From Haloplanus sp. GDY1 (GTDB lineage Archaea > Halobacteriota > Halobacteria > Halobacteriales > Haloferacaceae): a DNA stretch of 64,000 bases. Location: assembly GCF_023703775.1 (NCBI RefSeq), contig NZ_CP098514.1, forward strand, positions 2,577,998 through 2,641,997. The letters run 5' to 3'. Positions 1-64,000 of this stretch are shown here, piece after piece. A model generated the notes under the pieces. That model saw only the letters and a program-made list of their open reading frames with translations. It made no database searches and was not told where the DNA came from. The stretch's first letter is position 1. The number at the start of each line of letters is the position of its first letter. Made by a program: the position numbers and the translations under genes.

Positions 1-267
1 CTGATGCTGGTCGCGGACATCATGACGAACCGCGGCACCATCGAGTCCATCGGCCGACACGGCATCTCGGGGTCGAAGGAGTCCGTCCTCGCCCGCGCCG
101 CCTTCGAGGTGACGGTGAACCACCTGCTCGACGCCGCGATCCACGGCGAGCGCGACCGACTGGACGGCGTCATCGAGAACGTCATCGTCGGCAAACCGGT
201 CGCCATCGGCACCGGCGACGTGGACCTCCGGATGGGCTCGTTCAGCGCACAGCCCTCGGACGACTAG
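1..267 (+). CDS. rpoA2: DNA-directed RNA polymerase subunit A'' (C-terminal part, cut by window start)
   Basis: This is the last 88 codons of the archaeal RNA polymerase large-subunit fragment A'' (Rpo1C), which carries the C-terminal part of the beta'-like catalytic subunit. The visible piece has the family's closing region: the [17 protein letters not shown] stretch, a segment on handling and assembly ([16 protein letters not shown]) and the [16 protein letters not shown] ending. The reading frame is open to base 1, so the start lies outside the window. The nusA-like gene begins 4 bases after its stop, which fits the usual archaeal operon order. Identity is clear; only the length is unknown. 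Confidence 0.96.
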
Positions 268-270
268 CGG

Positions 271-696
271 ATGCGGGTCACCCTGTCGGACCGCGACCGT
301 CGGTTCATCGCCCGGTTCGAGGACGAAACCGGCGCGACCGCCCGCGACTGCCTCGTCTACGACGACGAGGACCGCGTCGTCTTCCTCGTCGCGGCCGGCG
401 AGATGGGGCAGGCGGTCGGGCCCGACGGGCGACGGGTGCGGGCCGTCGAGGAGTCCCTCGGCCGGACGGTCGAACTCGTCGAGGACGCCGACACGCCGGA
501 GGCGTTCGTCGCGAACGCGCTGTCGCCGGCGGCGGTAACGCACGTCACGATCAGCGAACAGGGCGATCGGATCGCCTACGCGGAGGTGCCCGAGGCAGAC
601 CGCGGGGCCGCCATCGGCCGCGACGGGCGGAACATCGAGACGGCCCGCCGGCTGGCCCGGCGGCATTACGAACTCGACGACGTGCAACTGACGTGA
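271..696 (+). CDS. nusA: NusA-like KH-domain transcription factor
   Basis: A 141-residue protein made of two KH RNA-binding modules, the short archaeal form of NusA that lacks the N-terminal polymerase-binding and S1 domains of bacterial NusA. The GXXG-like loops are visible as VGPDGRRV (about residue 49) and IGRDGRNI (about residue 116). The ATG at 271 follows the rpoA2 stop by three bases, so the two genes are almost certainly co-transcribed and probably translationally coupled. It is expected to bind nascent RNA near polymerase; the termination role known for bacterial NusA is only inferred here. Confidence 0.93.
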   Translation: MRVTLSDRDRRFIARFEDETGATARDCLVYDDEDRVVFLVAAGEMGQAVGPDGRRVRAVEESLGRTVELVEDADTPEAFVANALSPAAVTHVTISEQGDRIAYAEVPEADRGAAIGRDGRNIETARRLARRHYELDDVQLT

Positions 697-737
697 CGGT
701 CGTGGACGTGACGGCGGTCACGCGTTCGACGTGACGG
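690..737. repeat. Three copies of a 10-base direct repeat
   Basis: The word GACGTGACGG occurs at 690-699, 705-714 and 728-737, starting over the nusA stop and running into the nusA-rps12 gap. Spacings are irregular (15 and 23 bases between starts). No function is known to me; in GC-rich DNA such a cluster may be chance. Confidence 0.45.
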
Positions 738-867
738 CGTCTGGTCGCCGCCGACGCCCTCAGCGGTTCACAGAACCGACGACTCCGGAGCGACCGAAAC
801 CGCCTCAAATCCTCTCTCACACCCCGTTCGACCGCGCTCCGTCCGTTTCGACCGTCTCGAAAAGGGA

Positions 868-902
868 GGCTTAAGTAGCTCCGTCGGCAACGAGGTTGCA
901 CT
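868..902 (+). promoter_or_regulatory. Probable promoter of rps12-rps7
   Basis: An A/T-containing element CTTAAGTAG at 870-878 lies about 28 bases before the rps12 ATG at 903, in an otherwise GC-rich 206-base gap. This spacing matches archaeal TATA boxes on transcripts with no or a very short leader. It would let rps12-rps7 be transcribed apart from the upstream rpo genes. Confidence 0.5.
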
Positions 903-1331
903 ATGGCGAACGGCAAGTACGCGGCCCGCAAACTCAAGAAGGACCGCCAGACGCGGCGGTGGTCCGACTCGGAGTACGCGCGACGCGAGCGCGGCCTCCG
1001 GAAGAAGTCGGACCCCCTCGAGGGCGCCCCGCAGGCACGGGGTATCGTCCTCGAGAAGGTCGGAATCGAGGCGAAACAGCCCAACTCCGCGATCCGGAAG
1101 TGCGTCCGGGTCCAACTGATCAAGAACGGCAAGCAGGTGACGGCGTTCTGTCCCGGCGACGGGGCCATCTCCTTCATCGACGAACACGACGAGGTCACCA
1201 TCGCCGGCATCGGCGGCGCGAAGGGCCGCGCGATGGGCGACCTCTCCGGCGTGAACTACAAGGTCGAGAAGGTAAACGGCGTCTCGCTCATCGAACTCGT
1301 TCGCGGCAACGCGGAGAAACCCGTCCGATAA
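903..1331 (+). CDS. rps12: 30S ribosomal protein S12 (uS12)
   Basis: A 142-residue small-subunit protein at the decoding centre. The family hallmark KQPNSAIRK is present near residue 58, followed by [11 protein letters not shown] and the FCPGDGAI loop, and the length matches archaeal/eukaryotic uS12 (longer N-terminus than the bacterial form). The stop codon overlaps the rps7 ATG by one base (TAATG), so S12 and S7 are translationally coupled. The upstream 200 bases contain a TATA-like element. Recognition is unambiguous. Confidence 0.98.
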
Positions 1332-1945
1332 TGTCCGAGAGCGAAACCCCCGAACCCGACGCGCCCGCCGGCAGCGAGGATCAGGACACGGACGCCCTGC
1401 TGTTCGGCGTCTGGGAGACCGACGACATCGCGTACGAGGATCCCAGCACGCAGCGCTACATCAACGTGACTCCCATCGCCCACACGATGGGCCGGCACGC
1501 CTCCAAGCAGTTCCAGAAAAGCGAGATCTCGATCGTCGAGCGGCTGATCAACCGCCTGATGCAGACCGAGGAGAACACCGGCAAGAAGCAGCAGGCGATG
1601 CGCATCGTCCGCGACGCCTTCGAACTCGTCCACGAGCAGACCGAGGAGAGCCCGGTGCAGGTGCTCGTGACGGCCGTCGAGAACGCCGCGCCGCGCGAGG
1701 AGACCGTCCGCCTGAAGTACGGCGGCATCTCCGTCCCGCAGGCCGTCGACGTGGCCCCGCAGCGCCGCGTCGACCAGGCGCTGAAGTTCCTCGCCGAGGG
1801 CACCTACCGCGGGTCGTACAAGACGCCGACGAGCGCCGCCGAGGCGCTCGCGAACCAGTTGACGGGCGCCGCCGACTACGACGTCGGCACCTACGCCATC
1901 AACCAGAAAGAGGAAGCCGAGCGGGTCGCCGCCGCCGCGCGGTAA
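1331..1945 (+). CDS. rps7: 30S ribosomal protein S7 (uS7)
   Basis: A 204-residue protein that nucleates assembly of the 30S head and contacts the E-site tRNA. I chose the ATG at 1331, which shares one base with the rps12 stop; longer in-frame extensions would run back through rps12. After an acidic haloarchaeal N-terminus (about 35 residues), the conserved core runs from YINVTPIAHTMGRHASKQF through VERLINRLMQTEEN to the KYGGISVPQAVDVAPQRRVDQALKF-type region (given here only by landmarks: residues about 135-160). It ends with the usual EAERVAAAAR tail. A pyrimidine-rich run follows directly. Confidence 0.97.
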   Translation: MSESETPEPDAPAGSEDQDTDALLFGVWETDDIAYEDPSTQRYINVTPIAHTMGRHASKQFQKSEISIVERLINRLMQTEENTGKKQQAMRIVRDAFELVHEQTEESPVQVLVTAVENAAPREETVRLKYGGISVPQAVDVAPQRRVDQALKFLAEGTYRGSYKTPTSAAEALANQLTGAADYDVGTYAINQKEEAERVAAAAR

Positions 1946-1968
1946 TCTCCCTTTTCTATCTCTCCCGA
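1946..1968 (+). terminator. Pyrimidine/T-rich tract after rps7, possible terminator
   Basis: The bases directly after the rps7 stop read CTCCCTTTTCTATCTCTCCC. Haloarchaeal transcripts often end in T-rich runs without strong hairpins, and the next gene lies on the other strand, so termination is expected here. No hairpin is evident. Confidence 0.35.
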
Positions 1969-2065
1969 CGTCCAGCCTCGGGGGCGGGTCCGTCGACCGT
2001 GACTCGGCGCGGAGCGGTAGTCGTGCCCCGCGTCCCGGAGCGACGGCCTCGTGGCGCTGGCGGCG

Positions 2066-2827
2066 TCAGTCGGCCGCTCGCCCGCCGCCGAGCGCGTACT
2101 CCCGGGTCGCGGTCACGAGGTCGCGCCGGAAGTCGCTCTCGCTGGGGTCGTCGGCGAGGCTGCGGAACAGTCGCTTGAACGTCTCCATGCCGACGGTCGG
2201 GGCGTCGGCCGCCGCCGCTCGCGCCAGGTCGTACAGTCGGTGTTCGGGGTCGATCAGCCCGTGGCGCTCGACGAGGGCGAGGGCGAAGGCTGCGTTGACG
2301 GCGGTGATGTCGGGGTCGGCGCCGACGGAGACGCGCCGGGTGTCCGGGCGGGACGACGGCGACGGACCGGGCGCGTCGGCGACGGCGGCCGCGAGCCGGG
2401 ACTCGAGGAACTGGACGAGCTTCGACGCCGGCGCCACCGAGAGGGTGATGTCGTCGGCGTAGATGTCGCGCATGTGGTTGGCGATCTGATAGCAGTGTGC
2501 GAGCTTCCGTCGCTCGACGTCGCGCCCGGAGAGCGCGAGAAAGAGCGCCTCGTCCGTCGACTGGGTGTGGGAGGCGTGCCCCTGTTCGTACCGGGCCATG
2601 TGCGCGAGTTCGTGCAAGGCGAGTTCGCGAGCCATCGCGCTCGTCGCGGCCTGCCGGGAGATGTTGAGCACGTGATGGTCGTCGTAGTGGGCCGCCCAGG
2701 TTCGCTCGTCGGGGTCGTCGCGAACGCGCACGTGTACCGGTCGGTCGAGGTCCTGTTCGGTGGCCAGGAGGTCGGCGGCGCCGAGAAACGGGTCGGGTGG
2801 TGCGCCGCCCCCTACGCGTACGTCCAT
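2066..2827 (-). CDS. HExxH-motif protein of the DUF5781 type, probable zinc-protease fold
   Basis: About 253 residues when started at the ATG at 2827 (an in-frame GTG at 2842 would add five). Near residue 92 it has HELAHMARYEQGH, an HExxH zinc-binding motif with a third His eight residues further on, as in small zincin-type metallopeptidases. The rest is haloarchaea-typical and gives no other recognisable domain. I believe this is the family named DUF5781. It sits alone on the minus strand between S7 and EF-2, two genes that are adjacent in many other archaea. Substrate and activity are unknown; the motif supports metal binding, not proven proteolysis. Confidence 0.75.
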   Translation of the reverse strand: MDVRVGGGAPPDPFLGAADLLATEQDLDRPVHVRVRDDPDERTWAAHYDDHHVLNISRQAATSAMARELALHELAHMARYEQGHASHTQSTDEALFLALSGRDVERRKLAHCYQIANHMRDIYADDITLSVAPASKLVQFLESRLAAAVADAPGPSPSSRPDTRRVSVGADPDITAVNAAFALALVERHGLIDPEHRLYDLARAAAADAPTVGMETFKRLFRSLADDPSESDFRRDLVTATREYALGGGRAAD

Positions 2828-3006
2828 GCTTACCGTTACCACGGGTCAGGACCGTAAGACGGTTGTGGTCGGGGAAGGGTGGCCGGAACGTCGGCGAGGG
2901 ACCGCGCTCGGCGGATCCGTGGTATCGCGTGACACGGCGGGCAAGCGGCCGGAAATCGGCGGTTTCGCCTCCGGCAAAACACTACCCTTTTGACCCTCCT
3001 GACGGT

Positions 3007-3018
3007 ATGGGCCTGTAA
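3007..3018 (+). other. Three-codon upstream ORF overlapping the EF-2 start
   Basis: ATG GGC CTG TAA encodes Met-Gly-Leu, and the last A of its stop is the A of the EF-2 ATG at 3018. A possible TATA-like run (CTACCCTTTT, about 2985-2994) lies 13-22 bases before its ATG. It may be a regulatory start-stop element, or simply a chance ATG in the leader. Confidence 0.35.
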
Positions 3019-5207
3019 TGGGCCGACGAAAGAAGATCGTACAAGAATGTGAACGGCTGATGGACAAACCGGAGAACATCCGGAACATCGCCATCGCCGC
3101 TCACGTCGATCACGGGAAGACGACGCTGACGGACAACCTGCTCGCCGGCGCGGGCATGATCTCCCAGGACACCGCGGGCCAGCAGCTCGCGATGGACACG
3201 GAGGAGGACGAGCAGGAACGCGGCATCACCATCGACGCCGCGAACGTCTCGATGACCCACGAGTACGATGGCGACAACCACCTCATCAACCTGATCGACA
3301 CGCCGGGCCACGTCGACTTCGGCGGCGACGTGACCCGCGCGATGCGCGCCGTCGACGGGGCCTTGGTGGTGGTCGACGCCGTCGAGGGCGCGATGCCCCA
3401 GACGGAGACGGTGCTCCGGCAGGCACTTCGCGAGGGGGTCAAGCCGACCCTGTTCATCAACAAGGTCGACCGCCTCATCTCCGAACTCCAGGAGGGTCCC
3501 CAGGAGATGCAGGAGCGGCTCCTCGCGGTCATCCACGACGTGAACGAACTCATCCGCGGCATGACCGAGGAGATGGACGACCTCGACGACGACTGGACCG
3601 TCTCCGTCGAGGACGGTACCGTCGGCTTCGGCTCCGCGCTCTACAAGTGGGGCGTCTCCATGCCCTCGATGCAGCGGACGGGCATGGACTTCGGCGACAT
3701 CATCGAACTCGAACGCGCGGACAAGCGCCAGGAACTCCACGAGCGGACGCCGCTGTCGGACGTCGTCCTCGACATGGTGTGTGAGCACTTCCCCAACCCG
3801 CTGGAGGCCCAGCCCCGTCGCATCCCGCGCATCTGGCGCGGCGACGACGACTCCGACATCGCGGAGTCCATGCGGCTGGTCGACGAGGACGGCGACGTCG
3901 TCCTGATGGTCACGGACATCGGCATCGACCCCCACGCCGGCGAAATCGCCGCCGGCCGCGTCTTCTCCGGCACCATCGAGAAGGGCCAGGAGCTGTACGT
4001 CTCGGGGACGGCCGGCAAGAACCGCATCCAGAGCGTCGGCATCTACATGGGCGGCGAGCGCGAGGAGGTCGAGCACGTTCCCGCCGGCAACATCGCCGCC
4101 GTCACGGGCCTGAAGGACGCCATCGCCGGCTCCACGGTGTCGAGCGTCGAGATGACGCCCTTCGAGTCCATCGAGCACATCTCCGAGCCCGTCATCACGA
4201 AGAGCGTCGAGGCGAAGAACATGGACGACCTGCCGAAGCTGATCGAGACGCTCCAGCAGGTCGCCAAGGAGGACCCGACGATCCAGGTCGAGATCAACGA
4301 GGAGACCGGGGAGCACCTCATCTCCGGGCAGGGTGAACTCCACCTCGAAGTCATCGGCCAGCGCATCGAGCGCAACCAGGGCATCCCGATCAACACCGGC
4401 GAACCCATCGTCGTCTACCGCGAGTCGCCACAGGAGGCCTCCCAGGAGGTCGAGGGCGTCTCGCCGAACCGCCACAACAAGTTCTACATCACGGTCGAGC
4501 CCCTGAGCGACGACATCGTCGAGGAGATCCAGCTGGGGAACGTCTCGATGGACATGCCCGAACTGGAGCGCCGCGAGGCGCTGCAGGAGGCCGGCATGGA
4601 CAAGGACACCTCCCAGAACGTGGAACACATCCACGGGACGAACATCCTCATCGACGACACGAAGGGGATTCAGCACCTCAACGAGACGATGGAACTCGTC
4701 GTCGAGGGGCTGGAGGAGGCCCTGGACGACGGGCCGCTGGCGGCCGAACCCGTCTCGGGTGCCCTCATCCGCCTGCACGACGCGAAGCTCCACGAGGACA
4801 CCATCCACCGCGGTCCGGCACAGGTCATCCCCGCCGTTCGGGAGGCCGTCCACCGCGCGCTGATCGACGGCGAGATTCGCCTGCTCGAACCCATCCAGAA
4901 CGTCCGGATCGACGTTCCCTCGGAGCACATGGGTTCGGCCTCGGGCGAGATCCAGGGCCGCCGTGGCCGCGTCGACGACATGTACCAGGAGGGAGGCCTC
5001 ATGGTCATCGAGGGCATCGCGCCCGTCGAGGAGATGATCGGCTTCTCCTCGGACATCCGCAGCGCCACCGAGGGTCGCGCGTCGTGGAACACCGAGAACG
5101 CCGGCTTCCGCGTGCTCGCCGACAACCTCCAGCCGGAGAAGATCGAGGAGATCCGCGAGCGCAAGGGCATGAAGCTCGAGCTTCCGCCGTCGGTCGACTA
5201 CATCTAA
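3018..5207 (+). CDS. fusA: Translation elongation factor 2 (aEF-2)
   Basis: The 729-residue GTPase that drives ribosomal translocation. G motifs are complete: AHVDHGKT (28-35), RGIT (68-71), DTPGH (94-98) and NKVD (148-151). The C-terminal part has the archaeal/eukaryotic diphthamide loop with IHRG; the His expected to carry diphthamide is residue 597. Length and the N-terminus [18 protein letters not shown] match haloarchaeal EF-2, which fixes the start at 3018. The gene has its own upstream region (2843-3017) and is not in an operon with S7, because the zincin-like gene intervenes on the other strand. Confidence 0.98.
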
Positions 5208-5287
5208 CGTCGGCGCCGCCCCGATCCTCTTTCAGTCACGATAATTCGGAGGGTAGTTTCATCACCCGGCACGCCCAGCGTCCGGCA

Positions 5288-6475
5288 ATGGCAGGAGTAC
5301 TCACCCGCATCGATCGGGCGCTCGTTCGACTGTTCGGATCGGGACCGGCCGGCACGGGTCGCCGCCGGGAGCGGTTCGCCCGGATGGGCGCGTCTGCGGT
5401 CGTCAGCCTGACGGGCATCGCGCTGTTCGTCCCGAACCTGGCTCCGTTCCTGGTGGGCTCGCAACCGGCCGTGGGCACCGGCCTCGCGGTGCTGGGGACG
5501 CTCGTCTGTCTCGGGCTGGTCGTCGCCGGCGTGTTACTGTATCGAAGCGACTTCTCGACGCCCAACGCGGTTCGGATCGCGGTCTGGAACTTCCTCGGGC
5601 TCGTGGTCCTCGGGACCGTGCTCCTGGCCCACGGCGTCTACCGCGGGGCGCTCGGCACCGTCGCTCCGGTCGACGCCCTGGCGGCGGGGAACGTCCTCGC
5701 GATCAGTGCGGCCGCCCACGTCATCATCGGCGTCCACGACGCCAGACGGGTGCGGGCCGAGCAACTGGTTCGCGAACGCGAGAAGTTCTCCGTCCTGAGC
5801 CGCGTTCTCAGACACAACCTCCGGAACGACGCGACGGTGCTCATCGGGCAGTCGGAGCGGCTGGCGGACGAACTCGACGACCCGTCGCTCGCGGAGATGG
5901 CGGAGACGCTCACCCGGCGCTGTCAGGAGGTCGGCGGCCTCGCCGACAAGACGAAGGCGATGGTGGAGGCGCTGGACCGGCGGTCGGCCCCGAACGAGCG
6001 GCTGGCCGTCGACGCGGTGGTCGCCGAGGCCGTCGAGAACGTCCGCGGGGCCGACGAGACCGAACTCGACGTCGAGGTTCCGGACGACCTGTGGATGTGG
6101 GCCGACGGCGGCGCGGTGACGGCGCTCACCGAACTCGTCGAGAACGCGGTGGAACACGGCGGCGAGCGCGTCCGGATCACGGCGACCGCCGACGACGAGT
6201 CGGTCCACGTCCGGGTCGCGGACGACGGCCCCGGCGTCCCACGGACCGAACGGGACGTGGTCACCGGCGAGTCGGAGATCACCCAACTCGAACACGGGAG
6301 CGGCCTGGGGCTGTGGGTCGCTCGCTCCATCGCTGAGGCTGCCGACGGGCGGTTGACCTTCGACACCGAGGACGAGTGGACGGTCGTGGGGCTGGTCCAC
6401 CGGCGGGCCGAGCCGCCGGTCGACGCGACTGCCGCGGCACGCGGCTCGACCGATCCGGCCCGGGCGACGGCCTGA
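5288..6475 (+). CDS. Membrane sensor histidine kinase
   Basis: A 395-residue kinase with three to four hydrophobic helices in the first 145 residues, then a HisKA-type helix and an HATPase domain. The phospho-acceptor His is residue 176 in the haloarchaeal H-box RHNLRND; the N-box is ELVENAVEHGG, with G boxes VADDGPGVP and GSGLGLWVARSI further on. There is no PAS or GAF domain, so sensing would be by the membrane region. The start at ATG 5288 begins MAGVLTRIDRAL; an open frame upstream of it lacks family-like sequence. No response regulator is adjacent, so the partner is unknown. Confidence 0.88.
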   Translation: MAGVLTRIDRALVRLFGSGPAGTGRRRERFARMGASAVVSLTGIALFVPNLAPFLVGSQPAVGTGLAVLGTLVCLGLVVAGVLLYRSDFSTPNAVRIAVWNFLGLVVLGTVLLAHGVYRGALGTVAPVDALAAGNVLAISAAAHVIIGVHDARRVRAEQLVREREKFSVLSRVLRHNLRNDATVLIGQSERLADELDDPSLAEMAETLTRRCQEVGGLADKTKAMVEALDRRSAPNERLAVDAVVAEAVENVRGADETELDVEVPDDLWMWADGGAVTALTELVENAVEHGGERVRITATADDESVHVRVADDGPGVPRTERDVVTGESEITQLEHGSGLGLWVARSIAEAADGRLTFDTEDEWTVVGLVHRRAEPPVDATAAARGSTDPARATA

Positions 6476-6531
6476 GGCGCCGCGGCCACGGCCCGGGCGC
6501 GAGCGACCGACGCGTCCGGTTCGACCGATGC

Positions 6532-6562
6532 AATCATATACCCCCTCGGCACAGTGTACACT
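6532..6562 (+). promoter_or_regulatory. TATA-type promoter of the leader ORF/hom operon
   Basis: An AT-rich element ATCATATA (about 6532-6539) precedes the ATG at 6563 by roughly 25 bases, the spacing expected for a leaderless haloarchaeal transcript. Transcription starting here would place the short Thr-rich ORF at the very 5' end of the hom operon mRNA. Confidence 0.55.
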
Positions 6563-6682
6563 ATGCCTCGCGGCACGACTACCGGCAGTCGACGTGTCGG
6601 CACGGAGCTACCCCGCGGCCCTTCCCCGTCGCCGATTACAATTATCGCGTCGACGGGGCGTGCCGCGGGGGTGACGGCCTGA
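6563..6682 (+). CDS. Thr-rich 39-residue leader ORF upstream of the homoserine dehydrogenase operon
   Basis: A small ORF beginning about 25 bases after a TATA-like element and ending in TGA directly followed by the ATG of the ACT-domain gene (TGAATG). Seven of 39 residues are Thr (5, 6, 7, 14, 26, 31, 38), with Ile 25, 27 and 28 around Thr26. Thr and Ile are end products of the pathway entered through homoserine dehydrogenase. The DNA also holds two mutually exclusive 9-bp pairings: 6569-6577 with 6659-6667, and 6611-6619 with 6662-6670. This looks like a leader peptide with alternative RNA folds, but it is an inference; it could also be a small protein with its own function or a chance ORF. 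Confidence 0.5.
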   Translation: MPRGTTTGSRRVGTELPRGPSPSPITIIASTGRAAGVTA

Positions 6683-7267
6683 ATGTCCGAGACGGACGAG
6701 GCAGTCACCACCGACGGAACGGATTCTGACGAGGAACGCACCGACGGCGGCGAGCGACCGCAGACGCATACGATCCGGCTGGAACTCGTCGACAAGCCGG
6801 GCGAACTGCTGTCGGCGCTCCGCCCCATCGCGGAGAACGGCGGGAACCTCCTCTCGATATTCCACGAGCGGGGGAACCTCACGCCCCGGGGACACATCCC
6901 CGTCGAGGTGGACGTGGAGTGTCCGCCGGATCGGTTCGAGACCATCGTCGAGGCCCTCCGCGAGGAGGGAGTCAACGTCATCCAGGCGGGTGCCGAGCGC
7001 TACGGCGAGCAGTTGACGCTGTTGCTCGTCGGCGACATCGTCGACACCGACCTCTCGGATACGCTCCAGCGCATCGCGTCGAGCACGGACGCGACGCTCG
7101 CGGACCTGTCGCTCTCGGCGCCCGAGGGCCGGGACGGCGTCTCCAGCGCCCGCCTCCGACTGGCGACCCGCACCGGCCGGTCGAACGAGGTGTTCGACCA
7201 CGTCCGACAGATCGCCGACGAGAAGGGGTTCGACGTGATCGAACCGCTCGTGGAGGTGGCCGAATGA
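6683..7267 (+). CDS. ACT-domain amino-acid-binding protein, partner of homoserine dehydrogenase
   Basis: A 194-residue protein with a polar, acidic N-terminus of about 28 residues, then an ACT domain (THTIRLELVDKPGELLSALRPIAENGGN, landmarks at residues 29-56) and a second, less regular ACT-like half. ACT domains bind amino acids and usually impose feedback control. Its stop overlaps the hom start by four bases (ATGA), so it is probably made in step with homoserine dehydrogenase and acts as its regulatory subunit; that partnership is inferred from context. It starts directly after the leader ORF stop. Confidence 0.88.
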   Translation: MSETDEAVTTDGTDSDEERTDGGERPQTHTIRLELVDKPGELLSALRPIAENGGNLLSIFHERGNLTPRGHIPVEVDVECPPDRFETIVEALREEGVNVIQAGAERYGEQLTLLLVGDIVDTDLSDTLQRIASSTDATLADLSLSAPEGRDGVSSARLRLATRTGRSNEVFDHVRQIADEKGFDVIEPLVEVAE

Positions 7268-8217
7268 GCCTCCGCCTCGCGGTGATCGGCGTGGGCGCGG
7301 TCGGTCGGTCGGTCGTCGAACTCGCCCCGGAGTACGGCCACGTCGTGACGGCGGTCGCGGACTCGCGGTCGTCGGCGGTCGACCCCGAGGGGCTGAACGG
7401 CGAGGTCGTCTTCGAGCGCAAGGAGCGCGAGGGCGTGGTCGGGGACGGCGATCCGGAGGACGCGCTCGCCGCCGAGTACGACGTGCTCGTGGAGGCGACG
7501 CCGACGACGCTCGGCGACGCCGAACCCGGTTTCTCGCACGTGCGGGCGGCCCTGGAGCGCGACCGGCACGTCGTGCTGGCGAACAAGGGGCCCGTGGCGG
7601 AGCGCTACGCGGACCTGCGCGCCCTGGAGCGCGAGAGCGAGGGATCGGTGATGTTCGAGGCGGCCGTCGGGGGCGCCATCCCCATCCTCTCGACCATCGA
7701 CGACTTCGGGGCGAGTCAGATCACGGCCGCCCGCGGCGTGCTCAACGGCACCGCCAACTTCATCCTCTCGCGGATGGCCGCCGAGGGGCTTGGGTACGAA
7801 CACGTCCTCGCGGAGGCCCAGGACCTCGGCGTCGCGGAGGCCGACCCGTCGTTCGACGTGGAGGGGACGGACGCGGCCCTGAAGTTCGTCATCCTGGCGA
7901 ACGTCCTGAGCGACGGCGAGCAGGTGTTCCGCCTCGACGACGCGACTGTCGAGGGCATCCGCGAGATCCCGGCGAGCGCGCTCGACCTGGCCGCGGAGGA
8001 CGGCCGGACGGTCCGCCTGATCGGCGAGGCAACGGCCGACGGCGTCCGCGTGGGACCGCGTCTCGTCCCGCAACACGACGCGCTGGCGGTCACGGGCACG
8101 CGCAACATCGTCCAGTTCGAGACGGTCCACGCCGGCCAACTGCACCTCAGCGGTCGCGGCGCGGGCGGGCCGGAGACGGCGACGGCGGTCCTCTCGGACG
8201 TGGGCAGACTGGAGTGA
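7264..8217 (+). CDS. hom: Homoserine dehydrogenase
   Basis: A 317-residue NAD(P)-dependent enzyme that reduces aspartate semialdehyde to homoserine, on the route to Thr, Ile and Met. The N-terminal Rossmann motif VIGVGAVGRSV (Gly9, 11, 14) is clear. Further landmarks are VLANKGPVAERY (about residue 104), EAAVGGAIPI, the GVLNGTANFILSRM segment (about 159-172) and DVEGTDAALKF. The enzyme ends without its own ACT domain; that domain is supplied as the separate upstream protein, to which it is coupled by an ATGA overlap. Confidence 0.94.
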   Translation: MSLRLAVIGVGAVGRSVVELAPEYGHVVTAVADSRSSAVDPEGLNGEVVFERKEREGVVGDGDPEDALAAEYDVLVEATPTTLGDAEPGFSHVRAALERDRHVVLANKGPVAERYADLRALERESEGSVMFEAAVGGAIPILSTIDDFGASQITAARGVLNGTANFILSRMAAEGLGYEHVLAEAQDLGVAEADPSFDVEGTDAALKFVILANVLSDGEQVFRLDDATVEGIREIPASALDLAAEDGRTVRLIGEATADGVRVGPRLVPQHDALAVTGTRNIVQFETVHAGQLHLSGRGAGGPETATAVLSDVGRLE

Positions 8218-8381
8218 GCCGTCGGCCGACGCGTCCCCGAGGTCCGCTCCCCCTGCCGTCGTGCGGTATGGTGTCACAAACCGCAAGACGGCGCCGGGAG
8301 CTTCTGTGACGTGTATCGAAATGGTTTTAGGTCATTCGGGCAAAATAGTCGTCACCAAGCGCCTTAGCGCGTGATTCCACC
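8218..8381 (+). promoter_or_regulatory. Upstream region of tuf-rps10
   Basis: This 164-base gap holds a GC-rich first half and an A/T-richer second half. GGTTTTAGG around 8323-8331 is the best TATA candidate, about 52 bases before the tuf ATG, which would leave a leader of some 25 bases. A 17-codon open frame (ATG at 8321, stop TGA at 8372-8374) crosses that element, so I do not regard it as a gene. Confidence 0.4.
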
Positions 8382-9647
8382 ATGAGTGACAAACCGCACC
8401 AGAATCTGGCCATCATCGGCCACGTCGACCACGGCAAGAGCACGCTCGTCGGGCGACTCCTGTTCGAGACGGGGTCCGTACCGGAGCACGTAATCGAGCA
8501 GTATCGCGAGGAAGCCGAGGAGAAGGGCAAGGGCGGCTTCGAGTTCGCCTACGTCATGGACAACCTCGCCGAGGAGCGCGAGCGCGGCGTGACCATCGAC
8601 ATCGCCCACCAGGAGTTCGACACCGACGAGTACTTCTTCACCATCGTCGACTGTCCGGGTCACCGTGACTTCGTGAAGAACATGATCACGGGGGCCTCCC
8701 AGGCCGACAACGCGGTGCTCGTCGTCGCGGCCGACGACGGCGTCGCGCCCCAGACCCGCGAGCACGTCTTCCTGGCCCGCACGCTGGGGATCAACGAGCT
8801 GATCATCGGCGTGAACAAGATGGACATCGTCGACTACAGCGAGGACACCTACAAGGAGGTCACCGAGGAGGTCAAGCAGCTCCTCAAGCAGGTCCGCTTC
8901 AGCACGGACGACGCCTCCTTCATCCCCATCTCGGCCTTCGAGGGCGACAACGTCGCCGAGAAGTCCGGCAACATGGACTGGTTCCAGGGTCCGACCCTGC
9001 TGGAGGCCCTCAACGACCTTCCCGAGGCCGAACCGCCGACGGACGCGCCGCTGCGCCTCCCGATCCAGGACGTCTACACCATCTCCGGTATCGGGACGGT
9101 CCCGGTCGGCCGCCTCGAAACCGGGATGATGCACCCCGGTGACAACGTGAGCTTCCAGCCCTCGGACGTCGGTGGCGAGGTCAAGACCATCGAGATGCAC
9201 CACGAGGAGGTCGACGAGGCGGGCCCCGGCGACAACGTCGGGTTCAACGTCCGTGGCGTCGGCAAGGACGACATCCGCCGCGGCGACGTCTGTGGCCCGG
9301 CCGACGACCCGCCGTCGGTCGCCGAGACGTTCCAGGCGCAGGTCGTCGTCATGCAGCATCCCTCCGTGATCACCGCGGGCTACACGCCGGTCTTCCACGC
9401 CCACACGGCGCAGGTCGCGTGTACCATCGAGTCCATCGACCAGAAGCTCGATCCCGCCAGCGGCGAGGTCGCCGAGGAGGACCCGGACTTCATCAAGTCC
9501 GGCGACGCCGCCGTCGTGACGGTTCGCCCGCAGAAGCCCCTCAGCATCGAGCCGTCGTCCGAGATCCCGGAACTCGGGAGCTTCGCCATCCGCGACATGG
9601 GCCAGACCATCGCGGCCGGCAAAGTGCTCTCGGTCAACGAACGATAG
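8382..9647 (+). CDS. tuf: Translation elongation factor 1-alpha
   Basis: The 421-residue GTPase that delivers aminoacyl-tRNA to the ribosome. G1 is GHVDHGKST (13-21), G2 lies in RERGVTID (66-73), G3 is DCPGH (90-94) and G4 is NKMD (145-148). Domains 2 and 3 follow with the archaeal pattern (for example VGRLETGMM and HTAQVAC). The rps10 gene starts on the base after its stop, so the pair forms one operon. Family assignment is certain. Confidence 0.98.
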
Positions 9648-9956
9648 ATGCAGCAGGCACGCGTTCGTCTGGCGGGCACGAGCCCGGAGGACCTCGACGG
9701 CATCTGCGACGAAGTCCGCGAGATCGCGAGCAAGACGGGCGTCAACCTCAGCGGCCCGATCCCGCTGCCCACGAAGACGCTGGAGGTCCCCGCCCGGAAG
9801 TCCCCCGACGGCGAGGGGACCGCCACCTGGGAGCACTGGGAGATGCGCGTCCACAAGCGACTGATCGACATCGACGCGGACGAACGCGCGCTGCGTCAGC
9901 TCATGCGCATCCAGGTGCCGAACGACGTCAGTATCGAGATCGTCCTCGAAGACTGA
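9648..9956 (+). CDS. rps10: 30S ribosomal protein S10 (uS10)
   Basis: A 102-residue small-subunit head protein. It has the conserved stretch [21 protein letters not shown] (landmarks about residues 36-55) and the [21 protein letters not shown] core. The ATG abuts the tuf stop codon without a gap. The tuf-rps10 order is the archaeal remnant of the str cluster and is followed by a tRNA gene. Confidence 0.97.
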
Positions 9957-10000
9957 CCACACGGCGCTAAGGCGTTTCGTCGCCCTTTCGGTTCGAACAG

Positions 10001-10037
10001 AAGCTTACAAGTACGCCCGACGGCTGGGTTACGTTGC
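10001..10037 (+). promoter_or_regulatory. Promoter of tRNA-Ala
   Basis: The element GCTTACAAGT (10003-10012) lies about 25-30 bases before the tRNA 5' end and stands out from GC-rich flanks; it is a good archaeal TATA-box match. This suggests the tRNA can be made independently of tuf-rps10. Confidence 0.55.
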
Positions 10038-10109
10038 GGGCTCGTAGATCAGTGGCAGATCGCTTCCTTCGCAAGGAAGAGGCCCCGGGTTCAAATCCCG
10101 GCGAGTCCA
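10038..10109 (+). tRNA. tRNA-Ala, anticodon CGC
   Basis: A 72-base cloverleaf without an encoded CCA. The acceptor stem pairs GGGCTCG (10038-10044) with CGAGTCC (10102-10108) and includes the G3-U70 wobble that marks alanine tRNAs; the discriminator base is A. The anticodon arm is CTTCC-TTCGCAA-GGAAG, giving anticodon CGC for codon GCG. The T arm reads CCGGG-TTCAAAT-CCCGG. I see no intron. Confidence 0.96.
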
Positions 10110-10195
10110 CTTCCTCACTCACTTCGTTCGTTCAGTCGTGGACTCGCCGTAGTCCCACTCGCTCACTGCGTTCGCTCGCGGGACTCCCGGCGAGT
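10096..10195 (+). repeat. 11-base direct repeat of the tRNA-Ala 3' end
   Basis: TCCCGGCGAGT at 10096-10106, inside the tRNA 3' end, recurs at 10185-10195. Between them lie CACTCACTTCGTTCG-like words common after haloarchaeal tRNA genes. The copy is short, but duplicated tRNA 3' ends are typical scars of integrated elements, and the toxin-antitoxin remnant follows. No integrase is present in the window. Confidence 0.4.
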
Positions 10196-10347
10196 ACATC
10201 AAAATTTCTTATATTTCTCGGGTTATCCGAGTAGCCCCCGGTTTAGGTCCTCACTCGGCAGTTTACTCCCTGTTTCGGTCACAAGCACCCCCCGTTTCTG
10301 AGCGAATTATTCCGACGAGCGACGAACGTCGCGGTCGAATCTCGCCG

Positions 10348-10593
10348 TCAGGTGTGGTCGTCGATCCAGCGACACCACTCCTGAAAGTCCTCTGCACCGC
10401 ACTGGTCGGCGATCGAGCGGAGCGTCCCGATTTTCACCTCGTCGTGCATCGGCACGTCGACGTTTCGAACCTCGCCCGTGTCCGTGTTCTCGTACCGCAG
10501 TCGAACGTGGCTCCCGCTCCGCGAGACGGGGATGTACCCGAAACTCCGCAGGACGGCGATGATCTCAGGGCCGGAGAACGTCGTCCGAACCCT
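10348..10593 (-). pseudogene. hicA: hicA-type toxin gene lacking a start codon
   Basis: The minus strand after hicB encodes an 81-codon HicA-type sequence: VRTTFSGPEIIAVLRSFGY, then SRSGSHVRLRY with the catalytic His of the family, and VPMHDEVKIGTLRSI. Haloarchaeal HicA proteins commonly begin M-V-R-T-T-F-S-G; here the codon at the Met position (10593-10591 on the minus strand) is AGG. There is no ATG, GTG or TTG between the hicB stop (TAG, 10599-10597) and this codon, and the first in-frame ATG is at about residue 49. The rest of the frame is intact. I read it as a recently silenced toxin, unless translation starts at a non-standard codon or by readthrough of the hicB stop, which is in the same frame. 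Confidence 0.75.
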
Positions 10594-10596
10594 CGA

Positions 10597-10863
10597 CTAC
10601 TGCAGGAAGTCGGGAAGGTCACGGTCCTCGTCGCTCGGTTCGATGCCGAGTTCGTCCCGCAGGAAGGCGTCCGGATCGTCGATCCGCTCACCGTCGCCTT
10701 CGTGGAGTGCAAGAACTTCGGCGAGTTGTGCGAGCGCCTCGGCACGGGTGTCTCCGCCACGGGCCAGTCCCGTTTCGAGGTCTTCGGCGGTGATGCTCCC
10801 GCCGTCCTCGCGGTGGAAGACGATCCCCTCCGCCTCGTCGTGGTCACGTGTCGCGCTCGCCAT
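10597..10863 (-). CDS. hicB: HicB-family antitoxin
   Basis: An 88-residue protein with the HicB pseudo-RNase-H-like pattern: a short sheet, EGIVFHREDGGSITAEDLETG, then GLARGGDTRAEALAQLAEVLALH. I chose ATG 10863 rather than an upstream in-frame ATG because the HicB pattern begins shortly after it and a TATA-like TTATCATCG lies about 25-30 bases upstream. It precedes a hicA sequence in the usual haloarchaeal hicB-hicA order. HicB binds and neutralises HicA and often represses the operon; here the toxin appears to have lost its start codon. Confidence 0.85.
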   Translation of the reverse strand: MASATRDHDEAEGIVFHREDGGSITAEDLETGLARGGDTRAEALAQLAEVLALHEGDGERIDDPDAFLRDELGIEPSDEDRDLPDFLQ

Positions 10864-11183
10864 TACCGTGAGGTAGGGCCGATATCGATGATAAGCCTTC
10901 GGCCGGGCCGTCGGCAACTCGCGGAGGTTCCCACCCGACGAGTCCATCCAAATGTTACTCGGTCGGTAAGGACGAAAAGCGTCGCGTCCGCTCTCCGTCG
11001 ATCACACTCAGACTATATGAGTGTCTGAGTACCCTCGAAAAACGCTTCCACCGCGAGAGCCGGTGCTCGTCGTCCACTTCCCGACCCTCGGTCGCGCGAG
11101 TCGAGAGCGGCCCCCGTCCGAACGCCCAGACCGAGGGCTACATTCAAGTCGCCGACAGTGGACATCCTTTTCGGTGACGTACG

Positions 11184-12062
11184 ATGGACGAGTCCAAGCC
11201 CCGAGAACGCCTGCGGGAACTGATCGAACGCGACGAAATCGCGTATCTCGCCGGCGTCCACGATTCGCTGAGCACGAAGGTCGCCTGCGAGTACGCCGAC
11301 GTGGATGCGGTCCAACAGTCCGGCTACGGGACCGCCGCGAGTTTGCTCGGCTATCCGGACCTGAACTTCACTTCACTGAAAGAAACCAGGGACGTGGTTC
11401 ACAACATGGTGCGGGCGGCCGGTGACACGCCCGTCGTCGTCGACGGTGACACCGGATACGGTGGCGTCGTCAACCTGCCACACACCATCTCGGAGGTCGA
11501 GCGAACGGGGGCGGCCGGCGTGTTCATCGAGGACCAGGCGGTGCCGAAGAAGTGTGGGCTGTTGGAGGGCAAGGACGTGATCGACGCCGACGCCATGGCG
11601 GACAAACTGCGGGCGGCCATCGAGGCCCGGACCGACGACGCGTTCGTCGTGATGGCCCGGACGGACGCCTACGACTCCGAGGGACTCGACGAGGTCGTCC
11701 GACGGGGGAACCGGTACGCCGAGGCGGGGGCGGACGCCTTCATGCTCGGGGAGGTCGCTCCCCTCGAGGACCTCTCGACGATCGCGGAGCGGGTCGACCT
11801 GCCGTTCTACGCGCTCGGAGTCGAGATGGACCACGACGAGTTCGACACGTGGCATCCGATCGACGCGTACGACGAGGCGGGCGTCTCCCTGGTTTCCGAC
11901 GTCTCCGGCATGCTGCAGGCGTCGATAGCGACGATGCAAGCGTACATGGACTCGATGATGGCGGAGGGGGATCACGACGTCGATCAGGTCCCCCTCGATC
12001 GGATTTCGTCGTTCCTCGGCGTGGAGGAGTACGAGGCGTTCGAGGCGAAGTTCGGCGGATAG
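11184..12062 (+). CDS. Isocitrate lyase/PEP mutase superfamily enzyme
   Basis: A 292-residue TIM-barrel protein of the 2-methylisocitrate lyase / oxaloacetate hydrolase group. Landmarks are the Mg-binding VVVDGDTGYGG (about residue 85), GVFIEDQAVPKKCG (about 112-125) whose KKCG loop carries the catalytic Cys of lyases, and VVMARTDAY (about 155). These residues support a C-C lyase acting on an oxaloacetate- or malate-like substrate, but the exact reaction cannot be read. No propionate-pathway genes are adjacent. A TATA-like GACTATATGAG lies far upstream at 11009-11019, so the leader would be long or another promoter is used. Confidence 0.82.
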   Translation: MDESKPRERLRELIERDEIAYLAGVHDSLSTKVACEYADVDAVQQSGYGTAASLLGYPDLNFTSLKETRDVVHNMVRAAGDTPVVVDGDTGYGGVVNLPHTISEVERTGAAGVFIEDQAVPKKCGLLEGKDVIDADAMADKLRAAIEARTDDAFVVMARTDAYDSEGLDEVVRRGNRYAEAGADAFMLGEVAPLEDLSTIAERVDLPFYALGVEMDHDEFDTWHPIDAYDEAGVSLVSDVSGMLQASIATMQAYMDSMMAEGDHDVDQVPLDRISSFLGVEEYEAFEAKFGG

Positions 12063-12158
12063 CCGGGGACGGAGCGCAGGCGCCCGTGTTCGCGGCGACG
12101 CTATCGGTCGCGGCGCGGAAAACGTGAGTGTGATAAGTCGATGCGACCGTTTCGACGT

Positions 12159-12959
12159 ATGGAGCGAAGGACCTTGCGAACGGTCGCCGTCGTGTTGCTC
12201 GTCGTCGTCGCCGGCTGTGCCGGCTTCGCGTCCGACGAGGACACGTCGCCGACGGACACGCCGACCGCGGCGGTGACGGCGACGCCCACGGAAACGGCCG
12301 CGCCGACCCCCACCACGCCGGAACCGGAGCGGGCGACCTACCCCGCCGGGTGGACGGACGCGGGCGTCGGGAACACCACGCTGGCGCTCGACACGCACTA
12401 CCGGGCGGTACTCGCCGGGCCGTCGGCCACGGTTCGGTACCGATCCCGGGAGGTCGGTTCCGAGGAGGGTCCGGGCAACGAGACCACCCTCGGGATGACC
12501 TACGACACGGAGACCGAGCGGCTGTACGCGTCGCTTAACGGGAGCGACGACCACCGGGAGGTGTTCTTCGCGGACGGCACGCTCTCGCGGTGGAGCGTGC
12601 GAAACGAGACGGTCGTCGGCCGATCCAGCGCCCGCTTCGACCGCGTGGTCCAGTCGGTCGACCGGCGCGTACTGCTCTCCCAGTTGCTCCTCTACCGACT
12701 CGATCACGACCGAACCGTGGAGCGGAACGGCACCACGGCGTTCGTCTACGACGTGACCGGCGTGTACGAGAACGCGCTCTCGCACACGTACGGGTCGGCC
12801 GAAGCCGGTTCCGGCCGCGTCGTCGTCGCGGAGAGCGGGCGCGTCCTCGAAGTCGACACCACCGTCAGATACACCGGCGGCAACGTCACGTACACCTACA
12901 CGCAGACCCGACTCGGATCGACGACGGTGGATACCCCCGCCTGGGCACAGCGAGAGTAG
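12159..12959 (+). CDS. Haloarchaeal lipoprotein of unknown function
   Basis: About 266 residues from the ATG at 12159 (an ATG six codons upstream is possible). The N-terminus has a basic start, a hydrophobic run and the lipobox VVAGC, so it is predicted to be lipid-anchored outside the cell. A Thr/Pro-rich linker follows (about residues 28-55), as in many haloarchaeal exported proteins. The rest is a beta-rich domain with scattered glycosylation sequons (NTT, NET, NGT, NVT) and a conserved-looking SHTYG segment. It resembles the haloarchaeal lipoprotein family I know as DUF7537, but I cannot assign a role. Confidence 0.75.
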   Translation: MERRTLRTVAVVLLVVVAGCAGFASDEDTSPTDTPTAAVTATPTETAAPTPTTPEPERATYPAGWTDAGVGNTTLALDTHYRAVLAGPSATVRYRSREVGSEEGPGNETTLGMTYDTETERLYASLNGSDDHREVFFADGTLSRWSVRNETVVGRSSARFDRVVQSVDRRVLLSQLLLYRLDHDRTVERNGTTAFVYDVTGVYENALSHTYGSAEAGSGRVVVAESGRVLEVDTTVRYTGGNVTYTYTQTRLGSTTVDTPAWAQRE

Positions 12960-13319
12960 CGGGGACTCCCGCCCGCGGTCGTGTGCCGGTCGGCCGCCAC
13001 CGTCGTCCCGGTCCTCGTGGGAGCAACACTCGTGGCCAATCGAACATTTATTATCGTGAAGATTCACGTGCCGATGGCTCGAGACGCCCGTCGGGGCGAT
13101 CGAGAGCCCGCCTCACGTGTACGCGAGAGGCGTCATCTGGCGTGAGTTTCGGGGCCGTCGCCCCATGTCTCCCCCTCACGCCTCCGTCGTCCGACGGCTG
13201 TGAGCGACACGCTCGGCGGATCGCTGCCGCGACCTGCGGCCGTGGCTCGGCGCTGACGAGGCGACGTGACGATCCGTTCGGTACGAACGGCGGTCGGTCG
13301 TCTCCGTCCGGTCGGCGGA
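12960..13319. other. 360-base intergenic region with an orphan promoter and several hairpins
   Basis: No convincing protein gene lies between the lipoprotein and the minus-strand nuclease. A TATA-like TTTATTA at 13047-13053 is followed at 13074 by an ATG opening a 23-codon frame. The transcript would contain hairpins at 13076-13108 (stem parts CTCGA/TCGAG and CGCCC/GGGCG), 13112-13146 (CTCACG/CGTGAG), 13151-13164 (GGGGC/GCCCC around CGTC) and 13175-13204 (CTCAC/GTGAG plus CCGTCG/CGACGG). It could be a small structured RNA gene, but hairpins are frequent in DNA this GC-rich. Confidence 0.4.
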
Positions 13320-14642
13320 TCAGTCCTCCCCGGGCGGCAGTCCCTCCTCGTTCACCACGTTGCCGTCGTCGTCGACGGTGACGACGCCGCGGTTGTTCAC
13401 CGCGTAGGGGTCGAGCCCGATCTCCTCCATGAAGTCCTTGTAGATGCGTTCGACCGTTTCGCCGTCCTTCTGGCGATCCGAGGCGCGGTCGCAGAGTTCG
13501 ATCAGGTCCTCGGGCACGTCGTTCTCGTGGACGATCCAGTGGTTGATGAGGTCCGAGAGCCGTCGGATGGGGGAGGTGAAGTGGCCGTAGATGTCGAAGT
13601 TGAGCGCGTGGTGGCCGCCGAAGGGGTCGTTCATGTACTTCGCGCGCGGCATCACCTTGAGCACGGCGCGCTGGATCTTCGAGAGCATCCGGTCGGGGGC
13701 GTTCTCCAGCGCTCCGTTGACGGCCTTGCGCGGGTCGTCCCACCTGTCGGAGGGGATGGAGACGCCGTCGAGTTCCTGGATCTCGCGCAGCGCGTCGTTC
13801 CACTGGTCGGGGGTGGGCTGGGGGTGGACGCGGTACATCGCCTCGACGCCCCGGTTCCACATCAGTTCGTGCGTGACCGCCTTGTTGGCCTTCAGCATGC
13901 ACTCCTCGATGATGGTGTGAGCGCGGTCCCGACGCGGATTGAGGACGAGCGAGCCGTCCTCCTTGCGCTGTTCGTGCATGCGGTCGGCGAGTTCGAACGC
14001 GAGGGTGTTCTCCTCGTGGAGCGGGGCGTCCGGCTCTTCGAGGCGGTTCTCGCACTCGCTGTAGGTGAGTCGCTCGTCGCTCCGGATGACGGACTTGTAG
14101 ATGTCGATGGTCTCGAAGGAGAGGGTCTCGGCGTCGAGTTCCATCTCGACGGTGTGAGCGAGGCGGTCCTCCTCGGGGACGAGCGAGCAGACCGTCTCCG
14201 CGAGCGTCGGCGGGAGCATGTGGATCGTGTAGGCGGGCAGATAGACGGTGTTGCCCCGCTGGACCGCCTCCTCCCACATCGCGGAGTCGGGGTGGACGTA
14301 GTGGGTGACGTCCGCGATGTGGACCCACAGCCGGTAGCCGTCCTCCTCCTCGCGGACGCTGATGGCGTCGTCGAAGTCCTGGGCGTCGATCGGGTCGGTC
14401 GTCCACGCGGTCAGATCCCGGAGGTCCCGCCGCTCGTCGAGTTCGTCCTGGATCTCTTGTTGGACGTCCTCGGTTCGCTCGCGGGCCTCGCGGAGCACCG
14501 CGGGCGGGAAGGTGTCCCGAATCTCGAACTCCTCGAACAGTTCCTCGCGTTTCTCCTGTAACTGTCTGGCCTCGGCCGGACTGATCTCCACCGGACCCTG
14601 TCCCTCGGCGGTCCCGGCCTGGGCCTGCGCGTCGTTCGTCAT
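13320..14642 (-). CDS. rnr: RNB-domain ribonuclease (RNase II/R family, short form)
   Basis: A 440-residue 3'-5' exoribonuclease. The catalytic RNB signature is DPIDAQDFDDAISV (about residues 83-96) with the clustered Asp residues that hold the metal, followed by WVHIADVTHYV, GNTVYLPAYTIHMLP and SPIRRLSDLINHW near the end. It is about half the size of bacterial RNase R; I see no cold-shock domains before and no S1 domain after the RNB domain, the usual haloarchaeal form. It probably degrades or trims RNA in archaea that lack an exosome-only route. It stands alone, converging on the hairpin-rich gap. Confidence 0.92.
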   Translation of the reverse strand: MTNDAQAQAGTAEGQGPVEISPAEARQLQEKREELFEEFEIRDTFPPAVLREARERTEDVQQEIQDELDERRDLRDLTAWTTDPIDAQDFDDAISVREEEDGYRLWVHIADVTHYVHPDSAMWEEAVQRGNTVYLPAYTIHMLPPTLAETVCSLVPEEDRLAHTVEMELDAETLSFETIDIYKSVIRSDERLTYSECENRLEEPDAPLHEENTLAFELADRMHEQRKEDGSLVLNPRRDRAHTIIEECMLKANKAVTHELMWNRGVEAMYRVHPQPTPDQWNDALREIQELDGVSIPSDRWDDPRKAVNGALENAPDRMLSKIQRAVLKVMPRAKYMNDPFGGHHALNFDIYGHFTSPIRRLSDLINHWIVHENDVPEDLIELCDRASDRQKDGETVERIYKDFMEEIGLDPYAVNNRGVVTVDDDGNVVNEEGLPPGED

Positions 14643-14690
14643 GCCACGGGCTACACGTGACGGGTAGTTAGACGTGTCGGGCCGGAGCGG

Positions 14691-15002
14691 TCAGGACTCG
14701 GGCTCCTCGGCCGAGCCGTACCGCTCCTCGACGGTCCCGTAGTACCGTTCGAGAAAGTCGGTCTGCGAGAGGTCCTCGCCGTCGGCGATGTCGACGAGCA
14801 GTGCTTCGAGTTCGTCGCGGGGCTGGTGACAGAGGTTCCGGTAACACTCCTTGCAGAGGTGCTCGAACTCCTTGCCGTGGCGGCTCCAGCGATCACCCTC
14901 TTTGTCGTACTCGCGGGCCTCGGATCGGAGGAGCGAGGTGCCACACGCGATGCAGACGACCGTCTTTCGATCCCGACCGCCGTCCGATCCGGAACGCCAC
15001 AT
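14691..15002 (-). CDS. Small zinc-binding protein (two CxxC pairs)
   Basis: A 103-residue protein started at ATG 15002. Near the N-terminus it has CIACG (about residue 17) and later CKECYRNLC (about residue 52), a four-Cys arrangement likely to hold one zinc ion around a basic/acidic helix with Trp and His. The C-terminal half is acidic and helical. I believe this is the haloarchaeal family DUF7562. It follows rnr in orientation order (upstream of it on the minus strand, 48 bases away), so the two may share a transcript. Function is unknown. Confidence 0.72.
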   Translation of the reverse strand: MWRSGSDGGRDRKTVVCIACGTSLLRSEAREYDKEGDRWSRHGKEFEHLCKECYRNLCHQPRDELEALLVDIADGEDLSQTDFLERYYGTVEERYGSAEEPES

Positions 15003-15128
15003 GAACGAGTCCAGGCACCACGCCCACTTAGCGTTTGTTACGCGTCCGACGCGCGACCGACGCCGGGGTGGCGAACGACTGACGGGCGGGAACGGGCGAC
15101 TTATGACGGGAGCGGTCCCACGACGGGT

Positions 15129-15608
15129 ATGGAGGTCAAATCCCGCCACCACCTGCGCAGCGACGAGATCGGGGAGTTGACCGCGACCATCGAGGACGCG
15201 CTCGGCGTCGTGGTCGACGGCGACACCTACGAGCGCGTCGACCTCGTGGGCACCGAGTTCGACCTCGTCCTCGTCGACGGCGACCCCTCGATCTTCCTCG
15301 TCGACGGCGACCCCGTCCTGACGGTCCGGGGGGCGAACGCGTACCCGCCCGAACGCCGGGTCGTCACCGTCGACGCCGGCGCCGTCCAGTTCGTCAGCGA
15401 CGGCGCCGACGTGATGCGGCCGGGCATCGTCGAGGCCGACGACGACATCGGGGTCGGCGACCTGGTCGTGATCGTCGAGGAGACACACGGCAAGGCGCTG
15501 GCGATCGGTCGCGCGCTCGAACCCGGCAGCGAGATGGTCGGCGATTCGGGGAAGGTCGTCGAGTCGGTCCACCACGTCGGCGACGACCTCTACGAGTTCT
15601 CGGTGTAG
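15129..15608 (+). CDS. PUA-domain RNA-binding protein
   Basis: A 159-residue archaeal protein with an N-terminal pre-PUA part and a C-terminal PUA domain (from about residue 78: RRVVTVDAGAVQFVSDGADVM, then RPGIVEADDDIGVGDLVVIVEE and KALAIGRA). The PGI...GD.V.V pattern is the PUA RNA-contact strand. PUA domains occur in tRNA- and rRNA-modifying systems, and stand-alone archaeal forms related to MCT-1/eIF2D exist; this length and layout fit that group. It is probably a translation- or tRNA-linked factor, with no catalytic domain visible. Confidence 0.82.
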   Translation: MEVKSRHHLRSDEIGELTATIEDALGVVVDGDTYERVDLVGTEFDLVLVDGDPSIFLVDGDPVLTVRGANAYPPERRVVTVDAGAVQFVSDGADVMRPGIVEADDDIGVGDLVVIVEETHGKALAIGRALEPGSEMVGDSGKVVESVHHVGDDLYEFSV

Positions 15609-15673
15609 CCGCCCCCCGCCGTCTCCCGTTTCCGAGCCGGAGACACACCCCCGGATTATAGCCCCCTCGCCCC

Positions 15674-15871
15674 GTGCGTACGGGTGTGCCACAGCAGAAC
15701 CCGCTTGCGAACCCGGTACTGAGATACGCCGTCGGCGCGAGTGGCGCCATAGCCGTCGCGGCCATCGCGTACCTCTTTCTCGACGGCACCGTCCAGCTCG
15801 TCGCGTACGCCATCGCCGTTCTCGACGTCCTCGTCACGCCCCAGATACTGAAGCGGGCGGCGGCCGGGTAG
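15674..15871 (+). CDS. Small two-helix membrane protein
   Basis: A 65-residue protein (or 61 from a GTG at 15686) with one or two hydrophobic helices: residues about 22-38 and 40-56. It starts close after a TATA-like ATTATAG at about 15655. The product VPQQNPLANPVLRYAVG... looks like a conserved haloarchaeal small membrane protein but I cannot name it. It converges on the DUF1028 gene. Confidence 0.55.
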   Translation: MRTGVPQQNPLANPVLRYAVGASGAIAVAAIAYLFLDGTVQLVAYAIAVLDVLVTPQILKRAAAG

Positions 15872-15896
15872 CGCGCTCGCGCCGGCCGCCGCTCGG

Positions 15897-16544
15897 TCAG
15901 CCGTACCGCTCCACCGCGGCCTCGTACCCTCGCTTCGCGCGCCGGTACGTCTCGCGCAGGTCGGCCACCGGCGTGTCGCTGGCGTCGACCCGCAGGTCGT
16001 GATAGAGGGGTTCTCCCGTCCCGGGCGTCGCGACGACGACGGCCGCGCTCCCGACCGGGAGGTCCTCGCCCCGCCGGTCGCCGCCCTCGCGCTCCCCCGC
16101 CGCGAGCGCGGTGAGCAGCCGCCGGACCAGCGGCGCGTCGCGTTCGTTCTCCCGGTATCCCCGCTCCAGCGCCGCGAGCACCTCTTTCCCCTCCAGCGAC
16201 GTGCCCGCGACGGTGTAGCCCTCGCCGGTGCGGTGGCCCGCGACCGGCCGGCAGTCGGGACCGGTGTGGGCGGCCGTCGACTCGGCGTCGACGCCGTGGA
16301 GTTGGCTCTCGGCGCCGTCCGCGGCCGTCCGGTCGGCGATGGCGTCCCCGACGCTCCGGCCCGCCGCGAGGGCCGACAGGCACCGCTCCCCGGCCTCGGG
16401 GTCGGTGACGCCGGCCGTCGCGACGGCGCCGTGCGCGCTCACGTGCGGGCAGACGCTCCCCACGGCGGGGAGGCGGGTGGCGGCGGCGACGCCGTACCGG
16501 ACTCCGCCCTCCGCGCGTTCCCGGACGCAGATGCTGTAGGTCAC
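15897..16544 (-). CDS. DUF1028 family protein (Ntn-hydrolase-like)
   Basis: A 215-residue protein starting at GTG 16544. The family start TYSICVRE gives a Thr as second residue, which could become an N-terminal nucleophile once Met is removed, as in Ntn hydrolases. Further landmarks are GVAAATRLPAVGSVCPHVSA-type glycine turns (about residues 17-36), SLLAAG-like DAIA helix, and GRDTGEGYTVAG (HRTGEGYTVAG here). Members are thought to be amidohydrolase-like with unproven substrates. It stands divergent from sepF with a 112-base gap. Confidence 0.8.
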   Translation of the reverse strand: MTYSICVRERAEGGVRYGVAAATRLPAVGSVCPHVSAHGAVATAGVTDPEAGERCLSALAAGRSVGDAIADRTAADGAESQLHGVDAESTAAHTGPDCRPVAGHRTGEGYTVAGTSLEGKEVLAALERGYRENERDAPLVRRLLTALAAGEREGGDRRGEDLPVGSAAVVVATPGTGEPLYHDLRVDASDTPVADLRETYRRAKRGYEAAVERYG

Positions 16545-16656
16545 GGCGAGGGAGACGGGCGCCGCGGTGAAAAGCGTCCGGAGAGCGGACGGAACGGGGC
16601 GTCGTGGCCGCGCGTCTGACGCAAGAACTAATGAGGCGGTGGTTCCTGTACGTACC

Positions 16657-17007
16657 ATGGGCATCATGAGCAAGATCCTCGGCGGGGGCGGCACCCACAG
16701 CACCGAGGACTACGTGGAACTGAGCCTCGACGACTTCGACACGGCGCGAGCGGAGGCGGGGATGAGCGTACACATCGCGGAGATCAGCGAACAGCGGGAC
16801 GCCATGGCGATCAAGGACGCCGTCTACGACGGCGACCTCGTCATCGCGGACATCACGCGGATGAGCCCGAGCGACAGCGTGGTCGACCGGGTGCTGGAGG
16901 ACCTCCGACAGGTCGCCCGCGAGGTGGACGGCGACGTGGTCGTCAAGGAGGACGACCAGGTCATCGTCACCCCGACGGGCGTGAAGATCAGCCGCGAGAA
17001 GCTGTAG
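16657..17007 (+). CDS. sepF: Cell division protein SepF
   Basis: A 116-residue archaeal SepF. The first residues MGIMSKILGG form the amphipathic membrane-targeting helix, followed by a polar linker and the compact SepF fold (VHIAEISEQRDAMAIKDAVYDGD and ADITRMSPSDSVVDRVLEDLRQ landmarks). In archaea with FtsZ, SepF anchors FtsZ to the membrane and is essential where tested. I chose ATG 16657 because the membrane helix begins exactly there. It is followed 54 bases on by uvrA, in the same direction, which may be part of the same transcript. Confidence 0.92.
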   Translation: MGIMSKILGGGGTHSTEDYVELSLDDFDTARAEAGMSVHIAEISEQRDAMAIKDAVYDGDLVIADITRMSPSDSVVDRVLEDLRQVAREVDGDVVVKEDDQVIVTPTGVKISREKL

Positions 17008-17061
17008 GCCGACCGCCGGAACCGACAGGGTTTCACCGGTCCGGCCCCCAGTCGCGCGTAG

Positions 17062-20040
<2,979 letters not shown>

Positions 20041-20058
20041 GGGCGTCCCCGGGCGACC

Positions 20059-20457
20059 TCAGCCGATGAACAGGTCGACCACTTCGCTCGGGCTCCGCCC
20101 CTTGTAGAACTCCGTGTAGCCGCATCTGGTGCAGGAGACCGCCCTGTACCGCCGGTTCTGGACGTCGAAGAGTCGGGAGAGGCCGACGCCGGTCGTCGCG
20201 ATGTCGTCGACGTCGGCGTCCGTGTGTCCACACTTCGGACAGCCCGTCTCCCCCTCGACGGCCCCCGACAGGTCCACCACCTCCCCGTCGCCGCTCGCGG
20301 TGAGCGCGTCGGCCGGCGCCGCGTCGTCGAGCGACGCCTCGCAGTTCCTGCAGAACGCCCAGTCCGCGGACGCCTTCGTCCCGCACTCGGGACAGTAGAC
20401 GTGGGCGGGGCGCTCCGACTCGTCCGCGTCGTCTGGGTCGCCGTCTCCGGGGGCCAT
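20059..20457 (-). CDS. Double zinc-ribbon protein
   Basis: A 132-residue protein with two zinc ribbons. The N-terminal one is CPECGTKASADWAFCRNCE (about residues 22-40), a zinc-ribbon of the kind called zinc_ribbon_2; the C-terminal one is CPKCGH...CTRCGYTEFYKG (about 73-118), as in nucleic-acid-binding TFIIS-like and DUF2116-like proteins. The acidic linker between them is haloarchaeal. It converges on uvrA with 18 bases between stop codons. Function unknown. Confidence 0.75.
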   Translation of the reverse strand: MAPGDGDPDDADESERPAHVYCPECGTKASADWAFCRNCEASLDDAAPADALTASGDGEVVDLSGAVEGETGCPKCGHTDADVDDIATTGVGLSRLFDVQNRRYRAVSCTRCGYTEFYKGRSPSEVVDLFIG

Positions 20458-20507
20458 GCGTCGACGTTGCCGGCACGACGGCAAAACGGTTCGCCCCGGC
20501 GACGAAG

Positions 20508-21644
20508 TCAGGACGAGCCGAACGCGGTCCGCACCGCGTCGGCCATCGCGTTCGCCCGCATCGCGTGTTCCACCTCGTCGCGGATGCCGTTCGTGACGTA
20601 GGCCATCGCCAGCCCCGACTCGGGGTCGCCCCAGCCGACGATGCTGCCCAGGCCGCCGTGGCCGAACGTCGCCCGGGGAGCGACGGTGCCGTACTTGTCC
20701 CACGCGGTGCCCGCGCGCTCGAAGCCGAGGGCGTAGCGCCGGGGCACGCCCATCGTCCCGTCCCGCTCCACCTCGGCCTGCACGCTCGTCGCCTCGTCGA
20801 CGGTGTCGGCATCGAGCAGGCACACTCCGTCGAGTTCGCCCCCGTTGGCCAGACAGGCGTAGAAGCGCGCCATGTCGCGGGCCGTCCCGACGCCCGTCGC
20901 CGCGGGGACGACCGCCCGGCGAACCGACTCGCGGTTGAACAGCGCGGCGGCCTCCGCGGCCGTCCCGGAGAGGCCGGCCGCGCTCTCCCGACACCGCTCG
21001 CCCGCCTCGAAGCCGGCCAGGGTCGCGACGTCGTCGGGGTCGTCCGCCGGGAGACCGATGCTCGTGTCGGCCATCCCCAGCGGCTCGAAGACGTGCTCCC
21101 GGGCGTAGGCGTCGACGGGGCGCCCGCTCACCCGGCGGACGAGTTCGCCGACGAGGAAGCCGTAGGTGAGCGCGTGGTAGGCGGCGGTCGACCCCGGCCG
21201 GAAGGCCGTGTCCAGGGCCTCCATCGCCGAGACGGCGGCGTCCCAGTCGGTCCAGCGCGTCGGGTCGTCGTCGAGCGGACTGCGTGGCAGGCCGGCCTGG
21301 TGGCTGAGGGCGTGTCGCACCGTCGCCGCGGCCTTCTCGCTCCCCGCCGCGGCGAACTCGGGCCAGTGGTCGCGAACGGGGTCGTCGTAGTCGAGGCGGC
21401 CCCGCTCGACGAGGTGATGGAGGCAGACCCCGGCGTACGGTTTCGTACACGAGAACAGCACGTGCCGGCGGTCGGTCGTCGTCTCCGGGCCGTCGGGGCC
21501 GACGGTCCCGGCCGCGCAGTCGAGGACGAGGTCCGCCCCGTCGTACACCGCCAGTTGCGCCCCGTGATGGAGGCCGGCCGCGACGTGGCTCTCGAAGACC
21601 TGCCGCACGCGCGCCGCCGGATCGGTCGTGAACGGCGAATCCAT
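20508..21644 (-). CDS. Serine hydrolase of the beta-lactamase/EstB family
   Basis: A 378-residue enzyme of the penicillin-binding-protein-like family (class C beta-lactamase fold). The nucleophile motif SxxK is in LFSCTKPYAG (about residue 66), and the second motif begins at AYHALTYGFLVGELV where the Tyr (about residue 153) takes the place of YxN. The third motif is probably HGGLGS (about 334). ATG 21644 was chosen over an upstream one since the latter would run into the divergent promoter. Substrates of such archaeal members (esters, D-peptides) are unknown; there is no signal peptide, so it acts inside the cell. Confidence 0.83.
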   Translation of the reverse strand: MDSPFTTDPAARVRQVFESHVAAGLHHGAQLAVYDGADLVLDCAAGTVGPDGPETTTDRRHVLFSCTKPYAGVCLHHLVERGRLDYDDPVRDHWPEFAAAGSEKAAATVRHALSHQAGLPRSPLDDDPTRWTDWDAAVSAMEALDTAFRPGSTAAYHALTYGFLVGELVRRVSGRPVDAYAREHVFEPLGMADTSIGLPADDPDDVATLAGFEAGERCRESAAGLSGTAAEAAALFNRESVRRAVVPAATGVGTARDMARFYACLANGGELDGVCLLDADTVDEATSVQAEVERDGTMGVPRRYALGFERAGTAWDKYGTVAPRATFGHGGLGSIVGWGDPESGLAMAYVTNGIRDEVEHAMRANAMADAVRTAFGSS

Positions 21645-21718
21645 ACCCGTGACGTCTCGCCACGGGACCGAAAGCCCGTCGACAGAGCCAAGTACCGCTC
21701 TGTGGTTATTGGTGTCGA

Positions 21719-22138
21719 ATGACACGAATACTCAAAACTTCCGGCTTCCTCGGACTGGCAGTGATGATGCTGGTCGGCCTGCACCAGTTCGGCCTGTTGA
21801 GCGGCGGGCAGGCGCCGCCGGGGTGGATGATCGGCGCCCACGCGCATCTGGGCGTGCTCTCCATCCTCGCCATCGTCACCGGGTTCGCCGTCGAGTCGCT
21901 GGCCCTCGCCGGCCGACTCCGGACGGCGGTCACGGGGCTCTTTCTGACCGGTCAGTGGCTCCTCCCGACGACCATCTGGCTGGGCGAGGGCGCCGGGTTC
22001 ACGGCGCTTCTGCCGACGATCCTGCTCTGGGGCGTCGCCCTCGTCGCGTCGATGCTCCTGATGGCGTGGGCGGCGTGGACCCGGTCGGCGACGCCCGGCG
22101 TCGGCCCCGGGTCCGGTCCCGCCGTCGCCGACGACTAG
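21719..22138 (+). CDS. Four-helix membrane protein of unknown function
   Basis: A 139-residue protein with four hydrophobic segments (about residues 8-27, 37-60, 66-85, 95-120), separated by short loops with His-rich HAHLGVL near residue 41. The His residues (20, 41, 43) at membrane surfaces could hold a metal or haem, but no family signature is clear to me. It is divergent from the serine hydrolase with 74 bases between starts, so both promoters share that space. Confidence 0.65.
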   Translation: MTRILKTSGFLGLAVMMLVGLHQFGLLSGGQAPPGWMIGAHAHLGVLSILAIVTGFAVESLALAGRLRTAVTGLFLTGQWLLPTTIWLGEGAGFTALLPTILLWGVALVASMLLMAWAAWTRSATPGVGPGSGPAVADD

Positions 22139-22245
22139 GTGGCGATTGAGACGGTCCACACAGCAGATCGTACGCTGTACTGCGATCCGTTGTGCAGTGA
22201 CGGTCAATCGCTACGAGAGGTCGCGTCCTCCCCACTCAACTCCAC

Positions 22246-22289
22246 TTTCGTTAGGTAAATTTATATTTGGCAAACCGGTCGAACGGGAC
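22246..22289 (+). promoter_or_regulatory. Promoter of the solute-binding/S-layer-paralogue operon
   Basis: GTTAGGTAAATTTATATTTGG (shown as landmarks: TTAGGT at 22250-22255, TTTATATTT at 22259-22267) precedes the ATG at 22290 by about 25-30 bases, consistent with a TATA box on a leaderless message. The TTAGGT word resembles a half-site of DtxR/IdeR-type metal regulators, but no second half is evident. Confidence 0.5.
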
Positions 22290-24017
22290 ATGGACACGAC
22301 ACGGTGTGTGGTCGTCGCGCTCGTGCTGGTCGCGGCGCTCGGACCCGCGGGCGTCGGCACCGCGGCGGCGCAGTCCGGGGACTGCGCGTTTCCGATCACG
22401 CGGACGGACGCGACGGGCACCGACGTGACGGTCGGCGAGGACCCCGACGAGGTGGTGACGCTCAACCCCAGCGCGGCACAGACGATGTACGAGATCGACG
22501 CGTGGGAGGAGGTCGTCGGCGTCTCGACGTACGCCTCCTACCTCCCCGGCGCCGACGACAAGACGACGGTGGGGACGGGCAACAGCGACGCGACGGTCGA
22601 ACAGACGCTCGCGCTCGATCCCGACCTCGTCCTCGCGCCGAACACCATCGACGGCGACGTCGTGACGCAGCTCCGCGACGCCGGCGTGACGGTGTACAAG
22701 TTCGAGATGGCCGAGGACCTCGACGACGTCGTCGAGAAGACGCGGCTGACGGGCGAACTCGTGGGGCACTGCGAGAGCGCCGACAGCCGCGCCGACGAGA
22801 TGGAACGGCAACTCGACGTGGTCAGGGAGGCCGTCGAGGACGTCGACCGGCCGAAGGTGTTCTACACCTTCTTCGGCTTCACCGCCGGCGAGGGGACCTT
22901 CATCCACGAGGTGATCCAGACGGCCGGCGGCGACAACGTCGCGGACGACAGCGCCGAGTTGAACGCCAACGGCGTCACCACGTCCGGTTACTACGACGTC
23001 AACGCGGAGTACGTGGTCGCGGCGAACCCCGAGTGGTTCGTCCTGAACGGCGACGAGTACGACACCGCGACGGTGCCCGCCGGACCGGGCGGGATCTACG
23101 AGGGCACGACCGCCTACCGGGAGGGCAACGCGGTCGTCCTCGACGCCAACGAGATCAGCCAGCCCGCCCCGCGCATCGTCAACGCCATCCTCGACCTCGT
23201 GCGGGTCCTGCATCCGGAGGCCTACGAGTCGGAGATCGAGGGGCGGGTCGAGACGTCGTCGCTCGGCGACCGGCGCGGCACGACCGCCGAACGCCTCGCG
23301 GACGGGAGCCTCAGCCTGCAGGCCTCGAACCTCGGCCGCTCGGATCGAGTGAGCTTCGACGTGCCCCCGCGGCCGAACGCGACCGCCTCGGTGCGCCGGG
23401 TCAACGTCACGCTCGCGACGGTGAACCCGACGTTCGAACTCCGCCTGCGACACGGCGGCGACGTCACGCCCCCGAACGGGACGCGCACCCTCGAAACCGT
23501 CGGCCTCTCCGGCAACGGCGTCTTCGCCGGCGACGTCGACCACCTGACGCTCAGGCTGGCGGTGAACCGGAGCCGACTCGACGGCGCCGACCCCGACACC
23601 GTCACCCTCTTCCGGTCGAACGGCACCGGCTGGGTGCCGCTGCGGACGACGCGGGTGACCGCGGGCGCGGCGAACGGGACCGCGGACGCCGCCACGGGCG
23701 GGAACGCCACGGCCGCGGCCGCGAACGACACCCTGGTCTACGAGGCGCGGACGACCGGGTTCGCGACGCTGCTGCTGGCCGTCGAGGAGCCCGACTCCCC
23801 GGCCGAACCGGCGACGAACGGGACGGCCGTCCCGACGGCGACGGCCACGGCGACGGCCGAACCCACGCCCACGGGGACGGGCGAGTTCCGGGCGGCGACG
23901 ACGGAGCCGCCGGCGTCGACCCCCACTCCGACGCCGACCCCCGGGAGCGCCCCCGGGTTCGGCCCGCTGCTCGCGGTCGCTGCCGTCCTACTCGCCGCCG
24001 CGGGGGTGCGCCGATGA
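22290..24017 (+). CDS. PGF-CTERM-anchored ABC-type substrate-binding protein
   Basis: A 575-residue exported protein. A signal peptide (residues 1-27, ending GTAAAQS) is followed by a BtuF/FhuD-type periplasmic-binding domain (about 35-310; landmarks VVTLNPSAAQTMYEIDAWEEVVG, DLVLAPNTI, VFYTFFGF and GGDNVADD), a beta-rich domain with Asn sequons, a Thr/Pro-rich stalk and a PGF-CTERM tail (APGFGPLLAVAAVLLAAAGVRR landmarks, last 22 residues). Such binding domains capture cobalamin, haem or siderophores; which one cannot be told. Unusually, no permease or ATPase gene is nearby. Its stop overlaps the next start (ATGA), so the two surface proteins are coupled. Confidence 0.88.
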   Translation: MDTTRCVVVALVLVAALGPAGVGTAAAQSGDCAFPITRTDATGTDVTVGEDPDEVVTLNPSAAQTMYEIDAWEEVVGVSTYASYLPGADDKTTVGTGNSDATVEQTLALDPDLVLAPNTIDGDVVTQLRDAGVTVYKFEMAEDLDDVVEKTRLTGELVGHCESADSRADEMERQLDVVREAVEDVDRPKVFYTFFGFTAGEGTFIHEVIQTAGGDNVADDSAELNANGVTTSGYYDVNAEYVVAANPEWFVLNGDEYDTATVPAGPGGIYEGTTAYREGNAVVLDANEISQPAPRIVNAILDLVRVLHPEAYESEIEGRVETSSLGDRRGTTAERLADGSLSLQASNLGRSDRVSFDVPPRPNATASVRRVNVTLATVNPTFELRLRHGGDVTPPNGTRTLETVGLSGNGVFAGDVDHLTLRLAVNRSRLDGADPDTVTLFRSNGTGWVPLRTTRVTAGAANGTADAATGGNATAAAANDTLVYEARTTGFATLLLAVEEPDSPAEPATNGTAVPTATATATAEPTPTGTGEFRAATTEPPASTPTPTPTPGSAPGFGPLLAVAAVLLAAAGVRR

Positions 24018-26704
24018 CCGCGGCGGTCGGTCGGGGCGCGCTCGCGGCGCTCTCGGTCGCCCTCCTCGTCGCCGTCGCCGCCACGCCGGCCAGCGGTGCG
24101 GCGGTCGGCCTCGGGGAGGCGGGCGTCTCCCCGACGACCGTCTCGACCGGCGCGACGACTACCCTCGACCTCTCGGTGAACGCGACCGGCGTGAACACCA
24201 CCGACGCGACGACTGACGCGAACGTCACGGTGACCGCCCCGGACGGCCTCGACCTCTCGGGGGCGGCGGTGACGGCCCGGGACGCGGCGCCGAACGCGAC
24301 GGGCGTGACCGCCGCCGTCGACGCCGGGGCGAACGCGGTGGTCGTCTCGTGGGACGACGACGCCGGCGTCGACGCCGAGGCGGTGACCGTGACCGTGACC
24401 GTCTCCGGCGTCGCCGTCGAGCGCACGGGCGATCACGGCCTGACGGCGACGGTCGACGCCGACGGCGACGGCGCCACGGACGCGAGCGGCGCGGTCGGCA
24501 CGGTCACCGCCTCGGCGACGGCGAGCGACCGGAGCGTCACGACCGAGGGGGCCGTCCTCTACCTCGGCGAGGAGGACGTGGACCTGACGGGACTCGACGG
24601 CGCCGCGCCGGCGGGCGAACCGGAGCGGTTCTACGGCGTCGGCGGCGGGGCCGAGGGCGGCGCCGCGGAGGCCGCCAACGCGACGGCCGTCGACGTGACG
24701 CTCGGCAACGGGTTCGCCCCCGGACAGTACGCCTTCACGGCCGGCGGCGACGCCGCCGTCGTCGTCGAGCGACCGAACGTGACCGACGTCGACCTCCATC
24801 CGGGCGGGACGGTCTCCGAGACGGAGGTGGCCGGTTCCTCGATCCCGGCGAGCGTCGAGACGCTCACCGTCGACCCGGACTTCGACTTCGCCGCGGCCGA
24901 CGACGCGACGGTGATCGTCGAGAACGCGGACGGACTGGCGGTCACCGACGAACTCACCGACGATCCGACGGTGGCGACCGACGGCGAGACGGTTCGACTC
25001 GACGTGTCCGACCTCGCGGTCGGCACCTACACGGTTCGGGTCGAGGGGGCCGACGACCTCGATCACGTGAACGCGACGGCGACGGTCCGGGTCCGCGAGG
25101 CGGCGCGCACGGTCTCGCTGAGTCGGACGCGCGTCGCCCGCGGCGAGTCGACGGTGGCGACGGTGAGCGGTCCGCCGGGCGCGGTCCGGCACGTCCGCGT
25201 GCCCGCCGCCGCGCTCCGCGACGGCGAGTCGGTGACCGTCCCCACCGCGAAGGCCCTGTTCGGCGGGGCCGAGGGCCTCGCGTTCGTCGACGCCGACGCC
25301 GAGGCGGGCGCCCTCTACGCCGTCGTCGGCCTCGACGACTCCGGGTTCGCCAGGGTCGAACTCGACACCGAACTGCTGGACGACGGCACCCACGACGTGG
25401 CCGTGGCGCGAAACGCCACCGCCGACCCCGAGGCGACGGTCCCCCTCACCGTCGACGACCGCGACGTCTCGGTGACGCCCGCCCGGACCACCCTCACCGT
25501 CGGCGAGACGGTGACCGTCTCCGGGACGGCCCGCGGCGCCGACGACGTGAAACTCTACGCCTCGGTCGGCGGGTCGTACGCGCCGCTGTACGAGGACAGC
25601 GAGGCCGACGAACTCGCGGAGGCCCGCGTCGACGACGGATCCTGGGCGGTCGACCTCGACACCCGTGCGGTGCTCACCGTCCCCGGTCGATACCAGGTCG
25701 TCGCCGTCGCGGACCCCGGATCGGCCCACCTGGGGTCGGCCGACCGGCTCCCCGAGTCGACGTTCGACGACTTCGACACCGTCGGGAGAGCGGCCGTCGG
25801 GACGACCGAGCCGTCGCTCTCGGCGTCGCTCTCGCGGTCCCGCATCGCCACGAACGCCGGCGACGAGGTTCGGGTCGCCGGCCGCGCGCCCGGCCCCGGC
25901 GAGACGGTCCGGGCATACGTCGTCACGCCCCGCGGCGACGTCGTCCCCCGCGACGTGACCGTCGGCGACGACGACGCCTTCGACTTCGAGTACGCCGCCG
26001 TCGACACCCCCGGTACGTATCGCGTCCTCGTCGTGTCGCCCGGCCGCGACGGCGCCTTCGCGCTCGCCGACGGCGGCGACGCGGCGGCCGTCCGGACCGA
26101 ACTCTCGGGGTCGGAGACGGCCGCCGAGGCCGCGGCCATCGTCCGCGACGCCTACGGCGGTGCCGGCGTCGACGACCGGCTCGTCGGCCTGAACGTCACG
26201 GCGACCGACCCCCGGGTGTGCGTCGAGACGGTGACGCGCCGGGACGGTGACCTCGTCGTCGCGGGCACCTCGAACCGCGAGAACGGCACGCTCGTCCTGC
26301 TGGACCTCCGGGAGGGGGCGAGCGTCGCCGCCGTCGCGGACGCCGCGGTGAACGCCTCGGGGCGGTGGCGAGCGACCGTCGACGTCTCGGGCCTCGACGC
26401 CGGCGAGTACACCCTCCGGGCGGAGACGGCCGACGCGGCCGACGCGCGGACGGTGAGCGTCGGGGCGGGAGCCGCGTCCCCGGCCGCGACGCCGTCAGCG
26501 ACGCCGACCGAGGCGCCGACCCCGACGCCGTCAGCGACGCCGTCACCGACGGCGACCGACCCCGACGCCGCTGCCGCCGGCGAGACGCCCGGAACGGCCG
26601 GGCGGGCGACCCGCACCGCGGCGTCGGGTCCCGGCTTCGGCGCCCCGACCGCCCTCGTGGCGGCGCTCTCGGCGCTCCTCGCCGCGGTCGGTCGGCGCCG
26701 GTAG
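24014..26704 (+). CDS. S-layer-glycoprotein-like surface protein with PGF-CTERM anchor
   Basis: An 896-residue exported protein: signal peptide (1-28, TPASGAAVG), a cohesin-like N-terminal beta domain (about 33-170), several Ig-like repeats, a Thr/Pro linker and a C-terminal PGF-CTERM helix. From about residue 185 to the end it matches the order of the S-layer glycoprotein encoded at 59610-62606: LGEEDVDL/FQGESDLQL, GTYTVRVEGADDL (337) against GTYTISVAGSDDL (366), TVGETVTVSGTARG (497) against VVGSEVDVNGTASEG (556). About eleven Asn-X-Ser/Thr sequons are present. It is translationally coupled to the binding protein before it. I infer a paralogue that forms a surface complex with that protein; its role is unknown. 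Confidence 0.82.
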   Translation: MTAAVGRGALAALSVALLVAVAATPASGAAVGLGEAGVSPTTVSTGATTTLDLSVNATGVNTTDATTDANVTVTAPDGLDLSGAAVTARDAAPNATGVTAAVDAGANAVVVSWDDDAGVDAEAVTVTVTVSGVAVERTGDHGLTATVDADGDGATDASGAVGTVTASATASDRSVTTEGAVLYLGEEDVDLTGLDGAAPAGEPERFYGVGGGAEGGAAEAANATAVDVTLGNGFAPGQYAFTAGGDAAVVVERPNVTDVDLHPGGTVSETEVAGSSIPASVETLTVDPDFDFAAADDATVIVENADGLAVTDELTDDPTVATDGETVRLDVSDLAVGTYTVRVEGADDLDHVNATATVRVREAARTVSLSRTRVARGESTVATVSGPPGAVRHVRVPAAALRDGESVTVPTAKALFGGAEGLAFVDADAEAGALYAVVGLDDSGFARVELDTELLDDGTHDVAVARNATADPEATVPLTVDDRDVSVTPARTTLTVGETVTVSGTARGADDVKLYASVGGSYAPLYEDSEADELAEARVDDGSWAVDLDTRAVLTVPGRYQVVAVADPGSAHLGSADRLPESTFDDFDTVGRAAVGTTEPSLSASLSRSRIATNAGDEVRVAGRAPGPGETVRAYVVTPRGDVVPRDVTVGDDDAFDFEYAAVDTPGTYRVLVVSPGRDGAFALADGGDAAAVRTELSGSETAAEAAAIVRDAYGGAGVDDRLVGLNVTATDPRVCVETVTRRDGDLVVAGTSNRENGTLVLLDLREGASVAAVADAAVNASGRWRATVDVSGLDAGEYTLRAETADAADARTVSVGAGAASPAATPSATPTEAPTPTPSATPSPTATDPDAAAAGETPGTAGRATRTAASGPGFGAPTALVAALSALLAAVGRRR

Positions 26705-26812
26705 CCACGGGCGTCTCCGTCGCAGTCAAAACCCCTCGGGTCCAAGCGCCGGTGTGATGTACGCCGAACCCCTCTCCGGTCGGCCGTCGGCCGGCCCGCT
26801 CCCGCGTCCCGC

Positions 26813-28213
26813 ATGAACGTCCGCATCCGCGGCATCTACACGACCGCGCTCACGCGCCGCTTCCTCGACGCCGGTCACGCCGTCGTCGACGCCTCCGATC
26901 CGATCCGCGAGCGGTTCGACGCCGAGTTCGGCACGGCGACCCACGACGTGGCGGTCGAGACCACCGCCGACCGGCAGGGCGTGGGCGTCACCGGCGCCCC
27001 CGACGCCGTGGCGACGGCCGTCGAGTCCCTCTCTCTCTCGCGCGACACCCTCGCGTGGGAGTCCCCCGCCCCGCGGGACGCCGTCTTCGACGCCCGCGTC
27101 ACCGAGACCCTGGGGAGCGGCGCGGTGTGTGACCTCGGGGACTGCGAGGGCTTTCTCCCCTTCGGCAACGCCGACGACCACGTCGCCGTCGGCGACGAAC
27201 GCCGCGTCCGGGTCGACGAGTCGGCGGCGCCGTGGACCGACCGCCGGCCCGTCCTCGACACCGACGTGCGGGTGCGCGCGGGCCCGGCGACGCTCGTCCA
27301 CGGCGCCGCCGGCGTGAGCGTCGACACCCGGGACGACGCCGCCGGGCGCGAACTCGCCGGGATGACCGACCTCCTCGACGTCGACCCGCCGGAGGGGTGG
27401 GGTCTGCGCTGGGACGACGCGGCGACCGACGCCGACATGGGGGCGCTGGAGACGGCGCTCTCCCGGGCGGTCGACCGCGCCGAGGCGGTGCCCGTCGACG
27501 ACCCCGTCGCCCCGGTTCGTCGCGTCGCCGCCCCCGCCGCGACGACGTGGGTGTGGTTCGGCCGCGAGGCCAGGTTCGCCCTCGACGACCGCCGGCGCGA
27601 CGTGACGACGACGATGCACGGCCACCACCGGATCAAGGCGGCCTCCGGGGACGCGAGTCGGGCCGTCGACTTCGCGGAGGCGCTGTCCGACGACGGGGGC
27701 GCCCGCGCCGACGGCGAGTTCCCCTTCGAGGCCGTCACCGACACCTTCGGCCCCGCCGTCGGCGACGACGTCCGCCTCGAACACGGCAAGCCCGACGGCC
27801 GACTGATCGTCCTCGGCCGGGCCGCGGTGACCGACCGCGACGCCGACGGCACGCTCACGCTCCGCCGGGAGATGACCGCCGGCGGCACCTACGACGCACT
27901 CGGCGTCGACCGGGCGGCCGGCGACGTGGCGACCACCAAGGTCCGCGAGGGGCGGTGGTGGTATCCAACCGTCTACCGCGGCGCGGACGGCGAGCGGAAG
28001 GGCACCTACGTCAACGTCTGCACGCCCGTGGAGTGTTTCCCGGACGCCGTCCGCTACGTCGACCTCCACGTCGACGTGGTGAAGGGACCCGACGGCGAGG
28101 TGCGCCGGGTCGACGACGACGAACTCGACGCGGCCGTCGACGCCGGACGGGTGTCCGAGGCGCTGGCGGAGAAGGCGCGGTCGGTCGCGTCGAGCCTCGT
28201 CGAGGCGCTGTGA
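26813..28213 (+). CDS. FAU-1-type RNA-binding protein / probable RNase E/G-like nuclease with DUF402 domain
   Basis: A 466-residue protein with an N-terminal RNase E/G-like part (VRIRGIYTTALTRRFLDAGHAVVDAS; the S1-like GAVCDLGDCEGFLPF near residue 102) and a C-terminal DUF402 domain (about 330-430; YVNVCTPVECFPDAVRYVDLHVDVV landmarks). This is the arrangement of archaeal FAU-1, reported to bind AU-rich RNA and to act on 5S rRNA precursors. It is a stand-alone gene after the S-layer paralogue, separated by 108 bases. Assignment is by architecture; the activity of this copy is not shown by sequence alone. Confidence 0.83.
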   Translation: MNVRIRGIYTTALTRRFLDAGHAVVDASDPIRERFDAEFGTATHDVAVETTADRQGVGVTGAPDAVATAVESLSLSRDTLAWESPAPRDAVFDARVTETLGSGAVCDLGDCEGFLPFGNADDHVAVGDERRVRVDESAAPWTDRRPVLDTDVRVRAGPATLVHGAAGVSVDTRDDAAGRELAGMTDLLDVDPPEGWGLRWDDAATDADMGALETALSRAVDRAEAVPVDDPVAPVRRVAAPAATTWVWFGREARFALDDRRRDVTTTMHGHHRIKAASGDASRAVDFAEALSDDGGARADGEFPFEAVTDTFGPAVGDDVRLEHGKPDGRLIVLGRAAVTDRDADGTLTLRREMTAGGTYDALGVDRAAGDVATTKVREGRWWYPTVYRGADGERKGTYVNVCTPVECFPDAVRYVDLHVDVVKGPDGEVRRVDDDELDAAVDAGRVSEALAEKARSVASSLVEAL

Positions 28214-28264
28214 GTGCGGCGACCGGCCGAAGGTTCTTCACGGCCGTCGGCCGTTAGAGCGCCC

Positions 28265-28924
28265 ATGTCCACGGAAGACGGACCCGACGCCGACGCGGGA
28301 GCGACTCGCGATCCCTCGGCGGACCTGCGATGGGACGCGCTCCGTCTGGAGTACGAGCACCTTCGCTCCGAAATCGAACAGTCCATCCGGAATCAGGTCC
28401 GCGTCCTCGGATACGGTGGTGCCACCCTCTCGCTTCTGATCGGCCTCGGCATCGGGAACCGGGAGTTCGCCATCGTGATCGCACTCCCGTTTCTCGCCTT
28501 CTTTTTCTTCATGCTGTGGAGCATCGAACAGACCCGGATGATGCGTGCCGGGGATTACATCTCCGGCCTGGAGGACCGGGCTCGTGAGGAGATCCTGGAC
28601 GGGGACGGACTGGGTTGGGAGGGCTGGCTGAGTTACCGCAGCAAGCGCGAGTCGTTCGACATCTACGACCTCCACTACTACTCACAGTACGGGGTCCTCG
28701 GCGGCTTCGTCGTCGTGCTCGTCGTCGCCGCGCTGTTCCTCTGGTTCGGCTCCGAGTTGCTCGACGTCCAGTGGCCCGTGGCACTCACCGGCCCGTTCAA
28801 GATCGTCCTGACCGTCGCCTATCTCCTCATGGCGGTCGTCTGTCTGGGCTTCCTGCTGAAGACGGTCCGACACGGCGACGTGCGGACGAGTCTCCGGGCG
28901 TATCGGGCGTATCAGCGCGAGTGA
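28265..28924 (+). CDS. Integral membrane protein of unknown function
   Basis: A 219-residue protein with a charged, partly helical cytoplasmic N-terminus (about 1-50) and four predicted membrane helices in two pairs (about 52-66/68-86 and 141-160/174-194). No enzyme motif is seen. Its 3' end overlaps the 3' end of the convergent glycosyltransferase gene by 13 bases, so the two stop regions are shared. Confidence 0.65.
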   Translation: MSTEDGPDADAGATRDPSADLRWDALRLEYEHLRSEIEQSIRNQVRVLGYGGATLSLLIGLGIGNREFAIVIALPFLAFFFFMLWSIEQTRMMRAGDYISGLEDRAREEILDGDGLGWEGWLSYRSKRESFDIYDLHYYSQYGVLGGFVVVLVVAALFLWFGSELLDVQWPVALTGPFKIVLTVAYLLMAVVCLGFLLKTVRHGDVRTSLRAYRAYQRE

Positions 28925-29808
28925 CCCCCCGCCGAGCCGCCGCCCCCGTCGCTCGCGTAACTTGTCATGCCGGGGTAGGCGGACGTCGAGCGGTACTCGG
29001 CCAGTTCCGGCGGGACGTCGAGACGCGACAGCGGCAGCGCACCGGACTCGACGAGACTCCCGAACGGGAGTTCGCGCAGCAGGTGGGCCTCCGGGTCGAA
29101 GCTGTACCGTTCGAGGGTGTCGAACGCGCCGTCCCGGGCGTTCCGGGCCGCGAGCGAGAGGAGTCGCCGGTCCCGCCACCGCTCGGTCAGCGGCAGGTGG
29201 TTGCGGATCGACCGCTCCAACCGGGCTCGGGGGATCCCCAGTCGCAGCGCGTCCCGGTAGTTGCTGTACAGTCGCCGGAGCCGATAGCGGACCGACTGCC
29301 ACTCGTAGTTGTCGTGTTCCTCGACGATCGACACCGGGAGGTAGTACACCGGAAACTGCTCGGCGATGCGGACCCAGAGATCCTTGTCCTCGTGTACCTG
29401 GAGGTCGCGCCACCCCCCGGCCGCGTCGACGACGCTTCGGTCCGCGATCATCCCACCGTGAAACAGCAGCAGTCCGGGTTCGCGTTCCGCACGGAGGTCG
29501 CGATAGCGCTCGGCCACCGTCGACAGACAGGGGCTGTAGGTCACGTCCAGGTCGATGTGGGCCGCGACGATCTCGTCGCTCCCGAGTTCGAACGCGCTCT
29601 GTCTCCCCTCGCCCCGCGACAGCCCGGATTCGAAGTCCATGACCACCGACTCGCTGACGTAGTACTTCTCGATCACGTCGAACGATCCGTCCGTGGAGTT
29701 CGAATCGACGATGACGAGCCGATCGCTCGGGCCGAGCTGGCCGAGCAGGCTGTCGAGCGATCGTCTGATCGTCTGCTCCTGATTCCGGTGGGTGATCAGG
29801 ACGTCCAT
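28912..29808 (-). CDS. Family 2 glycosyltransferase
   Basis: A 298-residue GT-A fold enzyme started at ATG 29808 (MDVLITHRNQEQT). It shows the GT2 pattern: ITHRN at the first strand, IVDSNSTDGS (about 36-45) and a DLDVTYSP motif (about 85) as the metal-binding DxD, then EDKDLWVRI in the acceptor part. It would transfer a sugar from a nucleotide- or dolichol-linked donor, for example in glycan or glycolipid assembly for surface proteins. It has no membrane helix and no glycan cluster around it, so the product is unknown. Confidence 0.83.
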   Translation of the reverse strand: MDVLITHRNQEQTIRRSLDSLLGQLGPSDRLVIVDSNSTDGSFDVIEKYYVSESVVMDFESGLSRGEGRQSAFELGSDEIVAAHIDLDVTYSPCLSTVAERYRDLRAEREPGLLLFHGGMIADRSVVDAAGGWRDLQVHEDKDLWVRIAEQFPVYYLPVSIVEEHDNYEWQSVRYRLRRLYSNYRDALRLGIPRARLERSIRNHLPLTERWRDRRLLSLAARNARDGAFDTLERYSFDPEAHLLRELPFGSLVESGALPLSRLDVPPELAEYRSTSAYPGMTSYASDGGGGSAGGHSR

Positions 29809-29973
29809 CCATCGGTCACATGGACGGGGACCGCCAAATGTGTCACGATGCCAATCGAAGCCGCCGTTCCCGCGGTGACCGACCGCCACTGCCCGGAGCC
29901 GTGGCCGCGCCCCCGACGCCGGCACACGGCTCCCGACCAGCATCCCTACGTGGCTCCCACTCGATCCTCGGGT

Positions 29974-30711
29974 ATGCTCACGACCGACCTCTCAGACCGG
30001 GTCGCACTGGTGACGGGGAGCGCGAAGGGGATCGGCCGCGAACTCGCCCTCTCGATGGCCGAGGCGGGGGCGGCCGTCGCGGTTCACTACCACTCCAGCG
30101 ACGAGGCGGCGCGGGCGACGGCCGCGGTGGCCCGCGAGGCCAGCGGCGCCGCGACGACCGTGCAGGGCGACGTGACCGACCCCGACGACGTGGACGCGAT
30201 GTTCGACGCCGTGGAGGCGGACCTCGGGACCGTCGACCTCCTCGTCAACAACGTCGGGGACTTCGCGCCCCGACACTGGGAGGAGATCGACTTCGAGACC
30301 TGGAACCGGGTGCTGGATACGAACTTCAACGGCACGTACCTCTGCTCGAAGCGGGCGCTGCCCGCGATGCGCGACGCCGGGTTCGGCCGCATCGTCAACG
30401 TCGGCTACGCGGGGACCGAACGCGCGCTGGTCTACCCCAAGAACTTCCCCTACCTCGTCGCGAAGACGGGGGTCGTCATGTTCACGCGGATGCTCGCCAA
30501 CGACACCACCGAGGACGGCATCACGGTCAACTGCATCTCGCCGTACGTCGTCGAGAACTCCGACGAGTTCCCCGACGAGGCGCCGCGGGGCCGGTGGGCC
30601 TCCTTTTCGGACCTGCGGCAGGTGCTCTTCTTCTTCCTCGATTCGGACAGCGGATACGTGAGCGGCGAGAACGTGGAGGTAGACGGCGGCTGGATCCCGG
30701 AGGCGCTGTAG
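29974..30711 (+). CDS. SDR-family oxidoreductase lacking the usual catalytic Ser
   Basis: A 245-residue short-chain dehydrogenase/reductase similar to 3-oxoacyl-ACP reductases. The cofactor motif VTGSAKGIGREL (TGxxxGxG) and the NNVG (NNAG) motif are present, as is the Tyr-Lys pair (Tyr160, Lys164 in PYLVAK). At the place of the catalytic Ser, where the family reads IVNISS, it has IVNVGY (Gly144-Tyr145), and two residues are inserted before the active Tyr. It may therefore use another residue or have changed activity. Divergent from the glycosyltransferase. Confidence 0.85.
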   Translation: MLTTDLSDRVALVTGSAKGIGRELALSMAEAGAAVAVHYHSSDEAARATAAVAREASGAATTVQGDVTDPDDVDAMFDAVEADLGTVDLLVNNVGDFAPRHWEEIDFETWNRVLDTNFNGTYLCSKRALPAMRDAGFGRIVNVGYAGTERALVYPKNFPYLVAKTGVVMFTRMLANDTTEDGITVNCISPYVVENSDEFPDEAPRGRWASFSDLRQVLFFFLDSDSGYVSGENVEVDGGWIPEAL

Positions 30712-30732
30712 TCGATCGAGGACCGGGCGTCC

Positions 30733-31125
30733 TCAGGCGTTGGGCACGTCGTCGGGGTCGTCCTCGACGGAGCGTTTCATCGAGTCGCGACGGGACTTGG
30801 CGTCGCGCCCCGTCACTTCGAGCAGAAAGTCGTTCTTGGCGCTGACCGCGTCCTCGGCGGCGTCGGCGTGGCCCTCCTCGATCACCTGCGCGGCCGGTTT
30901 CTCCTCGAAGTGGACCGCGAGTTTGTCCTTCTTGCCGCTGTATGTCGCCGCCCCGGCGACGATGCGCTCGAACACGGGGTTGTCGGGGTCGCCGACGACG
31001 TAGAGGTCGTTCCCCTCGTACTCCTCGGTCCCCGTCACCGACCCGAAGTACTCCTCGATGGTCCCCTTGAGATCCGGTGCGTTCTCATCGAGGGTTTCCC
31101 CGCGACGCATCTTGTACTCCTTCAT
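30733..31125 (-). CDS. DUF5611-type small protein
   Basis: A 130-residue protein from ATG 31125, beginning MKEYKMRRGE. It is an acidic alpha/beta protein with a strand-rich first half (GNDLYVVGDPDNPVFERIVAGAATYSG landmarks) and a helical Lys/Asp-rich tail. It matches the haloarchaeal family I know as DUF5611, of unknown function. It converges on the SDR gene with 21 bases between stops. Confidence 0.72.
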   Translation of the reverse strand: MKEYKMRRGETLDENAPDLKGTIEEYFGSVTGTEEYEGNDLYVVGDPDNPVFERIVAGAATYSGKKDKLAVHFEEKPAAQVIEEGHADAAEDAVSAKNDFLLEVTGRDAKSRRDSMKRSVEDDPDDVPNA

Positions 31126-31228
31126 GGCCCCTCGTTCGAAAGGCGTCGGTTTACCAGTTTCGTCCTCCCGCGCTCGGCTCGTGCGGGGGTCCGCGCCGGA
31201 CCGCGACGCCGACGCCCCCCCGCGGCGG

Positions 31229-32143
31229 TTACGACCCCTCGCGCTCCGCGATGTACCCCTTGTGACAGTCGGGACAGATGTCACCGGCACGCATCGACGA
31301 CCCGCTCGCGGACCGGGCGTGCCCGCAGTTCGGGCAGAAGAACTCCGTCTCCCCCTCCGTTCGGTCGTCGACGACGGGTTCGACCTCCTCGGCGGCGACG
31401 AACTGCTTGCCGGTCGCCGTCCCGTCGGCCGCGGCCGTCGACCCGTTCGTGGCGTCGCCGCCGGCGGCCTCCTCGGGGGTCAGCCCCCCGCCGAAGGAGA
31501 CGTCGGCCGTCTCCCCGTCGCTCGGCGCCGCGTCGAACCCCTCGTCGTCGCCCTCGGGGTCGGGCCACTCCTCGCCGCCGCTGACGACGGTCGTCCCGTC
31601 GTCGGCGGCGTCCGGAACGCTCTCCGGCCCCTCGCCCTCGCCGTCGGCGTCGCCGGCGTCGTCGTCGCCCTCGGCGTCCGGCCACTCGCCGCGTCCCCGG
31701 TCGGCGTCCGACCCGTCGTCGTCGTCGTCGAGGATGATGGCGTCGTCCACGTCCTCGTCGGGGGTCGGGGTGTCCACGTCCACGTCCTCGTCGCCGTCGT
31801 CGACGGCGTCCGGTTCGGCCTCGGCGGCCGACTCGACGTCGACCCCGCCCTCGGCGCCGGCGTCGGGCGTCGGGTCGGGGGCGGCGGCCGCCTCCGCGTC
31901 GGCGTCGCCCCCGAGGTCCGGCGTCACGCTCCCGTCGTCGCCCAGCCCAGTCGTCACCGACTCGTCGGCCGGGTTCCGCACGGGCCGCACCTCCTTGTTC
32001 TCGCTGACGATCCGCCGCTCGCCACAGCGGTCACAGGTCTCGACGGTGCGGTACGTCACGACCACCTCGTCGCCGCGCTCCTCCCGCTCCCGCTCCACCT
32101 CGCGGTTCGCGTATTCGTGTCCCAGTAGGCACCTGAGTCCCAT
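31229..32143 (-). CDS. Acidic-linker protein with zinc ribbons at both ends
   Basis: A 304-residue protein. The first 50 residues carry MGLRCLLGHEY and CDRCGERR, the last 45 carry CPNCGHARSAS...CPDCHKGYI; both look like zinc-binding knuckles. In between, about 200 residues are almost wholly Asp, Glu, Gly, Ala, Ser and Thr, predicted disordered, with the recurring motif EWPD(A/P)EGDD. This layout suggests a flexible tether that joins two binding modules, perhaps on nucleic acid or a partner protein. I believe the family is DUF7093; function is unknown. Confidence 0.72.
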   Translation of the reverse strand: MGLRCLLGHEYANREVEREREERGDEVVVTYRTVETCDRCGERRIVSENKEVRPVRNPADESVTTGLGDDGSVTPDLGGDADAEAAAAPDPTPDAGAEGGVDVESAAEAEPDAVDDGDEDVDVDTPTPDEDVDDAIILDDDDDGSDADRGRGEWPDAEGDDDAGDADGEGEGPESVPDAADDGTTVVSGGEEWPDPEGDDEGFDAAPSDGETADVSFGGGLTPEEAAGGDATNGSTAAADGTATGKQFVAAEEVEPVVDDRTEGETEFFCPNCGHARSASGSSMRAGDICPDCHKGYIAEREGS

Positions 32144-32259
32144 TGCGTGGGGGTAGCGGTGGCACCACCAAAAGCCTCCGTCAGACGCCCGTCCGACGGT
32201 CTCGACGCCGTTCGGCGGGGGCGGTACTGGTAAACCGTCCGCGTTCGTACGTCCCGCGC

Positions 32260-32559
32260 ATGAAGGCCAAACGGGAGTTCCGGGACCGCGAGGACGTGGA
32301 GGTGGCCATCCTCGACGCGCTGGTCGACCGCGGGGGTGAGGGCATGACCGTCTTCGAACTCCGTGCGGCCGTCGAGGAGGACATCGACACGCTCGAAGCC
32401 GCCCTGGCGGAACTGAACGAGGACTCGCTCATCTCCGTCGAGTCGAGCGACGGCCGGACCGTGGTGCTCCCGGACGACCGGGTCGTCCCCGACCCGGGCG
32501 AGGCCCCCGAAGAGGAGGGGAGCCTGCTGGACGCCGTCCGGGACCGCCTCGGTCTCTGA
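32260..32559 (+). CDS. DUF6432-type winged-helix-like protein
   Basis: A 99-residue protein beginning MKAKREFRDRED. The core DVEVAILDALVDRGGEGMTVFELRAAV followed by two helices and a short hairpin (SLISVESSDGRTVVL) has the pattern of a winged helix-turn-helix, so DNA binding is possible. I know the family as DUF6432. It lies 39 bases before the YgfZ-type gene in the same direction, likely in one transcript. Confidence 0.72.
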   Translation: MKAKREFRDREDVEVAILDALVDRGGEGMTVFELRAAVEEDIDTLEAALAELNEDSLISVESSDGRTVVLPDDRVVPDPGEAPEEEGSLLDAVRDRLGL

Positions 32560-32598
32560 CCGCGGCGCTTTTTCCTCCGCCCCGCCTACGACTCCCCG

Positions 32599-33690
32599 AT
32601 GACACGGGGTCTCCACGCCGACTACGGCGCCGAGTTCGAGACGCGGGGCGGGCGCGACGTCGTCGCCCACTACGGCCGGCCCGACCGGACCCACCTCGCG
32701 GTCCGCAACGGCGTCGGCGTCATCGAGATGGGCTACGGCGTCGTCGTCGTCGAGGGCCCCGACGCCGTCGACTACGTCGACAACGCCGTCTCCAATCGCG
32801 TCCCCGACGCCGACGGCGAGGGCTGTTACGCCCTCCTACTGGACCCGCAGGGCGGCATCGAGACCGACTGCTACGTCTACAACGCCGGGGAACGCCTGCT
32901 CTGTTTCACCCCGCCGGAGCGGGCCGACCCCCTCGCCGACGAGTGGAGCGACAAGGTGTTCATCCAGGACGTGTCGATCCGCGACGCCAGTTCGGCGTTC
33001 GCCGTCTTCGGCGTCCACGGCCCCTCAGCCACCGAGACGCTGGCGACGCTCCTGGCCGGCGCGAGCGTCCCCGAAACCGAGGCCCCCCTCACGTTCGTCC
33101 GCGGATCCATCGCCGACGCCGGCGTCACCGTCGTCTCCGCGGACGACCCGACGGGCGAAACCGGGTACGAGGTGGTCTGTACCGCCGACGCCGCCGAGGA
33201 CGTCCTCGACTCCCTGCTCACCCGCGGGTCGCCCACCACCCCCGTCGGCTATCACACCTGGGACACCCTGACGCTGGAGGCCGGGACGCCGCTCTTCGAG
33301 ACGGAACTCGTCGGCCGAATTCCGAACGTCGCCGGCGTGCGCAACGCGCTCGACTTCGAGAAGGGCTGTTACGTCGGCCAGGAGGTGGTCTCCCGCGTCG
33401 AGAACCAGGGGCGGCCGAGCGAGCGACTCGTCGGCCTGACGCTCGATGCCGTCCCCGAGTCGGGGGCGGCGGTGTTCGACGGCGACGCCGCCGTCGGCGA
33501 GGTCACCCGTGCCGCCGAGACGCCGTCGTGCGACCGGCCGGTCGCGCTCGCGTACGTCGAGTACGGGGTCGCCGACGACGCGCCGGACCTCGCGGTCCGG
33601 GTCGACGGCACCGACGTCGCGGCGACCGTCACCGACCTCCCCTTCGTCGAGGGGAGCGGCCGCTCGGCGCGACTCCCCCGCTACGACTGA
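32599..33690 (+). CDS. ygfZ: GcvT/YgfZ-family folate-binding protein
   Basis: A 363-residue protein of the aminomethyltransferase fold. The motif KGCYVGQEVVSRVENQGRP (about residues 254-272) is the YgfZ signature with its Cys, and the GcvT barrel landmarks (VVVVEGPDAVDYVDNAVSN, FGVHGPSA) precede it. YgfZ proteins bind tetrahydrofolate and help assemble or repair iron-sulfur clusters; glycine cleavage partners are absent here, so this is more likely YgfZ than GcvT. It overlaps the convergent flavoprotein gene by ten bases. Confidence 0.85.
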   Translation: MTRGLHADYGAEFETRGGRDVVAHYGRPDRTHLAVRNGVGVIEMGYGVVVVEGPDAVDYVDNAVSNRVPDADGEGCYALLLDPQGGIETDCYVYNAGERLLCFTPPERADPLADEWSDKVFIQDVSIRDASSAFAVFGVHGPSATETLATLLAGASVPETEAPLTFVRGSIADAGVTVVSADDPTGETGYEVVCTADAAEDVLDSLLTRGSPTTPVGYHTWDTLTLEAGTPLFETELVGRIPNVAGVRNALDFEKGCYVGQEVVSRVENQGRPSERLVGLTLDAVPESGAAVFDGDAAVGEVTRAAETPSCDRPVALAYVEYGVADDAPDLAVRVDGTDVAATVTDLPFVEGSGRSARLPRYD

Positions 33691-34799
33691 CCGCGCTCCC
33701 GGTCGCCCCCGGGCAGCAGGTTCGTCGCGAGCGCCCGCAGGTGACTCGCCGAGAAGAAGGAGGTGGGGCGGTCCATGTGGACGCCGATCTCGCCGTCGAG
33801 CGCCCGCAGGCCGAGCCGCTGGACCGGGGTCGGCAGCGAGTACGCCCGCCGGATCAGGCCGCCGAGGCGGATCTCCCGCCGCAGTTCCGAGCGCCACGCC
33901 GCCTCGTAGTCCGCGAGCGTCGAGGGGTCGGTCGGCTCCACCGTCTCGGCCGCGCAGTCGGCGGCCGTCATGCCGTAGAGGATGCCGCCGCCGGTGAAGG
34001 GCTTGGTCTGGGCGGCGGCGTCGCCGACGAGGAGGACGCGCTCGCCCGTGACCCGATCCGGCGGGCCGATGGGGATGCCACCCGAACAGCGGCGGGCCGT
34101 CTCGACGCCGTAGGCGTCGGTCAGCGCCTCGAACCGCTCGGTCACGTCGGCGCCCGGCGGTGCCGCGAGGCCGTACTCGACGCCCGCCTCGCCGCGGGGG
34201 ATGCGCCACGCGAAAAAGCGCGGCACCGTCAGGTGGACGTCGACGTAGTCGCCGTGATCCGGCGTCGGATCGAAGGCGAGGACGCCGTGGAGCGTCTCGC
34301 CCGGCTCCGGCAGCCCGGCCTCGCGGCGCACCCGCGAGACGGGGCCGTCACACCCCGCGACCAGTCGCGTCTCGAAGCTGACCGTCTCGCCGTCGGTTCG
34401 GGCGGTCACCGTCGCGCGGTCCTCGCCCACCTCCACCCCGGTCACCGTGTGTCCCTCGCGCACGTCCGCCCCGGCCTCCCGCGCGGCGTCCGCGAGCGTC
34501 CGATCCAGCGCCACGCGGTCGATGACGTTCGACACTTCCTCGGACTTGTAGAAGGGGTAGGACCGCGAGTCCGGCCCGCCGAGGCGGAAGTTCGCGCCGT
34601 AGACCCGGTTCTGGAGGAGGTCCGCCCTCGCGCCGTCGGGGACGTACTCCCAGACGTCGGTGCTGACGTGGCCCGAACAGGCCAGCGGCGTGCCGACCGT
34701 GCCCTTCTCCAGGGCCAGCACGTCGTACCCGGCTGCCGCCGTCCGGCGGGCGAGCCGTGCCCCGGCGGGGCCGACGCCGACCACGACGAAATCGTACAT
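33681..34799 (-). CDS. Geranylgeranyl-reductase-family FAD-dependent oxidoreductase
   Basis: A 372-residue flavoprotein. The N-terminal dinucleotide motif is VVVGVGPAGARLARR and the second FAD motif is GERVLLVGDAAAQTKPFTGGGI (landmarks about residues 258-279), where the PFTGGG loop is typical of geranylgeranyl reductases and related digeranylgeranylglycerophospholipid reductases. The conserved Cys in LACSGHVS (about 47) is also present. It may saturate isoprenoid chains of archaeal lipids or menaquinone. ATG 34799 fits the start of the FAD strand; an upstream ATG is possible. Confidence 0.85.
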   Translation of the reverse strand: MYDFVVVGVGPAGARLARRTAAAGYDVLALEKGTVGTPLACSGHVSTDVWEYVPDGARADLLQNRVYGANFRLGGPDSRSYPFYKSEEVSNVIDRVALDRTLADAAREAGADVREGHTVTGVEVGEDRATVTARTDGETVSFETRLVAGCDGPVSRVRREAGLPEPGETLHGVLAFDPTPDHGDYVDVHLTVPRFFAWRIPRGEAGVEYGLAAPPGADVTERFEALTDAYGVETARRCSGGIPIGPPDRVTGERVLLVGDAAAQTKPFTGGGILYGMTAADCAAETVEPTDPSTLADYEAAWRSELRREIRLGGLIRRAYSLPTPVQRLGLRALDGEIGVHMDRPTSFFSASHLRALATNLLPGGDRERGQS

Positions 34800-34899
34800 G
34801 TGGCCCGTTCCGGCGCGGCGGGACAAATACTCGGCGGTCGTCGGCCTCCCGAGTGCCGGGAGGCCAAGAAATTAACCGCTGGACGCCGAGGCGTGTCCC

Positions 34900-35910
34900 A
34901 TGTCGCGCAGACGGGACCCGGTCGAGGAGCGCGCCGGCGACGACGTCGACCTCTACGACATCGCCACCTGGGAACGGCGGGGACTCCTCGACGGGGTCGC
35001 GTCGGGCATCTATCGCGTCCTCGTGGCGTCGACCCGCATCTTCGTCGTCGGCGTCGCGCTGCTCATCCTGGTCGGTATCGGTGGCCTGAGCGCGCTGACC
35101 GACCCACAGATCGGCGTGTTGACGGCCCTGTCGGCGCTCCCGGCGCTCGGGCTGGCCGTCTACGTCCGCCGCTCGGACGCGACGGACGGCGAACCGCTCT
35201 CCCTGCTGGTCGCCACGTTCCTCCTCGGCGTCCTGACCGCCAACTTCGCGGCGGTGCTCAACACCTACACGCAGGGCGTCTTCGCCGGCCTCGGCTTCCT
35301 CGGCAACGCGCTCTTTTTCTTCGTCGTCGTCGGCCCCGTCGAGGAGACGGTGAAGCTCCTCGCGGTGCGGCTCTACGCCTACGGCGACGACCGGTTCCAG
35401 GCCGTCGTCGACGGCGCCGTCTACGGCGCCGTCGCCGGCCTCGGCTTCGCCACCATCGAGAACGCCCTCTACATCACCCAGAACCTCGACGGGGCGACGA
35501 TGGCGAGCGGCCTCGGACTCATCGGCGCCGGCAACAACATCACCGCCATCCGCGCCCTCGCCGGGCCGGGTCACGTCATCTACTCCGCCTTCGCCGGCTA
35601 CTACCTCGGCCTCGCGAAGTTCAACCGCGAGAACCGCGGGCCGATCATCGTCAAGGGGCTGCTCGTCGCCGCGCTCATCCACGCCACCTACAACACCACG
35701 GTCGGCATCGGCTCGGGGCTGGTCGGCCTCGCCACGGGGCTCGGACAGCTCCCCTCGTTTTTCGTCTGGGTCCTGATCTACGACGGCGTCTTCGGGCTCA
35801 TCCTCTTCCGGAAGATCCGGCGGTACAGCCACACCTACCGCCAGGTCCACGAGGACGAAACCGCCGAGGAGTCGGCCTTCGACGTCGAGCCGACGGAGTT
35901 CGAGTCGTAG
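34900..35910 (+). CDS. PrsW-type intramembrane metalloprotease
   Basis: A 336-residue protein with about eight hydrophobic segments after a charged N-terminus. The family motifs are present: VEETVKLLAV (EExxK, about residue 146), GFATIENALYI (about 185), GHVIYSAFAGYYLGLAKF (about 225) and HATYNT (about 265), whose Glu and His residues likely coordinate the metal. Bacterial PrsW cleaves an anti-sigma factor in the membrane; the archaeal substrate is unknown. It stands alone, divergent from the flavoprotein. Confidence 0.85.
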   Translation: MSRRRDPVEERAGDDVDLYDIATWERRGLLDGVASGIYRVLVASTRIFVVGVALLILVGIGGLSALTDPQIGVLTALSALPALGLAVYVRRSDATDGEPLSLLVATFLLGVLTANFAAVLNTYTQGVFAGLGFLGNALFFFVVVGPVEETVKLLAVRLYAYGDDRFQAVVDGAVYGAVAGLGFATIENALYITQNLDGATMASGLGLIGAGNNITAIRALAGPGHVIYSAFAGYYLGLAKFNRENRGPIIVKGLLVAALIHATYNTTVGIGSGLVGLATGLGQLPSFFVWVLIYDGVFGLILFRKIRRYSHTYRQVHEDETAEESAFDVEPTEFES

Positions 35911-35946
35911 CGCGGGCACTCGTCCGGACCGTCGTCTCTCCCCGTC

Positions 35947-36786
35947 TCAGCCATCGAGGCCGCCGATGACGTAGCCGTACTTCAGCAACGAGACGAACAC
36001 CGTCCCGCCGAGGACGTTCCCGACGGTCGTGACGGCCAGAAACCGAAGGTAGTCGGCGGCCGTGATGGCCGGCGAGACGAGCAGGCCGGCAAGGACCTCG
36101 ACGTTGCCGGCGATGGAGTGGGGTAGGTGGCCGAACCCGATGACGGCGGTGACGGCGACGACCAGGATGATCCGGGCGCTCGACCCCTTGACGGACGTGA
36201 CCATCCACGAGAGCAGCGCCATCAGCCACCCCGCGAGCACCGCCGCGGCGAGCGTCGTGAGGACGGAGTGGGAGACCAGCGGCCCGGCCAGTCGAACGAA
36301 CGCCGTGGGGTCGATGATCCCGTAGGCCGGTCCGAAGCGGACCATCCCGGCCGCGAAGACGGCGCCGCCGACGAGGTTCGTCGCGTAGACCACGCCCCAC
36401 AGCCGTAGCAGGTCGAACACCGTCGCCTCCCCGTTCAACACGGGCAACACCGCGAGCGTCGTGTGTTCGGTGAACAGCTCCGTCCCGCTGAGGACGACGA
36501 ACACGAAGCCGATGGCGTAGCTAACGCCGGTCGCGATACGCAGGGTCGGCTCGGTCCAGACCCCCGCGCCGGCGGTTATCAGGGCGGTCATGAACAGCGG
36601 CCCGAAGCCGATGTCGAGGCCCGCGGAGAGCCCCGACAGCGCCAGCCCCCGCGTCGGCCGCGACAGCTCCTCCTTGCCCAGCTCCAGCTGTGCGCGGAGC
36701 GTCTCCTCCTGCGAGATGGGCGTGTGGTCGGGGGCTCGGCCCCCTTCGGTCGACCCCTCCTCGGGCTCGTCGGACTGTGCGCTCAC
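35947..36786 (-). CDS. Formate/nitrite (FNT) family transporter
   Basis: About 279 residues from a GTG at 36786 (an ATG at 36873 would add 29 residues of low complexity). Six hydrophobic helices and the FNT repeats are visible: the first half has GLSAGLDIGFGPLF and the second has VGNVLGGTVFV (the conserved G-N-x-x-G motif); the SGTELFTEHTTLAVLP region holds the typical TExFT-like loop. FNT proteins are pentameric channels for small anions such as formate, nitrite or lactate. Substrate cannot be chosen from sequence. Confidence 0.87.
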   Translation of the reverse strand: MSAQSDEPEEGSTEGGRAPDHTPISQEETLRAQLELGKEELSRPTRGLALSGLSAGLDIGFGPLFMTALITAGAGVWTEPTLRIATGVSYAIGFVFVVLSGTELFTEHTTLAVLPVLNGEATVFDLLRLWGVVYATNLVGGAVFAAGMVRFGPAYGIIDPTAFVRLAGPLVSHSVLTTLAAAVLAGWLMALLSWMVTSVKGSSARIILVVAVTAVIGFGHLPHSIAGNVEVLAGLLVSPAITAADYLRFLAVTTVGNVLGGTVFVSLLKYGYVIGGLDG

Positions 36787-36897
36787 GAGTGGACTCCGTC
36801 GTGGCCGCCCGTCGGTTCCCGCGGCGGGTAAGGCCGGTGTTTCCGTTCCGTGTGGCCGTTCCGGGACGGTCACCGGCCCGCCCCCCGGCGCGTGCGC

Positions 36898-37482
36898 TCA
36901 CTCGACCAGGCGCTCGACGTACTTCGCCACCACGTCGACCTCGACGTGGACCGGATCGCCGGGGTCCTTCGCCGAGAGCGTCGTCAGGTCGTACGTCGTC
37001 GGGATGACGGCGACCGAGATCAGGTCCTCGGCCCGGTCGGCGACGGTCAGGCTGATCCCGTCGAGCGCGACCGATCCCTTCTCGACGACGTACCGTCCCA
37101 GGTCCGGCGGCAGGTCGAAGGTGAACGCCCAGTCGTCGCCGACGCGGTCGATCCCCGCGACGGTCGCCACGCCGTCGACGTGGCCCTGGACGATGTGGCC
37201 GTCGAACCGGCCGTCGGCGGGCATCGCCCGCTCCAGGTTGACGGCGTCGCCGACGCCCACCTCGCCGAGGTACGTCTTCGCGACCGTCTCGCTCGCGAGG
37301 AAGGCCTCGAACCACCCGTCGCCGTACCGCTCGACCGTGAGGCAGACGCCGGAGACGCTGATGGACTGCCCCTCCGCGAGGGCGTCGTCGCCGAACCCGT
37401 GGCCGACGCGGAGGCGGCGTCCCCCGTCGGCGTCGTCGACGTCGATCACGTCGCCCGTCCCCTCGACGATGCCGGTGAACAT
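36898..37482 (-). CDS. ribE: Riboflavin synthase, bacterial-type (lumazine-binding)
   Basis: A 194-residue enzyme that makes riboflavin from two lumazine molecules. It is built of two homologous beta-barrels: MFTGIVEGTG...SVSGVCLTV (residues 1-50) and HIVQGHVDG...GSVALDGISLTV (about 96-146). The signature FTGIVE and the two SxxGxxLTV motifs are clear. Many archaea use a different riboflavin synthase; haloarchaea carry this bacterial type, perhaps by old transfer. It lies upstream of the FNT gene on the same strand, with about 110 bases between. Confidence 0.94.
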   Translation of the reverse strand: MFTGIVEGTGDVIDVDDADGGRRLRVGHGFGDDALAEGQSISVSGVCLTVERYGDGWFEAFLASETVAKTYLGEVGVGDAVNLERAMPADGRFDGHIVQGHVDGVATVAGIDRVGDDWAFTFDLPPDLGRYVVEKGSVALDGISLTVADRAEDLISVAVIPTTYDLTTLSAKDPGDPVHVEVDVVAKYVERLVE

Positions 37483-37562
37483 ACCGGCCCTTCGCGGTCG
37501 CCGGTGTAAGCCGTTGCGATCCGCGGGGTACGCTTATCCCTCCGCCGCTCGCCACGTCCCAC

Positions 37563-38204
37563 ATGAGCCTCAGCGGCCGGCTCCGGGCCAGTTTCGTCAC
37601 CGGACTCCTCCTGGTGGCGCCCCTCGCGGTGACGGTGTTCGTCCTCCAGTTCGTCTTCGTCCGCACGACCGGGCTGTTGGATCCGCTGGTGCGGGCGACG
37701 CGGCTGACGAACTACACCGGCAACGTTCAGGTGGTCGCCCAGTTGCTCGCGGCCCTCTCCATCGCCGCGGCGATCACCCTCCTCGGCTACCTCGCCTCGC
37801 GCCGCCTCGGCGAGCGCCTGTTCGGCGGGTTCGAGCGGGCGGTCCGCCTCGTCCCCCTCGTTCGGACCGTCTACTTCGGCGTCCGGCAGGTGAGCGAGTC
37901 GCTGGCACAGCGGTCGGCGGGCTACGACGCCGTCGTCCTCGTCGAGTTCCCCCGAGAGGGGGTCTACGCCGTCGGCTTCGTCACCAACGAGGCCCCACGG
38001 GCCGCGCGCCGCGCGACGAACGAGGACCTCCACACCGTCTTCCTCCCCAACAGCCCCAACCCGACCGCGGGGACGCTCGCACTCGTCCCCGCCGCCGACG
38101 TTCACGAGGTTGATATGTCCGTCCGCCGGGGGCTCAGGCTGCTCGTGACGACGGGGCTGAGCGTCGACGACGTGGACGAACTCCCGGCCGAGGTGGTCGA
38201 CTGA
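37563..38204 (+). CDS. DUF502 family membrane protein
   Basis: A 213-residue protein with two membrane helices near the N-terminus (about 10-32 and 57-80), then the DUF502 core: RLVPLVRTVYFGVRQVSESL and VVLVEFPREGVYAVGFVTNE, ending in the LPNSPNPTAGTLALVP segment (landmarks only). Such proteins are conserved in bacteria and archaea and in plants (LCV-like/COV), with no proven activity. It is divergent from ribE and followed by a small gene in the same direction. Confidence 0.85.
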   Translation: MSLSGRLRASFVTGLLLVAPLAVTVFVLQFVFVRTTGLLDPLVRATRLTNYTGNVQVVAQLLAALSIAAAITLLGYLASRRLGERLFGGFERAVRLVPLVRTVYFGVRQVSESLAQRSAGYDAVVLVEFPREGVYAVGFVTNEAPRAARRATNEDLHTVFLPNSPNPTAGTLALVPAADVHEVDMSVRRGLRLLVTTGLSVDDVDELPAEVVD

Positions 38205-38241
38205 CGGCGGGCTTTTGAGGCGGCGGGGTCAACGGCCGGGT

Positions 38242-38484
38242 ATGCGACTCGGGATCCTCGAGACGGTCGGGCTGGCGGCGACCCTGATTTTCGCCATCCC
38301 GGTCGGCGTCTACGGCGTCGAGAGCCTCCTCGCCGGCCGGACGGCCCTCGGCGTCGGCCTCGTCGTCGTCGCCGTCCTGATGGTCGTCCTGCCGCGGCGG
38401 CTCACCACGCCGTCCGACCTGCCGGGCGCCGTCGCCGAACGCGTCGTCGGCGACGCGGTGACAGACCCCGACGAGGAGGAGTGA
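38242..38484 (+). CDS. Small two-helix membrane protein (DUF7533-like)
   Basis: An 80-residue protein starting at ATG 38242 with two hydrophobic helices (about 5-27 and 33-51) and a charged, acidic tail. It follows the DUF502 gene by 37 bases in the same direction, so the two membrane proteins probably share a transcript. It resembles the haloarchaeal family named DUF7533. Function unknown. Confidence 0.68.
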   Translation: MRLGILETVGLAATLIFAIPVGVYGVESLLAGRTALGVGLVVVAVLMVVLPRRLTTPSDLPGAVAERVVGDAVTDPDEEE

Positions 38485-38494
38485 CCCCTGCGGC

Positions 38495-39169
38495 TCAGTA
38501 CGCGCCCGGCGACAGCGACGTGGGGAGGTCGCCGAGCGCACGGACGCCCGACTCGGTGACGACGTAACACGTTCCGATCCGGACCCGCCCGCGGTCGCCG
38601 CCGGGGTCGACTGCCGCCGGCGCGAGCGCGAACGTCTCGCCCGCCGCCAGCGGCGTCTCCGACGGGAACGCCGGCCCCTCCCCGACCGACCACGCGACGG
38701 GCACCTCGGCCGTCCCCAGGCCGTAGGCGCCGAGTTCCGCGACCGCCTCGTCGACGACCCGCCGGGCGGGAACCCCGGGTTCCGCGGCGCGGACGACGGC
38801 GTCGTGGGCCATCTCGACGGCGACGGCCGCGCGCCGCTCCCACCCGCCAGCGCCGTCGACGACGAACGTGCGCGACCACGGGCCGGGAACGCCCTCGACC
38901 GTCGGTTCGAGCGCGACGACGACGGGGGCGCCCGGCCGGAGCGTCCCGTCGCGCGTCTCGACTCGCGTCCCCGGATCCGCGCCGCCGGCGTCGGCGACGG
39001 CGGCGTCGGCGACGCACTCCAGTCGCCCGGGAGTGAGGGCGTCGCCGTCGGCGCGGAGGCGCCCCTCGGCGGGCGTCGCGGCGTCGAGGCGGGCCGCGAC
39101 GGCGCGGACGCCGGCGGCGCCGGCCGCGAGCGCACGCTCGACGCCCCGCACGTCGGCCGCGTCGCTCAC
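38495..39169 (-). CDS. M24-fold protein without metal ligands (pseudopeptidase)
   Basis: A 224-residue protein with the creatinase/aminopeptidase-P (M24) fold but shorter than active members. Aligning by the family landmarks, the first two Asp ligands are absent (PVVVALEPTVEGVPGPWSRTFVV where M24 has LVDxG...SDxTRT), the His of GHGxG is replaced (AYGLG), and both Glu ligands are gone (FALAPAAV and RIGTCYVVTESG where EPG and E.T are expected). A metal-dependent activity is therefore unlikely; it may bind a peptide or protein. It ends 4 bases before the upstream helicase gene begins to be read on the same strand, so the two are likely co-transcribed (helicase first). Confidence 0.78.
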   Translation of the reverse strand: MSDAADVRGVERALAAGAAGVRAVAARLDAATPAEGRLRADGDALTPGRLECVADAAVADAGGADPGTRVETRDGTLRPGAPVVVALEPTVEGVPGPWSRTFVVDGAGGWERRAAVAVEMAHDAVVRAAEPGVPARRVVDEAVAELGAYGLGTAEVPVAWSVGEGPAFPSETPLAAGETFALAPAAVDPGGDRGRVRIGTCYVVTESGVRALGDLPTSLSPGAY

Positions 39170-39173
39170 GGCC

Positions 39174-41018
39174 TCACGGCTCCGGTTCGGGCGCCGGCGT
39201 CGACTGTGCCTCCTCCAGCATCTCCTCGGCGTCCTCCTCCCGGAGTTCGTTGTGCAGGAGGACGCTGATGGGGAGGGTGGGGGCGCCGCCGATCAGGTTC
39301 TCCAGGAGGACGAGCCGTTCCCGGGCACGGCTCATGCCGACGTAGAAGACGCGGCGCTCGTTGTCGGTGAGCAGGGGAACGGGGCTGGTGTGGGCGGTGA
39401 ACTCCTCGACGCCGTCGACGGCGGTGGGGTCGTCGACGCTCGCGGCCATCTGTTCGACCACCTTCTCGGTGAGGTCGGTACAGACGAAGACGTGGTCGGC
39501 CTCGCGGCCCTTCGCGGAGTGGATGGTGCCGACGCGGACCCGACTCGGGTCCATGCCGGCGTACTCGCCGCCGAAGTAGGCGTCGACCGCCTTCCGCTGG
39601 AAACTCGTCACCTTGCGGACCATGTCGCCGGCGGCGGGCGGATCCGGCATGAACGGCACGTGGTCGGCCACGACGTCCGGGTCGACCGTGAGTTCCGCCA
39701 CGTCGTCGGCGTCGGCGGCCTCCTCCGCGTCGTCGAGGTGGTCGTAGAGGTCGTCGCGGTCGTTCGTCCCGAACGCCGAGTCCTGGAGCATGTCCGCGAG
39801 GCGACGCGCCTCCAGTCCCGTGATGGGGTCGTCGTCGTCGAGTTTCTCGACGGCGCGGACGTACTGCGTGAGGCGGTCGGTCCACATCCGCTGGTCCGTC
39901 ATCACGGAGAAGGGGACGCCCTTGGGGAGGAAGTCGTCGATGAACTGGAACATCTGATACCGGGCACGGAAGAGGACCATGATCGTCTCGTCGGTGGTGT
40001 CGACGGTGTGCTGGACGTTCCGAACCACCTCGAACATCGAGGGGCTCTGGATGCCCTCGACGACGCCGCCCTCCTTGCGCGGGTTGAGGTCCTTCTCCTG
40101 GCGCTTGTCGATGTGGCGGATCTCCCGGTTGACGACGTTGAGGATGCGCGAGGGGAGGCGATAGGAGTTCGGGAGGACGTTGTCCTCGTGGACCGTCGCG
40201 TCGAGCAGGATGTTGGGGTCGGCGCCCTGCCACGCGTAGACGACCTGGTCGTCGTCGCCGGCGATGAGGACTCCCTCCATGTGGGGTTTCCACTCCTCGT
40301 ACACCTCGTACTGGAGGGTGGTGATGTCCTGGAACTCGTCGATGACGAGGTAGTCGACGTGGGGGACCAGCGACCGCTGTGCCACTCGTTCGAGCATGTC
40401 GGCGAAGCCGACCAGGTCGTGTTCCCCCTTGTAGGAGCGCCACGCACGGATCACCTCCGGCACGTCGATCCGTTCGTCGTCGGCGGGCCACGTCGGCGTG
40501 TACTTGTTCCCCTCCTGGGCGTTCGGGTCCTCGTCGGGCGGGAGGCGGACCGTCTCCACGTCCCACTGGAAGGGGACGTCGTACCAGTCGGCGACGTCGC
40601 GCTGGGTGCGCTGGAGCCACTGACTCGTCGCGATGATCTTGTTGCCCAGCGTCGTCGACCGGGCCGTCCGTCGGCCGGCGCCGCCGTACTCGTCCTCGTA
40701 CTCGACGCCGTACTCCTCGCAGAACTCCTGCTTGTCGGACTCGCCGACCACGTCGCCACGCGAGAGGTCGAGCAGTTCGTACGCCTTCGCGTGCATCGTA
40801 CAGACGTTGCCCTGGAGCGCCCGCGGCGACGTGTCGAGGCGTTCCGCGAGCCGTTCCCGCACCTCCGCGGCCGCGGCCCGCGTGTACGAGACGACGAGGA
40901 CGTCGCGGACGCTCACGTCGTCGTCCTCCAGCAGGTCGTCGACGCGGTCGAGGAGGGCGGTGGTCTTCCCGCTACCGGGGCCCCCGAAGAGACGGGTGAC
41001 CGTGGCGTCGTCGCTCAT
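39174..41018 (-). CDS. UvrD/Rep-family superfamily 1 DNA helicase
   Basis: A 614-residue SF1A helicase. Motif I is FGGPGSGKTTAL (11-22), motif Ia includes VVSYTRAAAAEVRERL, motif II is VIDEFQDI (DEFQ, about 234-241), motif IV-V are seen as VGTIHSAKGREADHVFVC (about 497) and motif VI as YVGMSRARERLVLLE (about 565). It is smaller than bacterial UvrD (720), lacking part of the C-terminal region. It probably unwinds DNA in repair or in removing blocks. It precedes the M24-like gene by a 4-base gap and no other nuclease subunit is near. Confidence 0.9.
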   Translation of the reverse strand: MSDDATVTRLFGGPGSGKTTALLDRVDDLLEDDDVSVRDVLVVSYTRAAAAEVRERLAERLDTSPRALQGNVCTMHAKAYELLDLSRGDVVGESDKQEFCEEYGVEYEDEYGGAGRRTARSTTLGNKIIATSQWLQRTQRDVADWYDVPFQWDVETVRLPPDEDPNAQEGNKYTPTWPADDERIDVPEVIRAWRSYKGEHDLVGFADMLERVAQRSLVPHVDYLVIDEFQDITTLQYEVYEEWKPHMEGVLIAGDDDQVVYAWQGADPNILLDATVHEDNVLPNSYRLPSRILNVVNREIRHIDKRQEKDLNPRKEGGVVEGIQSPSMFEVVRNVQHTVDTTDETIMVLFRARYQMFQFIDDFLPKGVPFSVMTDQRMWTDRLTQYVRAVEKLDDDDPITGLEARRLADMLQDSAFGTNDRDDLYDHLDDAEEAADADDVAELTVDPDVVADHVPFMPDPPAAGDMVRKVTSFQRKAVDAYFGGEYAGMDPSRVRVGTIHSAKGREADHVFVCTDLTEKVVEQMAASVDDPTAVDGVEEFTAHTSPVPLLTDNERRVFYVGMSRARERLVLLENLIGGAPTLPISVLLHNELREEDAEEMLEEAQSTPAPEPEP

Positions 41019-41078
41019 TGTCCACGTACACGCCCCCAGGCATGATAAACGGCGTGGCTCGCTCGTTCGGCCGCCCGG

Positions 41079-41264
41079 TCAGGACGCCGGGTCCCACCCG
41101 CAGACCGAACAGTCGGCGGCCGACTCCTCGTGCAGCGCCCCACAGTCCGGGCACTGCAGCTTGTTATAGGATCGTTCCCAGCGTACCGGTGTGGTCTCGT
41201 GGCCGTTGTCCGCGAGGAACTGGTCGAACAGTTCGTCGTCGTGTTCGCTGGGTCCGGCTGCCAT
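41079..41264 (-). CDS. Small zinc-finger protein
   Basis: A 61-residue protein from ATG 41264 with the motif LQCPDCGALHEESAADCSVCGW (landmarks: C-x2-C at about 40-43, C-x2-C at 53-56), a zinc ribbon. The N-terminal half (DELFDQFLADNGHETTPVRWER) is a conserved helix-turn. It resembles a haloarchaeal small zinc-finger family (possibly the one called HVO_0416), function unknown. Upstream lies an inverted repeat that may act as an operator. Confidence 0.72.
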   Translation of the reverse strand: MAAGPSEHDDELFDQFLADNGHETTPVRWERSYNKLQCPDCGALHEESAADCSVCGWDPAS

Positions 41265-41271
41265 ACACACC

Positions 41272-41288
41272 ATGGTACGACATACCAT
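41272..41288. promoter_or_regulatory. Inverted repeat in the promoter of the small zinc-finger gene
   Basis: ATGGTA (41272-41277) and TACCAT (41283-41288) form a perfect 6-bp inverted repeat with a 5-base spacer, 8 bases before the start of the minus-strand zinc-finger gene. The position between TATA-like and start would suit an operator. It shares ACCAT/GGTA words with the larger palindrome at 42889-42911. Confidence 0.35.
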
Positions 41289-41339
41289 CACTTAGGAGTA
41301 CTGGTGTGGGTAATTGTGACGTGATGACACGCCCCGAGG

Positions 41340-42842
41340 CTACAGCCCGTACAGCTCCCCGTACTTCTCGGTGGCGTAGTCGACGAAGGCGTCGGCCGAC
41401 ACGTCCTCGCCCGTCGCTCGCCGGACGAGTTCGTTCGTCTCGAAGCGCTTGCCGTGGCGGTGGATCCGATCGGTCAGCCACTCGTGCAGGGGGTCGAACT
41501 CCCCCTCGCGGATCCGGCCGTCGAGCCCCTCGATCTCCCGCTCGGCGGCGTCGAACAGTTGCGCGGCGATCACGCTCCCCAGCGAGTAGGTCGGGAAGTA
41601 GCCGAAACTGCCGTGGGACCAGTGGATGTCCTGCAGACACCCCTCGGCGTCCGTCTCCGGGCGCACGCCCAGGTAGGACTCCATCTTCTCGTTCCAGACG
41701 GCGGGCACCTCCGCCACGTCCAGGTCGCCGCGGATCAGGTCCCGCTCGATCTCGAACCGGAGGGCGATGTGGAGGTGGTAGGTCAACTCGTCGGCCTCCA
41801 CGCGGATGGGGTTCGCGGGGTCGACGGCGTTGACCGCCTCGTAGGCCTCGCGAACGCTCGGGTCGCCGATGCCCGGGAAGGCCTCGACCACGCGCGGGAG
41901 GAACCCCTCCCAGAACGCCCGCGACCGGCCCACGTGGTTCTCCCACAGACGGGACTGTGACTCGTGGATCGAGAGGTCCCGTGCCTCGCCCAGCGGCGTC
42001 CCGTAGGCGTCGTCCGGTAGGCCGAGCGTGTAGGTCGCGTGGCCGAACTCGTGGACCGTCGAGAGCAGCGCGCCGATGGGGTCGTCCTCGTCGTAGCGGG
42101 TGGTGATCCGGGCGTCGTAGGCCGTCCCCGTCGAGAACGGGTGCGGGGCGGAATCGAGGCGGCCCCGCTCCCACGGGTAGCCGAGGATATCCAGCGTCTC
42201 ACGCATCAGTTCCTCCTGTTTCTCCGCCGCGAACGCCCCCGCGAAGGCGTCGGTCGCGAGGTCCGCCTCCGAGGCCCGAACGTCGTCGACCAGCGGCACC
42301 ACCGCCTCCCGGAGCGAGGTCAGCACGGCCTCGGCGTGATCGAGGGGCAGGCAGGGTTCGTACTCCTCGAACAGCACCTCGTAGGGATCCCGGTCCGGAT
42401 CGACGCAGTCCGCGTACCGCCGCTTCAGGTCGATCAGTTCCGACAGATGGGGGGCGAAGGCGTCGAAATCGTCCTCGGCTTTCGCCTCGCGCCACGCCGT
42501 CAGCGCCTCCGAGGACGCCGCGGAGATCCGCTCGACCAGGGCCGTGGGGACGCACACGGCGCGCTCCCGTTCCCGCCGCACTTCGCGGACGACCGCCCGG
42601 CGGTCGCCGTCCAGTTCGCTCGCCGCCAGTTCGTCGAGCAGTCGGCCGAGTTCGTCGTCGGTGAGCAGGTCGTGGCGCACCGCCGAGAGCGCCGAGAGCT
42701 GTCTGGACCGGGCGGGCGTCCCCTCCTCGGGCATCATCACCTGCTGGTCCCAGGAGAGCAGTTCCTCGGCGTGCGAGACGTTCGCAACGCGACCCACCCG
42801 GTCGAGCAGGTCGTCGTAGGCGGCCGGCACCGTGTCGCTCAT
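41340..42842 (-). CDS. M32 family metallocarboxypeptidase
   Basis: A 500-residue zinc carboxypeptidase of the Taq/PfuCP type. The zinc site is in STVHEFGHATY (HExxH), about residue 263, with the third ligand Glu in the following ESQSRLWENHVGRS segment (about 293); the LSWDQQVMMPEEGTPARS stretch at the N-terminus (about 26-43) is typical. It removes C-terminal residues from peptides inside the cell. Length matches the family. It is divergent from the NRAMP gene with a perfect palindrome in the shared 98-base gap. Confidence 0.93.
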   Translation of the reverse strand: MSDTVPAAYDDLLDRVGRVANVSHAEELLSWDQQVMMPEEGTPARSRQLSALSAVRHDLLTDDELGRLLDELAASELDGDRRAVVREVRRERERAVCVPTALVERISAASSEALTAWREAKAEDDFDAFAPHLSELIDLKRRYADCVDPDRDPYEVLFEEYEPCLPLDHAEAVLTSLREAVVPLVDDVRASEADLATDAFAGAFAAEKQEELMRETLDILGYPWERGRLDSAPHPFSTGTAYDARITTRYDEDDPIGALLSTVHEFGHATYTLGLPDDAYGTPLGEARDLSIHESQSRLWENHVGRSRAFWEGFLPRVVEAFPGIGDPSVREAYEAVNAVDPANPIRVEADELTYHLHIALRFEIERDLIRGDLDVAEVPAVWNEKMESYLGVRPETDAEGCLQDIHWSHGSFGYFPTYSLGSVIAAQLFDAAEREIEGLDGRIREGEFDPLHEWLTDRIHRHGKRFETNELVRRATGEDVSADAFVDYATEKYGELYGL

Positions 42843-42888
42843 GCTCGGACCTCGGCCCGCGACGTAATCAACCCCGTGACGTCCCCGG

Positions 42889-42911
42889 GTGATACCACGG
42901 AGTGGTAACAC
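42889..42911. promoter_or_regulatory. 23-base palindrome in the divergent M32/NRAMP promoter region
   Basis: GTGATACCAC (42889-42898) and GTGGTAACAC (42902-42911) form 10-base arms with one mismatch around a 3-base spacer, with a perfect 6-bp core TACCAC/GTGGTA. It lies 30 bases before the NRAMP start and about 47 before the carboxypeptidase start, a good place for a dimeric repressor. Archaeal metal regulators bind such sites, but the protein is unknown. Confidence 0.6.
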
Positions 42912-42940
42912 CTATACGGGCGAGGCGACGACCGGGGTGC

Positions 42941-44263
42941 ATGACCGACACGGACGTGGGCCGTTCGCCGGACGTCACCGCGCGGATCGAGGGGTACCTC
43001 TCCGAGATGGGGCCCTCGTGGGTCGCCGGCGCCATCGCGGCCGGCCCGGCGACCATCGCCAGCCTCGTCACCGCCGGGGCGGCGTTCGGCTACCAACTCC
43101 TGTGGGTGGTCGTCCTCTCCGCCGGCGCCGGGGCGCTCGCCCAGTATCTCGCGATGCGGCTCGGCCTCCTGACCGAGCGGGGCATCGTCGCCGTCGTCGA
43201 GGACCACCTCGGCGAGACCTGGGCGTGGCTGCTCGTCGCCGATGCGGTCGTCGCCGCCGGCGTGGCCCAACTCGTCATCATGAAGACCGTCGCCACCGTC
43301 TCCGCGACGATCACGGGCGTCGACGCCCGGATCTGGGGCGTCGCCTGGGCGCTCGTCCTCGCGGCCGGCCTCGCCGGCCGGGGGTATCGGTTCCTCGAAC
43401 TCGCGGCGAAACTCCTCGTCTCGCTCGTGGTCGTCGCTTTCGTCGCCAGCCTGTTCGTCGTCCCCGTCAACGCCGGCGCGGCCGTCGCCGGTCTCGTCCC
43501 CAGCGTCCCCGCCGGCGGCGCCCTCGTCGCCGCGGGCATCCTCGGCGGCGCCGTCCACATCACCCTCATCACGATGCACTCCTACACGATGCGCTCGCGG
43601 GGCTGGACCCGCGACGACTACGACGCCGCCACCTTCGACGTCGGGGCGTCGATGCTCGTCGCCTTCGGGGTCTACTCCCTCGCCATCTTCCTCGTCACCG
43701 CCAGCGTCCTCACCTCCGGCGACCTCTCTGCCGTCGGCGCCGCCCAGGCGCTCGGCCCGCTGGTCGGTCCGAGCGCGGAGTGGCTGTTCCTGCTCGGCCT
43801 CTGGGGGGCCGCCGTCTCCACCCTCGGCGGCAACACCATCGTCCCGCCCTTCCTGCTGGCGGACAAACTCGGCTGGGGGACCACCATCGAGGACGACCGC
43901 TACCGCGGCCTCCTGGTCGCCGTCGCCCTCCTCTCCGCGCCCGGCGCGTTCATCGGCGGCGCCGTCCTCGGCCAGCTCGTCCTCGTCCTCGCGCTCGGGA
44001 CGGTCGGAACCCCCTTCGCCATCGCCGTCGTCCTCTACCTGCTCAACTCGGGGGCCGTTCCGGACCGCAACTCGACGCTCGCGAACGCCGGCGGCGTCGC
44101 GCTCCTGCTGGTGACGGGCGCGCTCGCCGCCAACTTCGTCCGCGAGCAGGTCGCCGGCGGCGTCGGCTCCCTCTCCGGATTCGTCCTCGTCTTCGCCGTC
44201 GCCCTCGGCGTCGCCACGGTCGGCCTCGGCGGCAAGTACGCCCGCGACGAATTCGGCGCGTGA
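42941..44263 (+). CDS. NRAMP-related transporter with an altered metal site
   Basis: A 440-residue protein with about eleven membrane helices and the NRAMP fold: helix 1 segment AAGPATIASLVTAGAAFG, the GAVHITLITMHSYTMRSR helix 6, and GGNTIVPPFLLADKLGWG further on. Where NRAMPs have the metal-binding DPGN, it has Gly35-Pro36-Ala37-Thr38, and MPH of helix 6 is replaced by HIT. Thus classical Mn/Fe transport may not apply; Mg-like or non-metal substrates are possible. Its last codons overlap the start (GTGA) of a P-loop gene. Start at ATG 42941 follows a palindrome by 29 bases. Confidence 0.85.
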   Translation: MTDTDVGRSPDVTARIEGYLSEMGPSWVAGAIAAGPATIASLVTAGAAFGYQLLWVVVLSAGAGALAQYLAMRLGLLTERGIVAVVEDHLGETWAWLLVADAVVAAGVAQLVIMKTVATVSATITGVDARIWGVAWALVLAAGLAGRGYRFLELAAKLLVSLVVVAFVASLFVVPVNAGAAVAGLVPSVPAGGALVAAGILGGAVHITLITMHSYTMRSRGWTRDDYDAATFDVGASMLVAFGVYSLAIFLVTASVLTSGDLSAVGAAQALGPLVGPSAEWLFLLGLWGAAVSTLGGNTIVPPFLLADKLGWGTTIEDDRYRGLLVAVALLSAPGAFIGGAVLGQLVLVLALGTVGTPFAIAVVLYLLNSGAVPDRNSTLANAGGVALLLVTGALAANFVREQVAGGVGSLSGFVLVFAVALGVATVGLGGKYARDEFGA

Positions 44264-44817
44264 CCGACGTCCCGCTCTCGGGGACGACCCTGATCGTCGG
44301 CCCCTCGAACGTCGGCAAGACCCGCCTGACGGCCGACGCGCTGACCGCGTGGCTCGACCGGGAGGGGACCGAGGGGGTCGTCGTCCTCGAGTTCGCCCCC
44401 GAGGTGGAGCGCGAGGACCGCGTCCTCGGCGGCCGCCTCGACCGCTTCGTCACCCCGCCGGCGGGCGTGTGGCGGGGCGTCCTCGACGCGCACGCGCCGC
44501 GGGCGACCGCCGACTCCGACGCCGAGGCGGCCGACCTCGCCGCCGACAACGCCCGCCGCGCCGCCGAACTCCTCGACGCCGCGCCCGCGGACCCCCGCGC
44601 CGTCTTCGTCAACGACGCCACCATCCCCTTCGGGACGCCCGACGCCGACCCGGCCCGCCTGCTCGACTACTGCGCCGGCGCCGAGGTGGCCGTCCTGAAC
44701 GCGCTGGAGGCCGACGAAATCGTCGGCTCCGATCCCGTCTCGCGGGCGGAGCGCCGGACGCTGGCGGCCTTCCGCGAGCGCGCCGACCACGTGGTGCGAC
44801 TGGACGGCGAGGCGTAG
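44260..44817 (+). CDS. P-loop NTPase-like protein coupled to the NRAMP gene
   Basis: A 185-residue protein started at GTG 44260, whose first bases overlap the NRAMP stop. It has a Walker A motif LIVGPSNVGKTRLTADAL (about residues 11-28) and, further on, AVFVNDATIPFG (about 113) as a possible Walker B-like strand, then a helical C-terminus. The N-terminal region looks like a small ATPase or kinase but the family is not clear. Tight coupling to the transporter suggests that it acts on the transporter or its substrate; this is inference. Confidence 0.72.
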   Translation: MTDVPLSGTTLIVGPSNVGKTRLTADALTAWLDREGTEGVVVLEFAPEVEREDRVLGGRLDRFVTPPAGVWRGVLDAHAPRATADSDAEAADLAADNARRAAELLDAAPADPRAVFVNDATIPFGTPDADPARLLDYCAGAEVAVLNALEADEIVGSDPVSRAERRTLAAFRERADHVVRLDGEA

Positions 44818-44851
44818 CGCCGTCCCGCGGCGAGCGCGTCGGCGAGGTGGA

Positions 44852-45955
44852 TCACCCCACCAGCGCCTCGGCGACCCGCCGGTAGAGGCGCTCGCACCGG
44901 TCCAGAACCTCGACGTCGGCGCTCTCCGTGGCCGTGTGGGCCTCGCCCGGTTCGGCGGCGCCACAGACGACGCACGTGGTGCCGGCGGCCGCCAGCCACC
45001 CCGCGTCGGTGGCGTGGGGCTTGGCGACCCGCTCCGGCGTCCCGTCCTGGGCGTCCGTCGCCGCCGCGAGGACCGTCTCGGCGAAGGCGGCGTCGTCGCA
45101 GGCCATCGGGGGGAGGTCCTGATCGACGCGCCACTCGACGCCCGCGACGGACTCCACTCGCTCCAGGGCCACTCGCTCGCCGGGCACCGTCCGCTCGTCG
45201 ACCGTCGCCTCGCAGGCCTCGGGGATCACGTTCCACGCCGACCCCCCCTCGATTTCGGTGACGGCGACGCTTCCCCGCAGTTCCTGCCCGAGGACCGTCG
45301 TCTCGGGGACGTCGAGGTCACGCACCACGTCGACGGCGTCGCAGGCGCGGTAGACGGCGTTCTCGCCCGCTTCGGGTTCGCTCGCGTGGGCGCTCTCGCC
45401 GCTCGCGTGGATCGTGCTCCCGCGTCGGCCCTTGTGGGCGACGGCGACGTCCGTCACGCCCGGCGCGGAGTAGCCCGTCGATCCCTCGCCGACGACGGCG
45501 TAGTCGGGGCGAAAGCCGTCGTCGATAGCGGCGCGGGCGCCCACGCCGCCCTCCTCCTCGCCGACGAAGGAGGCGAAGACGAGTTCGTCGACCGGGTCGG
45601 CGGGGGCGTCCGGCGACCCGAGGTCGGCGTCCCGGAATGCGACCATCGCCGCCGCGAGGCTGCCCTTCATGTCCGCGGTCCCGCGGCCGTACAGGCGCCC
45701 GTCGCGTTCCTCGATGGCGTACTCGCCGTCACTCGTCTGCTCGTCCGCCGGCGCCACGACGTCGTGGTGGCCGACGAGCGCGAGCGACCGGGGGCCCGAT
45801 CCGCGCCGAGCGATCACGTTGCCGCTCCCGTCGCGCTCCACGGTCGCGTCCGTCTCCTCGCGGAGCCAGGATTCGATGGCGTCGCCGGCCGCCGATTCGT
45901 CCTCGTGGCTGGGGATCGAGACCAGCCGGCGCGTCAGATCCGGAACGTCGCTCAT
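44852..45955 (-). CDS. M20 family metallopeptidase/deacylase (ArgE/DapE type)
   Basis: A 367-residue zinc hydrolase. Ligands are visible in order: LVGHHDVV (His-x-Asp, about 56), TADMKGSLA with the bridging Asp (about 95), GEEEGGVG with the catalytic Glu pair (about 128), GEGST (about 153) and the last His in GEAHTATESADVE (about 340). This is the ArgE/DapE/CPG2 group that removes acyl groups from amino acids or cleaves dipeptides. No lysine or arginine pathway gene is adjacent, so the substrate is open. It converges on the P-loop gene. Confidence 0.9.
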   Translation of the reverse strand: MSDVPDLTRRLVSIPSHEDESAAGDAIESWLREETDATVERDGSGNVIARRGSGPRSLALVGHHDVVAPADEQTSDGEYAIEERDGRLYGRGTADMKGSLAAAMVAFRDADLGSPDAPADPVDELVFASFVGEEEGGVGARAAIDDGFRPDYAVVGEGSTGYSAPGVTDVAVAHKGRRGSTIHASGESAHASEPEAGENAVYRACDAVDVVRDLDVPETTVLGQELRGSVAVTEIEGGSAWNVIPEACEATVDERTVPGERVALERVESVAGVEWRVDQDLPPMACDDAAFAETVLAAATDAQDGTPERVAKPHATDAGWLAAAGTTCVVCGAAEPGEAHTATESADVEVLDRCERLYRRVAEALVG

Positions 45956-46047
45956 GGACGAGTCGTGTGGCGGCCGGCGCCTTATACCCGGCCGCTCGGC
46001 GGCCCCCGCTTGAATACCCTTATCCGTCTCGCCCCCCGAAATCGCCC

Positions 46048-47910
46048 ATGAACGTCGTACCGGACACGAGCGCGGTCATCGACGGCCGCGTGTCCGAACG
46101 CGTCGAGTCGGGGGCCTACGAGGGGGCGACGGTCACCGTCCCCGAGGCCGTCGTCGGCGAACTCGAGTGGCAGGCGAACGAGGGCCACGACACCGGCTGG
46201 GAGGGCATCGAGGAGCTCCAGCGACTGGTCGAACTGGCCGACGAGGGCGCGGTGACCGTCGAGTACCACGGCCACCGCCCGGACGCCGGGCAGAAGCGGA
46301 GCGCGGACGAGGGCGAAATCGACGCCATCGTCCGCGACGCCGCCGCCGACCTCGGCGCCACGCTCCTGACGAGCGACGTCGTGCAGGCGGAGGTGAGTCG
46401 GGCGAAGGGCCTCGACGTGGAGTACGTCGAACCCCGCGGCCGCGACGCCGAGGGGCTGGAGATCGAGTCCTTCTTCGACGAGACGACGATGAGCGTCCAC
46501 CTCCGCGCGGGGTCGAAGCCCAAGGCCAAGCGCGGCGAGATCGGCGACATGCACTACGAGGTCATCCGCGACGAGGTGACCACGGAGGCGGAGATGAAGG
46601 AGTTCGCCCACGACGTCGCGGAGACGGCGCGTGCCAGCCCCGACGGCTTCGTCGAACTCGACGAACCCGGCATGAGCATCGTCCAGTACCGCTCGTACCG
46701 CATCGCGGTCGCGCGCCCGCCCTTCGCCGACGGCTTCGAGATCACCGCCGTCCGCCCCATCGTCAAGACCGACCTGGAGGACTACGAGTTCGCCGAGGAC
46801 CTCAAGGATCGGCTGCTGGAGCGCCAGCGCGGGGTCCTCATCTCGGGGGCGCCCGGCGCCGGCAAGTCCACGTTCGCCCAGGCGGTCGCGGAGTTCCTCT
46901 CCGACCACGACAACGCGGTCAAGACGATGGAGAAACCCCGCGACCTGCAGGTCGGCCCCGACATCACCCAGTACACGGCGCTCGGGGGCGACATGGCCAA
47001 GACCGCCGACTCCCTGCTGTTGGTCCGTCCGGACTACACCATCTACGACGAGGTGCGAAAGACCGACGACTTCGAGGTCTTTGCGGATATGCGCCTCGCC
47101 GGCGTCGGGATGGTCGGCGTCGTCCACGCCACCCGCGCCATCGACGCGCTCCAGCGACTGGTCGGCCGGGTCGAACTCGGCATGATCCCGCAGGTCGTCG
47201 ACACGGTGGTGTTCATCGAGGCCGGCAGCGTCGACACCGTCTACGACGTGGAGACCGAGGTGAAGGTGCCCGAGGGCCTGACCGCCGAGGACCTCGCCCG
47301 TCCGGTCATCCAGATCACCGACTTCGAGACGGGCAAGCCGGCCTACGAGATCTACACGTTCAACCGACAGGTCGTGACCGTCCCCCTCGACGGCGACGAG
47401 GGAAGCGAGACGGGGGTCTCCCGCCTGGCGCGCAAGGAGGTCGAACGCGAGATTCGCTCCATCGCCCGCGGCCACGTCCAGGTCGAACTGAAGGGCGGGA
47501 ACGAGGCCGTCGTCTACGTCGAGGAGGACGACATCTCCGCCGTGATCGGCAAGGGCGGCGGGCGGATCAGCGACGTCGAGGACCGCCTCGGCATCGACAT
47601 CGACGTGCGGACGCTCGACGAACGGCCGTCCGGCGGTGGATCGGGCGGTGGCACTGGCACGGGTGGCGGCTCCCGGGACCGCGAGGGGACCGTCGTCACT
47701 CCCGAAGTCACCTCCAGACACGTCGTCGTCGACGCCGCCGACGCCGCGGAGGTGGGCCAGACCGTCGAGGTGCGGGCCGACGGCGACTACCTCTTCACCG
47801 CGACGGTGGGCCGTGGCGGGGAGATTCAGGTGTCACGCGGGAGCGCCATCGCGGACGAACTCGAGGACGCAATCGACCACAAACGGCGGATCACGGTCGT
47901 TCCGGCCTAG
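46048..47910 (+). CDS. PIN-KH-AAA ATPase (PINA-type)
   Basis: A 620-residue archaeal protein with an N-terminal PIN domain (VPDTSAVIDGRV at 4-15, with acidic Asp/Glu residues as in nucleases; VVGELEWQ, DEGEIDAIV, LLTSDV), a type II/IV-secretion-like ATPase domain (Walker A SGAPGAGKST about residue 268, DYTIYDEVRKTDDFEVFADMRL), and a KH motif AVIGKGGGRI (about 506) before a Gly-rich linker and a C-terminal TRAM-like end. PINA of Sulfolobus branch-migrates Holliday junctions with Hjc; this family probably does the same. The stop codon overlaps that of the convergent regulator. Confidence 0.9.
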   Translation: MNVVPDTSAVIDGRVSERVESGAYEGATVTVPEAVVGELEWQANEGHDTGWEGIEELQRLVELADEGAVTVEYHGHRPDAGQKRSADEGEIDAIVRDAAADLGATLLTSDVVQAEVSRAKGLDVEYVEPRGRDAEGLEIESFFDETTMSVHLRAGSKPKAKRGEIGDMHYEVIRDEVTTEAEMKEFAHDVAETARASPDGFVELDEPGMSIVQYRSYRIAVARPPFADGFEITAVRPIVKTDLEDYEFAEDLKDRLLERQRGVLISGAPGAGKSTFAQAVAEFLSDHDNAVKTMEKPRDLQVGPDITQYTALGGDMAKTADSLLLVRPDYTIYDEVRKTDDFEVFADMRLAGVGMVGVVHATRAIDALQRLVGRVELGMIPQVVDTVVFIEAGSVDTVYDVETEVKVPEGLTAEDLARPVIQITDFETGKPAYEIYTFNRQVVTVPLDGDEGSETGVSRLARKEVEREIRSIARGHVQVELKGGNEAVVYVEEDDISAVIGKGGGRISDVEDRLGIDIDVRTLDERPSGGGSGGGTGTGGGSRDREGTVVTPEVTSRHVVVDAADAAEVGQTVEVRADGDYLFTATVGRGGEIQVSRGSAIADELEDAIDHKRRITVVPA

Positions 47911-48191
47911 TCGCACTCGACGCAGGCGGCGTCGGCCTCGCCGCCCTCCTTCGACAGCGCCGCCTCGTTGAGCTGGTAGAGGTTCTGCCGCGCGTCGGCG
48001 AAGTAGACGTCCTCGTCGACGACGCCGATGTCCTCCAGCCGTTCGAGCGCATACCGGACCGTCCTGGCCGACAGCATCGACTCCTCGACGATCCCCTTCT
48101 GGGTCAGCGACCCGTTGTATTCGAGGACCTTGAAAACCAGTTTCGCGCTCGGGGGAAGGTCGTCCAGACCCTCCTCTTCAGTTCCAGCCAT
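47907..48191 (-). CDS. MarR-like winged-helix regulator
   Basis: A 94-residue protein from ATG 48191. The pattern PPSAKLVFKVLEYNGSLTQKGIVEESMLSARTVRYALERLEDIG (landmarks about residues 12-56) is a winged helix-turn-helix; the C-terminus ends in CVECD, a Cys pair that may bind metal. Haloarchaeal relatives are annotated as MarR family regulators. The stop codon overlaps the PIN ATPase stop (CTAG), and its promoter region is shared with the kinase gene. Targets are unknown. Confidence 0.8.
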   Translation of the reverse strand: MAGTEEEGLDDLPPSAKLVFKVLEYNGSLTQKGIVEESMLSARTVRYALERLEDIGVVDEDVYFADARQNLYQLNEAALSKEGGEADAACVECD

Positions 48192-48259
48192 CGTGTAAGG
48201 AAAGCGGGGCCACCGGCATAAATGTTCACCGACCGGGGTGCCGGCGGCCACGCCCGCCT

Positions 48260-48297
48260 TTTATTATCGAACGGACACGAACGTCGGGTGGACACGG
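48260..48297 (+). promoter_or_regulatory. TATA-type promoter of the kinase gene
   Basis: TTTTATTATC at 48259-48268 lies about 30 bases before the ATG at 48298. It fits a leaderless or very short-leader transcript. Confidence 0.5.
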
Positions 48298-50226
48298 ATG
48301 ACGGACCCCGACGCGGACCCGCGGATTCCGGAACCGGTGTCGGCACCCGCACTCCCCGACTTCGAGTACGCCCACCTCGACGGCCGGGAGCGGATCGGCC
48401 GCGGCGGCGACGCCGACGTGTATCGTTCGTCGGTCACACACGACGGCGAGCGACACTGGGTCGCAGTCAAGGAACCGCGGTTCGACGGGACGGTCCACAG
48501 CCACCTCCTCGAGACGTTTCACGACGAGGCCGAGACTTGGAGTGCCCTCGACGACCATCCGAACGTCGTCACCGTCCACGCGTGGGACACGACGCCGGTG
48601 CCGTGGATCGCCCTCGAGTACGCCGGCGCCGGGACGCTCGCCGGTCGGCTCGGCGGGGTCGACCCCGCGGAGGCGCTGTGGGTCGGCGGCCGCGTCGCCG
48701 ACGGCATCCGGCACGGACACCGCCGCGGCGTCGCCCACCTGGACGTCAAGCCGTCCAACGTCCTCCTGTTCGAGACCGGCCCGGGGACGTGGGACTACCC
48801 GAAGGTGACCGACTGGGGGCTCGCCGAACACCTGCTGGACCGCTCGGGCTCGGTCGGTGGGTTCTCGCCGCGGTACGCCGCCCCCGAACAGTTCGACGCC
48901 GAGCGGTTCGGCGACCCCGACGATTACACCGACGTCTACCAACTCGGCGCGCTCGTCTACGCGCTACTGACGGGACGACCGCCGTTCGAGGGGGGTGACG
49001 CCCCGGTCACGCGGGAGCGGTTACACGGTCGCCCCGAGCCGCCGTCGGCGGTCGTCCCCGCTCTCCCCCCGGCCGTCGACGACGCCGTGTTGCGGGCGCT
49101 GGCGCCGGCGAAAGCCGACCGGTACGAGACGGTCGTCGGCTTCCGGAAGGAACTGGACCGGCTGTTCGAGGCGGTCGCGTCCGGGACCGACGGAGCGGCC
49201 AGCGGGACGGGGGCGCCGGGGGGTGGTCCCGCTCCGTCCGCACCCACCGACCCCGACGACGGAGGGACCGGGTCGGCGACCCCGACCCGCCGCACGGCGC
49301 TCGGGGTGCTCGGTGCGGGCGTCCTCGGCCTCGGTGGTTGGTGGCTCTCGACCGACGACGGGGCTACGGGACCCGCCCCCTCCCCGGACGGCTCGACCGG
49401 GGACCCGTCCTCGGCGTCCGCCGACGCCACGGACGGGGCGACCGGCGGCGACGCGACGACGACGCCGCGCGGGACGGCCACCCGTACGGCGACCCCGGGA
49501 GCCGACCCGGTCTCGGCTTCGGTAGCCACCGACCAGTTGACGAGTCGCTGGCCCCTCCGGAGCGGCTTTCGGGACGCCGTCGGCGACAACCACGCCGAGG
49601 CCCGGCGCGGCGAGGCGGCGTTCGGGCAGTTCGACGGCCGCCCCGCCGCGGCGTTCGACGGGTCGGTCGGTGTCATCGTCTCCTCGGGGGCACACGCCGA
49701 GTTGAGCATTCTCTCCCCCGACCACGGCCCGGGAACCGTTGCGACCTGGGTCTACTTCGACCGCCCGACCGGCGCCCGAGACGCCGACGGCACGTCCCCG
49801 ATCCACCACCTCTTCCGGAAGGACGCGGAGTACAACCTCTCGGCCCGTCCCGCGGACGCCGCCGGCGCGGTGGAACTCACCTTCACGGTCTCCGGCCAGA
49901 GCGGCAGCAGGTACGCGACGGTCGACCGGACCGACGACGACCTCGTCGTGTCGACCCGCGAGTGGCACCACGTCGCGTTCGTCGCCGTCCCCAACGGCTC
50001 GCTGACCGCCTACGTCGACGGCGCTCGCCGGTTCCACGACGACGGGATGGACGCCGCCAGTCCGACGAACTCGTCGTACTGGGCACAGGAGACCATCGGC
50101 AGTTGGTACGGCACCGAGTCGCCCGCGTGGTACGACCTGCTGGTTGGAAAGCTGGCGGACCTGCGAATCTACGGCACCGCGCTGTCGGGCGACCAGGTGT
50201 CGCGGCTGTACGCGAACACGTCCTGA
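48298..50226 (+). CDS. Transmembrane Ser/Thr protein kinase with external LamG-like domain
   Basis: A 642-residue protein. The N-terminal kinase domain (about 27-290) has IGRGGDADVYR, the Lys of VAVK (58), the catalytic loop HLDVKPSN (Asp149, Lys151, Asn154), a DWG instead of DFG (Asp172) and AAPE. A single hydrophobic helix (about 334-352, after Arg331-Arg332) follows a Gly/Pro-rich linker, then a Thr/Ser/Asp-rich stalk and a C-terminal concanavalin/LamG-type beta domain (about 414-640; WVYFDRPTG, EWHHVAFV, LADLRIYGTALS). By charge the kinase should face the cytosol and the LamG part the outside, like a receptor kinase. Ligand and targets are unknown. Confidence 0.85.
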   Translation: MTDPDADPRIPEPVSAPALPDFEYAHLDGRERIGRGGDADVYRSSVTHDGERHWVAVKEPRFDGTVHSHLLETFHDEAETWSALDDHPNVVTVHAWDTTPVPWIALEYAGAGTLAGRLGGVDPAEALWVGGRVADGIRHGHRRGVAHLDVKPSNVLLFETGPGTWDYPKVTDWGLAEHLLDRSGSVGGFSPRYAAPEQFDAERFGDPDDYTDVYQLGALVYALLTGRPPFEGGDAPVTRERLHGRPEPPSAVVPALPPAVDDAVLRALAPAKADRYETVVGFRKELDRLFEAVASGTDGAASGTGAPGGGPAPSAPTDPDDGGTGSATPTRRTALGVLGAGVLGLGGWWLSTDDGATGPAPSPDGSTGDPSSASADATDGATGGDATTTPRGTATRTATPGADPVSASVATDQLTSRWPLRSGFRDAVGDNHAEARRGEAAFGQFDGRPAAAFDGSVGVIVSSGAHAELSILSPDHGPGTVATWVYFDRPTGARDADGTSPIHHLFRKDAEYNLSARPADAAGAVELTFTVSGQSGSRYATVDRTDDDLVVSTREWHHVAFVAVPNGSLTAYVDGARRFHDDGMDAASPTNSSYWAQETIGSWYGTESPAWYDLLVGKLADLRIYGTALSGDQVSRLYANTS

Positions 50227-50300
50227 GAGGCGCGGGTACACGGCGCCGCCGGGTTCCCCGTATCGAACGCCTTTTGATGCCCGGTGCCGGAGGGTTCCGT

Positions 50301-50615
50301 ATGGCTACGGAAACGCAGACGGGACTCACGGGACACGTCCGTGGGGTGACCGTCACCACGCTCGCCTGCCTCGGCGGCCTCCTCGCCGCGGTCGCCGCGG
50401 GCGTCGTCGTCGGGACCGGCCCCGAAGCGGCGAGTGACGTTCGGGCGCTCGCCTTTCTGGTGGCCGCCGTCGCCGGCCAGTACCCACTGCTGAAGGCCGT
50501 CGGCGTCGACGTCTCCGACTTCGGCGCCAAGGACCACCTCTACATCGCGTTCATGACGTTCTCGCTCTGGTTCATCACGTTCGCGATCCTCCTCACCACC
50601 GGCGCCTCCCTCTAA
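50301..50615 (+). CDS. EMC6-like small membrane protein
   Basis: A 104-residue protein with three hydrophobic helices (about 16-38, 46-65, 78-102) and a short charged loop (VDVSDFGAKDHLYI) between the second and third. Haloarchaeal homologues are annotated EMC6-like, after the subunit of the eukaryotic membrane insertase EMC; EMC6 also resembles part of archaeal insertase systems. Its stop lies two bases before the ABCE1 ATG, so the two genes are expressed together. Confidence 0.78.
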   Translation: MATETQTGLTGHVRGVTVTTLACLGGLLAAVAAGVVVGTGPEAASDVRALAFLVAAVAGQYPLLKAVGVDVSDFGAKDHLYIAFMTFSLWFITFAILLTTGASL

Positions 50616-50616
50616 C

Positions 50617-52446
50617 ATGGCCGACGACAGCATCGCGGTCGTCGACCTGGACCGGTGTCAGCCCGACCGCTGCAACTACGAGTGTGCGAACTTCTGTCCC
50701 CCCAACCGGACGGGCGAGGAGTGCATCGTCACGCTGGAGGAGCGCCACGGCGACCCGGACCTCTACGACGGCGGCCCCGACCAGATCAGCATCTCCGAGG
50801 AGCTCTGTCTCGGCGAGACCTGCGGCATCTGCGTCGAGAAGTGCCCTTTCGACGCCATCGAGATCATCAACCTCCCCTCCGAACTGAACGACGATCCGGT
50901 CCACCGCTACGGCGAGAACGCCTTCGCGCTGTACGGCCTCCCGGTGCCCGAGTCGGGGACGGTCACCGGGCTGCTCGGCCCGAACGGCATCGGGAAGTCC
51001 ACCGCGGTCCACGCCCTCGCGGGCGAGATGGTCCCCAACCTCGGTCGGTACGACGACGAACCGGGGTGGGAGACGGTGCTGGACCGCTACCGCGGGACGG
51101 CGCTCCAGAGCTACCTCGAACGCCTGATGAACGACGAGGTGCGCGTCGCCCGCAAACCCCAGTACGTCGACCGGATCCCGGACCAGTTCGACGGCGAGAC
51201 CCGCGAGTTGCTGGCGGGCACCGACGAACGGGGCGTCGTCGACGAACTCGTCGACCGCCTGTCGATCCGGCCGGTGATGGGCCAGTCCATCGACACGCTG
51301 TCGGGCGGCGAACTCCAGCGGGTCGCCCTCGCGGCGACGCTGGCCCGCGACGCCGACTTCTACTTCCTCGACGAGATCACTCCCTACCTCGACATCGGGC
51401 AGCGCGTCGCGGCGGCCCGACTCGTCCGCGAACTCGCCGACGAGGAGGACCGCTCGATGCTCGTGGTCGAACACGACCTGGCCGTCCTCGACCTGCTGGC
51501 CGATCGCCTCCACGTCGCCTACGGCGAACCGGGGGCGTACGGCGTCGTCACCGACCCGAAGTCCGTCCGCAACGGCATCAACGAGTACCTCCGGGGCTAC
51601 CTCGACAACGAGAACATGCGCATCCGCCCCGACGAGATCACGTTCGAGGAACACGCCCCCCGACAGTCGACCACCGGATCGCCGCTGATCGACTACCCCG
51701 ACCTGACGAAATCCTACGGCGAGGGCGAGTTCTCGCTGTCCGTCGACGGCGGGACCATCTACGAGAGCGAGGTGCTGGGCGTCGTCGGGCCGAACGGCAT
51801 CGGCAAGTCGACGCTCGCGAAACTGTTCGCGGGCTCGCTGGACCCCGACGAGGGCGACCTGGAGTTCCGCCTCGACATCGCGTACAAACCGCAGTACGTC
51901 GAGGTGGATCAGCCGATGCGGGTCGACACCTTCCTCTCCTCGATCACCGACGACTTCGGCACCTCCTTCTGGAACACGGAGATCGCGAAGCCCCTGCAAC
52001 TGGAGCGGATCATGGAACAGCAGTTGACGGACCTCTCGGGCGGGGAGCGCCAGCGGGTCGCCATCGCGGCCTGTCTCTCGGAGGACGCCGACCTCTACGT
52101 GCTGGACGAACCCTCCGCACATCTCGACGTCGAGCAACGGGTGCAGGCCACCACCGCGATCCGGCGCTACGCCGAGAACCACGACGCCACCGCGATGGTC
52201 ATCGACCACGACATCTACATGATCGACCTGCTGGCCGACCGCCTGATGGTGTTCGACGGCGAACCCGCCGCGCACGGTCACGCCTCGACGCCACAGGACA
52301 TGCGCTCGGGCATGAACGACTTCCTCGCGGACCTCGACATCACGTTCCGGCGCGACGAGCGGACGGGCCGCCCCCGAATCAACAAGCCCGACAGCCAACT
52401 CGACCGGGAGCAGAAGCGACAGGGCGAGTACTACTACGCGCCGTAG
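50617..52446 (+). CDS. rli1: Ribosome-recycling ATPase ABCE1 (Rli1)
   Basis: A 609-residue twin-ABC protein with an N-terminal iron-sulfur domain (Cys residues of RCQPDRCNYECANFC and CLGETCGICVEKCPF, about 9-83, holding two clusters). Each ABC half shows GPNGIGKST (about 122 and 388), LSGGE and DE Walker B (LDEITPYLD; LDEPSAHLD). It splits archaeal ribosomes after termination with aRF1/Pelota. Length is normal. It is two bases behind the EMC6-like gene and followed by a small Cys-containing protein. Confidence 0.96.
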   Translation: MADDSIAVVDLDRCQPDRCNYECANFCPPNRTGEECIVTLEERHGDPDLYDGGPDQISISEELCLGETCGICVEKCPFDAIEIINLPSELNDDPVHRYGENAFALYGLPVPESGTVTGLLGPNGIGKSTAVHALAGEMVPNLGRYDDEPGWETVLDRYRGTALQSYLERLMNDEVRVARKPQYVDRIPDQFDGETRELLAGTDERGVVDELVDRLSIRPVMGQSIDTLSGGELQRVALAATLARDADFYFLDEITPYLDIGQRVAAARLVRELADEEDRSMLVVEHDLAVLDLLADRLHVAYGEPGAYGVVTDPKSVRNGINEYLRGYLDNENMRIRPDEITFEEHAPRQSTTGSPLIDYPDLTKSYGEGEFSLSVDGGTIYESEVLGVVGPNGIGKSTLAKLFAGSLDPDEGDLEFRLDIAYKPQYVEVDQPMRVDTFLSSITDDFGTSFWNTEIAKPLQLERIMEQQLTDLSGGERQRVAIAACLSEDADLYVLDEPSAHLDVEQRVQATTAIRRYAENHDATAMVIDHDIYMIDLLADRLMVFDGEPAAHGHASTPQDMRSGMNDFLADLDITFRRDERTGRPRINKPDSQLDREQKRQGEYYYAP

Positions 52447-52510
52447 GCGGTTGCGCGCGGTTCGCACACGACCGCTTCGGGGGTTTGTCGCTCCGGTCGA
52501 ACGTCCGACC

Positions 52511-52645
<135 letters not shown>

Positions 52646-52682
52646 GGACAAGCGTTACGTCACTCGCCCGCGGCCATCCGGC

Positions 52683-54215
52683 ATGACCGATGCCGTCGAC
52701 CTCCTCCTGACGGACGCGGAGGTCCACACGCTGGCGCGCCCCGACGAGACGGCCGAGGCGGTCGCCGTCCGCGACGGCCGGATCGTCCGCGTCGGCGACG
52801 CCTACGAACTCGACTTTCTCGCGGGCGTCGACACCCGGGTCGTCGACCTGGACGGTCGCGTCCTCCTGCCCGGCTTCGTCGACGCCCACACCCACCTAGA
52901 GGTGGTGGGCCGAACGCTGGTCAACGCCGACCTCTCGGCGGCGGAGAGCCGGGCCGAGGCGCTCGACGCCCTCCGGGAACGCGCCGCCGCCGTCGACGCC
53001 GGCGACCCGGTCCTCGGGTTCGGCTACGACGAGAGCGCGTGGGGGGAGCACGACTACCTCACCCGGACTGCCCTCGACGCCGTCGACGCCGCGGGCCCCG
53101 TCGTCGCCGTCCGCGAGGACCTCCACGTCGTCTCGCTGGACTCGACCGCGCTGGAGCGGTTCGGCGACGACCTGCCCGAATCGAGCGTCCGCCGCGAGGG
53201 CGGCGAGCCGACGGGCGTGGTCGTCGAGCGGGGGGCGGCGGCGGTCCTCGACGCCCTCGCGCCGGACGAGTCGGGGACCGAGTCACTCCTCCGGGCCGCG
53301 CAGGCGTACGCGAACGAGCAGGGGGTCACGGCGGTTCACGACATGGTGCGGCGCTCGCACGCGCCGGCGGTGTACCGCGACCTCGCCGCCGCCGACGAGT
53401 TGACGCTGCGGGTCCGCCTCAACTACTGGGCGGACCACCTCGACGCCCTCGTCGAGACGGGGCTGCGGACCGGCCACGGCGACGGCCTGGTCCGGGTGGG
53501 GGCGATCAAGACGTTCACCGACGGCAGCATCGGTGGGCGGACGGCGAGGCTCTCGGACCCCTACGCGGACGCCCCGGACGAACGCGGCGAGTGGACCGTG
53601 CCGCCCGCCGAGTTCCGGGCGTTGCTCGACGACGCGGAGGCGGCGGGCTTCCAGGTCGCCGCCCACGCCATCGGCGACGAGGCGGTCGACGAGGTGGTGG
53701 CCGCCCTCGGCGACGCCGACGACCCCGCCGGCGCCCGCCACCGGATCGAACACGCGGAACTCGCGAGCGACGAGGCCATCGACCGGATGGCGGATTTGGG
53801 CGTCGTCGCCTCGGTCCAGCCCAACTTCCACCGCTGGGCGGGGGAGTCGGGGCTGTACGCCGACCGCCTCGGTGACCGGCGGACCGGGACGAACCGGCTC
53901 GGTGCGCTCGCGGACGCGGGCGTCCACCTCGCGTTCGGGAGCGACTGCATGCCCCTCGATCCGCTCGCCGGCGTCGCGCACGCCGTCGGCGCGCCGACCG
54001 AGTCCCAGCGGCTCGGCGTGACCGAGGCGCTGCGGGCGTACACCCTCGGCGGCGCCTACGCGGGGTTCGACGAGGGGAGGCTGGGGACGGTCGAACCGGG
54101 CAAGCGCGCGGATCTGGTCGCCCTCGACGAGTCGCCGTGGGAGAGCGACGACATCGCGGCCGTCGACGTGTCGCTGACCGTCGTCGACGGCGCGGTGGTG
54201 TACGACGGACGATAA
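52683..54215 (+). CDS. YtcJ-type amidohydrolase
   Basis: A 510-residue metal-dependent hydrolase of the amidohydrolase-3 group. Metal ligands are the His-x-His of LPGFVDAHTHLE (about 66), the mid-chain GAIKTFTDGSIGGRTA (about 279), HAIGDEAVDE (about 327), the His of RIEHAELAS (about 356) and the Asp of GSDCMPLDP (about 421). These enzymes hydrolyse amide or imidazole-type rings; the substrate here is open. It stands after the small CxxC gene and is followed by a strong palindrome. Confidence 0.87.
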   Translation: MTDAVDLLLTDAEVHTLARPDETAEAVAVRDGRIVRVGDAYELDFLAGVDTRVVDLDGRVLLPGFVDAHTHLEVVGRTLVNADLSAAESRAEALDALRERAAAVDAGDPVLGFGYDESAWGEHDYLTRTALDAVDAAGPVVAVREDLHVVSLDSTALERFGDDLPESSVRREGGEPTGVVVERGAAAVLDALAPDESGTESLLRAAQAYANEQGVTAVHDMVRRSHAPAVYRDLAAADELTLRVRLNYWADHLDALVETGLRTGHGDGLVRVGAIKTFTDGSIGGRTARLSDPYADAPDERGEWTVPPAEFRALLDDAEAAGFQVAAHAIGDEAVDEVVAALGDADDPAGARHRIEHAELASDEAIDRMADLGVVASVQPNFHRWAGESGLYADRLGDRRTGTNRLGALADAGVHLAFGSDCMPLDPLAGVAHAVGAPTESQRLGVTEALRAYTLGGAYAGFDEGRLGTVEPGKRADLVALDESPWESDDIAAVDVSLTVVDGAVVYDGR

Positions 54216-54241
54216 CCCTCATACGGAGTATTGTACCTGGT

Positions 54242-54281
54242 TACCGCTGGTTCGCCGGATCGTCTCGGCGAACCACCGGTA
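54242..54281. promoter_or_regulatory. 40-base palindrome between amidohydrolase and pyrF
   Basis: TGGTTCGCCG (54248-54257) and CGGCGAACCA (54266-54275) are perfect inverted arms around an 8-base loop; outer bases 54242-54246 and 54277-54281 extend the stem to 16 positions with one mismatch. It lies 27 bases after the amidohydrolase stop and just before the pyrF TATA box. It may terminate the upstream transcript, be an operator, or be a dispersed repeat element. Confidence 0.65.
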
Positions 54282-54283
54282 CT

Positions 54284-54328
54284 GGGTTATAATAAACCGT
54301 ATAACTCCGCGCCCCGACCAGTCCACCC
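54284..54328 (+). promoter_or_regulatory. Promoter of pyrF
   Basis: GGGTTATAATAAACCG (54284-54299) contains a strong TATA-like TTATAATAA; the pyrF ATG at 54329 follows some 35 bases on, giving a short leader. The palindrome lies just upstream, so it could act on this promoter. Confidence 0.55.
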
Positions 54329-55153
54329 ATGACCGCCTTCTTCGACCGCCTGCGCGAGCGGATCGACCGCGTCGACAGCGTCGTCTCCGTCGGCCTCGAC
54401 GCCGACCCGGATCGGATCCCCGACTTCCTCGCCGACCGTGACCTGCCGCGCTGGGCGTTCAACCGCCGGATCATCGACGCCACCCACGAGCACGCCGCCT
54501 GCTACAAGCCCAACGCCGCGTTCTACGAGGACGCCGACGGCTGGCGGGCGCTGCGGGAGACGGTGGCCTACGCGCACGGCAAGGACGTCCCGGTCCTGCT
54601 CGACGCCAAGCGCGCCGACATCGGCAACACCTCCCGGCGGTACGCGGACCTGCTCGACGCCGCGGACGCGATCACCGTCAACCCCTACATGGGTCGGGAC
54701 TCGCTGGAGCCGTTCCTCTCCCGCGAGGAGGCGGGCGTGTTCGTCCTCTGTCGCACCTCGAACCCGGGTGGCGCGGACCTCCAGGACCTCGAACTCGCCT
54801 CGGGCGAACCGGTCTACCGGCGGGTGGCGGCGCTCGCGGACCTGTGGAACGAGAACGGAAACGTGGGGCTGGTCGTCGGCGCGACGGCGCCCGAGGAACT
54901 GGAGACGCTGCGGGCCGAGGTGCCCGACCTCCCCTTCCTGGTCCCCGGCGTGGGCGCACAGGGCGGCGACGCCGAGGCCGCCGTGGAGTACGGCCTCGCG
55001 GACGGGGTGGGCCTCGTCAACTCCTCGCGGGGGATCATCTTCGCCGGTGAGCAGGGCTCCCGTTCGCAGTCCGGGGACGCCGAGGCCGCCTACTTCGGAG
55101 CCGCGGGCGAGGCGGCGAAGCGACTCAAGGCGCGCCTCAACGAGTACCGGTAA
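54329..55153 (+). CDS. pyrF: Orotidine 5'-phosphate decarboxylase
   Basis: A 274-residue enzyme that converts OMP to UMP, the last step of pyrimidine synthesis. It has VGLDADPDRIPD (about residue 17), KPNAAFYED, and the signature DAKRADIGNTSRRYA (about 92-106) with the catalytic Lys/Asp set, then LVVGATAPEEL and VPGVGAQGGD for phosphate binding. Its size and motif are of the long (type 2) form found in haloarchaea and mycobacteria. It is preceded by its own TATA box and palindrome. Confidence 0.95.
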   Translation: MTAFFDRLRERIDRVDSVVSVGLDADPDRIPDFLADRDLPRWAFNRRIIDATHEHAACYKPNAAFYEDADGWRALRETVAYAHGKDVPVLLDAKRADIGNTSRRYADLLDAADAITVNPYMGRDSLEPFLSREEAGVFVLCRTSNPGGADLQDLELASGEPVYRRVAALADLWNENGNVGLVVGATAPEELETLRAEVPDLPFLVPGVGAQGGDAEAAVEYGLADGVGLVNSSRGIIFAGEQGSRSQSGDAEAAYFGAAGEAAKRLKARLNEYR

Positions 55154-55306
55154 TCAGGCGCCCCCGCCGCGGGCCCGCGCGGCACAGGTCGAACACAGTC
55201 CGGTCGCCCGGTCGTAGTGGTCGGCACAGACCGACGCCCCGCAGCCGTCGCAGGTGTGACTGGCCGTCGCCGCCTCACACACCTGACAGATGGTCGTCAC
55301 GCTCAT
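55154..55306 (-). CDS. Small zinc-finger protein
   Basis: A 50-residue protein with three Cys pairs and His residues: CQVC (about 8-11), CDGCG (about 19-23), then CADHYD and CSTCAAR (about 38-41), a B-box-like double-zinc arrangement. Such mini zinc fingers occur widely in haloarchaea and may mediate protein or nucleic-acid contact. It lies directly against the pyrF stop (convergent) and follows the membrane protein gene on the same strand. Confidence 0.68.
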   Translation of the reverse strand: MSVTTICQVCEAATASHTCDGCGASVCADHYDRATGLCSTCAARARGGGA

Positions 55307-55332
55307 GCGAGGGTGTACGGCGCTTCGCGGCT

Positions 55333-56055
55333 TCAGGCTGTGGGTCGGCTCCGGAGCTGGTCGAAGGCCGCCGCCACGGCCGCGACGTTGTACATCGTCA
55401 TCGGCGCGACGAGGACGGCGGCCAGCAGGGGCGTCAGGCTCCCGAGGCCGGCGAGCGAGAGGGCGACGTTCACGGCGCCGAAGGCGACGCCGATCACGAG
55501 GCCGACGGCCGCGACGACGAGGACGAGGCCGAGGATCGACCAGCGGTTGCCGCGGGCGAGCGCCCAGCTTCGGCGCATCGCGGTGACGAAGTTCTCGCCC
55601 TCGACGGCGACGAACATCGCCATGAACACCAGCCCGACGAGCAGGACCAGACCGGGGAGGAGCAGGAGTGCGAAGCCGACCGTGAGGAGGACGGTGGTCA
55701 CGAGGCCGCCGACGAGGAGGTTGGCGACGGCCCACGCCACCCCGTCGGTCCAGAACTCGCCGGGGATGGCGTCGCGCTCCCCGGCGACGAAGGTGCGGAT
55801 GGCCACGACGCTCAGGTACGTGAGCACGAGCAGGCAGGCCGCGACGACGGCCGCCGCGGCCGGCAGCGGAAGGGCGACGGGGGCGGGGATTTCGGCGTCG
55901 AGGCCCGCACGCGCGTAGAGCGCGTTCATCAGGACGTTGAAGCCGGTCTGGTAGACGGCGTACAGGACGAGGTAGCCGACGGTGAGGAGCGCGCCGGTGC
56001 GGCTGGCGAGCCGATAGCCGCCGCTCTTCAGGGCGGCGCCGACGTGGAGGGACAT
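55333..56055 (-). CDS. DUF7847-like integral membrane protein
   Basis: A 240-residue protein with about six hydrophobic segments, rich in Ala, Val and Leu, and the conserved stretch GENFVTAMRRSWALARGNRW (landmarks about residues 157-176) between helices, typical of bacterial YciC/ DUF975-like multi-helix proteins. I know a haloarchaeal family called DUF7847 with this look. It starts divergently from the J-protein gene. Role unknown. Confidence 0.68.
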   Translation of the reverse strand: MSLHVGAALKSGGYRLASRTGALLTVGYLVLYAVYQTGFNVLMNALYARAGLDAEIPAPVALPLPAAAAVVAACLLVLTYLSVVAIRTFVAGERDAIPGEFWTDGVAWAVANLLVGGLVTTVLLTVGFALLLLPGLVLLVGLVFMAMFVAVEGENFVTAMRRSWALARGNRWSILGLVLVVAAVGLVIGVAFGAVNVALSLAGLGSLTPLLAAVLVAPMTMYNVAAVAAAFDQLRSRPTA

Positions 56056-56144
56056 ATCGATTTCCCCTCGTCGGCGAATCGCCCTGAACCTTTCGCCGCG
56101 TCGCGCGCTCGGCGACGGCCGCCCCGGGCGAGACGCTTACAACG

Positions 56145-56627
56145 GTGGGCGACCGACTCGGTGACGTGGACCGGGATCGACTCGTGCTCGGCCTGGCGGC
56201 GGTGTTCGCCGGCGTCACCGTGGTACTGGTGGTGCTCGCCTTCGTCAGGCAGCTGTTCCTGCTGTTTCTGGCCCTGCCCTTCGCGGCGACGACGTACATC
56301 ATGTGGACCCACGCGACGGGCCGACTGGCGGAGCGCACCCGGCGACGGGCCCGGCGGACACCCCCCGGCGGCTTCGGCGCGACGGCCGGCGGGGCGTCGG
56401 GACCGTTTGAGGGGTCGGGTGGCCGTCGGACCGCCGGTACCGCCTCCGACGCCGGCCAGAGCCGCCGGGAGGCCTACGAGACGCTGGGGCTCGATCCGGG
56501 CGCGAGCGACGACGCGGTGCGTCGCGCCTACCGGACGAAGGTCAAGGAGGTCCATCCCGACACCGAGGGCGGCGACGAGGAGGCGTTCAAGCGGGTCAAC
56601 CGCGCCTACGAGACGCTCACCGACTGA
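56145..56627 (+). CDS. Membrane-anchored J-domain protein
   Basis: A 160-residue protein from GTG 56145 with two membrane helices (about 12-32 and 34-52), an Arg/Gly-rich linker and a C-terminal J domain ([33 protein letters not shown], landmarks about 107-140; HPD motif present). The J domain would stimulate DnaK at the membrane; DnaK is not in this window. It lacks the Gly/Phe and zinc modules of DnaJ. A TATA-like CTTACAAC precedes the GTG closely, so the exact start is less certain. Confidence 0.78.
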
Positions 56628-56762
56628 CCCGGAGTCGCCGTCTCCCGCCGCCCGTCCGGCGGCCCGCCGGGATCCGGTCGCGGCACCCCCTCCGGGACAC
56701 CGTGTGACAACAATACCCATACGACGGAAAGCGTTTTGCCGAGTCGTCGCCTATCACGCCCC

Positions 56763-58367
56763 ATGACCGCCGATCGGGCCCTGCTCGACCGGGCCCTCGA
56801 GCGCGGCGAGGAGGAGGGCGGCCCAATCGAGTTCAAGGAGCGTCTCTCCCGGGACGTCCACCTCGTCGATGGGCGGATGGAGAGCCTGGCGGCGCAGTTG
56901 CGCCACCGGGTGTTGTCGGGCGACGGCGAGGCCACCTACGTCGTCGGCGTCACGGACGACGGCCACGTGGCCGGCATCGAACCGGCGTCGTTCTCCGAGT
57001 CGATGGACGTTCTCTCCCTGCTCGCCGAGGAGGCGGGCGCCCACATCGAGGACGTGGAGACGTGGGGCGTGGGTCGCGAGGACGAGAACGGGCTGGTGGG
57101 CGTGGCGACGATCCGCGAGGGGGCCATCCTCGACACCGACGACACCCACATCGTCGTCGGCACCGCCGGTCACGTCGACCACGGCAAGAGCACGCTCGTC
57201 GGCACCCTGGTGACGGGACAGGCCGACGACGGCGAGGGCGGCACCCGTTCGTATCTCGACGTCCAGCCCCACGAGGTCGAACGCGGCCTCTCGGCCGACC
57301 TCTCGTATGCGGTGTACGGGTTCGACGGCGACGGCCCGGTGCGGATGGACAACCCCCACCGGAAGTCGGACCGTGCCCGCGTCGTCGAGGAGTCGGATCG
57401 GCTGGTCTCGTTCGTCGACACGGTGGGTCACGAGCCGTGGCTCCGGACGACCATCCGGGGGCTGGTCGGGCAGAAACTCGACTACGGCCTCCTGACCGTC
57501 GCCGCCGACGACGGCCCAACCAAGACCACCCGGGAACACCTCGGCATCCTGCTCGCGACGGAACTGCCGACGATGGTCGCCATCACGAAGACGGACCTCG
57601 TGGGCGAGGAGCGCGTCCAGGAGGTCGAACGCGCCGTCGAACGGCTCCTCCGCGACGTCGAGGAGACGCCGCTCCGGATCGAGCGCCACGGGGTGAGCGC
57701 CGCCGCCGAGGAGATCGGCGACGTGGTGCCGGTCCTCCGGACCAGCGCCGTCGCGGGTACGGGGCTTGACGCCCTCGACGACCTGTTCGAGCGCCTGCCC
57801 AAGACCACCGGCGGCGGCGGCGACTTCCGCATGTACATCGACCGGACGTACTCCGTGACCGGCGTCGGCGCCGTCGCCTCCGGCACCGTCAACTCCGGGA
57901 CCGTCGAGGCCGGCGACGACCTCCTCCTCGGGCCGATGACCGACGGCTCCTTCCGCGAGGTGGAGGTGCGCTCCATCGAGATGCATTACCACCGGGTCGA
58001 CCGGGCCGAGGCCGGGCGCATCGTCGGCATCGCGCTCAAGGGGGTCGCCGAGGCCGAGATCGAGCGCGGGATGGTCCTCCTGCCCGCGGACGCCGACCCC
58101 ACGCCCGTCCGCGAGTTCGAGGCCGAGGTGGTCGTCCTCAACCACCCCACCCGGATCGGGACGGGGTACGAACCCGTCGTCCACCTGGAGACGATCAGCG
58201 AGGCGGCCGTCTTCCGACCCGAGGGCGGTCACCTCCTCCCCGGAGACCGCGGGACCACGGCGATCGAGTTCAAGTTCCGCCCCTACCTGATCGAGGAGGG
58301 ACAGCGGTTCGTCTTCCGCGAGGGGCGAAGCAAGGGCGTCGGCACCGTCACCGCCGTCTCCGAGTAG
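56763..58367 (+). CDS. GTPBP1-family translational GTPase
   Basis: A 534-residue EF-1alpha-like GTPase with an N-terminal extension of about 130 residues. G1 is GHVDHGKST (136-144), G3 is DTVGHE (about 218), G4 TKTD (about 281); EF-Tu-like beta-barrel domains follow, ending with RFVFREGRSKGVG. Eukaryotic GTPBP1 and GTPBP2 aid rescue of stalled ribosomes and mRNA decay; archaeal members may act similarly. It is followed four bases on by the htpX-like gene. Confidence 0.88.
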   Translation: MTADRALLDRALERGEEEGGPIEFKERLSRDVHLVDGRMESLAAQLRHRVLSGDGEATYVVGVTDDGHVAGIEPASFSESMDVLSLLAEEAGAHIEDVETWGVGREDENGLVGVATIREGAILDTDDTHIVVGTAGHVDHGKSTLVGTLVTGQADDGEGGTRSYLDVQPHEVERGLSADLSYAVYGFDGDGPVRMDNPHRKSDRARVVEESDRLVSFVDTVGHEPWLRTTIRGLVGQKLDYGLLTVAADDGPTKTTREHLGILLATELPTMVAITKTDLVGEERVQEVERAVERLLRDVEETPLRIERHGVSAAAEEIGDVVPVLRTSAVAGTGLDALDDLFERLPKTTGGGGDFRMYIDRTYSVTGVGAVASGTVNSGTVEAGDDLLLGPMTDGSFREVEVRSIEMHYHRVDRAEAGRIVGIALKGVAEAEIERGMVLLPADADPTPVREFEAEVVVLNHPTRIGTGYEPVVHLETISEAAVFRPEGGHLLPGDRGTTAIEFKFRPYLIEEGQRFVFREGRSKGVGTVTAVSE

Positions 58368-58370
58368 GGG

Positions 58371-59279
58371 ATGCGACGGTCCGGTCAGATCCTCCTCGCG
58401 CTGCTGGCCGTCCTCACCCTCCTCGCCTACGGGACGCTGGCCCTGCTCACCTACTGGGCGCTGCTGGTCCTGTGGGCCCGGCGCCCCGACCCGGTCGTCA
58501 CCGTCGTCCTCGGGGCCGCCCTGACCCTCGCCCTCGGCTACGCGAGCTATCGGCTGGGGACCGCCCGGATCCGCTACGCCCTCGACGCCGACGAACTGCC
58601 GCGGTCGGCGGCGCCGGAACTCCATCGGCGGGTCGAGACCCTCGCGGACCGCCTGGGCGTCGCGCCGCCGCGCCTGCTCGTCGCCCCGATGCCACAGCCC
58701 AACGCGCTCGCCCTCGGCGGCGCCCGCGACGGCGACGTGGTGCTCGCCCGGTCGCTGTTCTCGCTGCTGACCGCCGCGGAACTGGAGGCCATCGTCGCCC
58801 ACGAACTCGCACACCTGAAGGGACGGGACAGCCTGGTCAAGACCCTCGGCTACAGCCTGGTCCGCACGGTCACCGGGGTGGTCTGGCTCCTCGTCCTGCC
58901 GCTCGCCTTGCTCGTCGGGGGCGTCGCCCGTGCGCTCGCGCTCCTCCGCGGCGACGACCCCGTGCAGTTCCGCCGCACCGTCCGCGTCGCCGACGCCGCG
59001 ATGACGAGCCTCGTCGCCGTGTGCCTGTTCGCGCTCACCGCCGTCGTGCAGGCGTACTCGCGACACCGGGAGTACGCGGCCGACGACGCCGCCGCGCGGC
59101 TGACGGGGTCCCTGGCGCTGGCGAGCGCGCTGGAGAAGATCGACCGCGCGGCGACCCCCGACGGCGTGCTGTCGCCGCTGCTCGTCCACGGCGACGAGGA
59201 AGGACCGGTCACCGACCTGCTGGCGTCGCATCCGCCGATGACCGAGCGGATCGAGCGGCTCCGACGGCGGCGCGACTGA
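58371..59279 (+). CDS. htpX: M48 family zinc metalloprotease (HtpX-like)
   Basis: A 302-residue membrane protease with two N-terminal helices (about 9-30, 42-58) and two more around 160-185 and 205-225. The active site is IVAHELAHLKGRDS (HExxH, about residue 142); a third ligand Glu lies in REYAADDAA (about 234). HtpX-type proteases degrade misfolded membrane proteins. Its start follows the GTPBP1 stop by three bases, so both are one operon. The C-terminus ends with the typical LLASHPPMTERIERL. Confidence 0.9.
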   Translation: MRRSGQILLALLAVLTLLAYGTLALLTYWALLVLWARRPDPVVTVVLGAALTLALGYASYRLGTARIRYALDADELPRSAAPELHRRVETLADRLGVAPPRLLVAPMPQPNALALGGARDGDVVLARSLFSLLTAAELEAIVAHELAHLKGRDSLVKTLGYSLVRTVTGVVWLLVLPLALLVGGVARALALLRGDDPVQFRRTVRVADAAMTSLVAVCLFALTAVVQAYSRHREYAADDAAARLTGSLALASALEKIDRAATPDGVLSPLLVHGDEEGPVTDLLASHPPMTERIERLRRRRD

Positions 59280-59609
59280 GGACAACGTCCCCCGCCCGCG
59301 ACGGCGGGCGTGGTCGCCCCTCGACGGCCCGCCGGTCGGGCGCCACCTCTGTCCGCCCTCCCGCCGGTCGGCTGTCGTCCACGCGGATATCGGATCCGGC
59401 GTATGAGGCCTCGACACCCGATATTTTTGCCTTCAGGGAGACACGCGGAAAAAAATGTGAGATTAGATAAGTTAGATACACAAAGTATTTACCTTATCTG
59501 AGTAACAGATCCAGACACCCCTACCAGTGGTCTGGCCGTCCCCGGTCGGGCCACGAACCCGGCATGAAAGAGGTCCCCTCCGGATTGCCAGCGAATCCAA
59601 TCGCAACAC
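59280..59609 (+). promoter_or_regulatory. 330-base region before the S-layer gene: AT-rich promoter and leader
   Basis: No gene is seen here. The first 130 bases are GC-rich; then an AT-rich island (59418-59505) holds ATATTTTTG, an A-run GGAAAAAAATGTG and two close ATTAGATA/GTTAGATA words. A TATA-like AGTATTTA at 59484-59491 would set the start near 59512, leaving a leader of about 95 bases before the ATG at 59610. Haloferax csg is known to have a leader of roughly this size. A weak hairpin TGGCC/GGCCA (59533-59553) lies in the leader. Confidence 0.6.
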
Positions 59610-62606
59610 ATGACAGACTATAACCAGAAAGTCCGCGCGGTCGTACTCGCGGCGCTGATGGTGTTCAGCGTGTTCGCTGGCACCGTCGCGTTCTCCGGGA
59701 CGGCCGCCGCGGAAGCGGCGAACCTTCAGAACGCGTCCGCTACCGACATTACCACTAGTGTCGCTAGCACGACGCATACGGTACAGGTCGACTTCGAACT
59801 GAACAACTCCACCAGCGACACGCTGGAGTTCGACTACTCGGGCGTGTCCAACGTCGATCCCCAGTCGGTGAGCAACGAGTCGCTGGTCGGCGCATCGGGT
59901 GGTGCGTCCGTCTCGTCGGGCACCGTCTCGGGTAGTACGGTCAGCGTTCCGATCGACGACACAAACACCGACAACACGAACGCCACCGCCACGCTGTTCA
60001 TCGACGTCACCGTCGACTCCCAGGGTGCGAGTTCGGGGTCCGGAACGATCAACATCGACGCTGCGAACAACGCCAGCGCGAGTACGAGCACCTCGGTCGC
60101 TCTCGTCTCGCCCAATCCCGGCGCCGATAGCCGTGCCCTCAACGCCGACGGCACCGGCGACTTCAACACCGAGGACGGCGAAGGGTACATCTTCGACGGC
60201 GCGACCGTCTTCCAGGGCGAGTCCGACCTCCAGCTCGGTGGCGCGCTCGCGAACAACGAACTCCTGAAGACGGCCGGCGACGCCGAGGGCGTGCCCCTCG
60301 AACTCCCGGACGTCCCGCAGACCCAGGAGACGGGTCGCTACACGACCACCGGCGCCACGGGCGCCCCGGGCGTGACGGTCACGACCCCGCGTGTCACCAC
60401 GCTGGAGATCGTCAACACGAACGGCGAGGACATCGCCGGCGGCTCGGTCGGTGAAGGCGACGCCGACTCCGGCGCCGGCGAACTCGCCGTCGTCGCTGCC
60501 TGGAACTACGAGGAAGCCGAGGACCTCGAAGTCACCGTCGAGGACGACACCGGTCTCGACGTGACCGGTGACGTCATCCTGGGCGGCGCGGTTGCCGACT
60601 TCGACGTCGAGGGCGGCGTCGACGTCCGCGACGGTGAACCCACCGAGATCCAGGTCTCGAGCAACGAAGTCGGTTGGGACCTCGACCTCTCGGACCAGGG
60701 CACCGGCACGTACACCATCTCGGTCGCCGGCTCGGACGACCTCGGCTTCGGTGAGGCGACCCAGTCGACGACCATCACGGTCACCGGCGACGACGACGCG
60801 AACCTCGAGATCGACGAGGACGACGTCGTCCGCGGTGAGGACGTCCGCTTCGAGATTCAGGGCTCCGACGCCGGCGACCGGCACACGGTCCTGATCGAAT
60901 CCGACGACTTCCGCGACGGCGTCACGGGCGAGAACGCCCAGCGCATCTTCCGTCAGGTCGGTGACACCGACAGCGTCGGTGTCGTCACCGACAACGGCAA
61001 CACGGCCGTGCCCCGGGGCACCACGCCCAGCGGCACGATCGAGTACGCGTACGCGAACGTGACCATCGACGACGACACGGGCGTCGGCGTCGGTCAGATC
61101 GAGACGCAGTACCTCGACGACTCGGACGTGGACGTCTTCCTGTACGAGCAGGGCTTCCTCGTCCCGTTCGACCAGAACGGCCAGGCTGCCGAGGACAACG
61201 AGACGGACGACCAGACCCTCACCATCGAGCAGGGTGACCTCTCGATCGAGTCGCCCGGCAGCACGTACGTCGTCGGGAGCGAGGTGGACGTGAACGGGAC
61301 GGCCTCCGAGGGCATCGACGACGTCGCCTTCTTCGTCCGCCGACAGAACGACTACCAGCTGCTCCAGATCGACGGCCAGGACACGATCACCGTCGACGCG
61401 GACGGCACCTTCGAGGAGGAGGACGTCATCCTCTCGGAGGGTAACGGTCCCGGTAACAACGAACTGTCCCAGCCCGGCACCTACCGCCTCGGCGTGATCG
61501 ACGCCGGCGGCGTCGGTGGCACCATCGGTCTGGGCTCCGGCGAGATTTCGCGGCTGACGACCTCGGAGTTCAACACGAACACGAGCTCCCAGAAGTCGCT
61601 GCGGGTGCTCGACACGGAACTGCAGGCGAGCTTCAAGACCGTCGGCGGCCAGGTGGCCGTCGAGGACAACGAGGTCAACGTCTCCGGGACGGCCTTCGGC
61701 TCGCAGCAGGCGACCGTCCTCTTCGTCGGTGAGCGTGGGAACGTGGCGCTTCACTCCGTCAGCGTCGACGACGACAACACGTTCGACGACGATGACCTCA
61801 CCGTCTCCGAGTCGATCGGCGGGAGCGGTCTCGCCGAGGGCGAGGTCAGCGGTCACGTCCTCATCCCCGGCCGCGACGACCAGTTCGGTGACGGGAGCTT
61901 CGACGCGCCGAACGTCGGCTCGACGACCAGCTTCGACACCTTCGTGACGGAGCTGGACAACGACAACTCGGGTCTGACGGGCCAGCAGGTCCGCTCGCGC
62001 ATCCTCGATGCGACGACCGAGGAAGTCGCGAGCGACGACCGGATGGTCACGACGCGCTTCCGCTACGCGGACGCGCAGACGACCGTCGACACGGTCTACC
62101 CCGAAGGCATGGAAGCCTCGGGTGTCAACCCGGTCGGTGTCGACGACACGCTGGTCGCCGAGGGTGGCACGAACCTGCGCCCCGACGACAACTCCATCAC
62201 CGTCGAACTGCTGACGCAGGACGGCGACTCGGTCGCGCTGACGACGACCGAGGAGTGGTCCTTCGACGGCACCTGGATGGTCTCGCTGGAGCTCGAGGAC
62301 GTGCAGACCGGCTCGTACATCCTCGAGGCCGACGACAGCTACAACACTGACGTCGTCGAGGTCGAGATCGTCCAGCAGGTGCAGACGGCGACGCCGGAGC
62401 CGACGGACACGCCGGCACCGACGCCGACGGACACGCCGGCACCGACGCCGACGGCGACGCCCGAACCGACGCCCGAACCGACGCCGGAGCCGACGCCGAC
62501 TGACACGCCGACGCCCACCGAGGGCGGCGGTCCCGGCTTCGGTGCCATCGTCGCGGTCATCGCGCTGCTCGCGGCCGCGCTGCTCGCGACCCGGCGCGAC
62601 GACTGA
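59610..62606 (+). CDS. csg: S-layer glycoprotein with PGF-CTERM anchor
   Basis: A 998-residue major cell-surface glycoprotein. A signal peptide (1-34, ending TAAAEAA) leads to a mature protein beginning ANLQNAS; Ig-like repeats follow, with FDGATVFQGESDLQL near residue 195, then GTYTISVAGSDDL (366), VVGSEVDVNGTASEG (about 556) and others. About ten Asn-X-Ser/Thr sequons are visible (for example LQNAS, NNST, DVNGT, EVNVS). The C-terminus has a Thr/Pro/Glu linker with an 8-residue repeat, GGGPGFG and a hydrophobic helix (PGF-CTERM) that is cut and lipid-anchored by archaeosortase in relatives. It has its own long leader and a strong terminator. Confidence 0.95.
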   Translation: MTDYNQKVRAVVLAALMVFSVFAGTVAFSGTAAAEAANLQNASATDITTSVASTTHTVQVDFELNNSTSDTLEFDYSGVSNVDPQSVSNESLVGASGGASVSSGTVSGSTVSVPIDDTNTDNTNATATLFIDVTVDSQGASSGSGTINIDAANNASASTSTSVALVSPNPGADSRALNADGTGDFNTEDGEGYIFDGATVFQGESDLQLGGALANNELLKTAGDAEGVPLELPDVPQTQETGRYTTTGATGAPGVTVTTPRVTTLEIVNTNGEDIAGGSVGEGDADSGAGELAVVAAWNYEEAEDLEVTVEDDTGLDVTGDVILGGAVADFDVEGGVDVRDGEPTEIQVSSNEVGWDLDLSDQGTGTYTISVAGSDDLGFGEATQSTTITVTGDDDANLEIDEDDVVRGEDVRFEIQGSDAGDRHTVLIESDDFRDGVTGENAQRIFRQVGDTDSVGVVTDNGNTAVPRGTTPSGTIEYAYANVTIDDDTGVGVGQIETQYLDDSDVDVFLYEQGFLVPFDQNGQAAEDNETDDQTLTIEQGDLSIESPGSTYVVGSEVDVNGTASEGIDDVAFFVRRQNDYQLLQIDGQDTITVDADGTFEEEDVILSEGNGPGNNELSQPGTYRLGVIDAGGVGGTIGLGSGEISRLTTSEFNTNTSSQKSLRVLDTELQASFKTVGGQVAVEDNEVNVSGTAFGSQQATVLFVGERGNVALHSVSVDDDNTFDDDDLTVSESIGGSGLAEGEVSGHVLIPGRDDQFGDGSFDAPNVGSTTSFDTFVTELDNDNSGLTGQQVRSRILDATTEEVASDDRMVTTRFRYADAQTTVDTVYPEGMEASGVNPVGVDDTLVAEGGTNLRPDDNSITVELLTQDGDSVALTTTEEWSFDGTWMVSLELEDVQTGSYILEADDSYNTDVVEVEIVQQVQTATPEPTDTPAPTPTDTPAPTPTATPEPTPEPTPEPTPTDTPTPTEGGGPGFGAIVAVIALLAAALLATRRDD
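62395..62520 (+). repeat. Thr/Pro-rich tandem repeat in the S-layer gene
   Basis: A 24-base unit is repeated exactly at 62401-62424 and 62425-62448, coding Asp-Thr-Pro-Ala-Pro-Thr-Pro-Thr; degenerate copies with Glu-Pro-Thr-Pro follow to 62520. It encodes the flexible, probably O-glycosylated stalk before the membrane anchor. Length may vary between strains through repeat slippage. Confidence 0.75.
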
Positions 62607-62614
62607 ATCACGAC

Positions 62615-62654
62615 TGACCGCCGAAAGCGGTCACGCGGTGTGGCTTCATTTTTT
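62615..62654 (+). terminator. Hairpin plus T-run terminator after the S-layer gene
   Basis: TGACCGC (62615-62621) pairs with GCGGTCA (62627-62633) around the loop CGAAA, and a run of six T lies at 62649-62654. This lies 8 bases after the csg stop. It fits a terminator for a highly expressed gene. Confidence 0.7.
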
Positions 62655-62737
62655 CGACGCCATGTCCGCGAGCGACGGCCACCGCGATGGCGGCGCGGTC
62701 GCAAACGATATACTTCCGCCACGCCCTGGTACGCGAT

Positions 62738-63079
62738 ATGACCGAGCGAATCATGACCGGCGACGCCGAGGAGCGCCCCTACGACGGCACGTGCCCGGCG
62801 TGTAAACGGGAGTATCGGCGGGCGATCACGTTCACCGGCGACGGCGTGATCCGCGGCGAACTCTCCGGGGACGTCTGTCTCACGCCCCAGTATCTGTTCG
62901 CCCACTCGGAGCTGACGGTCGCCGCCCCCGACGGCGAGTTCCCGACCAAGGAGGTCGGCGCGATGGGGAGCCGGCGGGAGGTTCCGGTCGAGCGGACCGA
63001 GGTGACGGACGTCTGGGTCTCCGCGGACCCGGACGATCCGGACGGCGACGGGTTCGTGTTTCCCGACGCCGACGACTGA
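62738..63079 (+). CDS. Small protein with a Cys pair, unknown function
   Basis: A 113-residue protein from ATG 62738 (an ATG five codons later is possible). It has CPACKREYRRAITF near residue 20, an acidic C-terminus, and a beta-rich middle (GVIRGELSGDVCLTPQYLF, VAAPDGEFPTKEVGAM landmarks). The CxxC and a later Cys (about 49) could bind zinc. TATA-like ACGATATAC about 30 bases upstream (62706-62714) supports the start. I do not recognise a family. Confidence 0.62.
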   Translation: MTERIMTGDAEERPYDGTCPACKREYRRAITFTGDGVIRGELSGDVCLTPQYLFAHSELTVAAPDGEFPTKEVGAMGSRREVPVERTEVTDVWVSADPDDPDGDGFVFPDADD

Positions 63080-63159
63080 CTCGCGTCGGTCGTGGCTCGC
63101 GTCCCGGGCGTTCCGACGGGCCTGCCAAGGGTTTTCACGCTCCGGTCCCGCCTCCAGGT

Positions 63160-63474
63160 ATGGCCGAGATCGATCCCGAGACGCTGTTGCCGAACGACGG
63201 ACTGCGCCAGGGTGCCCTCGACGGCGAGGTGACACGGATCCACCGCGGGCAGGAGTACGCGGCGGTGGGTGACACCTTCGACCTCGACGGGACGACCTTC
63301 GAGGTCGTCGCCGTCGACGAACGGACCCTCGGCGACCTGACCGACGCCGACGCCCGCGCCGAGGGCGCGCGCGATCTCGATCACTACCGGCAGATCCTGG
63401 AGCGCGCCCACGACGACTTCGAGTGGGAAGACGACTCGACGGTCGTCCGTCACCGATTCGAGCGGACGGCCTGA
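63160..63474 (+). CDS. ASCH-domain-like protein
   Basis: A 104-residue protein whose core GEVTRIHRGQEYAAVGDTFDLDGTTFEVVAVDERTLGDLTDADARAEG (landmarks about residues 22-70) has the ASCH pattern: a Gly-rich turn, a VGD-x-F strand and the D-A-x-x-E-G loop, related to PUA and found in RNA-binding or coactivator proteins. Charge is acidic. It is convergent with the transducer gene. Function unknown, assignment by pattern only. Confidence 0.62.
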   Translation: MAEIDPETLLPNDGLRQGALDGEVTRIHRGQEYAAVGDTFDLDGTTFEVVAVDERTLGDLTDADARAEGARDLDHYRQILERAHDDFEWEDDSTVVRHRFERTA

Positions 63475-63512
63475 CCGTCGTTCGGCGGGGCAACGGCCGT
63501 GGCGTGGGCGAC

Positions 63513-64000
63513 TCAGCGCCCGGCCGCCTCGCCCGTCTCGCACGTGAAGGTGTCGAGGCGCTCTCTCAGGGTCGCCGTCTGCTCGGTGAGGCCGTCGAGC
63601 TGCGACCGGATCTCCGAGACGGTGGTCGCGCCCGTCTCCGCCCGCTCCGCGAGCGACTCGCTCCGGTCCGCTATCGTCCGGGAGCGCTCCGCCACCTGCT
63701 CGATGGCGGCGACGACCTCCTCGGTCGTCCGCGCGCCGTCGTCGGTCGCCGTGGCCACCTCGTCGACGGAGGCGTCGACGTCCGCGACGGTTTCGGTCAG
63801 CGCCGCGAACGCGTCGCTGGCCTCGTTCATCGTCGCCTTGCCCGTCTCGATCTGCGCTCTGGTCTCCTCCATCTCGGCTTGCACCCGGTCGACGTCCCGG
63901 ATCGTCTCGGCTATCGTCCGCTCGATGGCCGCGGAGTGTTCCCGGGTCTCGCTGGCGAGTGACTTGACCTCGTCGGCGACGACCGCGAACCCCTCCCCGT
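63513..64000 (-). CDS. Methyl-accepting chemotaxis transducer, signalling end (cut by window edge)
   Basis: The visible 162 codons form the C-terminal part of a chemotaxis transducer; the gene continues past base 64000 on the minus strand. The tip signature GEGFAVVADEVKSLASETREH (about first 20 residues seen) is the CheA/CheW-contact hairpin, followed by a long heptad coiled coil (AEMEETRAQIE, VAERSRTIADRSESLAERAE) typical of haloarchaeal Htr proteins. The ligand-binding and membrane parts are not in the window. It converges on the ASCH-like gene. Confidence 0.9.
   Translation of the reverse strand, partial: GEGFAVVADEVKSLASETREHSAAIERTIAETIRDVDRVQAEMEETRAQIETGKATMNEASDAFAALTETVADVDASVDEVATATDDGARTTEEVVAAIEQVAERSRTIADRSESLAERAETGATTVSEIRSQLDGLTEQTATLRERLDTFTCETGEAAGR

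What the first reader, a model, noticed from the sequence alone, without database searches (positions are those of the whole stretch)
6563..6682. Candidate threonine leader peptide with alternative hairpins ahead of hom
Seen: a 39-codon ORF with seven Thr (three in a row) and Ile-Thr-Ile-Ile ends in TGA directly before the ACT-domain start. Two 9-bp pairings compete for bases 6662-6667 (6569-6577 with 6659-6667; 6611-6619 with 6662-6670). Known: bacterial thr operons are attenuated by Thr/Ile-rich leader peptides. Inference: ribosome position on Thr codons could choose the fold that frees or hides the ACT/hom start. GC-rich sequence makes chance pairing likely, and archaeal attenuation is little described.
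Basis: partly seen in the sequence, partly recalled or inferred. Interest (0 to 1): 0.6.

Follow-up and report, generated by a model that had tools for sequence, protein, structure and literature searches.

The report
Haloarchaeal threonine leader peptide before hom
A short threonine-rich reading frame just before a threonine-pathway operon in a salt-loving archaeon is conserved across most of its family together with a matching RNA fold, which suggests that archaea sense amino-acid shortage with leader peptides, a control known mainly from bacteria.

Summary
In detail: ORF 6563-6682, seven Thr, Ile-Thr-Ile-Ile, TGA against the ACT start, both pairings as stated. It is not chance. In Haloferacaceae (GTDB) 116 of 119 non-duplicate ACT/hom loci carry a short ORF that starts at a leaderless position and ends at the ACT start. 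Thr averages 15.3% per genus against 6.7 and 8.1% in the other frames; rare ACA is 190 of 683 leader Thr codons against 30 of 997 in the ACT genes; ACAACA is in frame 47 of 48 times. Two other operons have cognate leaders: ilvB (Ile-Val-Gly endings, 72 of 77 loci) and pheS (Phe-rich, 17 of 26); trpE, hisG and thrC show none. Best reading: an archaeal Thr/Ile leader peptide controlling a translationally coupled ACT-hom operon. How the fold acts is inferred; no expression data were available.

The parts
6535..6540 (+). TATA-like box, about 28 nt before the leader ATG
   Evidence: homologous TATA start most often 31 nt before the leader ATG
6563..6682 (+). leader ORF, 39 aa, Thr/Ile-rich, presumably leaderless, stop directly before the ACT start
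6569..6577 (+). arm A (5' arm of helix A:E), just after the leader start
6659..6667 (+). arm E (3' arm of helix A:E), downstream of the Thr/Ile codons
6596..6607 (+). arm B region GTCGGCACGGAG; in other genera pairs with arm C just upstream of the Thr codons (not well supported in the Haloplanus version)
6624..6631 (+). 5' arm of the inner hairpin, CCCCGTCG
6635..6646 (+). Ile-Thr-Ile-Ile codons ATT ACA ATT ATC, the site aligned with in-frame ACA ACA of other genera; apical loop of the inner hairpin
6651..6658 (+). 3' arm of the inner hairpin, CGACGGGG
6667..6674 (+). SD-like GGGGGTGA for reinitiation at the ACT start
   Evidence: SD-like sequence in 106 of 116 leaders
6683..7267 (+). ACT-domain (amino acid binding) protein, 194 aa
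   Evidence: PF01842, E 1.8e-05, 24.9 bits, under its curated cut-off of 27
7264..8217 (+). homoserine dehydrogenase (hom), start overlaps the ACT stop
   Evidence: PF00742, E 1.7e-49

Best explanation
The ORF is a Thr/Ile leader peptide that makes expression of the ACT-hom operon respond to charged tRNA-Thr (and, in Haloplanus and its relatives, tRNA-Ile). Ribosomes load on the leaderless 5' end, translate the leader and reinitiate at the overlapping or abutting ACT start, then at hom. The leader RNA can fold so that a segment right after the start codon (A) pairs with a segment just past the Thr/Ile codons (E), with a further hairpin at or before these codons. A ribosome waiting at the Thr/Ile codons would cover E, keep the 5' end open and allow more loading; when Thr is plentiful the ribosome moves on, A:E forms and fewer ribosomes start. 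Shown here by comparison: ORF, frame, coupling geometry, cognate codons, A:E covariation. Inferred: translation, stalling, sign and route of the effect. My probability for a cognate-amino-acid leader is about 0.8, for the 5'-gate mechanism about 0.35.
For: Presence: 116 of 119 Haloferacaceae loci; 100 of 119 under the stricter TATA rule. Both rules ask for an end at the ACT start, so the point is that almost every locus meets them: 27 distinct lengths, 13-69 codons, in 26 genera (88 with 4-nt overlap, 22 directly abutting). Thr: highest share of any residue, 21 of 26 genera above both other frames. Rare ACA: 190 of 683 against 30 of 997. ACAACA in frame 47 of 48. Helix A:E: cognate pairing beats swapped-genus pairing, p about 2e-5, 19 of 22 genera over their own median. 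Helix B:C: p about 4e-4; on 37 register-matched sequences 5 of 10 pairs changed on both sides, 0 of 500 shuffles reach the covariation score. Parallel cognate leaders at ilvB and pheS, none at trpE, hisG, thrC. The ACT/hom pair is strictly coupled in H. volcanii (PMC6728339, passages).
Against: No expression, Ribo-seq or Thr-response data. thrC has no such leader. Genus g17 (apparently a paralogous copy, 13 aa) has no Thr; g13 has a 14-codon GTG-started Thr-less uORF (read by eye); several g19 and g22 leaders lack a Thr run; L109 and L182 have a broken frame, L163 gave no leader under the rule. Outside the family the uORF is short (Natrialbaceae, often MTT...), nearly Thr-free (Haloarculaceae) or absent (3 of 4 Halorussus loci). 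B:E, C:E and arm-to-SD pairings failed the swap test. B:C does not exceed swaps in Haloplanus itself. An earlier, cruder A:E test gave only p 0.008. Windows and arm names were set after looking at the sequences.
Confidence: 0.68

Rival explanations
1. A plain coupling uORF: leaderless initiation is the efficient route in haloarchaea, so a short ORF delivers ribosomes to the ACT start by termination-reinitiation, with no amino-acid sensing.
For: Stop-start overlap in nearly all leaders; short Thr-poor uORFs with SD and overlapping stop in Haloarculaceae, g13, g17; strict coupling measured in H. volcanii (PMC6728339).
Against: Does not explain Thr enrichment, rare in-frame ACA ACA, or A:E covariation, nor cognate codons in the uncoupled ilvB and pheS leaders.
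Confidence: 0.15
2. Classical transcription attenuation: stalling on Thr codons selects an antiterminator over a terminator in the leader.
For: Cognate codons and mutually exclusive pairings as in bacterial thr, ilv and phe leaders (family knowledge recalled).
Against: The longest T run between 6563 and 6800 is two bases (read), so there is no intrinsic terminator; the leader runs straight into ACT. Factor-dependent termination is not excluded.
Confidence: 0.15
3. A ligand-binding RNA (riboswitch-like) whose closing helix is A:E; the ORF is incidental.
For: Closing helix plus inner hairpin near the 5' end, covariation.
Against: Frame kept through many indels, ACA replaced by other Thr or Ile codons, unpaired parts otherwise variable; no Rfam match.
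Confidence: 0.06
4. The helices and repeats are DNA operator sites or chance GC-rich pairing, and the peptide is a small protein acting in trans.
For: GC-rich sequence; repeated GGCACG/CGTGCC motifs.
Against: The swap test controls for composition; peptide conservation outside the Thr/Ile codons follows the RNA arms.
Confidence: 0.05

Closest known systems
Bacterial thr operon leader (E. coli thrL, Rfam Thr_leader; recalled)
   Same: Thr/Ile-rich leader peptide directly before a hom-containing operon of the Thr branch; alternative RNA pairings
   Different: Archaeal, leaderless start, stop overlaps or abuts the next start, no U-tract terminator, no Rfam match
Bacterial ilvL/ivbL and pheM leaders (recalled)
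   Same: Leaders rich in the cognate residues ahead of ilvB and pheS, as found here in haloarchaea
   Different: Haloarchaeal versions are leaderless; no terminator was identified; the ilvB one ends in a GUAGGGG...CCCC(U) hairpin around the stop codon
Termination-reinitiation of overlapping genes in H. volcanii (PMC6728339; abstract and passages seen)
   Same: AUGA overlaps with an internal SD; the ACT/hom pair itself was shown to be coupled
   Different: The leader-ACT junction was not mentioned in the passages I saw; no amino-acid sensing
uORFs in long 5'-UTRs of H. volcanii (PMC4983044, section 12 with Table 2 read)
   Same: Lists a 26-aa uORF before pheS and a 23-aa one before a Trp-tRNA ligase
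   Different: That section reads them as small proteins; hom and ilvB are not in the table

Membership tests
Ribosome-mediated attenuation leader (general) | short ORF rich in the residue made by the operon | tested here: met
Ribosome-mediated attenuation leader (general) | leader ORF is translated | tested here: inconclusive
   comparative evidence only: frame kept over 27 lengths; no Ribo-seq
Ribosome-mediated attenuation leader (general) | conserved RNA pairings that a ribosome on the cognate codons would disturb | tested here: met
   A:E p about 2e-5
Ribosome-mediated attenuation leader (general) | conserved, mutually exclusive alternative pairings | tested here: inconclusive
   exclusive in the window (6662-6667 shared) but stem 2 not conserved; B:E and C:E not significant
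Ribosome-mediated attenuation leader (general) | expression responds to the charged cognate tRNA | not testable with these tools
   needs experiment
Bacterial Thr_leader (transcription attenuator) | intrinsic terminator with U-tract before the structural gene | tested here: not met
   no T run over 2 in 6563-6800 (read)
Bacterial Thr_leader (transcription attenuator) | match to the Rfam model | tested here: not met
   0 matches up to E 1 in 6400-6900; 0 at gathering in 5 relatives
Termination-reinitiation coupled uORF | stop overlaps or abuts the downstream start, SD within the uORF | tested here: met
   88 of 116 with -4, 22 with 0; SD-like in 106 of 116
Riboswitch | conserved unpaired ligand-binding core independent of translation | tested here: inconclusive
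   no Rfam match; the most constant unpaired element is the Thr/Ile codon pair

The most novel reading that the evidence does not exclude
Haloarchaea run a general leader-peptide regime on leaderless mRNAs: hom (Thr/Ile), ilvB (Ile/Val/Leu) and pheS (Phe) each carry a cognate leader, and at hom a ribosome waiting on rare Thr codons keeps open the very 5' end on which leaderless initiation depends. This would be the first ribosome-mediated attenuation in Archaea and a new kind of gate, at the leaderless start.
Probability: 0.5. Interest if true: 0.93.

Novelty: new variant of a known kind. Interest (0 to 1): 0.86.

Why it matters
Leader-peptide attenuation is a textbook bacterial mechanism. One survey of H. 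volcanii concluded that control by structured leaders is not typical of haloarchaea (PMC4983044, passage). Conserved cognate leaders at three operons, of which the ilvB one was found in five families of a class-wide draw, say that archaea evolved or kept the same logic on leaderless transcripts. It makes amino-acid sensing by archaeal ribosomes directly testable in Haloferax, a genetically tractable genus that carries the hom leader.

Tried and rejected
SD unmasking as the general switch: arm-to-SD pairings (A, B, C against SD) are no better than swaps, and haloarchaeal SDs do not start translation de novo (PMC6728339). B:E as the alternative to B:C: p 0.34. A whole-leader consensus fold over nine genera gave nothing (z 0.31), because the arms move between genera; within the other six groups z was -0.97 to -4.42. 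MFE against shuffles over all genera is only mildly low (mean z -0.82). The B:C, B:E and B:F numbers are spoilt by empty windows in genus g19; I redid the B tests without g19. The ORF picker chose a wrong frame for L003; the rule gives the right one. Leaders at thrC, trpC, trpE and hisG: not found; for trpC only the own genome was looked at. Rfam: none.

Literature: full-text searches listed no paper that by title or abstract start describes leader-peptide attenuation in Archaea; subscription papers are mostly not held, so this is not proof of absence. The Ribo-seq paper 10.1093/nar/gkaa304 is not held.

Full report
What is there. The window lies in a Haloplanus-like genome (12 genomes in its GTDB genus; nearest named record Haloplanus ruber). 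Order: aEF-2 (3018-5207), a histidine-kinase-like gene (ends 6475), the leader ORF (6563-6682), an ACT-domain protein (6683-7267), hom (7264-8217), EF-1A (8382 on) (the elongation-factor names are my reading of the translations). All details of the finding hold at the stated coordinates. A CATATA at 6535-6540 places the ATG where a haloarchaeal leaderless transcript would begin.

Conservation. ACT relatives were taken from named contigs (80 loci) and from whole genomes of the GTDB family (170 of 170 genomes have a match). Of these I took 130 Haloferacaceae loci (20, 30, 80); 11 were duplicates, leaving 119. An ATG with a TATA-like element at the right distance whose frame ends within -12 to +4 nt of an in-frame ACT start exists in 116 of 119 (100 of 119 with TTATA/TATA only). 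The three misses: L109 and L182 look like one-base changes in homopolymers (by eye), L163 gave none. Lengths run over 27 values from 13 to 69 codons; overlap with the ACT start is 4 nt in 88, none in 22, 8 nt in 4, a gap of 1 in 2.

Threonine. Averaged over 26 genera Thr is 15.3% of leader residues, 6.7% and 8.1% in the +1 and +2 frames; 21 of 26 genera exceed both. Ile is also raised (3.5% against 0.3 and 1.1%). ACA is 190 of 683 leader Thr codons but 30 of 997 in the ACT genes (loci are related, so the Fisher p of that call overstates independence). ACAACA occurs 48 times, 47 in frame, in 16 genera always in frame. In Haloplanus, genera g6 and g8 and XH8 the same site reads Ile-Thr-Ile-Ile or Ile-Thr-Ile-Thr (Met-Thr-Ile-Ile in two Haloplanus) with ATT/ATC and ACA. 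Exceptions: g17 has no Thr (its locus resembles a second ACT copy seen in a Haloferax genome), g13 has a short GTG-started Thr-less uORF, two of four g23 loci show an Ile/Thr-containing ORF (by eye), g19 and g22 are patchy.

RNA fold. Arm A lies within about 30 nt after the ATG, arm E in the 36 nt after the Thr/Ile codon pair. I scored the best gapless helix for cognate and for genus-swapped arms: 20.5 against 17.0, permutation p about 2e-5, 19 of 22 genera above their own median (g3, g17, g19, g22 left out); nine arm combinations were tried, so a Bonferroni figure is about 2e-4. Below or equal: g4, g6, g27. The pairs differ in sequence: GGCACGC/GCGTGCC, TCCACGGGC/GCCCGTGGA, GGACACGG/CCGTGTCC, TGGACAC/GTGTCCA, GCACGACCCT/AGGGTCGTGC, CGCACGCCT/AGGCGTGCG. 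E begins 0-11 nt after the codon pair in 19 of 22 genera (offsets printed for one representative each), that is, under a ribosome waiting there. A second helix, B:C, ends next to the Thr codons: p about 4e-4, 13 of 22 genera above median; on 37 sequences chosen for one register (alignment A1) 85.4% of cells pair, 5 of 10 pairs change on both sides, 0 of 500 shuffles reach the covariation score, though RNAalifold credits almost no covariation energy. In the window itself the inner hairpin is instead 6624-6631:6651-6658 with the Ile/Thr codons in its loop.

Other families. In one search loci outside Haloferacaceae: Natrialbaceae mostly have a 15-codon ORF beginning MTT or MMT; Haloarculaceae mostly have 11-15 codons with 0-2 Thr; of four Halorussus loci three show no uORF; Halarchaeum (L053) has a PTTT leader of the family type.

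Parallel leaders. Looking for controls I found that ilvB carries a leaderless short ORF ending in Ile-Val-Gly (or Val-Val-Gly) plus 1-2 residues: 72 of 77 Haloferacaceae loci, 27 of 28 genera, selected by that ending; a search by TATA position alone shows nearly the same set. A class-wide draw gives it in 25 of 26 loci examined of 59 genomes searched, in families f1, f3, f4, f6, f7. Lengths 16-55 codons, stops TAG, TAA and TGA; codons upstream of the invariant GTA GGG vary but are mostly Ile/Leu/Val. The invariant GTAGGGG pairs with CCCC(T) after the stop, so that stretch may be kept for the RNA or DNA. H. volcanii was reported to have a 26-aa uORF before pheS (PMC4983044 Table 2); in 26 Haloferacaceae pheS loci 17 have an ORF with at least three Phe, typically GFGFFF before the stop. 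trpE, hisG and thrC, 12 Haloplanus loci each, have none close to the start.

Mechanism. H. volcanii translates the second gene of AUGA pairs only by reinitiation, shown for the ACT/hom pair (PMC6728339, abstract and passages). So ACT and hom probably live off ribosomes that finish the leader. A stalled ribosome would then lower output unless it also raises loading or transcript yield. Because A sits at the leaderless start and E under the stalled ribosome, I favour a 5' gate: A:E closes the start when Thr is ample, a waiting ribosome holds it open. This is inference. Intrinsic termination is unlikely since no T run exceeds two between 6563 and 6800.

Verdict. Real, conserved, and of a kind not found described for Archaea in the searches named; the leader-peptide reading is strong, the switch is a hypothesis.

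Noticed in passing
L219 (own genome, upstream of ilvB; G000:C1 near 479078) and 76 other Haloferacaceae ilvB loci: Leaderless short ORF ending Ile-Val-Gly-(Ala/Val) with rare ATT and GTA codons and a GUAGGGG...CCCC hairpin around the stop: a probable ilv leader peptide (72 of 77 loci; 25 of 26 in a class-wide draw).
   Followed up: partly
L395, L393 and other pheS loci: Phe-rich short ORFs (..GFGFFF..) upstream of pheS in 17 of 26 Haloferacaceae loci: probable pheS leader peptide.
   Followed up: partly
L344 (Haloferax genome G034, second ACT copy) and L143-L145: A paralogous ACT gene preceded by a 12-13 codon Thr-poor uORF, with stop overlapping the ACT start.
   Followed up: no
L333-L335, L338, L340, L341, L343 (genus g13): Leader replaced by a 14-codon GTG-started uORF without Thr, stop overlapping the ACT ATG (read by eye in L333 only).
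   Followed up: no
window 49093-49184: ARAGORN calls a tRNA of unsure identity with a four-base anticodon.
   Followed up: no
PMC4983044 Table 2: A 23-aa uORF before a Trp-tRNA ligase gene (HVO_A0127) in H. volcanii; whether it holds Trp codons was not checked.
   Followed up: no

Follow-up and report, generated by a model that had tools for sequence, protein, structure and literature searches.

A long BtuF-type binding protein encoded near an S-layer-derived protein in Haloplanus and Salinigranum, and its possible part in vitamin B12 capture

A gene pair between conserved flanks

The window, by which we mean the whole 64-kb stretch of Haloplanus sp. GDY1 DNA that was analysed, contains two forward-strand genes whose reading frames share 4 bases (ATGA). 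Gene 1 (22290..24017) encodes a 575-residue protein recognised by TIGR04281, PRK03379, and PF01497, a long form of what is probably a BtuF-type corrinoid-binding protein. Gene 2 (24014..26704) encodes an 896-residue partner derived from an S-layer glycoprotein, as judged by TIGR04216, BLASTP, tree, and fold. An earlier sequence-only reading had described this overlapping pair, and both frames are indeed present. Each product starts with a hydrophobic signal-like segment and ends with a Thr/Pro-rich stalk and the motif (A/G)PGFG, after which come a hydrophobic segment and arginines, in line with the signal peptides and stalks that had been proposed. PGF-CTERM anchors had been assigned to both proteins as well; we consider the anchor well supported in gene 1 but doubtful in gene 2. 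The TIGR04126 scores, which bear on membership among the ArtA-processed PGF-CTERM proteins, are 19.9 bits for gene 1 and 21.0 for gene 2, short of the curated cut-off of 24.5, with the motif visible in both. In gene 1 the anchor comprises APGFG, a hydrophobic helix, and RR (23940..24014, forward strand), and PGFG is kept in all 11 orthologues compared. The anchor-like segment of gene 2 carries GPGFG (26615..26701, forward strand), the proline of which is not conserved: valine, alanine, or aspartate stands in its place in five of six Haloplanus orthologues.

The pair lies between two conserved forward-strand genes. Upstream is a UvrA-type ABC protein (17062..20040), probably UvrA judging by its sequence, which is not an importer; this flank is 90–93% identical across all Haloplanus species examined. 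The downstream neighbour is a DUF402 protein gene (26813..28213; PF04167), present as a single copy at the same site in 12 of 12 Haloplanus genomes. We found neither a permease nor an ABC importer ATPase in the local neighbourhood of the pair.

Gene 1 scored 344.4 bits against TIGR04281, above the curated cut-off of 325, which places it in the family of PGF-CTERM-anchored ABC transporter substrate-binding proteins. It also matched the BtuF model PRK03379 (E = 6.6e-16) and PF01497 (94 bits), so the BtuF-type binding domain claimed for it was recovered. The substrate-binding domain spans residues about 54–309 (22449..23216, forward strand), with Glu-104 and Glu-240 invariant in 17 family members. 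BtuF proteins are marked by a conserved glutamate in each lobe for docking on BtuC. Glu-104 aligned with such a glutamate of Escherichia coli BtuF; the BtuF alignment stops short of Glu-240. An extra C-terminal domain follows at residues about 330–500 (23277..23790, forward strand), which in our alignment is confined to the S-layer-linked form and a few other long forms and gives a marginal PGF_pre_PGF match (E = 0.29). Long TIGR04281-like proteins of about 570–594 residues also occur outside Haloplanus and Salinigranum (L045 9436-11220, from genome G014, and L115 1951-3666); one of these adjoins a peptide-type ABC transporter, and no S-layer paralogue lies nearby. In our tree, the linked binding proteins of Haloplanus and Salinigranum form a single clade (96/100), apart from the cassette binding proteins of Haloplanus, which cluster with those of other Haloferacaceae.

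Kinship of gene 2 with S-layer glycoproteins

The window also encodes an S-layer glycoprotein of the organism (59610..62606, forward strand; TIGR04216, 746.8 bits). It is one of three full-length copies, the others lying at G000:C1:2981014-2983374 and G000:C2:98378-100753, and one of the three is carried on a 155-kb contig. BLASTP aligned gene 2 with the window copy collinearly over 600 residues (E = 1e-11), reproducing the pairing of residue 337 with 366 and 497 with 556 that had been read from the sequence. Gene 2 matched TIGR04216 with 150.3 bits (E = 6.5e-44, residues 178–894), below the curated cut-off of 400, and aligned by sequence with the Haloferax volcanii S-layer protein 7PTP (E = 1.9e-13), matches well beyond what chance would give.

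A fold match to S-layer glycoproteins had been proposed as a check on this kinship, and it was found. The top Foldseek match of the gene 2 model was 7PTP (E = 6.3e-43), and VIA-align superposed the two with a Z score of 17.4 over 627 residues, compared with 12.1 for the next match. The 31-row alignment behind the model included S-layer proteins, so the match is not fully independent of sequence and confirms rather than discovers the relation. This model, from 31 homologues, had a mean pLDDT of 83 and was good per domain; because its pTM was only 0.45, the arrangement of the domains is unsure. With only seven close orthologues as input, the model reached a pLDDT of just 59 and was poor.

The S-layer-like Ig domains of gene 2 occupy residues 172–821 (24527..26476, forward strand). 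They are preceded by an N-terminal Ig-like domain, delimited from the model and from identity comparison, at residues 30–169 (24101..24520, forward strand), which is presumably the outermost. Gene 2 proteins are 67–72% identical among species, and the N-terminal domain is 75.4% identical within Haloplanus gene 2 and 61% across both genera. In true S-layer proteins, the same domain is 27–28% identical in either genus, compared with about 65% elsewhere. The N-terminal domain of S-layer glycoproteins (the columns of gene 2 residues 30–171) is thus hypervariable in Haloplanus and Salinigranum, even between paralogues.

In a midpoint-rooted tree, the gene 2 proteins group together (100/100); their neighbours are the S-layer proteins of Salinigranum, and those of Haloplanus lie apart. 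Gene 2 therefore stems from a Salinigranum-type S-layer lineage, whether inherited from an old common ancestor or acquired by transfer. We rejected the idea that it is a recent duplicate of the window S-layer gene, since it groups with its Salinigranum orthologues next to the Salinigranum S-layer proteins. The earlier description as an S-layer paralogue thus stands as regards homology and fold and falls as regards a recent copy of the organism's own S-layer gene.

Distribution, the distant btuCD cassette, and a shared promoter element

We compared 16 genomes, 12 from Haloplanus and 4 from Salinigranum. The overlapping pair is found between the UvrA-type and DUF402 genes in 7 of the 12 Haloplanus genomes (GDY1, G001, G002, G003, G006, G007, and G009), and all seven keep the ATGA overlap. 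H. ruber has gene 1 without gene 2, its gene 1 being shortened and devoid of the extra C-terminal domain, and G005 has gene 2 without gene 1, with a binding protein in the cassette. The site is empty in the other three. A profile search of the family returned strong gene 2 orthologues outside Haloplanus in Salinigranum only. All four Salinigranum genomes carry an orthologous, long binding protein (48–55% identical) adjoining an S-layer glycoprotein gene; a small gene without a Pfam match stands between the two. The gene 2 orthologue follows the S-layer gene in three of the four genomes and lies elsewhere in G096, where the binding protein still adjoins the S-layer gene. Altogether, the linked binding protein and gene 2 occur together in 11 genomes, one without the other in 2, and neither in 3 (p = 0.027, without correction for kinship), and an S-layer-type gene adjoins the linked binding protein in 11 of 12. 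The two genes had been expected to stay together in related genomes, and they do so in seven Haloplanus species and, as the same cluster, in three Salinigranum. Salinigranum genomes contain 5 to 12 matches each to the gene 2/S-layer family, and on one contig (L101 3667-14197, G061:C2) S-layer and gene-2-like genes, some of them split, form a tandem run.

A TIGR04281 gene usually lies divergently beside genes for an ATPase and a BtuC-type permease, with SRP19 and Trm5b-like genes on either side. In GDY1 such a btuCD cassette is found on contig C1 (about 1062380-1064680), some 1.5 Mb away from the gene pair. Its permease scores above the BtuC cut-off (529.5 compared with 461 bits) and is the genome's only strong FecCD match; the corrinoid ATPase beside it scores 479.8 bits, just under its cut-off of 537. 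The sequence-only reading had noted the lack of a permease, which holds locally and was rejected for the genome as a whole.

The GDY1 cassette contains no binding-protein gene, with 118 bases between SRP19 and btuC. This gene is likewise missing from the cassette in six pair-bearing Haloplanus genomes, GDY1 included, and in H. ruber; the four Haloplanus species without gene 1 keep it, and G009 has both the linked and the cassette copy. In all four Salinigranum genomes, the S-layer-linked gene is the single TIGR04281 gene, and the btuCD cassette has no binding protein. Across the 16 genomes, 1 has both copies, 11 only the linked one, 4 only the cassette one, and none lacks both (Fisher p = 0.003, kinship not corrected for), so that the cassette copy has been lost from 11 of the 12 genomes with an S-layer-linked binding protein.

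Cobalamin, haem, and siderophores had all been considered as ligands. Because the genome's only BtuC/BtuD cassette lacks a binding protein of its own, a corrinoid (B12) is the most likely of these, at the expense of haem and siderophores. A full match to the corrin-ring gene cbiH was absent from GDY1 and five relatives and present in six, and a B12-binding enzyme domain occurred in all. With the domain and without cbiH, GDY1 should therefore depend on imported corrinoid, provided that the B12-binding enzyme is used. Among the species with the pair, cbiH is absent from five of seven and present in two, which are likely prototrophs; we accordingly abandoned the idea that the pair goes strictly with B12 auxotrophy.

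Finally, we compared promoters. The btuCD cassette promoters have TTGCAGTAGGTAAATACTTGTTGCA in common, and a resembling element, TTTCGTTAGGTAAATTTATATTTGG, stands 44 to 20 bases before the start of gene 1 (22246..22270, forward strand; PWM match). As a conserved 25-base imperfect palindrome, TTGCAGTAGGTAAATACTTGTTGCA precedes btuC and TIGR04281 genes in several haloarchaeal genera (L058, L053-L057, L148-L151), and it is a candidate operator of a B12-uptake regulon. The matrix was learnt from Haloplanus btuCD cassettes only and was run on 813 upstream regions, some of them common to divergent genes. Genes for BtuC and for binding proteins, drawn from many genera, headed the ranking, followed by the linked genes of Salinigranum, with no unrelated gene between. 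The four Salinigranum linked genes scored 24 to 29.5 bits and the Haloplanus ones 5 to 16.4, with 10.9 for gene 1 of GDY1, whose site is the second-best in the window; in most linked genes the element lies 44 bases before the start. The promoter of the window S-layer gene (59477-59501) gave a 17.1-bit match, the highest for genes outside btu systems, and the first unrelated gene other than this one scored 11.5. These data suggest common regulation of the linked genes and btuCD in Salinigranum, with an element that may have decayed or altered in Haloplanus. A cobalamin riboswitch was rejected, as Rfam gave only a tRNA within the 64-kb window.

Interpretation and comparison with known systems

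Our overall reading, to which we give a probability of about 0.55, is that a relocated BtuF and an S-layer-derived partner form the surface end of B12 import, with a scaffold part that we infer. As a BtuF anchored in the membrane, gene 1 would bind corrinoids and pass them, by docking on BtuC, to the BtuCD about 1.5 Mb away, in place of the binding protein whose gene remains in the btuCD cassette of most relatives. That gene 1 is the relocated BtuF of this distant transporter is highly probable. Gene 2 would be an S-layer glycoprotein copy freed from lattice duty and now co-translated with gene 1. Most likely it would serve as a scaffold that touches the binding protein from beside or above, on the S-layer's inner face, and keeps a site there accessible to the ligand. 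That gene 2 does function as such a scaffold, or as a partner in capture, is plausible at somewhat less than even odds. The S-layer fold match and the persistence of the two genes together support the original proposal that the pair may act in ligand capture at the surface of haloarchaea. The genes are separable, as H. ruber, G005, and G096 show, the pair species include likely B12 prototrophs, and the motif is weak at Haloplanus promoters and also matches that of the window S-layer gene; these points count against our reading.

The strongest competing explanation, though a less likely one, is that gene 1 is a relocated BtuF whose link with the S-layer is merely historical. An ancestral cluster, of which the Salinigranum gene order could be a picture, would have been shortened in Haloplanus, leaving gene 2 as a minor S-layer protein, or a silent one, that takes no part in uptake; the solitary gene 2 of G005, the separate one of G096, and the solitary gene 1 of H. 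ruber agree with this. The overlap retained in every Haloplanus pair and the adjacency of an S-layer-type gene in 11 of 12 genomes speak against mere history, and the identity among gene 2 proteins, together with their conserved outer domain, argues for a specific role.

Alternatively, in keeping with the pore suggested by the sequence-only reading, gene 2 could be a true lattice subunit that builds a different patch of the S-layer, or a pore, around the receptor. The full set of S-layer domains with its fold, and the S-layer gene that adjoins the binding protein in Salinigranum, would suit such a subunit, yet we consider it improbable: 39 of the 95 positions invariant in the S-layer proteins of both genera are altered in gene 2, the PGF motif is not kept, and the surface-glycoprotein signal peptide model TIGR04207 gave no match in gene 2, compared with 45.9 bits for the window S-layer gene. 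The contrast between its conserved outer domain and the hypervariable one of true S-layer proteins makes a partner outside the lattice, derived from an S-layer protein, the most likely role of gene 2. The conserved outer domain and the lost S-layer motifs fit a specific partner protein, whose counterpart may be gene 1.

Least probable is that gene 1 binds haem or a siderophore and uses another permease or acts as a receptor without transport: its best solved-structure match by sequence is the iron-binding protein 4m7o (E = 3.1e-13), with a haem-binding protein and BtuF ranking behind, and some species have further FecCD cassettes, but the one strong FecCD permease of GDY1 is of the BtuC type, the complementary loss concerns exactly the btuCD cassette, and TIGR04281 genes of other genera adjoin the cobalamin synthesis genes CbiE, CobB, CobS, and CbiB.

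A bolder form of our preferred reading would be a dedicated B12 port in the S-layer of Haloplanus and Salinigranum, in which gene 2, produced along with the receptor, replaces or lines a lattice position and presents the cell's only BtuF, and this BtuF feeds the remote BtuCD under shared regulation; we regard this as speculative and less likely than not. In the open-access literature that we searched, we found no description of a BtuF/S-layer-paralogue arrangement, and our data suggest a previously undescribed, S-layer-linked B12 capture device in the two genera. How solutes pass through the archaeal S-layer to binding proteins is an open question. With this gene pair, a specific role of S-layer paralogues in capturing nutrients becomes open to experiment. 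Here a binding protein has apparently moved out of its transporter cassette and into association with an S-layer-derived protein, and the transporter has been left without its former partner; this took place one or more times in each genus, or in their shared past. Together with the common promoter element, the near-exclusive presence of linked and cassette copies offers a means of recognising the haloarchaeal B12-uptake regulon.

The closest known system is the corrinoid ABC transporter BtuCDF of Halobacterium, for which cobalamin uptake was shown genetically (Woodson et al. 2005, as reviewed in PMC1447603). The two have in common a BtuC/BtuD-type permease and ATPase and, probably, a binding protein of the TIGR04281-type family; in GDY1, unlike in Halobacterium, 1.5 Mb separates BtuCD from a binding protein that carries an additional C-terminal domain and is paired with an S-layer paralogue. 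Where a BtuF is recognised by being encoded within the btuCD cassette, gene 1 stands outside. Gene 2 resembles the H. volcanii S-layer glycoprotein (HVO_2072 family, 7PTP) in its collinear series of Ig-like domains and its fold and differs from it in scoring far below the family cut-off, in lacking the signal-peptide motif, in its weak PGF, and in its conserved outer domain. The Sulfolobus bindosome (PMC2910488), with class III (pilin-type) signal peptides and sugar-binding proteins, resembles the pair in the notion that substrate-binding proteins are arranged at or within the S-layer, whereas the pair has nothing homologous to it and its signal segments appear by eye to be of the Sec type. 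Surface lipoproteins of the outer membrane of gut Bacteroides help to capture B12 for a transporter (PMC6143338); homology is not expected here, and the analogy with the pair is one of role.
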